Shown: one piece after another, positions 1 to 29,685 of the stretch | How positions within the stretch are numbered: the stretch's first letter is position 1 | How the letters are laid out: each line of letters opens with the position of its first letter | Virus record (IMG/VR): IMGVR_UViG_3300036770_004990 | Coordinates: 1 to 29,685 of that record | From: a virus | Direction: 5' to 3' (one strand) | Length of the DNA stretch: 29,685 nt | The notes under the pieces: model-generated | Told to the model about the DNA's origin: nothing | What the model saw: only the letters and a program-made list of their open reading frames with translations | Databases searched by the model: none | Position numbers and translations under genes: made by a program

Positions 1-408
1 ATTTGCTTCAGTAGTTCCAATTTTAACATACGACCAACTATTATTACCACCACCAAAATTATTTATTCGTATTGTACCTGTATCTCCGGTACATTCTAAT
101 AAAAATGCATTGAATGTAATTGCACCAAATGTTGTAGTAGTAGTTGTAGTAGTAGTTGTAGTTGTCGTAGTGGTAGTAGTAGTTGTAGGTGCAGCAGTAG
201 TCGTTGTTGTAGTTGTTGGTGCGGTAGTAGTCGTTGTTGTAGTTGCACCACCTACACTTCTTCCTCTAAACTCATCCATACCATGTGGTTTTGATGAAAT
301 ACCATATGCAATTGCAGCAGTATCCATATCAATCTGAGCAGTAGCTGTTATTCCTCTATCTGTATTAAAATCTCTAAATGATATTTCGCCGGTTGATGGA
401 AGTGCCAT
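1..408 (-). CDS. Tail fibre protein with poly-threonine linker (3' end missing)
   Basis: The minus frame from the ATG at 408-406 stays open to the window edge, giving 136 codons without a stop, so this is the N-terminal part of a longer protein. It begins MALPSTGEISFRDFNTDRG and continues through DEFRGRS near residues 45-51. This is the layout of short phage fibre N-termini in which a 'G.IS..D.N...G' opening is followed by a 'M.EFRG.S' segment. Residues 56-93 are almost pure threonine in three blocks of 7, 7 and 19 broken by AP and AAP. A folded domain then starts (FGAITFNAFLLECTGDTG). The start overlaps the stop of the upstream 1710-aa fibre gene as TAATG, so translation is probably coupled. 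I infer a second fibre or adhesin whose receptor-binding end lies outside the window. A start further upstream is excluded by the in-frame arrangement at the overlap. Confidence 0.8.
   Translation of the reverse strand, partial: MALPSTGEISFRDFNTDRGITATAQIDMDTAAIAYGISSKPHGMDEFRGRSVGGATTTTTTTAPTTTTTTTAAPTTTTTTTTTTTTTTTTTTTFGAITFNAFLLECTGDTGTIRINNFGGGNNSWSYVKIGTTEAN
130..243 (-). repeat. Threonine-codon tract encoding a (T)n-AP-(T)n linker
   Basis: Thirty-three Thr codons in runs of 7, 7 and 19 are separated by Ala-Pro and Ala-Ala-Pro. All four ACN codons are used, so the DNA is a degenerate triplet repeat and not a perfect microsatellite. At protein level it should be an extended, flexible spacer between the fibre's N-terminal attachment segment and its next folded domain. 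Confidence 0.85.
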
Positions 409-3400
409 TACTTATCTTTTTTTAATTCGTCAATTTCGTTTTTAAGTTGTTTAACCGATTCAATTAAAAGAGGAACTAATTTTTCATATCTAACTCCTAA
501 ATATCCACCATTCATCGTATTAACAATTTCAGGAAATACAGCTTGAACTTCTTGTGCAACCACACCTACATCATGTCCTGTAAATATTGTTTGATTATTA
601 TTCCAATCAAACTCATATCCATTTAATTGTGTTAGTTTATCAATAGGATTTTCTATAAGTGTTAAATTATCTTTTAATCGTTTATCCGAAGATACATATG
701 CAGTAATATTACCATCACATCCAATAGCACCAGAAACAAACAATTGATATGTTGAAGTATTATCTCTTGGTATTAATACCTTTCTATTAGCTGCAGAAAC
801 TACCTGAATACCTCCGGCATTAATTTCCGTAAATTCTTCCGATATAGCTAAAGACATACCAGATACATTAGGAGTTCTAATAGAGAGATATTGAGTCATA
901 CTATATGGATAACCAGTGGTGCTTCCGGCAGCTGAAAATGTTGCTATAGAAATACCAACCGATATATAATATGTACCAGATTCTACTACAAAGTTGAAGG
1001 TACCTGAATTATTTGAAGTTAAATTGACAGTGCTACCATTATTATTACCACCACTATCATTAAACGTTTTTGTTACGTTACCGGATGGAGTGTGTAAAGT
1101 TATAGAAACAGTAACAGTTCCACTCATTCCATACAAACTTACATTAGTTGTAGAAGCATATGCAGATGCATACCAATATCCACTTTGTGGTGTTAGTGTA
1201 TATGCTAATGTAGCAGTTTGTCCTATAACCGAACTCCATGAACTATTACTTACTTGAGTATATCCATAACCAGTGTATCCACTTAAACTAGCAGCAATAT
1301 AGTTAGTTTGTGTTGGACCATTTGATGTAGATGCTACGAATGAAGTTGCTATTGATGTTGTTGCAAGTGTAGGAGTTGATATAGATGGTTGTGTAAATGA
1401 TGCATCGTTAGATATAGTTACACGAGTTTCATTTGTGGATGCATCATTTAATTTTATGCTAGGTTCAAGTGAATTCAACACTAAATAATTTGCTGACATA
1501 GCTCCAGCACCAATTGTAAATCCACCAATATTACCACCGGTTGCATTAATAGTTCCAACGAAATTACCGCCTGATGCGAATAAATTACCTGCAGTATCTA
1601 CTGAAAAATTTTGTCCTATTTGAAAACTACCACCTGTTACTGTTACATTTGAAGCAACCACTGCCCCTGCAGGACTTACTTTGAATGGTGCTGCTGCATA
1701 AGATGCGTTTCCTAAGTAAATTCCGTTTGAATCTGCTTTGAAAATATTATTACCACTACCGATTGAAATTGTACCACCACTTAAAGCACCTGTAAATGTT
1801 CCACTTGCCCCACTTAATGCTCCGGTAAATGTACCACCACCATTTATACTCAATGCAGACCCATTCCAAGTTACGTTTCCATTTCCTAAACTAAACGTTC
1901 CGTCTGAATACCAATAATCATTTGAATCGATGTAAATACCATCAGATGTACCATTTACATCATTTCCCAAACTCATTCCACCTGCAGTAATCTTACCAGC
2001 AAATGTTCCACCTGCAGCAGATAAGTTTCCACTAAATGTACCACCACCTGTAATTGAAAGATTTGTTCCATCCCACAATAATGAGTTTGATGCACTTTTT
2101 AGAGAAAGTTTTCCACTCGTTCCATCACTACCAATCCACGCACCAGTTTGGTCATAACCTTTGGTTGCTTGACCAATGGAAATATATGGTGAGGTTGTAC
2201 CACCGGCAATAGTAATATTAGCATTACCTGATGTGTTAGTTCCAACGTTTATAGTTTCCTTAACATAAGATTCTCTAAATATGGCAATTTCAGCTGCTAC
2301 AAAATAAGAATCAGTTCCTAATGATTCCCAAAACGCAGTTTGAGTATCTGGTTGTTTATTTAAGTTCGTAGTTGCGTTTGGTAATGTTGCATAATAAGTT
2401 CCACTATATAAAACAGCATCTCTACGAGTCGGATAATCATCAGTATCGTAATAAGTTGTAGTAGAACTCCACGGCCCCCTAAATACAACACCCGGTCCAT
2501 CCGCACCATCTGTTCCATCAGTTCCGTCAGTTCCATCAGTTCCGTCAGTTCCATTCGTACCATCAATTGTTACACTAACTCTATGAACTTTTGTAATTGT
2601 ACCAGATGTTCCTTCCGAATTTACATATGTTATTGTTAAAGAAACTGTTGTTCCGGCATCAGTTGTTGGTGTTGTTGGAGTAATTGTTCCACTTGAATTA
2701 GAACCACCTGTAATTGCAGAAACATAATAAGTATTTATTGCACCACCAGTTGAATATGAATAGTTAGAACCTCCCTCATTCACCGATGTTGTAAATGTAG
2801 ATGGTGTTCCATATGTACCTGTATTTGATTTTGTAATCGATTGTGCATCATTTGATAAAAGAGCAATCACAATCGGAGCAGGTCTTTTTGCTTTTGTGTA
2901 AGTTACAATTTTTGTTACATCGGTTGTATCACCTGCACCATCTTTATATCTAACTAATAAACTTAATGAACCACTATCTTTTGTTAAAGATGTAATACCA
3001 TACGTTGCATCATCTGGAGTTGTATCATTTGCAACAACATTTGTTTCAGTTGCAGAAATAATATCAAAACGATTATTTGTAGATAAACCTTCTTCTCTTG
3101 TTATATCTTCACCTCCAACTTTCACACTTACCGAACCACTTGTCAATACAAATGAACCACTCTCAACAAATCCAGTCGATTTAGCAGGAAGAGTTGCGTT
3201 TTCATTTGTAAGAGTTACTGATAATCCATCTAATATTTTTACAGGTGTAATTTTAATGAAATCAGAATAATTTATTCCATAATTATCCGATGCAGTAAAT
3301 GAATATACTACCTCACCTGTTCCATATGAAAAAGTAGAACCACTTAAAAAATAAGTAGATACACCAGTTCCACCATCCGTACTTAATAATGTTAAAGGTG

Positions 3401-5540
3401 GTGCACCTGCCGTTGAATTCACTGTTATTGCAGTAATTGCAGATGCTAAATTTTTTCTTTTTGCATCAAATAATATTTTTTGTCCAGCTGGGTTTAGTGA
3501 TAAATCCGTTGCTTTATAAATGAATTGATTTGCGTTAGATGTTACAAAAAGACCGGGTGCGTTATCACCATCTTCAAATCTATATATCGTTTCGTATTCT
3601 TCGATTGCTTCACATGATGCAGTGTATGTTATTGAACCTACTATTATTGAACTACTTAATTCTCCTTTAAAATTATCTATTACTAATGTTGCACCACCAT
3701 CACCAAATGAAGAAAATCCACCAGGATATGTTCCACCATAAGAACCCGGTGAAATGTAATTACCACTTGTATCAAATGCAGATGAATAATAAGTTACACT
3801 ACCTGTTAAATTTTGTTTTGTTACTTTGAATCCAATTTGTTGAGTTTGTGGATTAGCAAATGAGCCAGTAGAAAATCTAAAAGCAGTTCTATCAGATTCG
3901 AATGTTAGTAACTTTGTTGATGTTGGAAAATTATTACCGCCTGTAAATTGTTTTGAAGCAAATACATCTACTGGTATGTAGTTGTTATTTATATCATAAA
4001 ATTCAAAACGGAAATCAAAAGTTTCTGATGCCACATTTTTAGAAACATCTTGTACTATTGTAAATTCATCAGGTGAAAATGATGTTTCTTGTGCATTTTT
4101 CAAACTCACATTTGATATGTACCAACCACTACCATTAAACTCAAATACCAATTTGGCATTTTCAGAACTACTGATAGGGGATGCAATTATATTTTGTGTA
4201 ATATCTTGTTTTGTTTGATATATTGCAGAACCTGATAATGTTGTAAATTCTTGTGTATAATTTGATGAACTTAAATACGCACGAAGTGTTTTTGAACTAT
4301 CTACCGAACCACTATAAAGTGTTTTGAAACTAAGTGTATATTCCACATCTTTTGATATGGAAATAGATTCGGTTGTATATAATGTTTGAACCCCAACTTG
4401 TCCATTTGTAGGTTTTACCGATGCGTATAATTTATCTAAGTTTATTGTTGGTTGTAAATTAGCAGAACCAGTCCAATATGTATTTAAATTTGTTTGAGTA
4501 AAATTACCAAATGAAATATCGGTTTGACCTGTTGCTGTTAAATCTCTTAATAATTCAGTAGATTCTAATTTAGATTCTTGTACTAAAACATAATCACCAA
4601 CATCGTTACGAGATTTACGGAATACTTTTACTCTTGCAACATCACCAACAAATGTTTTAAGATTTGAAATGTTTATTTTTGCAAACGAACCATTTAGAGC
4701 AGATTCTTCGAATGTTTGACCATCTAAATATTCAAATGATGATGTGTAACTAGTTTGTGCAAAATTTGTTACAACATTATTGATTGTATATGGAGTATCA
4801 ACTAAAATCTCATCAGTATTTAAAACCTCTAAAACTTTAGCAGAATATCCGATTTCAGGTAATTCAATTGTATTTTCATCAATCGATGATGTCCATCCTG
4901 CACCACTAACTCTTTTTAATTTATACAAAGTTCCTGCAGTCCATCTACTTAAATTTGTTCCAGCAATAGGAATTTCTGAAATACCCTCTACTGAACCACT
5001 TTGTGTTATGAATGGAGTTGTTACGTTATAGATTGGTTTTACAATCTCATCTATTGTAATTGTTGGTCTTCTATAAAATCTTACACGAGTTTCGTTTGTT
5101 ATATTTTTGTTGATTTGGAATGTCTTTTCCCACTTTACATTATATGTACCTTTCCATTCTACTGGAATATCACGAATAACCCCGCTAGCATCCTCATAAG
5201 TCTTCAATTCTCCTAAAATGGTAATCTTACCTATCCCAATAGGTGTGTCCTCATAAACGTGGACAGAAATCAATTTAGATATACCCTCATAATATTCAGG
5301 CACACCATTACCCGGTTCATAGTAAATAGGATTACCATCTACATCTAAAATCTCAATTTTTATTTCAGTTGTTTCTTTTAAATGCTCAGAACCCTCAATT
5401 AAGAATCCGTTTTTACCACCTGTAAAAGTTTCATTAAATTCCGTAATACGAAAATAATCAGAATTAGGATTTTGGTCTATGATAAACGTTCCGTAATTCG
5501 ATAAATTTTGTAGTGGTGAATATGATTTGATTATTGCCAT
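408..5540 (-). CDS. Long tail fibre with collagen-like repeat and C-terminal S74 chaperone
   Basis: A 1710-aa fibre. The N-terminal ~990 residues are beta-rich, with many Ser/Thr/Gly/Asn segments and no domain I can name. Residues ~992-1014 form a collagen-like run of Gly-Thr-Asp triplets. It is followed by a short carbohydrate-binding-like stretch (FRGPWSSTTTYYDTDDY, then VLYSGTYYATL). From ~1100 come repeats of the 'GGTFSGNLSAAGGTFAG' type, typical of beta-helical or knob-shaft fibres. The last ~95 residues are an intramolecular chaperone of peptidase family S74: SSDKRLKDN carries the Ser and the Lys five residues later that act as the cleavage dyad in this family, and GHDVGVVAQEVQAVFPEIV is the family hallmark, ending in a coiled coil. 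By analogy with endosialidase tailspikes, the chaperone trimerises the fibre and then cuts itself off. The start is supported by GGAG 8 nt upstream, and an ATATTTATA motif lies further upstream. Confidence 0.9.
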   Translation of the reverse strand: MAIIKSYSPLQNLSNYGTFIIDQNPNSDYFRITEFNETFTGGKNGFLIEGSEHLKETTEIKIEILDVDGNPIYYEPGNGVPEYYEGISKLISVHVYEDTPIGIGKITILGELKTYEDASGVIRDIPVEWKGTYNVKWEKTFQINKNITNETRVRFYRRPTITIDEIVKPIYNVTTPFITQSGSVEGISEIPIAGTNLSRWTAGTLYKLKRVSGAGWTSSIDENTIELPEIGYSAKVLEVLNTDEILVDTPYTINNVVTNFAQTSYTSSFEYLDGQTFEESALNGSFAKINISNLKTFVGDVARVKVFRKSRNDVGDYVLVQESKLESTELLRDLTATGQTDISFGNFTQTNLNTYWTGSANLQPTINLDKLYASVKPTNGQVGVQTLYTTESISISKDVEYTLSFKTLYSGSVDSSKTLRAYLSSSNYTQEFTTLSGSAIYQTKQDITQNIIASPISSSENAKLVFEFNGSGWYISNVSLKNAQETSFSPDEFTIVQDVSKNVASETFDFRFEFYDINNNYIPVDVFASKQFTGGNNFPTSTKLLTFESDRTAFRFSTGSFANPQTQQIGFKVTKQNLTGSVTYYSSAFDTSGNYISPGSYGGTYPGGFSSFGDGGATLVIDNFKGELSSSIIVGSITYTASCEAIEEYETIYRFEDGDNAPGLFVTSNANQFIYKATDLSLNPAGQKILFDAKRKNLASAITAITVNSTAGAPPLTLLSTDGGTGVSTYFLSGSTFSYGTGEVVYSFTASDNYGINYSDFIKITPVKILDGLSVTLTNENATLPAKSTGFVESGSFVLTSGSVSVKVGGEDITREEGLSTNNRFDIISATETNVVANDTTPDDATYGITSLTKDSGSLSLLVRYKDGAGDTTDVTKIVTYTKAKRPAPIVIALLSNDAQSITKSNTGTYGTPSTFTTSVNEGGSNYSYSTGGAINTYYVSAITGGSNSSGTITPTTPTTDAGTTVSLTITYVNSEGTSGTITKVHRVSVTIDGTNGTDGTDGTDGTDGTDGADGPGVVFRGPWSSTTTYYDTDDYPTRRDAVLYSGTYYATLPNATTNLNKQPDTQTAFWESLGTDSYFVAAEIAIFRESYVKETINVGTNTSGNANITIAGGTTSPYISIGQATKGYDQTGAWIGSDGTSGKLSLKSASNSLLWDGTNLSITGGGTFSGNLSAAGGTFAGKITAGGMSLGNDVNGTSDGIYIDSNDYWYSDGTFSLGNGNVTWNGSALSINGGGTFTGALSGASGTFTGALSGGTISIGSGNNIFKADSNGIYLGNASYAAAPFKVSPAGAVVASNVTVTGGSFQIGQNFSVDTAGNLFASGGNFVGTINATGGNIGGFTIGAGAMSANYLVLNSLEPSIKLNDASTNETRVTISNDASFTQPSISTPTLATTSIATSFVASTSNGPTQTNYIAASLSGYTGYGYTQVSNSSWSSVIGQTATLAYTLTPQSGYWYASAYASTTNVSLYGMSGTVTVSITLHTPSGNVTKTFNDSGGNNNGSTVNLTSNNSGTFNFVVESGTYYISVGISIATFSAAGSTTGYPYSMTQYLSIRTPNVSGMSLAISEEFTEINAGGIQVVSAANRKVLIPRDNTSTYQLFVSGAIGCDGNITAYVSSDKRLKDNLTLIENPIDKLTQLNGYEFDWNNNQTIFTGHDVGVVAQEVQAVFPEIVNTMNGGYLGVRYEKLVPLLIESVKQLKNEIDELKKDK
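2492..2565 (-). repeat. Collagen-like Gly-X-Y repeat inside the fibre gene
   Basis: The coding strand repeats a 9-nt unit of the form GGAACTGAC/GGAACTGAT, giving consecutive GTD triplets ended by GAD and GPG. Collagen-like triplets are common trimeric shaft elements in phage fibres. The near-identical DNA units make this a likely place for length change by slippage or recombination. Confidence 0.8.
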
Positions 5541-5559
5541 TATATTTCTCCTATGCAGG

Positions 5560-5568
5560 TATAAATAT
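5560..5568 (-). promoter_or_regulatory. Candidate late promoter element before the S74 fibre gene
   Basis: The coding strand reads ATATTTATA with 19 nt between the motif and the ATG at 5540. The same nonamer precedes four other structural genes at 18-24 nt. It lies downstream of the terminator-like hairpin of the recombination operon, so the fibre gene would need its own promoter. Function is inferred from recurrence and position only. Confidence 0.5.
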
Positions 5569-5591
5569 AACTGTTTTTAATACTTATTGTA

Positions 5592-5611
5592 AAATCCATA
5601 GAAATCCATAG
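5592..5611. promoter_or_regulatory. Tandem 10-bp direct repeat, possible operator of the RHH gene
   Basis: AAATCCATAG occurs twice head to tail at exactly one helical turn and is followed by AAAT, ending at the start codon of the plus-strand ribbon-helix-helix gene. Ribbon-helix-helix repressors bind tandem short sites as cooperative dimers, so an autoregulatory operator is plausible. It lies in the divergent gap between this gene and the fibre gene. The same bases could also hold part of the ribosome binding region. Confidence 0.4.
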
Positions 5612-5613
5612 AA

Positions 5614-5778
5614 ATGAATAAATACACTACAATACAAATAAAAAAAGAAACCCACGAACTTCTACAACAATATTGTAAAGAACGTGGGTATAAATTAAGC
5701 GGATTGGTAGAATCTTTAATTATGCAAAGAATAACTCTTCCTAAAAATGTTTTGAAGGTTAAAACTTCACATGACTAA
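5614..5778 (+). CDS. Small ribbon-helix-helix (Arc/MetJ-like) DNA-binding protein
   Basis: This is the only plus-strand gene I accept. It has 54 codons plus TAA and begins MNKYTTIQIKKETHELL. The pattern is a short strand (YTTIQI), a helix (KKETHELLQQYCKERG), a turn (YKLS) and a second helix (GLVESLIMQRI), which is the ribbon-helix-helix fold of Arc, MetJ and many phage and plasmid repressors. A short Lys-rich tail follows. It is transcribed toward the recombination nuclease gene: the two genes are tail to tail and overlap by 20 nt. It is divergent from the fibre gene. The role is probably transcriptional regulation of itself and perhaps the fibre transcript. The fold is well supported by sequence pattern; the regulatory target is inference. 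Confidence 0.75.
   Translation: MNKYTTIQIKKETHELLQQYCKERGYKLSGLVESLIMQRITLPKNVLKVKTSHD
5635..5688 (-). terminator. Intrinsic terminator-like hairpin inside the antisense RHH gene
   Basis: Read on the minus strand, CCCACG (5688-5683) pairs with CGTGGG (5656-5651). Inside, CTT/AAG and TACAA/TTGTA extend the stem around the loop TATTG. The stem is followed directly by TTTCTTTTTTTATTTG, so the RNA would have a U-rich tail. It sits about 70 nt after the stop of the recombination nuclease gene, where that operon should end. The internal UU/UU mismatch weakens the stem somewhat. The same bases encode helix 1 of the plus-strand regulator. Confidence 0.6.
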
Positions 5779-8700
5779 ATCCTTCTACTTTTTTAATTTC
5801 GATTAAACCATCTACTACATCTCTCATAGAATCGATGTGTGATATAATCATGACAAAATCAAATTGTGTCTTTAAGTAAGTGAATAACATAAATAACGAT
5901 TGTAAATTCTCACTATCTAACGTTCCAAACCCTTCATCGATTACTAAGAAATTTGGACGAGGTAAGTTACATACGTTGATTAAAGCAACTCTAATTGCAA
6001 GTCCTGATATAAATCTCTCCATACCACTACACATCTCCAAAGACCACTTATTATCACCATAAACAAGGTAAGCATTGATGTTTTTACCATCCATCTCTAA
6101 TTGCATTCCGAACTCAACAATTTGTGCAAGGATGTTATTTACCTCACCTTCAATCATAGGTAATGCTTTTTCAATCAATTCATAAGAAACACCATCTTTA
6201 CTCAAAGAGTTCAAATAATACTCATATAATTTAGATTGTTCTTCTAATTCTTTAATCTCACTAATCTTTGCCTCAAGGGTTTCTTTTTGTGATTTAAGAG
6301 ACGAAACCTTACCATTTAAATCTAAAAGTTTTTTATTTGTCTTTGTAAAGTTTTTCTTAACCTCTTCTAATAAATCACGCTTACCTTTGATTTCTTCTCT
6401 AATTTCACCATTCTTTTTGATTTGTTCTTCATTTTGATGATACTCCTCAATAAGTTTAATTTGGTCTGCAATTTGTGTTTGAATACGAACTTCTTCGGTT
6501 TCTGATGCTGAAAGTTTGTTTATTAGAGTTGAAATTTCTCTATCAACTTTACCCTCTTTTTCTTTAGTTTGAACCAAATTATTCCAATCAGTTTCGTATG
6601 GAGTCAATTCGTTAATTTTGATTTCAGTAATATCATGTGTATGTGTTACTTGACTAATCTCTTCAAAAAGGTTTGCTAAACTCTCTTCAACATCTTTTTT
6701 AGATTCTAAAATACTTTTAGAGTTTTCCATACAAATATCACAATTTTCGTTATATTTGTGAGAATCTAAATGTTCTTTTTTATCTTTTAATGAATCTAAT
6801 TTTATATCTAATTTTTCTAATTCATGAGTTGCAGTGTTAAAATCTCTTCTAGCAAACTTCAATACTTCAATCTTATCTTCTAAATCTTCTTCATCAAATC
6901 CATCAATAATTTCCTCTAATTGTAGTTGTAATTCTTCCAATTTAGAAATTCTTTCTTGTATTGCAATTTTTGTATTTAAGATTTCAGTTTCCTTATCGGT
7001 AAGAATTTTTTTACGTTTTTCTAATTCATCAATACCAACTAAATCAGAATTTAATTTTACAATCTTTCCATTTAATCGTATCAAATCTTTATTTAGTCCA
7101 TCTTCATCATCCTTAATACCACCCAATTCAATCTCAACTAATTTGTATTCAGATTTGTTTTCTTTCAAATCGGTTTCAATTTGAGCAAGTTTAGAAGTAA
7201 AATCATCCGATTTAAATTTCTTAATTAGAGTTGCATTTTCTCTATTCTCATCTGATGCTAATTGGTATAATTTATCAAAAATATCCACACCGATGAATTG
7301 TGATAAAATCTCTTTACGTTCTGATTGTGATTTATCGATGAAGAGTGCGTTATTACCTTGTAAGGATAATGATGTTAAAACAAAATCTTCAAACTTACCT
7401 AAATACTTTTCAATATTTTTGTTAGTATCTCTACGTTGTTCTCCATTTAAAGATGTAATTACACCGGCATCTTCTTTCCAAAAGTTTACGTTTACCGAAA
7501 GGTTAGTTCCCTTTCTAGTCCACTTCGCACTTCTTTCAATAAAATAATCAACTCCATCAATCTCAAAATTAAACTTACAATAAAAGTTGTCTTTTTGATT
7601 ATTTAGAATGTTTTTTGATGAAGATGTACGAGATGTTTTATCAAAGATACAGAATGATAGAGCATCAAACAACGATGATTTACCACTTGCGTTTGGTGCA
7701 AAAATACCAATCACACCTCTTGCATCTTCGAACCTAACTTTATTACCCTCACCATAAGAAAACATATTACTGAACTCCAATGTCTTAGGAGTCCAAAGAA
7801 TATTCTCAGCTAAAGTAGAATCATCAATTCTTGAGTTTACCTCTTTATTTATATCTGAAATCTTATCTAAATCAGAATCTTCTAAAAGAAATTGTCTTTC
7901 TAAGTAATCTCTAATAAGTTGGTTTTGGAACGTTTCATCCTTTACATTACCAACGATATTTTTGTTTAGAGCAGAGTTACGTTTTAATTGACCAATCGTA
8001 TCAGTTCTTGTAACTGTAACCTCAGCAACATTAAATAATTGTTTTAATTCAGTAATACGAAGTTTCATATCAGATGCTTCGGTATTAGTAAATCGCAATC
8101 TTAAACGAGGATTTTTAGGTAATTTTGTTCCAACCTCATCATAGACCCATTGTGGTATAACTCCACCAACTACATCGATTGTAAGGAAACCATAATCGTT
8201 ATGTATGTGATGTTCGGTAAAAGTACGAGTAGGAACATCCCATATCAAATAACCATGATTCTCCAACATTTCGCCATGATTTTGTTGAATCATAGAACCC
8301 GCATATGCAACGTGTTCGTAACCTGTACCGAATGTTTGACGTTTATGAATATCACCCATCATAACCATATCAAATCCATCAAACATATCGACAGTAAATG
8401 AGTTTGAGGATACTACATATCCAATATCAGTTTGTGCTTTATTTACAGGGCCGTGGAAAAGACAGATTTTATTTTCTCCTTCAATATCCTTTGCCAAAGG
8501 CCAATTTTCTTTTTTATCCAATATAGAATAAACGACAAAAGTAAGATTGTGGTGGTTGTAAACACCAGTATCGCGAAGATAATGTACGCGAGGGTTATTA
8601 AGATTATCGACAATGGGCGTAAGAACATCTAATCTATGTGTGTTGTTTAGGTTACAATCGTGGTTTCCCGTGATTAAAAAAGTTTCGCGTAACTTAGAAC

Positions 8701-8914
8701 ATTCTGTTAAAAACCAACTTATCTCCTGTATTAATTCGGGTGACATTTCAGTTTTAGCATGAGCAATATCTCCTGCTAAATAAATAATAGAATCTTCAAT
8801 TTTATCATCTTCTACTTGTTTCAAAAACTTTTTGAATACCTCGCGATATTCTTTATGTCTTTGTAAGTTTCTAATGTGTAAATCTGCTAGGTGGTATATT
8901 TTGTTTATAACCAT
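5759..8914 (-). CDS. Fused Mre11-Rad50 type recombination nuclease (T4 gp47-gp46 equivalent in one chain)
   Basis: The 1051-aa product joins two proteins that are separate in T4. Residues 1-~340 are the gp47/SbcD/Mre11 phosphoesterase, with metal ligands in DLHIR (11-15), GDIAH (48-52), GNHD (83-86), an HGP near 154 and GDIHKR near 187. From ~375 the gp46/SbcC/Rad50 ATPase begins: P-loop APNASGKSS near 405, long heptad coiled coils, a zinc-hook CDIC near 724, the return coiled coil, the ABC signature CSGMERFISG near 960 and Walker B NFLVIDEGFGTLD near 990. All catalytic motifs are present, so it should be active. Such complexes process DNA ends for recombination-dependent replication and host DNA breakdown. 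The reading frame is continuous, with no intervening stop or restart. It follows the glycosyltransferase-like gene by 3 nt, in the operon led by the primase. Confidence 0.93.
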   Translation of the reverse strand: MVINKIYHLADLHIRNLQRHKEYREVFKKFLKQVEDDKIEDSIIYLAGDIAHAKTEMSPELIQEISWFLTECSKLRETFLITGNHDCNLNNTHRLDVLTPIVDNLNNPRVHYLRDTGVYNHHNLTFVVYSILDKKENWPLAKDIEGENKICLFHGPVNKAQTDIGYVVSSNSFTVDMFDGFDMVMMGDIHKRQTFGTGYEHVAYAGSMIQQNHGEMLENHGYLIWDVPTRTFTEHHIHNDYGFLTIDVVGGVIPQWVYDEVGTKLPKNPRLRLRFTNTEASDMKLRITELKQLFNVAEVTVTRTDTIGQLKRNSALNKNIVGNVKDETFQNQLIRDYLERQFLLEDSDLDKISDINKEVNSRIDDSTLAENILWTPKTLEFSNMFSYGEGNKVRFEDARGVIGIFAPNASGKSSLFDALSFCIFDKTSRTSSSKNILNNQKDNFYCKFNFEIDGVDYFIERSAKWTRKGTNLSVNVNFWKEDAGVITSLNGEQRRDTNKNIEKYLGKFEDFVLTSLSLQGNNALFIDKSQSERKEILSQFIGVDIFDKLYQLASDENRENATLIKKFKSDDFTSKLAQIETDLKENKSEYKLVEIELGGIKDDEDGLNKDLIRLNGKIVKLNSDLVGIDELEKRKKILTDKETEILNTKIAIQERISKLEELQLQLEEIIDGFDEEDLEDKIEVLKFARRDFNTATHELEKLDIKLDSLKDKKEHLDSHKYNENCDICMENSKSILESKKDVEESLANLFEEISQVTHTHDITEIKINELTPYETDWNNLVQTKEKEGKVDREISTLINKLSASETEEVRIQTQIADQIKLIEEYHQNEEQIKKNGEIREEIKGKRDLLEEVKKNFTKTNKKLLDLNGKVSSLKSQKETLEAKISEIKELEEQSKLYEYYLNSLSKDGVSYELIEKALPMIEGEVNNILAQIVEFGMQLEMDGKNINAYLVYGDNKWSLEMCSGMERFISGLAIRVALINVCNLPRPNFLVIDEGFGTLDSENLQSLFMLFTYLKTQFDFVMIISHIDSMRDVVDGLIEIKKVEGFSHVKF

Positions 8915-8917
8915 ATT

Positions 8918-10057
8918 TTATATTAAATTATGTTTTGGTCTTTCGAAATATTTATAGTTTGTTGATTTGAAATCAAATTTTATAGTTTCTAACAAACCAA
9001 AATTTCTTTCTATTTTTGATTCGTTCTTTATGTAATAGTCATGAATTTCGGAATATGACATTTTGTTTATAATATCTAAATTATTCATATATTGTTTTAG
9101 AATACTACCAACATCCATTTGAGGTGTTAAATCAAATAAATCATCTGCTAACCAAAATCCTATTTTTTGTAAATACTGATTTATATAACTACTTCCCAAT
9201 ATTAACGGAATATTTCTAGATATAAATGGATTCCACGACTTTTCACTTAAATGAATTAAATCACCCGGTAATACCATAGTTTCCAATATACAACTAAAAT
9301 ATGAAGTCATAGTAATTGGTAGTGGTGGTATTTCAACATTTACTGAACCAATCATACTACGTTCAATTGGAGTATCTAAAATGACCGGTAATTTTTGGTT
9401 TCTAAACTTTTGTAATTCTACACTAAGTTCTGAATCATCATATTGGGTACTAAATGCACTATACCCTAACCAAGATTCGGAATCTAATCCAATTTTATAA
9501 ACATATTTGAAAATTTTCAAACGTTCTTTTTTATCAACACCGATAATCATATTCATCTTTTTTTGACGAATATTAGTTTGAAAATTATGAACTACATATT
9601 TCAAATGTGGCCAATAATTTTGTAATGCTGCTCTATATCGATAATAGTTGCAATTGTGTTCATATTCATGTAAAAGTTCATATGGTCTTACAAAAAATTT
9701 ATTTGAAAAAAATGTATATCGCTCAGTATCTTTATATTCTAATGCATTATCATCATCGAATAAAATGAATTTACAATCATCGTATTTTATTGATAATTGT
9801 ATTAAAGTTTTTTCTAAATTACCATCATACTGATTAATATATCTAGCATCGAATATTACAATATCACCATATTTTGGATTTATTGTTTTTAATTTATTTA
9901 AAAAATTATCAACATATGGTGGTTCACCAATCCATTTGTGTTGTATATCATCTATATCATCAAATTGATGAAAAATATGAGGTTCTGTAATATTCAACAA
10001 ATCATACCAAGCAGTATATGAACCCTTACCTATGTGATGGGGTATTATGTGAATCAT
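8918..10057 (-). CDS. Glycosyltransferase-like protein of unknown substrate
   Basis: A 379-aa soluble protein with no signal peptide or membrane segment. Near residues 270-300, HLSEKSWNPFISRNIPLILGSS followed by YLQKIGFW resembles the C-terminal nucleotide-sugar-binding segment of fucosyltransferase-like (GT10-type) and related phage proteins, where '.EK.w.Pf....P.il.g....l...GF' is conserved. The N-terminal half (HIIPHHIGKGSYTAWYDLL; VIFDARYINQYDG) is alpha/beta but without a motif I recognise. Its start overlaps the primase stop by 4 nt, so it belongs to the primase/recombinase operon and not to the fibre genes. Possible targets are phage DNA bases, virion proteins or host surface glycans; the sequence does not decide. 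The family call is moderate, the substrate unknown. Confidence 0.55.
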   Translation of the reverse strand: MIHIIPHHIGKGSYTAWYDLLNITEPHIFHQFDDIDDIQHKWIGEPPYVDNFLNKLKTINPKYGDIVIFDARYINQYDGNLEKTLIQLSIKYDDCKFILFDDDNALEYKDTERYTFFSNKFFVRPYELLHEYEHNCNYYRYRAALQNYWPHLKYVVHNFQTNIRQKKMNMIIGVDKKERLKIFKYVYKIGLDSESWLGYSAFSTQYDDSELSVELQKFRNQKLPVILDTPIERSMIGSVNVEIPPLPITMTSYFSCILETMVLPGDLIHLSEKSWNPFISRNIPLILGSSYINQYLQKIGFWLADDLFDLTPQMDVGSILKQYMNNLDIINKMSYSEIHDYYIKNESKIERNFGLLETIKFDFKSTNYKYFERPKHNLI

Positions 10058-10989
10058 AATTGTTGTAATTTTTGGAACACAATATCACCATATTCCGTAG
10101 ATTTAACATCTTTTAATATTTTATTTATTTGTTGAAATCCCATTTCGGATGCATCTTTTTCAGATGGAATTACATTTTTAGTATCAATTCCTTGTTTCTG
10201 AAAATAAATTGTATAATGTAATGCTTGGTCTTGTGCATCACTATCTAATACGATATTAATTTTCTTAACCCCTCTTTGATATATACTATCCATTAATTTT
10301 TTTGGAATAAATTTACCTAAGATTGGAATAGCGTTTCGTTTAATTGATAATGCATCAAATGCACCTTCACAGACTGTAATTGGTTCGTTCCAATTTATTT
10401 GGTTTTCAAACATAATTACATTCTTTGAAACTGGTGGGTTTTTATATTTGTAAGGTTCATCTTCATAAACCGAACGTGCAATAAAATAATTTAATTTATT
10501 ATTTGAATCATACGATGGTATAATAACTCTTCCAGCATACAACCCACCTTTACAATATCCCATATTATATCGAATAATATCACTTTCAGTAATACCTCTA
10601 ACTTTTAGATAATGTTTTACTTTTTTGTAAAGAGGATTTAATCCTTTTGGAGTTTCGGTTAAAGATATAAATTCTGATGGTAATCGTAATTCAATCTCTA
10701 CATCTTCATTATTTGCAACTACATAATCATCTCCATATATGTCTAATATACGTTTTAATTTATGAGAATCTACTTGTAATTTTCGTAAAAGTGAGTATAT
10801 ACGTTTACCCTTAGAATCACAAACCCAACAGTGCCATTGTTGTGTATCTAAGTTTACTTGAAGTTTTTTCTTATGATGATGACAAAAAGGACAATAGTGA
10901 GCTTGTTCATTACCTTTTAGTGATGAGCCATGTCCTAACGTATCATCTAAGATACTAATAATTGTTAGTTTATCTGGTGTTGATAGCAT
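10054..10989 (-). CDS. DnaG-type DNA primase
   Basis: A 311-aa primase. A zinc ribbon lies near the N-terminus: C33-P-F-C36 and C54-W-V-C57, with CPFCHHHK and WHCWVC as its two halves. Residues ~130-200 (RGITESDIIRYNMGYCKGG, then RVIIPSYDSNNKLNYFIARS) match the DnaG catalytic core. The TOPRIM acidic residues appear in ITVCEGAFDALS near 217 and IVLDSDAQDQA near 260. There is no helicase fused to the C-terminus and no room for the long helicase-binding domain of bacterial DnaG, so it is a compact phage version that makes RNA primers for lagging-strand synthesis. Two TTTG-N20-TAnnTTTG promoters lie just upstream. No clear Shine-Dalgarno precedes the ATG, in contrast to the structural genes. Confidence 0.88.
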   Translation of the reverse strand: MLSTPDKLTIISILDDTLGHGSSLKGNEQAHYCPFCHHHKKKLQVNLDTQQWHCWVCDSKGKRIYSLLRKLQVDSHKLKRILDIYGDDYVVANNEDVEIELRLPSEFISLTETPKGLNPLYKKVKHYLKVRGITESDIIRYNMGYCKGGLYAGRVIIPSYDSNNKLNYFIARSVYEDEPYKYKNPPVSKNVIMFENQINWNEPITVCEGAFDALSIKRNAIPILGKFIPKKLMDSIYQRGVKKINIVLDSDAQDQALHYTIYFQKQGIDTKNVIPSEKDASEMGFQQINKILKDVKSTEYGDIVFQKLQQL

Positions 10990-11008
10990 TATACTACAAT
11001 TTGATATA

Positions 11009-11040
11009 CAAATATACGAAATAAATCTGATATTTCCAAA
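11009..11040 (-). promoter_or_regulatory. Bacteroidota-type promoter for the primase operon (proximal)
   Basis: On the coding strand TTTG (11040-11037) is followed after exactly 20 nt by TATATTTG (11016-11009). This matches the Bacteroidota housekeeping consensus TTTG-N19/20-TAnnTTTG. The predicted start of transcription lies about 15 nt before the primase ATG, giving a short leader. No ATATTTATA motif is found here. Confidence 0.65.
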
Positions 11041-11071
11041 TTTATTTTTATCTATTTGCTATTATACTATC

Positions 11072-11103
11072 CAAAGATACGAAAAATTTATGAATTTTCC
11101 AAA
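11072..11103 (-). promoter_or_regulatory. Bacteroidota-type promoter for the primase operon (distal)
   Basis: A second copy 63 nt upstream of the first: TTTG (11103-11100), 20-nt spacer, TATCTTTG (11079-11072). Both copies share TTTGGAAA at the upstream end and TTTCGTAT before the -7 TTTG (here TTTTTCGTAT). The upstream element lies inside the last codons of the GIY-YIG gene. Confidence 0.6.
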
Positions 11104-11534
11104 TCTATTTCATCTAAATCTCTACGGAAAAATTTACCCAAAAGATTATCATTTAGGGCATTTTCATCTGCTAATACATTATGGGCAAATTGTTCTTGTA
11201 ATTCATAATAAGTTAGGGATTTTTTGGATTTACAAAATCTTAGGATTTCTAACTTAATTCTATCTCCACTCCATGCTTTTACGATTGCATTTGAAGATTG
11301 ATATTTTTTCCAATCGGATTCCTTAGTAACCCATTCCCAATGCTTACTACGTTTATCGGTTAGGGCTGCGATTTCCTTTTTACCGAATTTTCTTTTTGTG
11401 ATGGATAATACATTTTTCTTACCAATATAATATTGACCAGTTTCACCATTAGTTATTTTGTAAATAAAACCGATTGTATTTTCAGGCATATCTGAAAGTT
11501 CGGTTATAAATTGTCCTCTATATGTCCAACTCAT
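11088..11534 (-). CDS. GIY-YIG endonuclease-like protein
   Basis: The N-terminal core reads IGFIYKITNGETGQYYIGKK, which is the GIY...YIG catalytic strand pair with FIY in place of GIY, as in many phage members. A basic stretch (TKRKFGKKE) and KESDWKKYQSS follow, then the conserved Glu in LTYYELQEQFAHNVL. This matches the small stand-alone GIY-YIG proteins of T4-like phages, often annotated as Seg-like homing endonucleases. No extra DNA-binding domain (NUMOD or zinc finger) is visible, so homing is not proven. I chose the ATG at 11534 (MSWTYRGQFITEL) because relatives start with a similar W-Y segment. An in-frame ATG at 11555 adds seven residues and has a weak GGAAAG upstream. Either start overlaps the 3' end of the sulfotransferase gene. 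Confidence 0.75.
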   Translation of the reverse strand: MSWTYRGQFITELSDMPENTIGFIYKITNGETGQYYIGKKNVLSITKRKFGKKEIAALTDKRSKHWEWVTKESDWKKYQSSNAIVKAWSGDRIKLEILRFCKSKKSLTYYELQEQFAHNVLADENALNDNLLGKFFRRDLDEIDLENS

Positions 11535-12090
11535 AGTTAAAAAATTTGAAATCATTTTTATATCTTTCCAATACCCATTCCTTGCACCAAATATCTTTAT
11601 ATAAGATTTTATAATAATCTACATCATTTAAGTGCGGATGTCTATTAAATATTGGATTACGATTTTCGTTAGGAAGTTCTTGTATTGGTATTTTAAGTGT
11701 ATTGAGTATGTAATTTACATCGGTTATATAATTTTCATATTTACCAATATAATTTACAATTCTACCCTCTTTACTATTATGATTTATAAAATAAGTTTGT
11801 GGGAAATACCAAACATCGATAGGTGAAATTGTTTCTAAAAAGTTTTTAAAATTTGTAGCGTTTCCACTTCTCACATTATGTTGATATGCGGATGCTATTC
11901 TTGTAAATGGATTTCTTACAAATGTAAAAATAAAATAATTCGAAACATTACCAAAATTTCCCAAATCACCATGTGTTATAATCTCTTCACTATTATCTAC
12001 ATTTAAAAGTAGTTTAGTTAAAGAAGTTCCACCAGTTTTTGGAATATGTAAATAACCCCATTTTTTTGAATGGTTTATTATTAAAGACAA
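11518..12090 (-). CDS. Sulfotransferase-family protein
   Basis: A 190-aa protein with both PAPS-binding signatures of the sulfotransferase superfamily (Sulfotransfer_2-like). The 5'-phosphosulfate loop is IPKTGGTSL (residues 16-24). The 3'-phosphate motif is FTFVRNPFTRIASAY (56-70), with Arg60 and Ser68 in the expected places. It has no membrane anchor, so it should act in the cytoplasm. It would move sulfate from PAPS to a hydroxyl or amine of a glycan or other acceptor. At 190 aa it is short for the family but has the complete core. It sits between two tiny structural-looking genes and the GIY-YIG gene. The acceptor is unknown; a phage or host surface carbohydrate is possible. Family assignment is strong, function open. 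Confidence 0.85.
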   Translation of the reverse strand: MSLIINHSKKWGYLHIPKTGGTSLTKLLLNVDNSEEIITHGDLGNFGNVSNYFIFTFVRNPFTRIASAYQHNVRSGNATNFKNFLETISPIDVWYFPQTYFINHNSKEGRIVNYIGKYENYITDVNYILNTLKIPIQELPNENRNPIFNRHPHLNDVDYYKILYKDIWCKEWVLERYKNDFKFFNYELDI

Positions 12091-12096
12091 AACTTA

Positions 12097-12279
12097 TTAT
12101 TTTTTGATAGTAGACGAATATGCTTTTTCTTGTAATTTACCACCTCTTGCATTATTTAATTTTGCATCATCGGTGTGTAATTTATTTTTCTCATCTGCAG
12201 AAATTGGTGTTTTATCTTTTGAAGATGAACCCACTTTAGCAAATTCTGAACCTTTGTATAAATCTAAGATTGTTGCCAT
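12097..12279 (-). CDS. Small hydrophilic protein, unknown function
   Basis: A 60-aa, highly charged, Lys/Ser-rich protein (MATILDLYKGSEFAKV...KLQEKAYSSTIKK) with no Cys or Trp and no membrane segment. The start is supported by AAGGAGA 8-10 nt upstream. It lies 11 nt after the previous small gene and 6 nt before the sulfotransferase gene, so all are probably cotranscribed. It looks like a small virion or assembly protein more than an enzyme, but I recognise no family. Confidence 0.6.
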   Translation of the reverse strand: MATILDLYKGSEFAKVGSSSKDKTPISADEKNKLHTDDAKLNNARGGKLQEKAYSSTIKK

Positions 12280-12290
12280 GTTATATCTCC

Positions 12291-12503
12291 TTATGCTTCT
12301 TCTACTACACGTTTGAAAAATCTAAGACTATCAGTATTTTCAAATTTCTCTTTTAATTCCGCTAAGATTTCAGCATCTAATGGATAATAGAAATATGTAA
12401 CTTCTACATCGTTTGAATTATTTTCAATAAGTTCTAACGCTGCTTCTTCTGTAATATTTTCAGTTATTACATTTTCATTTGCATCAATAATGTTGTATGC
12501 CAT
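12291..12503 (-). CDS. Small acidic protein, unknown function
   Basis: A 70-aa acidic protein (MAYNIIDANENVITENITEE...) with two predicted helices and a central beta-like VEVTYFYYPLD. AGGAG lies 7 nt before the ATG and the recurrent ATATTTATA motif 24 nt before it, so it likely starts a transcript that continues into the next small gene, the sulfotransferase and the GIY-YIG gene. No family recognised. Confidence 0.6.
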   Translation of the reverse strand: MAYNIIDANENVITENITEEAALELIENNSNDVEVTYFYYPLDAEILAELKEKFENTDSLRFFKRVVEEA

Positions 12504-12527
12504 AGTTTCTCCTGTATTATTGTTTTA

Positions 12528-12536
12528 TATAAATAT
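12528..12536 (-). promoter_or_regulatory. Candidate late promoter element before the 70-aa gene
   Basis: ATATTTATA on the coding strand with 24 nt to the ATG at 12503, in the short gap after the stop of the 387-aa structural gene. Part of the recurrent set described for this window. Confidence 0.45.
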
Positions 12537-12538
12537 CA

Positions 12539-13702
12539 TTAAGTATCAAAACGGACTAAAAAATTAACGTTGTAATCTGGTAAGTTCTTTATTGGTTTTG
12601 GTAATTTTGCAACAACTAATAAATTATCATCATCATCGTACAATCCAATTGTAGTAATATATGGTGTTAGATACGAACCAGTCGGGTCTGCAGAAGCAGA
12701 TGTAAAATAATCTTCCCAAGTACCTTGAGATGAACCAATACTGCCTGAGAACGTTTGTGTTTGTTTAATATCTAAAATTTCTTTAATTTTCACCGTCTTA
12801 GCAGGTGATACATTTGGAATAGCGGTTGTTTCAAAATCATATGAACCACTTAAAGTAACATTTACTGCAGATGGATTTTGGGAATAATTAAATTCCCCTG
12901 CATCAGATGATACTAAAATTTCAGTTTCATAAATTGTATGAGTAGAACGGAAATTCATAGAATACGAAGATGGTTCGGTGATTTGAGTTGTTAATACAAC
13001 CAATCCATCATCATAGAATATATTACCATGTATTTGACGAGATAAATCAGTTCCTTCAAATTGAAAATCTTCTAAAAACTCTACTGTTCCGTTTAAAAAA
13101 TCTATATCTACTAATGTTATTGTATCCGGTGTGCCTGAATATATAAAATAACTTACACCAGATTCCATATCTATACCAACTCCCATCGTTGATTCCAATA
13201 CCTCAATCGAAAAAGTATCAACACCATTAGATATAAGTAATTCACCAATACTACCAGATTGTAAATCTAACGATAATAATGTATAAATTGGTGCAGGAGT
13301 AGTTAATTGTCCATATCCATCATCAGTATAAGTGTATCCATTTACGGATAATTCAACTGATTCTGGTTTTATTTGTTCTCCGAATTTTGAACGTTGTATT
13401 GAAAATACATATATATCAGACCCCGTTGGAAATGGTCTCTCATTCTCATAATTACTTAAATTTTCAACACTACCAAATGTTGTAAATGCGTTACCATTTG
13501 ATTCGTAGTATTTTTTCTTTATTGAATTATATAATGATTTTACATAATATCCTTGCGATGTTGGAGAACTCCCCTCAAAATGAGAACCAGATACATTATA
13601 TAATTTAATTATAGGAGCATCTGCTTCAGTTTCATCTGACCAAAGTTTATAAGCTTTGAATGAACGTTGGGATATATTTGATTTTGGTATTGATTTAAAC
13701 AT
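12539..13702 (-). CDS. Tail/virion structural protein, paralogue of the 405-aa protein upstream
   Basis: A 387-aa beta-rich protein, Ser/Thr/Gly-rich and without Cys. Two segments align with the 405-aa product of the upstream gene. One is GSDIYVFSIQRSKFGEQI (there SSDIYVINVSRARYKETM). The other is the C-terminus TPYITTIGLYDDDDNLLVV..KLPKPI (there KTFITTVGLYNDANELLAV..TSQPI). Both end in a short strand closing with a -FD- pair. The pair therefore comes from an old duplication. Position among the tail genes argues for a baseplate, neck or fibre-attachment part; I cannot tell which. An intrinsic terminator and a variant ATACTTATA motif precede it, so it probably has its own promoter. AAGGA lies 8 nt before the ATG. 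Confidence 0.75.
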   Translation of the reverse strand: MFKSIPKSNISQRSFKAYKLWSDETEADAPIIKLYNVSGSHFEGSSPTSQGYYVKSLYNSIKKKYYESNGNAFTTFGSVENLSNYENERPFPTGSDIYVFSIQRSKFGEQIKPESVELSVNGYTYTDDGYGQLTTPAPIYTLLSLDLQSGSIGELLISNGVDTFSIEVLESTMGVGIDMESGVSYFIYSGTPDTITLVDIDFLNGTVEFLEDFQFEGTDLSRQIHGNIFYDDGLVVLTTQITEPSSYSMNFRSTHTIYETEILVSSDAGEFNYSQNPSAVNVTLSGSYDFETTAIPNVSPAKTVKIKEILDIKQTQTFSGSIGSSQGTWEDYFTSASADPTGSYLTPYITTIGLYDDDDNLLVVAKLPKPIKNLPDYNVNFLVRFDT

Positions 13703-13719
13703 AGTAAAGTCCTTACCTA

Positions 13720-13728
13720 TATAAGTAT
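13720..13728 (-). promoter_or_regulatory. Variant late promoter-like element before the 387-aa structural gene
   Basis: The coding strand has ATACTTATA, one mismatch to the recurrent ATATTTATA, 17 nt before the ATG and just downstream of a terminator. It is followed by TAGG, as is the copy before the 207-aa gene. Confidence 0.35.
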
Positions 13729-13730
13729 TT

Positions 13731-13766
13731 TAATAAACAAAAACCCAACTTTTTAAGGTTGGGTTT
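13731..13766 (-). terminator. Intrinsic terminator after the 405-aa structural gene
   Basis: On the minus strand AAACCCAAC (13766-13758) pairs perfectly with GTTGGGTTT (13749-13741), with inner CTT/AAG-type pairs. The stem is followed by TTGTTTATTA. It lies 27 nt past the stop of the 405-aa gene. The plus-strand side is also T-rich (TTTCGTTTTC), so it could work in both directions. Confidence 0.85.
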
Positions 13767-13793
13767 CGTTTTCTATAAATTATATTAAATTAA

Positions 13794-15011
13794 TTAGAAA
13801 TCTAATTTAACTGCAATCAATACTTCTTTATCGTATGATTTAGCAATTGGTTGTGAAGTTTTTGCAACTGCCAACAATTCATTGGCATCGTTGTATAAAC
13901 CAACTGTTGTAATAAATGTCTTAGGGTCTCTTTCGAATGAAGATTCAGCAAATGAACCATCAGAACCCGTTACAAATGTTGGGTTATTTGAGAAGTTAAA
14001 TTCTCTATTTGTTGCTCTTACAAAGTAATGAGATGTAGAAACGTTTTCAGTTCTTCTTGCTTCAAAATCACCACCACCTACAATTGCGTTGTATAATAAG
14101 TATTGGTTTTTACCTTCGTATGCAACACCTGTATATAAAGATGCACCACTTACTGAACCACTATCTTTTGATGTTCCAATTGTATTATGAATTGCAGTTG
14201 GATTAAGAATAATCAAACCTTGGTCTGGATAAAATAATCCAAAACCTTGTCCATTAGATGAATAGTTACTTGAAACTGTAGCAGCTGCATCTTGTCCTAA
14301 GTTTAATGAACCACTTGCAACATAGAATACTCTACCTGCTTTACCGACCGTGTCAGAGAATTTCTTACCACTATCATCGATGAACGTAGATACACCATTA
14401 GAACCACTTAATGATAATTGCCAGTTTCCAGCATCCATAGTTTCTTTGTATCTGGCACGTGATACGTTAATAACATAGATGTCTGATGAATCTAAAAGGT
14501 TTTCACCCGATGCGGAATCAAAAGTAAAGAATTGGTCATCTTGTTCTAACAATAAAGAACGATATTGTGCATATGTTGCTTTTGTTGCTAAAGTAGATGT
14601 ATCTGAATTTCCTAAACTAATTGAACCACTTGCATATTTGTGTCCGTATGCAATTGCAAATTGAACAGATGATGTTGTTGCAGTATCATATACATTTACA
14701 TAATAGTTTGAACTATCTGCTGCTGCTTGCGTTGATGATGTGTAGAAAGTTGTTAAACTTCCAGTATCACCACTCCAAAGACCAGTTGTTACAACTTCTA
14801 CCTTACCTGTAATTTGGTCGAATTCACCAAATCTTTTGTAAATACCCGTTGTAATAGAACCACCTTGTGCTGCTAATTTATCACCACCAGTTAAGTATTG
14901 GTTAATAAGGTTTGTCAATTGTTCCGTAGTAACATTACCATTACTAGCTTGTAAATACGCTGCTAATTCTGATGTTAAATTTACTCCGGCTTGTCCTGTA
15001 ATTTGTGCCAT
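13794..15011 (-). CDS. Virion structural protein (405 aa), paralogue of the 387-aa protein downstream
   Basis: A Ser/Gly/Ala-rich beta protein. The N-terminal ~50 residues (TSELAAYLQASNGNVTTEQLTNLINQYLTGGD) look helical, and the rest is strand-rich. It contains SSDIYVINVSRARYKETMDAG and ends in a segment shared with the 387-aa protein (ITTVGLYNDANELLAVAKTSQPI). The helical N-terminal segment has no obvious counterpart in the paralogue. GGAGAAA lies about 8 nt before the ATG. It follows the 207-aa gene by 17 nt, without room for a promoter, and ends at a strong terminator. It is probably an abundant virion component of the tail or baseplate periphery; no named family recognised. Confidence 0.75.
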   Translation of the reverse strand: MAQITGQAGVNLTSELAAYLQASNGNVTTEQLTNLINQYLTGGDKLAAQGGSITTGIYKRFGEFDQITGKVEVVTTGLWSGDTGSLTTFYTSSTQAAADSSNYYVNVYDTATTSSVQFAIAYGHKYASGSISLGNSDTSTLATKATYAQYRSLLLEQDDQFFTFDSASGENLLDSSDIYVINVSRARYKETMDAGNWQLSLSGSNGVSTFIDDSGKKFSDTVGKAGRVFYVASGSLNLGQDAAATVSSNYSSNGQGFGLFYPDQGLIILNPTAIHNTIGTSKDSGSVSGASLYTGVAYEGKNQYLLYNAIVGGGDFEARRTENVSTSHYFVRATNREFNFSNNPTFVTGSDGSFAESSFERDPKTFITTVGLYNDANELLAVAKTSQPIAKSYDKEVLIAVKLDF

Positions 15012-15028
15012 ATTTTAATTTCTCCGTT

Positions 15029-15652
15029 TTATGCTACATATGTTACGGTCACTGGGATAGTTTGAGAACCACCTGTTTCGTTTCCATAAACTGTTATAGT
15101 TGTCTTAATAGTTTGTGTGATATTTGGGTTAGGAATGAATGAGAATGTTAATCCTCTTTCTACTGCTGCAGTTGTTGTGATTTCATCACCTAAGAATACC
15201 GGAATAGTACCAGTACCTGCTGCTAAACCACTACCAACAATTGAACCAGCATTTTTATTAGCTAACACAATTGTGTAACCACTTTGTGTATTACCACTTG
15301 GTGAAGTAGTTGGAGTTAAAGAAACTTGACCACTTCTTTGGTTTACTGAAATAGATGGAACACCAAATTCAACTTTTGGTATTTTTGTAGTTCCTTTTGG
15401 TAAAGTAACTAATTTGTATTTTAATACTTGTGTTTCATCTGGAGATGCTTCCGTTACGGGAATTGCTCTAATTGCTGCATCATAATATGCAGAACCTTTT
15501 GGATGAGCTGGTTCGTAAAGTGTATAATCGATTTCATCATCACCCAAAGCGAACTTTGTGATGTTTAATCCTTCACCTGATGCTAATTTCTCTCTACCTT
15601 TTTTTGTAAGAATCGCATCGACCGTAATTTCGGTATTATCTAAATATGCCAT
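15029..15652 (-). CDS. Putative tail/baseplate structural protein (207 aa)
   Basis: The N-terminal third is distinctive: TVDAILTKKGREKLASGEG, then NITKFALGDDEIDYTLYEPAHPKGS. This helix-plus-'FALGDDEIDYxLY' pattern recurs in structural proteins of uncultured T4-like phages, as far as I recall, but without an assigned role. The C-terminal ~80 residues look like an Ig-like beta domain (LTFSIPNPN-type strands, TTITVYGNETGG). An ATATTTATA motif lies 24 nt upstream and AAGGAAA about 9 nt upstream of the ATG. It follows the 1654-aa gene and leads into the 405-aa gene. Function in tail assembly is inferred from context. Confidence 0.7.
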   Translation of the reverse strand: MAYLDNTEITVDAILTKKGREKLASGEGLNITKFALGDDEIDYTLYEPAHPKGSAYYDAAIRAIPVTEASPDETQVLKYKLVTLPKGTTKIPKVEFGVPSISVNQRSGQVSLTPTTSPSGNTQSGYTIVLANKNAGSIVGSGLAAGTGTIPVFLGDEITTTAAVERGLTFSFIPNPNITQTIKTTITVYGNETGGSQTIPVTVTYVA

Positions 15653-15676
15653 AATTTAATTTCCTTTTATTTCCTA

Positions 15677-15685
15677 TATAAATAT
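15677..15685 (-). promoter_or_regulatory. Candidate late promoter element before the 207-aa gene
   Basis: ATATTTATA on the coding strand, 24 nt before the ATG at 15652. The wider context AATACTTATATTTATATAGG resembles the element before the 387-aa gene. Confidence 0.5.
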
Positions 15686-15704
15686 AAGTATTCTATAATT
15701 TTAA

Positions 15705-18700
15705 TTAATCAACCTCTAAAATTGGTTCGCCACTTCCTCTACCAGTATCAGAAACTCTTAATACATTTGGATTAGTTGTGAATATTTGAACCGGTGAACC
15801 ACCTAAAATATTGGTAGTTGCAGTTTGTTTTGAACCATTAAAGTAACTATTTTGTAAACCAGTTGTTAAATCACCAGTGTTTCTATAATGTGTTGGAAAG
15901 TATCCATTTAATGGTGAAACTTCTACAATATTACCACCAACAATTGGTGCAGATGATTCATTACCATCAGAACCAGTAAATGGTAAAATCGTAACCTTAT
16001 GTCTATATTTTGTAACCGATTGTAATTCAGTTCCCAAACTCTTATCTTGGTCATTTATATTAATCGGTGTTTTTTCAGTATAACTTTCTTTTATTAAATA
16101 TACTTTACTTCTTTCTTTAATACGATTTCCAAATGAATCTATATAATTTCTTATTGTATTTCCGTTTTCGCCATATAATCCAAATCCAGCAACACCCATA
16201 GAGTTTCTATCTAATCCTACTTGTGTAAATTCTACATTATCATATGCACCTTTTACTGAACCTGTTATTTGAGCATCGATTGTTGATGTAATCGTATCAT
16301 ATGTTGATTCAATTAGGGTTTCGGTTGTAGTATCTATCTCACCTTCATATGTTATATATTCCGCAGAAGCAGTAGAAACCAATTCCGTATTTATTTCTGC
16401 AATATAGTTTGAATTTACAGCACTCAATACAACGGATTCAGTAGTAGAAAGCGTTGTTGCAAAATTATTATAAGTTGCAGTAGTTAAAGTAGTTTCGTTT
16501 GTATCAATCGTAGTTTCATATTGATTTAATGAACCAGTTGGTTTGTTCCACTTAACTTTACTTCTTTCTAAAATATGTGGTTCAATCAAAAGACCCGATG
16601 AAACTTTTGCTCTAGCAGGAACTAATGATTCTAACGTATCAAATAATGATTTATCAATATAACGAACTAATTGAATATACTCATGAGTATTCAAATTGTA
16701 ACGTTGGAAATAATAATTTCTCAATTGTGTTAAATCTGAATATGAATCATTATATTCATCTGCAGGATTTCCAATATAATCATCTATGTTAAATTCACCC
16801 AACGAACGAAGAATATCCATATTGATTTCTTTCATTGGCGAGAAGAATAATCCTAATTTATCCGAATCTATTGCACTTTGGTCATATGATTTTTTCGTTG
16901 CACGAGATTTATAATTCAAATCACCTGTCAAAGTTTGTGATTCAAAACGGAATTTATTACCATACGTTAAACCAGATGATGGAACGTTTGCAGTTACACT
17001 TCTTTCATATGGAATATAATTATAAGGATATGTCGTATCACTAAAACCAACCGCATGTGCAGATGATGTATAATCCGTAATAATTGCAACGTTATTTATA
17101 CTACCGGTTTGACTTAAATCTTTTGGATATTCAAAATCTAAACGGAATAATAAATCAACCGAAGATGCAGAAATATGTGAACCATCAATCGCATCAGGTA
17201 ATAAAGTATGATTATTAATACGTGATTCTGAAAGTGGTGCTCTCCATAAACGGAACTCATCAATAGAACCGGTTAAAGTTTGACCAATATATAATGTAGA
17301 ACCACTTCCCCAACTTGTACTTCCGGTAATGTATGAAATAGATGAACTTGCTTGATTTCTAATTCTACCATCAAATCCTTCCTTAAAATAAACCTCAAAT
17401 GTTTCGGATGTTGAACCGGTTCTTCTATTTACAACTACGTTAGCATAATCATCTTTGTAGAATGGTATATAATCAGTAGAAGATGCTGTAATATATCCAC
17501 CATTTTGAATTTTGAATTCTACTTTAGCTAATGAACCAGTTCCAGGAACTAAATTTAATTCCCAACCACTACCACTAATTAATGATTGTGTTGCTTCATT
17601 ATTTACTGCTGTTAAACGGAATTCAACTGCGTTTGGATAATATCCATTATATGTTTGGAATGGAACTTTTAAGTATGATGATGAATCAAACGCCAATGCA
17701 CAAGTTCTATCATCAAACGTAAATTGAGTAGTTGCAGAACTAGCAGGGTCTTGCGGTCCGCCATACTCCATAATTGTTAATAATGAAACAGGAATACCAT
17801 AACAAGCCATTGCTGCATGTAATGCTCTTTTCGTTCCTTTGTGTTTTAACAAATATGGTAAGTTGTTTAGAATTCTTCTCCATATTTGATGTTGTCTTGC
17901 TTTTCCACTCATCGATGTATGAGTAGTACCATCAGTATCTTTACCAAATGCATACTCCCATAGGAATTGTGATTGAACTCCCATATCAGCATCCCAACCA
18001 AGAGATTCTAACATATGATATATCAATTCATTTCCAATACCATCTTCGTATTTATGTTCTAATTTTTTAGATTGAGAAATGTTTTTAATATGTGCCCACA
18101 AAATATCAAAGTGTTGACCCATCATCGTTAAGAAAAGGGTAAACTCTTCATTGTCTGCATCATTTGTGATATGTGCAGGAATATTATTTGTTAATAAGTT
18201 TTTATTATTCGAATCATAGGTTTCCGTTTCATCAAGTATTCCATTATACCAACTAATTGCTTGAGAACTTGTTGGATTATATAAACTACCAGTGTAATTT
18301 ACTTTTGGATAGGTGTTTCCATTTTCAGATGAACTAACATATAACCATTTTTCAAATCCATCAAATCCATTTTTTAATTGTTGAATTTGACCTTCATATG
18401 ATTTGATTTCGTTTGAAGAGGCAATACTACCAGAAATAAATGAAGTAGATGAACTTACAAAGTTAATTTTGGTATTGTAACTTTCTATTAACTGAATTTT
18501 GTAATAAAAGTTTCTAACGCGTTCTTCCGCAGATGAATATTTTACAAAATTTTCCCAATAAATTTCAGAACCGCTTTCGTATTGAATATTTAAATTTTCT
18601 AATGAATAACCACTAGAACTTACAAATGTATTCACTAAATCAGTTGATGTGGCAGAACCACTTGCAATCAAATCATCTAATAATTGATAGCCAATATCAT

Positions 18701-20669
18701 CGGTTACACTAACATTAAAATTAGGACGTAATTGAGTACATTCACTCTTTAATTCATCAATAATAGTAACTTGTTCTATTATAGGAATCGATTGAATTTT
18801 AGAAATCCATAATTGTTGGTTTGGTTCTATTTCACGTGGAAGTGGTTCGTATAATTTAAGAACTAATGCTCTTTCTTCTCTACTTTTACTTCTATTACCA
18901 GTAGTTGGGTCTTCGGTATATGTTGAAAACGTTTCTCTATCGATTCCCCACGTTGCTATAAGTTTATTATCACCATCACCCATATGAATGTAGTGAGTTA
19001 AGAATTTAGAAACCTCTTCTCTTAAAATAGTTTCATCCCAACTTTGTTCGAATGCTTTACGAATATCAGCAACAACATTTCCACGCTGTAATTTAAGGTC
19101 ACCCTTATCAAACAACATAGATATACGTTCTATCTTACCTTCCGTTAGTTCATCACCTTCTGCGTTAAATGGAATTAATAAGAATTCAAACTGAATCTTA
19201 TCAGTATCTTCGTTAAATTGAAGTTTTGCTTTACGCAATACATCACTAACTTTGAATGTTGCTAAACCAGCTGGTGAAAATCTACCTAATGCATATTCTT
19301 TATCGTATTTTGAAACATAAATTTCAACATAGTTGGTATTAATTGATTGCCAACTAATATCGAAATCAACTTCAAATTCTTTGAAATCTGCACCTTTAAT
19401 ATTTTGTGGGTAATAGATATTTGTAATATCTGGTCCTGGTAAATAATATTTGTTTACAACGTTAATTGTAACTTTTATCGTTTCACCACTTCCTGCTCTA
19501 TTACTACGAGGTTGTAAGTATAAAACATAATTACCAACTCCGTTATAAAAATCATTTTTATTTAATACAATAGAACCACTATTTGAAATAATACGTTGGG
19601 TAGAACCTAACGAAAATACAACTTCATCCGCGTTAAATGAATTGTATGGAATTTTCAAATCATCATTACCCGAAATATTAAATTCGAAAGTATTACCTTC
19701 GGTTCTTAATGTAGGTGATGATGGTAGTGGTACTGCTTGATTATTATTTTTACTTACAATAATATCTACAATAACATTATCATTAACCAAATCAATCGTT
19801 TGATTTAACGTATTATTTGTAGTAATATTACCATTTTTATTTATTCTATATGTAACGGAATGTGTTTGAGAATCTAATCCCTTAGATGTAAACTGAATAT
19901 TATTTGCACCATTTGAATTTGGTGAAAAATCTAATTCAGTAGTTCCACGAGTTACTAACCCAACCCTACCATCGGTAGTTCTATATTCAACTAAATCGTT
20001 TTGATATACATCACCATTTATTGTAATTTTACCTTTAGCAGTAGGTATTGGTTCTACATAAACCGGTGTTGATTTTATATCAAACGTAAGGTTTGTATTT
20101 AATGTAGCCTGTTTATCACCAACTTTAGATTCTAATTTATTTTGTTGAATATATTGGCCATCTATTAATTTTTCTACAATTAATTCATAATATGGAAAAT
20201 ATACTACACTTGTATAAACTTTTGGACGTTCTACCTTTTCTCTAATTATAGCACCAGGATTGTTAGGGTCTTGTCTATATGTATAATCAATCCTATCATC
20301 AAATGGTACAGGCTCTTCAATATCTTTTCTTAATTCTTTATATATTGTATATAATTTATATACATCACCAGATTGTGTACCAGATTTTTTTACTGAAATA
20401 GTTTTTGGTGTAAGTAATTCTTTTTCGGTAAATGTAATAGTAGATGGTGCTAGTTGATTTGTTTCATTACCATCTATAACAATCATTCCATCTTTTGGAG
20501 TTGATGAAATTGCAACATTTACAAATAAACTTTGACTTTCAGATATAGGAGTTGTAGGGGGAACGTATACAGTTCCACCACCCCCACCGCCACCAACATC
20601 ATTAACGAAGTTGTCCAGGCCGTTCATATTTACATTACCATCTAATCTATTTATTTCTTCTATTGCCAT
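15705..20669 (-). CDS. Giant tail/baseplate protein with LamG-like lectin domain
   Basis: A 1654-aa protein. A seven-glycine run follows the first ~26 residues. Ig-like beta domains occupy roughly 50-500 (for example GPDITNIYYPQNIKG near 411). A helical region follows from FEQSWDETILREEVSKFLTHY near 543. Near 940, RRILNNLPYLLKHKGTKRAL and ACYGIP resemble the conserved core of phage P2 gpI-type baseplate proteins. Residues ~985-1185 look like a concanavalin/LamG-type lectin (ALAFDSSSYLKVPF; IGQTLTGSIDEFRLWRAPLS). The C-terminus is long and repetitive (YETTIDTNETTLTTATY). Order after gp25- and gp6-like genes is where T4 has gp7, so a wedge or periphery role is likely, with the lectin domain perhaps touching host glycans. 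GAGGA lies about 11 nt before the ATG. Confidence 0.75.
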   Translation of the reverse strand: MAIEEINRLDGNVNMNGLDNFVNDVGGGGGGGTVYVPPTTPISESQSLFVNVAISSTPKDGMIVIDGNETNQLAPSTITFTEKELLTPKTISVKKSGTQSGDVYKLYTIYKELRKDIEEPVPFDDRIDYTYRQDPNNPGAIIREKVERPKVYTSVVYFPYYELIVEKLIDGQYIQQNKLESKVGDKQATLNTNLTFDIKSTPVYVEPIPTAKGKITINGDVYQNDLVEYRTTDGRVGLVTRGTTELDFSPNSNGANNIQFTSKGLDSQTHSVTYRINKNGNITTNNTLNQTIDLVNDNVIVDIIVSKNNNQAVPLPSSPTLRTEGNTFEFNISGNDDLKIPYNSFNADEVVFSLGSTQRIISNSGSIVLNKNDFYNGVGNYVLYLQPRSNRAGSGETIKVTINVVNKYYLPGPDITNIYYPQNIKGADFKEFEVDFDISWQSINTNYVEIYVSKYDKEYALGRFSPAGLATFKVSDVLRKAKLQFNEDTDKIQFEFLLIPFNAEGDELTEGKIERISMLFDKGDLKLQRGNVVADIRKAFEQSWDETILREEVSKFLTHYIHMGDGDNKLIATWGIDRETFSTYTEDPTTGNRSKSREERALVLKLYEPLPREIEPNQQLWISKIQSIPIIEQVTIIDELKSECTQLRPNFNVSVTDDIGYQLLDDLIASGSATSTDLVNTFVSSSGYSLENLNIQYESGSEIYWENFVKYSSAEERVRNFYYKIQLIESYNTKINFVSSSTSFISGSIASSNEIKSYEGQIQQLKNGFDGFEKWLYVSSSENGNTYPKVNYTGSLYNPTSSQAISWYNGILDETETYDSNNKNLLTNNIPAHITNDADNEEFTLFLTMMGQHFDILWAHIKNISQSKKLEHKYEDGIGNELIYHMLESLGWDADMGVQSQFLWEYAFGKDTDGTTHTSMSGKARQHQIWRRILNNLPYLLKHKGTKRALHAAMACYGIPVSLLTIMEYGGPQDPASSATTQFTFDDRTCALAFDSSSYLKVPFQTYNGYYPNAVEFRLTAVNNEATQSLISGSGWELNLVPGTGSLAKVEFKIQNGGYITASSTDYIPFYKDDYANVVVNRRTGSTSETFEVYFKEGFDGRIRNQASSSISYITGSTSWGSGSTLYIGQTLTGSIDEFRLWRAPLSESRINNHTLLPDAIDGSHISASSVDLLFRLDFEYPKDLSQTGSINNVAIITDYTSSAHAVGFSDTTYPYNYIPYERSVTANVPSSGLTYGNKFRFESQTLTGDLNYKSRATKKSYDQSAIDSDKLGLFFSPMKEINMDILRSLGEFNIDDYIGNPADEYNDSYSDLTQLRNYYFQRYNLNTHEYIQLVRYIDKSLFDTLESLVPARAKVSSGLLIEPHILERSKVKWNKPTGSLNQYETTIDTNETTLTTATYNNFATTLSTTESVVLSAVNSNYIAEINTELVSTASAEYITYEGEIDTTTETLIESTYDTITSTIDAQITGSVKGAYDNVEFTQVGLDRNSMGVAGFGLYGENGNTIRNYIDSFGNRIKERSKVYLIKESYTEKTPININDQDKSLGTELQSVTKYRHKVTILPFTGSDGNESSAPIVGGNIVEVSPLNGYFPTHYRNTGDLTTGLQNSYFNGSKQTATTNILGGSPVQIFTTNPNVLRVSDTGRGSGEPILEVD

Positions 20670-20687
20670 TTAATTATAATCCTCGTC

Positions 20688-20696
20688 TATAAATAT
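20688..20696 (-). promoter_or_regulatory. Candidate late promoter element before the 1654-aa gene
   Basis: ATATTTATA on the coding strand, 18 nt before the ATG at 20669, in a 51-nt gap that otherwise contains only the ribosome binding site. Confidence 0.5.
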
Positions 20697-20720
20697 AGCT
20701 TATTTAATATTGTTACTTTA

Positions 20721-22484
20721 CTACCTTATATTTTGGTATTGATTATCGTTAGTATCCATATAGTTTCCACCATATCCATAGTCTCTAAAATTATTTGCAG
20801 TTTCTCCACCTGAACTTCCACCACTACTTCCTCCATATGATACGGTCGGTTGATAATTTGTAGGAGCTCCACAATCACCAACTTTAGTAACTGTCCAATT
20901 TGGTCCACCGACCGTTATAGTTCCTTCGGCAGCACATAATGTAACGGAACGACCTGGTTCTAATGATGGACCAGTTTGTGGTTGACCTGCTGAATTTTTA
21001 TATTGGAATGAATTTGTAAATCCACTTCCGTATGATGCACCATTATAGTTTTGATTTTGATTTGCTTCATGCGAACCATTATAAATTGTATATGAGAATA
21101 ATTTTAATTCCACTTTTTGTTTTGGTACTTCTCTTACATCTCCACTAAATTCAGGTGTACCTTGATATGTGATAGTTAATGCATCATATTCTCTACCAAA
21201 TACATTTGTAGGTTTTTTACCATCTTTATCAGTAAATGTTATACCACCATTATCTGACCAAACATAGAATGTTTTAGTTGTTGTTTGTGGTTTATCCGCA
21301 TATCTACAAGAACCATCATCCTCTGTTGCGTTTGGATTGTAGTTTAGTGAATTCGGGTCCATACATCCTCTAACCTTTTGAATTGGGTTTGCATCTTGTA
21401 TAGGTCTATAAACACAACTACCATCATTCTCTACTGCAAGAGGGTTATAATTTAATGCATTAGGGTCAGTACAACCTCTAACTACACCTTGTCTATTTCC
21501 AATTTCAGTTGAAACGTTTTGATTGTTACTAAGAATTGATTTTAATATTTGTTTAGTTTCATCTAATGTAATTTGTTCGTCTTTAGAAAGTATATTATCT
21601 TCTTGAATATTTCTTTTTGGTAAATAATATTCGATAATTTCTATCAAAGATTGTAATATCGTTTGTTTAATTCTTTCGATTGATAATTCAACTGGCATTG
21701 GTGATGATAATGGTTTACCATAAGTTACTGATTTTATTGACCAATCCCTATTTTGAATATAATATTTTGTACTTTCAACTAATTTAGTTTTTATTACATT
21801 TATAAATTCTTCCCAATTTATAATATTAAATTCTTTTTGTATAAGTTTTACATAAGTTTCACCTTGCTGGATTGTTCCCTTTTGTGAAACAAACTTTTGT
21901 AAGATATTTTCTACTTTAAGACTTTCAATAAAAGGTTCTATGAAATAAACAGTATCATCTCTAAACTCACCTTCTTTTAAAAAAATATTTACACGAGTAT
22001 CTAAATCATCAATTACTTTACCATCTTTATCTTTTAAAGGTAAGACACGAATTTCAGTACGAGATGGTGAAATTTCATGTATCCATAACTTATCTTTATC
22101 TACACTCGCAGAACCTGCTCTTCTATTCAAAAGTGTAGTTTGAGTTTTGAATATACCATTTGCATATCCTGCATCTCTAACTAACTTTTCAGTATCTATT
22201 ATATATTCTTTAGCACCATTTGTTTTTTTGTTAGATTTATTTTCACTAAAAATAAAATATTTTGAAATATTTACATCGTCCAAAAATATGTATCTAACTT
22301 TATCTCCACTTTCACCTTGTGGCAATACATTATCACTTGCATCATATAATACAAATTCAATAGTATCTGCAGTTCCAAGTCCAAAGTAGGATTTTGCAAC
22401 TTCTTGTTCAAAAATTGCTCTATCTTTACTATCAACTTTGTAGCCCTTTTTATCAACTACTTCTTTAAATTGAGTTATTGCCAT
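20721..22484 (-). CDS. Baseplate-associated protein with two GC-DP cysteine repeats
   Basis: A 587-aa protein. Residues 1-~300 are mixed alpha/beta (AKSYFGLGTADTIEFVLYD; DKLWIHEISPSRTEIRVLPL) and include a helical stretch of ~200-300; I know no named family. Residues 337-357 and 373-393 are two copies of GC-x-DPN-x-LNYNP-x-A-x(3)-DGSC, 36 residues apart, each with two Cys and an acidic loop. This motif is known from secreted proteins of aquatic Bacteroidota, often in tandem before a sorting signal. A beta domain (~400-560) and a Gly/Ser/Tyr/Asn-rich tail follow. Its start overlaps the coiled-coil gene by 10 nt. Context suggests a baseplate or tail-tip protein; the repeats may be disulfide- or Ca-stabilised spacers, which is inference. 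Confidence 0.7.
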   Translation of the reverse strand: MAITQFKEVVDKKGYKVDSKDRAIFEQEVAKSYFGLGTADTIEFVLYDASDNVLPQGESGDKVRYIFLDDVNISKYFIFSENKSNKKTNGAKEYIIDTEKLVRDAGYANGIFKTQTTLLNRRAGSASVDKDKLWIHEISPSRTEIRVLPLKDKDGKVIDDLDTRVNIFLKEGEFRDDTVYFIEPFIESLKVENILQKFVSQKGTIQQGETYVKLIQKEFNIINWEEFINVIKTKLVESTKYYIQNRDWSIKSVTYGKPLSSPMPVELSIERIKQTILQSLIEIIEYYLPKRNIQEDNILSKDEQITLDETKQILKSILSNNQNVSTEIGNRQGVVRGCTDPNALNYNPLAVENDGSCVYRPIQDANPIQKVRGCMDPNSLNYNPNATEDDGSCRYADKPQTTTKTFYVWSDNGGITFTDKDGKKPTNVFGREYDALTITYQGTPEFSGDVREVPKQKVELKLFSYTIYNGSHEANQNQNYNGASYGSGFTNSFQYKNSAGQPQTGPSLEPGRSVTLCAAEGTITVGGPNWTVTKVGDCGAPTNYQPTVSYGGSSGGSSGGETANNFRDYGYGGNYMDTNDNQYQNIR

Positions 22485-23566
22485 GCTACGTTTCTTTTAC
22501 TCATCGTTTTATTATATACATAATAACAATATTGTTTACCAATATTGTGAATTATTTTACCCATCCAATTATCTTTTGGTAATTCACCCATCTCATAAGC
22601 CATATGTTCTGTCCACGGTCTAACTACTTTGTAAATCCATTTTGTATGTTGTGGTTTTTGTTTCATAAACTTCACCACATTTTTAGCCCACATCATATAT
22701 CCTAATACTAATTGAGGGTCTTTCTCCCACATCATATTACCATATCTCTCATCTGCATCCCATATGTGTTCTGGTAAATATCCTTGAATATATAATTCAT
22801 TACAAATGATTTTCTTCTTTTTCGTATTAGCCAATTCTGCTTGAGTTTTTGCTGCCTGTGCTGCTGAAGCTGCTGCCTGTGCTTGTGAAGCCTCAATTTG
22901 TGCAGATGCTAATAATTGTTGAGCATTTGTTACTTGGTTTTGTAAATCAATTGTTCTTGTCAGTGCCGATTGTAATTGAGTTTCTAATTGTTTTTGTAAT
23001 TCAGTAAACGTTTGTTTCTCAGCCTGTAAACCTCTAAGTTGTGCTTCTAGTGAAACTCTTTCAATACCTTCTCTAATACCTTTACTCAATGCATTCTGAA
23101 AATCTTGTACTAAGGTTACATATTTTTCATTAGTAATATCTAATTCATTTTCAGCAGATGCACGTAATAAACGTTCAACATCAATTTGAGTTATTAGATT
23201 ATTATTTTCAGTAGTTAAACGTTGTATCTCTGCAGTTGCATCACTTAACTCTTTATCTAAATTTCTAACTTGGCCTAAACTACCACTATATAATCCTTCT
23301 AATCTATCGTATGTTTTTTGAGGAACTACTTTTGGTTGTTCTTTTGGTGTTTGTGGTATAAGTTCATCAACTACAACATCAACTGCTTTTTTCAGTTCTT
23401 CTTCGTTGTATTTTGGTTTTTCTACATAACCACTGGTTTCACCATCAAAATCTTCATTTATTGGTTTGGCATAAAAAGTATGATTACCTGAACTATTTTG
23501 TGAGGTAATAACTGCAGAACCACTTGATATTAATTCTGATACTCTAAATTCGTTTTGTAATGACAT
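22475..23566 (-). CDS. Coiled-coil tail protein with conserved C-terminal helical domain
   Basis: The 363-aa product has a polar N-terminus (EFRVSELISSGSAVITSQ). A long heptad coiled coil spans ~105-255, ending in an Ala/Gln-rich segment (QASQAQAAASAAQAAKTQ-like). A compact Trp/Tyr/Cys-rich C-terminal domain follows (~258-363: ICNELYIQGYLPEHIWDADERYG; WEKDPQLVLGYMMWAKNVVKFM; HNIGKQYCYYVYNK). Similar C-terminal domains with 'CNEL...G.L....W..D..YG' occur at the ends of other phage structural proteins, from memory. The coiled coil suggests a trimeric rod or tail-fibre network part. The gene lies between the DNRLRE-like and 587-aa genes in the baseplate operon, with a 3-nt gap upstream and a 10-nt overlap downstream. 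Confidence 0.7.
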   Translation of the reverse strand: MSLQNEFRVSELISSGSAVITSQNSSGNHTFYAKPINEDFDGETSGYVEKPKYNEEELKKAVDVVVDELIPQTPKEQPKVVPQKTYDRLEGLYSGSLGQVRNLDKELSDATAEIQRLTTENNNLITQIDVERLLRASAENELDITNEKYVTLVQDFQNALSKGIREGIERVSLEAQLRGLQAEKQTFTELQKQLETQLQSALTRTIDLQNQVTNAQQLLASAQIEASQAQAAASAAQAAKTQAELANTKKKKIICNELYIQGYLPEHIWDADERYGNMMWEKDPQLVLGYMMWAKNVVKFMKQKPQHTKWIYKVVRPWTEHMAYEMGELPKDNWMGKIIHNIGKQYCYYVYNKTMSKRNVAWQ

Positions 23567-23569
23567 ATA

Positions 23570-24634
23570 TTATTTTTCCACTAAAAAGGTTAAATCTTTA
23601 TCTGAAAAATATTCGATTTCACCATCTCTATCAATTTTTATTTCGATGTAATATTCTCTATTAGTTTCCCAATTCGTTAAATTTACCTTAAAGTAATTAC
23701 CATTTGAATCACAACTAACTTTTGTGTAATCACCAAATGGAACAACCACTTCATCCGTAACTACATCTTTAATTTGATAATAAGTTGTAGCAGGTAAATA
23801 CTTTACATCATTATATGAATAAAGATTGGTATATGTTTTAAGTGGATACTTTTCTCTTGCAAACACTCTTATCTCTGGTTTACTATTTACTTTGTATCTA
23901 GCTTTTAATCTCTTAAATGTTACATGAATATCATCACTTGTCAATTCAGTTAGTGAACCAGTTGTAAATGTCGAATCATCCCATCCAATTCTTAGTTTTG
24001 GTTGATATATGGTATTTGTTTCTTTTGAAAAGAATTTTAATTGTCCATAATCTAACGTATCATTTTCTAATGAAGATGCATGTTTTAATATCATACCCTC
24101 ATTTGGAAAACTACCACTTAACCAAGCTGAAACTAATGGAATAATATTCATCTCAATATCAGAACTTTGGTAATTAAACGATTGTGATGCGTAAGAACCA
24201 GTGTACCAAACACCACCCTTTCCAGTCAATGAACCAGTTGTTTGTGGATTTAAACTACCAGAATTTTCTAACCAATCATTTTCCGTACTTCTATAATTCC
24301 AAGTTACACCATCAATTGAAATATCATCAAAACGAGTTCCTATACCCATATCCCAACTTTGAGATATTGCGTATGCATAAATGGTATAATCTATTGGTAT
24401 TTCGTTTGATTCACATTCTTTCAATATCAAATCACATGAACTCATTGTCACATCACCGGATAGCAAAGATGCAGATAAAGCAGTTGTATCAAATTTAATT
24501 AAACTACGTGCAGTATCTTTTAGATTTCCATAATAAACTTTGGAAATTTCTAATATTTCATCCAACCCTGTGTTTTGTTTAGGTTGTTGTAAATAAATTG
24601 TTGCATCTTTTGATGCTGTTATGAATTGATACAT
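23570..24634 (-). CDS. DNRLRE-like beta-sandwich baseplate-region protein
   Basis: The 354-aa product begins with an ASKDATIYLQQ segment, followed by a small-residue linker, SKVYYGNLKDTARSLIKFD and repeated strands. This 'aDatiy...l.v......r.likFD' pattern is that of DNRLRE/Ig-like beta-sandwich domains, usually glycan-binding or structural. Conserved-looking Trp residues are present (TWNYRSTENDWLENSG; GGVWYTGSYASQSFNY). Residues ~230-354 form another beta domain (VNSKPEIRVFAREKYPLKTY). The start overlaps the stop of the gp6-like gene (TAATG), so it is probably translated with baseplate wedge proteins. It might be a peripheral baseplate component. The domain call is moderate. Confidence 0.65.
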   Translation of the reverse strand: MYQFITASKDATIYLQQPKQNTGLDEILEISKVYYGNLKDTARSLIKFDTTALSASLLSGDVTMSSCDLILKECESNEIPIDYTIYAYAISQSWDMGIGTRFDDISIDGVTWNYRSTENDWLENSGSLNPQTTGSLTGKGGVWYTGSYASQSFNYQSSDIEMNIIPLVSAWLSGSFPNEGMILKHASSLENDTLDYGQLKFFSKETNTIYQPKLRIGWDDSTFTTGSLTELTSDDIHVTFKRLKARYKVNSKPEIRVFAREKYPLKTYTNLYSYNDVKYLPATTYYQIKDVVTDEVVVPFGDYTKVSCDSNGNYFKVNLTNWETNREYYIEIKIDRDGEIEYFSDKDLTFLVEK

Positions 24635-26649
24635 TAAACAACCCTCCCTTTAATATCTTTCGCTGGATATTTCAATTCAAATACTGATGGGTCTAATGAT
24701 GGGTACACCATTTTACCTTTTGTTGCTTCAGCAATGTTATATGAATATTGCGAATATTGACCTAAACATTTGTTTACAATTTCACACTTCGGAACAGATT
24801 GAACTCCTTCAACACCTGCAATCAACAATTCTAATTCACTTAGATTGATTGCCATATTAAATGTCCAATTATCTATATTAAAGTAATTTGTAATTTCATC
24901 AATACATCTTACCAATACTTCTCTTTTATTATATCCACCATACACCATAATTTCAAAATCTACACCGATGTTGATAATAAAACCATCTAAAAGATTTACA
25001 CCATCAGTCAACATTCTATATTCATTTAGATATGTTTTAAGATTTTGTTTTAATGCCTGATTTGTTCCAATTTGTTGTAAGTTTTTATTTGAATTATATC
25101 CTAACACATATAAGTTTATTGCAAAAGGATTATTTTTTTCATTCAAATTATTTTTCTTACCAACTAAAAATTTGTTTACACTATCTTTAATTTCCATTTC
25201 AGATTTACCTTGCATGGATTGAACTAATTGTGTAAATTCTGATAAAGTATCTGGGTTTGCAAGAATAGATGATGGTGAATTATTATCCAACTCTCCATCT
25301 GGTGCACAATATGCTTTAGCAATTCCACCATACTTTGGAGGTAATGATAATGCTCTTACTTGATAATCTTTACGAGTTACTGCACGATTTTGAGATGAGA
25401 AATTTGCAAGTGCATTCTCTCTAATTTCCTCAATTGTTTCGGCACCTCTACCACCAACTGCAGTTACTTCATTTTCTACTGCAATCGAACTTTTAGCAGT
25501 TCTATATAATCCTAATTCATTATCCGTAAATGAATTTGTATCTTCATCAAACGATATGTTTTCAATTCTTGTTAAATCCCCAATTGGTGTGTTTGATGCA
25601 ATACCACCACCAACTAAATACGAAACTGTTATAGTTGTATTGTTTGGTGCTTGTCCATATGATTTTGTTTTTAAGAAATTTGCGGGGTCAAATGATGCAC
25701 CTAATTTATCTATTGATGAATTTAACCCTAATCCTACATTTTTAAAATTAGGAATAAGTGTTTCATCCGATGATGTTGAATTACCACCACCGAATACCAA
25801 ACTTGTTGAATTATCTGCGTTTACTTTTGTTACAAATCTACGAGATGTTTTTAATACCTTTAATATATTTGATACTGAATCTTTGAATTGAACTAAATCT
25901 TTATCTGTATATTCATTATTTGGGTAATCTACGAATACCATTTCTTGTGCAAGATATGGAACTTCATACCATTTATTTCCATTACTATCTCTCACATCGT
26001 ATATTTCGATTACATTATCATCTGCTATATCGATTGTAGAAAATTCTTCCGGACTACCAAATGTTTTTTCGATAGTCTTTAATTCTGCAGAAATAGCATT
26101 TACGTGTTTTTTAATTAAGTAAAAAGCAGGTTCATCTCCATTTTTAGAATAAATTGTTATTTCTCTATCATCATCTACATTAAAATCTAATAATTCAGTT
26201 GTTCTAAAAAGAGTTCCGGTTGAGTTTGCTTGAACTACCATCCCTTCTTTAATTCTTAAATAATATTTTGAATCGGGTCTATTGTTTACACCGATTCCAA
26301 CTGCAGGAACTAATTGATAAACTGTTAAACTAACTAATGCAGGAGAAGTTACTTTTGGTTTATATCCTAAATATTGTGCAAGGGCAAGAACGTTTTCTTT
26401 ATCCTCTGCATATAACATTAAAGATTCTTTTAAAGTATCATCGATGTAATATCCCATAACATCACCAATATATGATGCCATTTCTATAAACATCATACCT
26501 GGAGATGATTCATTAAAATCTGAATATGTTTTTGGGAAATATGTTTTAGCATACTCAATTAAATTTTGACGGAAACCCGCAAAATCTTTATTAAGATATT
26601 TTATATCTCTTCCCTGATTACTTTTTTTTGTTATACTATTTAACGCCAT
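24634..26649 (-). CDS. T4 gp6-like baseplate wedge protein
   Basis: At 671 aa it is close to T4 gp6 (660 aa). The N-terminus has the hallmark of this family: RDIKYLNKDFAGFRQNLIEYAK, then NESSPGMMFIEMASYIGDVM and YYIDDTLKESLM. The middle has a GGRGAETIEEIRENALANF segment followed by AVTRKDYQVRALSLP, the conserved core of the gp6/Baseplate_J superfamily. gp6 forms the dimeric ring that ties the wedges together around the hub and drives sheath contraction. It lies 7 nt after the gp25-like gene, the same order as in many T4-like phages, which strongly supports the assignment. Confidence 0.9.
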   Translation of the reverse strand: MALNSITKKSNQGRDIKYLNKDFAGFRQNLIEYAKTYFPKTYSDFNESSPGMMFIEMASYIGDVMGYYIDDTLKESLMLYAEDKENVLALAQYLGYKPKVTSPALVSLTVYQLVPAVGIGVNNRPDSKYYLRIKEGMVVQANSTGTLFRTTELLDFNVDDDREITIYSKNGDEPAFYLIKKHVNAISAELKTIEKTFGSPEEFSTIDIADDNVIEIYDVRDSNGNKWYEVPYLAQEMVFVDYPNNEYTDKDLVQFKDSVSNILKVLKTSRRFVTKVNADNSTSLVFGGGNSTSSDETLIPNFKNVGLGLNSSIDKLGASFDPANFLKTKSYGQAPNNTTITVSYLVGGGIASNTPIGDLTRIENISFDEDTNSFTDNELGLYRTAKSSIAVENEVTAVGGRGAETIEEIRENALANFSSQNRAVTRKDYQVRALSLPPKYGGIAKAYCAPDGELDNNSPSSILANPDTLSEFTQLVQSMQGKSEMEIKDSVNKFLVGKKNNLNEKNNPFAINLYVLGYNSNKNLQQIGTNQALKQNLKTYLNEYRMLTDGVNLLDGFIINIGVDFEIMVYGGYNKREVLVRCIDEITNYFNIDNWTFNMAINLSELELLIAGVEGVQSVPKCEIVNKCLGQYSQYSYNIAEATKGKMVYPSLDPSVFELKYPAKDIKGRVV

Positions 26650-26656
26650 TTTTTTA

Positions 26657-27088
26657 TTATCCCCTAACTGTAAAAGTTATTTCTTGTAATTCAATTTGAT
26701 TACCGACCGTAAACTGAACTTTCATATGTGCTATATGTCTATCCTTCATATCATCAGTCATTTCTATATCAATTTCTTCTATGTTTATGTAAGGTAGCCA
26801 ATAATTTACTGTCTGTGTAATTACATTGGTCAATTTACTTTCAAATTCACTATCCATCGGTTCAAATAATAATGCTTCTAATCCAGTTCCGAATTCAGGT
26901 TGCATTACTCTTTCACCTTGTTTAGTTAGGAGTAAATTTTTTAAGTTTGATTTAGCTTGTTCAAAGGAAGTAAAAGCCTGTTCAAAATACCCATTACCTC
27001 CCCTTTTTATTGGTAAGGTAATTCCATACGCATATGAATCGTATTCTTTTGTATCTTTTACAATTTTATTTCCTAAAACGTATGCCAT
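26657..27088 (-). CDS. T4 gp25-like baseplate wedge protein
   Basis: A 143-aa member of the gpW/gp25 family (T4 gp25, 132 aa). Residues 50-80 have the diagnostic LLLTKQGERVMQPEFGTGL, then LLFEPMDSE, followed by a helix and an amphipathic strand region (NVITQTVNYWLPYINIEEIDIEM). gp25 initiates sheath polymerisation and sits in the wedge core with gp6 and gp53. The ATG overlaps the stop of the preceding 209-aa gene as TAATG, and the gp6-like gene follows after 7 nt. Confidence 0.92.
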   Translation of the reverse strand: MAYVLGNKIVKDTKEYDSYAYGITLPIKRGGNGYFEQAFTSFEQAKSNLKNLLLTKQGERVMQPEFGTGLEALLFEPMDSEFESKLTNVITQTVNYWLPYINIEEIDIEMTDDMKDRHIAHMKVQFTVGNQIELQEITFTVRG

Positions 27089-27717
27089 TATTTTTTAAAC
27101 CTCTTAACCAATTCTGAATTATCTCTATTTAAAATTCTATCTAAACCCGCCAAACCAGTTGATACACCTAAACCACCTTTGTTTCCACCAACATTCATAT
27201 CACCATAACCCATCTTCTCAGCCATTTGTGCTCTCATAGATTGAATACCTCCCATTGCTCCACCACTATATGAAATAGTTTCATCAATATCTGGTTCAGC
27301 ATCCATATAATTTGGAATATGTGAATTTGTATAACCTTCGTTAATAGGTTCAGATTGGAAATTATCTAAAATAGATGAACCACCACCTACACCACCTTCT
27401 GCTCTTTGTGCTGAACTAAATGGTTTAGTTTGATTTAAAATATCGTTGATTGTTGGGTTTTTTGAAAATTGTCTAATAGGTTGTTTTGGTTGTACCGATT
27501 CTTTTTGAATCTTTGGCTGCACTCTTTCCTTATCTAACAATTGATTTGCAAGTTCAAATGGGTCTACATCTTCCAATATATCCTTTTTCTTAGGAGTTGG
27601 TTTTGTAGTTTCATTTAATAACTTACCAACTTCCTCTTTAATCATTTGGGGAAGTTGTTTTTTAATTTCTTGTTCTACTACTAATTTAATTAGTTGTGCT
27701 AATTTTTTAGAATCCAT
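27088..27717 (-). CDS. Unknown virion-region protein (209 aa)
   Basis: Residues 1-55 form a charged amphipathic helix rich in Lys/Glu (LAQLIKLVVEQEIKKQLPQ). A proline/lysine/serine-rich unstructured middle follows. The C-terminus is Gly-rich and ends in a helix (GLGVSTGLAGLDRILNRDNS). No enzyme motif, signal peptide or membrane segment is visible. It begins a transcript (ATATTTATA 23 nt upstream) that runs straight into the gp25- and gp6-like genes, so a role in baseplate assembly or scaffolding is likely. I do not recognise the family. Confidence 0.65.
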   Translation of the reverse strand: MDSKKLAQLIKLVVEQEIKKQLPQMIKEEVGKLLNETTKPTPKKKDILEDVDPFELANQLLDKERVQPKIQKESVQPKQPIRQFSKNPTINDILNQTKPFSSAQRAEGGVGGGSSILDNFQSEPINEGYTNSHIPNYMDAEPDIDETISYSGGAMGGIQSMRAQMAEKMGYGDMNVGGNKGGLGVSTGLAGLDRILNRDNSELVKRFKK

Positions 27718-27740
27718 TTTGAAAATATTTGTTTACTTCA

Positions 27741-27749
27741 TATAAATAT
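27741..27749 (-). promoter_or_regulatory. Candidate late promoter element of the baseplate operon
   Basis: ATATTTATA on the coding strand, 23 nt before the ATG at 27717, in the only gap of appreciable size in the right-hand 9 kb. Confidence 0.5.
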
Positions 27750-27771
27750 ATCTTCGTTAGATTTTGAATTC

Positions 27772-28758
27772 TTATGAGTATAAATTGGGGTTTTCTTTTA
27801 ATTTTTTCCAATAAGCACAGAATTTCTTCTTTCTATCATCCAATCCATTATATCCACCATTTATTCGTTTTGTAATAAACTTTAATGTTCCAATTGTATC
27901 ATCTACTGCTGCTTCGTTTAATTTACGGGTTCTCCAAAACCAACATGCAGTTTCTGCAACATATTTTTTTTCAACTAAGGTAGAATTAGCAACAACATCA
28001 TCGGTTACTCCTTTTCTAAATTGTGCATAATTTGCTCTACCTGTAACTTGAATGTATCCTCTTCCTGCAAAACGAAACCCATCGCCTGGTTGTGTATTAC
28101 CTAAGTCTTTTCTACCTTCATAACGTTGTTGTGCTGCAGATGGACCCCATATTTCTTTTGTATAAATAAAATTACCACTTTCATGTGCACATTGAGCAAG
28201 GAAATGAGCTTTTTGTAATGGGGTTTTTATTCCCCATTTTCTCATAGCATCAATAACAACTTGTGGTGGTTCTTTGATTCTTACATTTCCACATTCTGCG
28301 ATTTTTTCGGATGGAGGTTGATTTGCCGTTTCAGAATCTGCTTGAGTATCTGATGAACCTCCACCACTATCTACATCGTTTGATTCATCCGGTGAAAATT
28401 CTATGGTTTCTCCACTCAATCCTGCGGATGTAGAATCATTTATATCATATCCTGCCTCAGTTGCACTTTCAGCCAATGCTTCTTGTTCAGGAGTTAGAGT
28501 TATTGCTTCTTCAATTCTTTTTTGTTCATCGGTCAATTCTTCAGGAGTTGATTCTAATACATCACCACCACCTCCAGCACCTCTTCCTGCAGGCGGAATT
28601 GTATAACCAACAAAAGGTACTGCACCAGGACCAGGTGTCATTAAAGGAGGATATAATGATGTTGTAAGATATGTTCCTTTAATGGTGGGCAAGTGAGATT
28701 GAATTGATGCAATCAATTGGTCTAAAAATACTTCACTGCTATCGGTTGGTTTTGCCAT
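27772..28758 (-). CDS. GH19-family cell-wall glycosidase (tail lysin or endolysin)
   Basis: The C-terminal half (~160-328) is a glycoside hydrolase family 19 domain. LQKAHFLAQCAHESGNF carries the catalytic general acid Glu193, and FRFAGRGYIQVTGRANY is the family signature, followed by ACWFWRTRKLNEAA and the helix KFITKRINGG. Phage GH19 enzymes cut the glycan strands of peptidoglycan. The N-terminal ~60 residues and the acidic linker that follows resemble those of the adjacent M15 protein: both have PP-[LI]-x-x-PxPGAV and a Glu-rich stretch. There is no signal peptide. Position next to the baseplate genes suggests a virion-associated enzyme used at infection, but a classical endolysin is possible; no holin is in view. 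The M15 gene lies 3 nt upstream. Confidence 0.88.
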   Translation of the reverse strand: MAKPTDSSEVFLDQLIASIQSHLPTIKGTYLTTSLYPPLMTPGPGAVPFVGYTIPPAGRGAGGGGDVLESTPEELTDEQKRIEEAITLTPEQEALAESATEAGYDINDSTSAGLSGETIEFSPDESNDVDSGGGSSDTQADSETANQPPSEKIAECGNVRIKEPPQVVIDAMRKWGIKTPLQKAHFLAQCAHESGNFIYTKEIWGPSAAQQRYEGRKDLGNTQPGDGFRFAGRGYIQVTGRANYAQFRKGVTDDVVANSTLVEKKYVAETACWFWRTRKLNEAAVDDTIGTLKFITKRINGGYNGLDDRKKKFCAYWKKLKENPNLYS

Positions 28759-28761
28759 ATA

Positions 28762-29685
28762 TTAATAATAACATTTAATTCCCGGTGAATATTTACCCTT
28801 TAACATTGTCAATAATTGTTTTCGTTGTGAACCACCTCGTTTACAACTTATATGTAACCAAATTGAATTACCATGTTCAAAAATCATTTGGTCAAAAGGA
28901 AGTGTTCCAGCAATCCATTTTGCAATTGGTAGATATTCTTTTGGTGAAACCCCCACAAATTGTAAATCTACTGCCTCACCTTTTTGATGTTGTGATACTC
29001 CACCAGGAATTGAAGGTGCACCTCTAAAAGCTGAATTTATTTTCATATTTGGATATTTTGCTTTTATCGGTTCTAAAATATTAATAGCTACATTTTTTAA
29101 ATTACAAACAATATCTTCTGCACTTAATCCAACTTGTGCTTTAATTTTATGAGGAAATACTGTTGCAATGGATAAATGTTTTAATTTAAAATTTGGAGAT
29201 AATTGAGTATTGTAATCTAATGTTCCACCACATGATATTGGTTTGGCATTAGCAGATGATGTAGTGATAGCAACCTCATCTGGTGTTTGGTTTTGTTCAT
29301 ATGGTGGATTATCTTCACCATATTCACTTTGTATCGATTCAATTTGAGAACCACCATCTTCACCACCATCAGTTAAAAGTTCAACTCCGGTTTCATTCAT
29401 AGCCTCTTCTGCACCTTCTAATGTATTATTATCATCTGGTATTCTTTCTAATAATTCTTCGGTTGTAGGTTCACCCTCACCTTCGGATGGTATAACCTCT
29501 AATGGAGTTAAACTTTGAATATCAGTTGGTTGCCAAATACCAGGGTCGGTGATAAAACTACTAACAGTTGCTACATTCACAACTGCACCCGGTGATGGTA
29601 TAATTGGTGGTGGAACTTGACTCATTGTAGCACCTGTCCAATATGCAATAAATGCAGGTCCCATATTTGTAATAATTGGGTGTTC
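28762..29685 (-). CDS. M15-family peptidase (5' end outside window)
   Basis: The C-terminal domain (~145-300 counting from the first visible Met) is a peptidase M15-type (D-Ala-D-Ala carboxypeptidase/endolysin) fold. INSAFRGAP and SQHQKGEAVDLQF carry the zinc ligands His226 and Asp233, and IWLHISCKR has His271. Such enzymes cut peptidoglycan cross-links. A very acidic linker separates it from a proline-rich N-terminal segment (VPPPIIPSPGAVVNVA). The frame stays open from the first ATG (29664) to the edge, coding for seven further residues, so the true start probably lies outside. The N-terminal segment matches that of the GH19 protein downstream, which suggests that both enzymes dock on the same virion partner. 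Confidence 0.83.
   Translation of the reverse strand, partial: EHPIITNMGPAFIAYWTGATMSQVPPPIIPSPGAVVNVATVSSFITDPGIWQPTDIQSLTPLEVIPSEGEGEPTTEELLERIPDDNNTLEGAEEAMNETGVELLTDGGEDGGSQIESIQSEYGEDNPPYEQNQTPDEVAITTSSANAKPISCGGTLDYNTQLSPNFKLKHLSIATVFPHKIKAQVGLSAEDIVCNLKNVAINILEPIKAKYPNMKINSAFRGAPSIPGGVSQHQKGEAVDLQFVGVSPKEYLPIAKWIAGTLPFDQMIFEHGNSIWLHISCKRGGSQRKQLLTMLKGKYSPGIKCYY

Follow-up and report, generated by a model that had tools for sequence, protein, structure and literature searches.

Fusion of Mre11 and Rad50 in a single polypeptide was described by Yoshida et al. (2011; PMC3175470) for R555 of Mimivirus and for other proteins, including one from a phage and others from aquatic-virus metagenomes, so that the joining of the two proteins, which the first-pass annotation of the DNA analysed here had taken to be unusual, is of a kind already published. 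The same work inferred that R555-like genes are present in aquatic phages, found that most such fusions keep the C-terminal Rad50-binding region of Mre11 together with a short linker, and noted that R555 itself has GDxxH, as well as Asp242 in place of His206 of P. furiosus (PMC3175470). The Rad50-binding domain is placed behind a flexible linker and holds the complex together after ATP hydrolysis (review, PMC10418313). We show here that a viral locus belongs to this kind of fusion and that its family is a new, well-populated phage branch.

The window (the whole stretch of viral DNA that was analysed) is a 29.7 kb fragment in which positions 5759-8914 of the minus strand form one ATG-to-stop frame of 1051 aa, with Mre11 first and Rad50 second. 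Its parts are the following:

5759..8914, minus strand: whole fused gene, Mre11(SbcD)-Rad50(SbcC) single polypeptide of 1051 aa (ORF; Pfam and PHROG matches; kept in 100 complete IMG/VR relatives)
7997..8914, minus strand: residues 1-306, calcineurin-like nuclease domain of Mre11 with its capping domain (AlphaFold model against SbcD/Mre11 chains, Z 24; profile matches to PDB Mre11)
8759..8773, minus strand: residues 48-52, motif II GDIAH, in which the last Asp of GDxxD is His (sequence comparison; also in Mimivirus R555)
8345..8356, minus strand: residues 187-190, motif V GDIH, in which the first His of GHxH, at the P. furiosus His206 position, is Asp (sequence comparison; compare R555 Asp242)
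7937..7996, minus strand: residues 307-326, flexible hinge from the capping domain to the Rad50-binding helices (pLDDT below 50 at 307-322; length variable)
7835..7936, minus strand: residues 327-360, Rad50-binding helix-loop-helix, most likely retained (both models have helices at 327-341 and at 346-360; inside the alignments to SbcD 7yzo_B and 6s85_B)
7796..7834, minus strand: residues 361-373, fusion linker of about 13 residues, low in confidence and variable (models, alignment; no constrained synonymous sites)
7286..7795, minus strand: residues 374-543, Rad50 N-lobe with the P-loop APNASGKS at 406-413 (Pfam, PHROG, structure match)
6203..7285, minus strand: residues 544-904, coiled coils and CDIC zinc hook at 725-728, nt 6731-6742 (long helices in the model)
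5762..6202, minus strand: residues 905-1051, Rad50 C-lobe with SGME at 963-966, Walker B/D-loop FLVIDEGFGTLD and H-loop SH (conserved motifs, structure match)

Comparison of the protein with the PHROG models gave a match of phrog_100 (SbcD-like) to residues 4-363 (E 4e-30) and of phrog_77 (SbcC-like) to residues 295-1050 (E 5e-57), and Pfam AAA_23 exceeded its own cut-off; taken together, these results put the assignment to Mre11 and Rad50 far beyond chance. Sequence and profile searches of the PDB retrieved solved Rad50, SbcC and Mre11 chains, and the AlphaFold model matched solved chains of both halves with Z of 23-24, which bears out the earlier proposal of an Mre11-Rad50 fusion in one frame. 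We consider, with a probability of about 0.88, that this protein is an Mre11-Rad50 complex joined covalently, of the class of Mimivirus R555, and that a large family of tailed aquatic phages has it as its only Mre11 and only Rad50.

Searches of IMG/VR by tblastn and pattern scans yielded hundreds of relatives. The frame is uninterrupted in all 100 complete relatives on hand (48-94% identity), a result that for practical purposes excludes a missed stop or an assembly error, and these relatives, together with Microcystis phage Mel-JY01, are without exception fused, making the fusion a conserved trait of the clade. That an assembly or sequencing artefact joined two separate genes through a missed stop or frameshift is accordingly a reading to which we assign almost no probability and which we rejected: the frame is open in the independent metagenome assemblies of these 100 complete loci, it is carried by cultured phages too, and both synonymous and protein conservation are normal across the junction. 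Scanning with the Rad50 half alone returned fused loci in 80 cases out of 80, some of them on contigs already counted, and in four (L148, L151, L160 and L203) the contig ends inside the Mre11 half, still in frame. With the whole protein, a family profile and the Rad50 half alone, we searched IMG/VR for relatives that have two separate genes at this place, and found none. None of 45 pattern matches in bacterial genomes encodes a relative, and on plasmids the matches were confined to the Rad50 half and carried annotations as separate SbcC-like or AAA proteins. Among cultured phages in GenBank, the fusion is carried by Mel-JY01, Tenacibaculum pT24, PTm1 and PTm5, Chryseobacterium MA9V-1 and MA9V-2, and Sphingomonas PAU. 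Unrooted trees of 17 Mre11 and 16 Rad50 rows, a small sample with long branches that does not include R555, placed the fused proteins of phages together to the same side of one branch (95/96 in the Mre11 tree, 83/78 in the Rad50 tree). Examination of the records of eight relatives (164-289 kb) identified the fused gene as the sole SbcD-like and sole full SbcC-like match in each, and a phage RecA in seven of them.

One homologue is interrupted. At 6500-7640 of the locus L082, taken from the 484 kb phage LR756508.1, about 1 kb breaks the fused gene just after GDIHKRQ and holds a 305-aa ORF (6671-7588) whose N-terminus is rich in Cys and which has a TnsA-like endonuclease domain (PF08722). This interruption resembles an inserted mobile element, for example an intron; Rfam identified no intron in it.

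The AlphaFold model of the Mre11 half (mean pLDDT 85.0, pTM 0.77) presents the calcineurin-like metallophosphoesterase fold with its capping domain, superimposing on SbcD/Mre11 chains with Z 24 and rmsd 3.1-3.6 (6s6v_A, Z 24.4, rmsd 3.1) and, when the helices that follow are included, on E. coli SbcD (7yzo_B) with Z 23.9 and rmsd 4.7. The first-pass annotation had credited this half with all five phosphoesterase motifs, and all five can indeed be located (DLH 11-13, GDIAH 48-52, GNHD 83-86, HG 154-155 and GDIH 187-190), but only DxH, GNHD and the His of motif IV are canonical, motif II being GDxxH instead of GDxxD and motif V GDxH instead of GHxH. Both departures are fixed in the close family of the window protein, as are the Ala of the P-loop and SGME described below. 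GDxxH is also present in the separate Mre11 of herelleviruses, while GDxH occurs in 10 of the 11 fused proteins under comparison and is absent from every separate protein whose motif was found. As His206 of P. furiosus is among the residues reported to be involved in nuclease activity (PMC3175470), the Asp of motif V could lower or alter that activity, and one may envisage a protein that acts chiefly as an ATPase tethering DNA, its phosphoesterase activity being reduced or retuned and its fused Mre11 part serving mostly as the platform for the dimer and for DNA ends. We regard this as improbable, although the replacement runs throughout the close family, because Asp is a good metal ligand and because D11, H13, D49, N84, H85, H154 and H190 do not vary across 60 sequences, implying that catalysis is under selection. 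From this invariance of the other catalytic residues, an active nuclease is to be expected of the fused protein.

Between the two halves the first-pass annotation had placed a linker at residues 340-375 that would replace the Rad50-binding helices of Mre11. Our results do not support this view: both models predict helices at 327-341 and 346-360, where SbcD has them, residues Q330, L333, I334, Y337 and N360 of this region are conserved among the relatives, and what remains for a linker is only about 13 residues. Alignments of the modelled Mre11 half to SbcD in its endonuclease and cutting states span these helices (4..365 against 1..386 of 7yzo_B; 4..372 against 1..395 of 6s85_B, rmsd 5.0), so that in the models the Rad50-binding helices are most likely retained, which fits the fusion analysis of 2011 (PMC3175470) and the review of the complex (PMC10418313). 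A sequence alignment of the Thermotoga Mre11 helix region to 330-348 had a meaningless score and was dropped as evidence. The relative L045 (6001-8991) lacks 18 residues exactly in the hinge that precedes the helices, being a natural hinge-shortened variant.

The low confidence and the variability of segment 361-373, and the invariance of Met384, would suit a polypeptide that is processed, or an internal start giving free Rad50, with a working enzyme in two parts as in T4. At the junction, however, none of the in-frame starts is preceded by a conserved ribosome-binding site, synonymous variation does not dip there and conservation is ordinary, and Met384 lies just past the first Rad50 strand, which begins at about residue 374 in the AlphaFold model, so that a start at that position would cut the fold. 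With neither a ribosome-binding-site nor a synonymous-variation signal at the junction, we rejected a separately made Rad50 and hold a two-part enzyme of this sort to be very unlikely.

The model of the full chain has a low pTM (0.39; mean pLDDT 73.8), and within it residues 374-1051 match E. coli SbcC (7yzo_D) with Z 23.4 and rmsd 3.8 over 347 aligned residues. The bipartite ABC head, with Walker A and B, signature and D- and H-loops, is built around a coiled coil with a CxxC hook, and its motifs are conserved, with IDEG at 992-995, SH at 1025-1026 and both Cys of CDIC invariant in 49 sequences. The P-loop, CxxC hook, ABC signature and Walker B named for this half by the first-pass annotation were thus all located, the signature being SGME and not SGGE/SGGQ, and the P-loop starts with Ala.

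Taking the fused Mre11-Rad50 complex as the preferred reading, its likely role, by analogy with T4 gp46/47, which act in recombination-dependent replication (PMC3175470), is end processing for that form of replication. Two fused chains would pair by contacts of the Mre11 core, of the Rad50 heads with ATP bound and of the zinc hook, giving a 2:2 architecture as in SbcCD, with the helix-loop-helix of each chain packing on its own coiled-coil base. The Rad50 heads would bind ATP and DNA ends, ATP binding would clamp the DNA, and hydrolysis would free the Mre11 dimer to cut after swinging about its unchanged hinge (307-326), leaving a 3' single strand that the phage RecA would take up for the repair of breaks and for recombination-dependent replication. 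The join comes beyond the flexible hinge and behind the helices by which Mre11 is in any case anchored to Rad50, so that the moving part would stay as it was; this argues against a large change in gating, and the fusion probably leaves the ATP gating step unchanged. Fusion would fix a 1:1 supply and keep the partners together, the tether mainly securing stoichiometry and assembly.

The surroundings of the fused gene in the window comprise the following:

10054..10989, minus strand: DnaG-type primase, conserved neighbour (phrog_47, E 3e-49)
8918-10057, minus strand: 379-aa ORF between the primase and the fused gene (no Pfam or PHROG match)
11088-11555, minus strand: SegE-like GIY-YIG endonuclease, close to the primase (74 of 110 loci have it)
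11518-12090, minus strand: sulfotransferase-family protein (PF03567) starting at TTG, unusual as cargo of a phage
20721-22484, minus strand: ORF in the structural region, carrying two repeated motifs of the NALNYNP/NSLNYNP...DDGSC type (no PHROG match)
1-408, minus strand: partial ORF with long polythreonine tracts

Among the loci with enough flank, the primase lies upstream of the fused gene in 106 of 110, at a median gap of about 50 bp, and a primase is placed in this way in the GOS scaffolds too (PMC3175470). The 379-aa ORF is missing in the relative L002 (91% identical), where the primase abuts the fused gene, and is present in L007 at 65% identity; judged from these sequences it appears to be an optional cargo gene. 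The SegE-like gene may be a fixed part of the neighbourhood and not a mobile element. The polythreonine ORF adjoins a 1710-aa ORF with an S74 chaperone of endosialidase at its end.

The aquatic phages that carry R555-like genes, inferred in 2011 from short metagenome reads, are now identified; their loci are available in full, on contigs of genome size and with the primase as a stable neighbour. As a ready-made single chain, the protein lends itself to structural and single-molecule studies of Mre11-Rad50, and its natural His-to-Asp change in the metal site is open to direct testing.

Among described systems, R555 and the fusions of other giant viruses (Tupanvirus, Klosneuvirus, Harvfovirus and Tetraselmis virus 1) have the domain order of the window protein in one chain, and such fusions are its top viral structure matches in BFVD (23-34% identity, Tupanvirus 34%). 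R555 has likewise a short linker behind a Mre11 C-terminal region of normal length, and both of its substitutions are shared with the window protein and invariant in the window family. The giant-virus proteins are longer, however, at about 1350-1400 aa against 1051 aa, and the tailed-phage context with an adjoining DnaG-type primase sets the window fusion apart. It is conceivable, though we hold it only tentatively and think it rather unlikely, that both families descend from one ancestral fusion moved between tailed phages and eukaryotic giant viruses, and that the His-to-Asp change and the tether define a distinct functional class of Mre11-Rad50 enzyme. Nearer at hand, Mel-JY01 (190 kb; PP395634) encodes a fused protein (WWT39521.1), annotated only as an AAA domain protein, with 38% identity over the whole length and the same gene order, including the GIY-YIG and primase genes. 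The jumbo-phage fusions of Tenacibaculum pT24/PTm1, Chryseobacterium MA9V-1 and Sphingomonas PAU (gp288), annotated as DNA repair or metallo-phosphoesterase proteins, also carry Mre11 and then Rad50 in one chain (1301-1326 aa) and group with the window family in the Mre11 tree mentioned above, but they are very divergent and have different neighbours, PAU keeping GHIH. T4 gp47/gp46, the SbcD/SbcC of Herelleviridae and E. coli SbcCD share with the fusion the folds, the motif set and the presumed function, whereas they are encoded by two genes, as had been stated for T4, and keep GHxH. Two small ORFs lie between the gp47 and gp46 genes of T4; in herelleviruses the separate Mre11, Rad50 and primase genes are close together, an arrangement that is plausible as the state before fusion.
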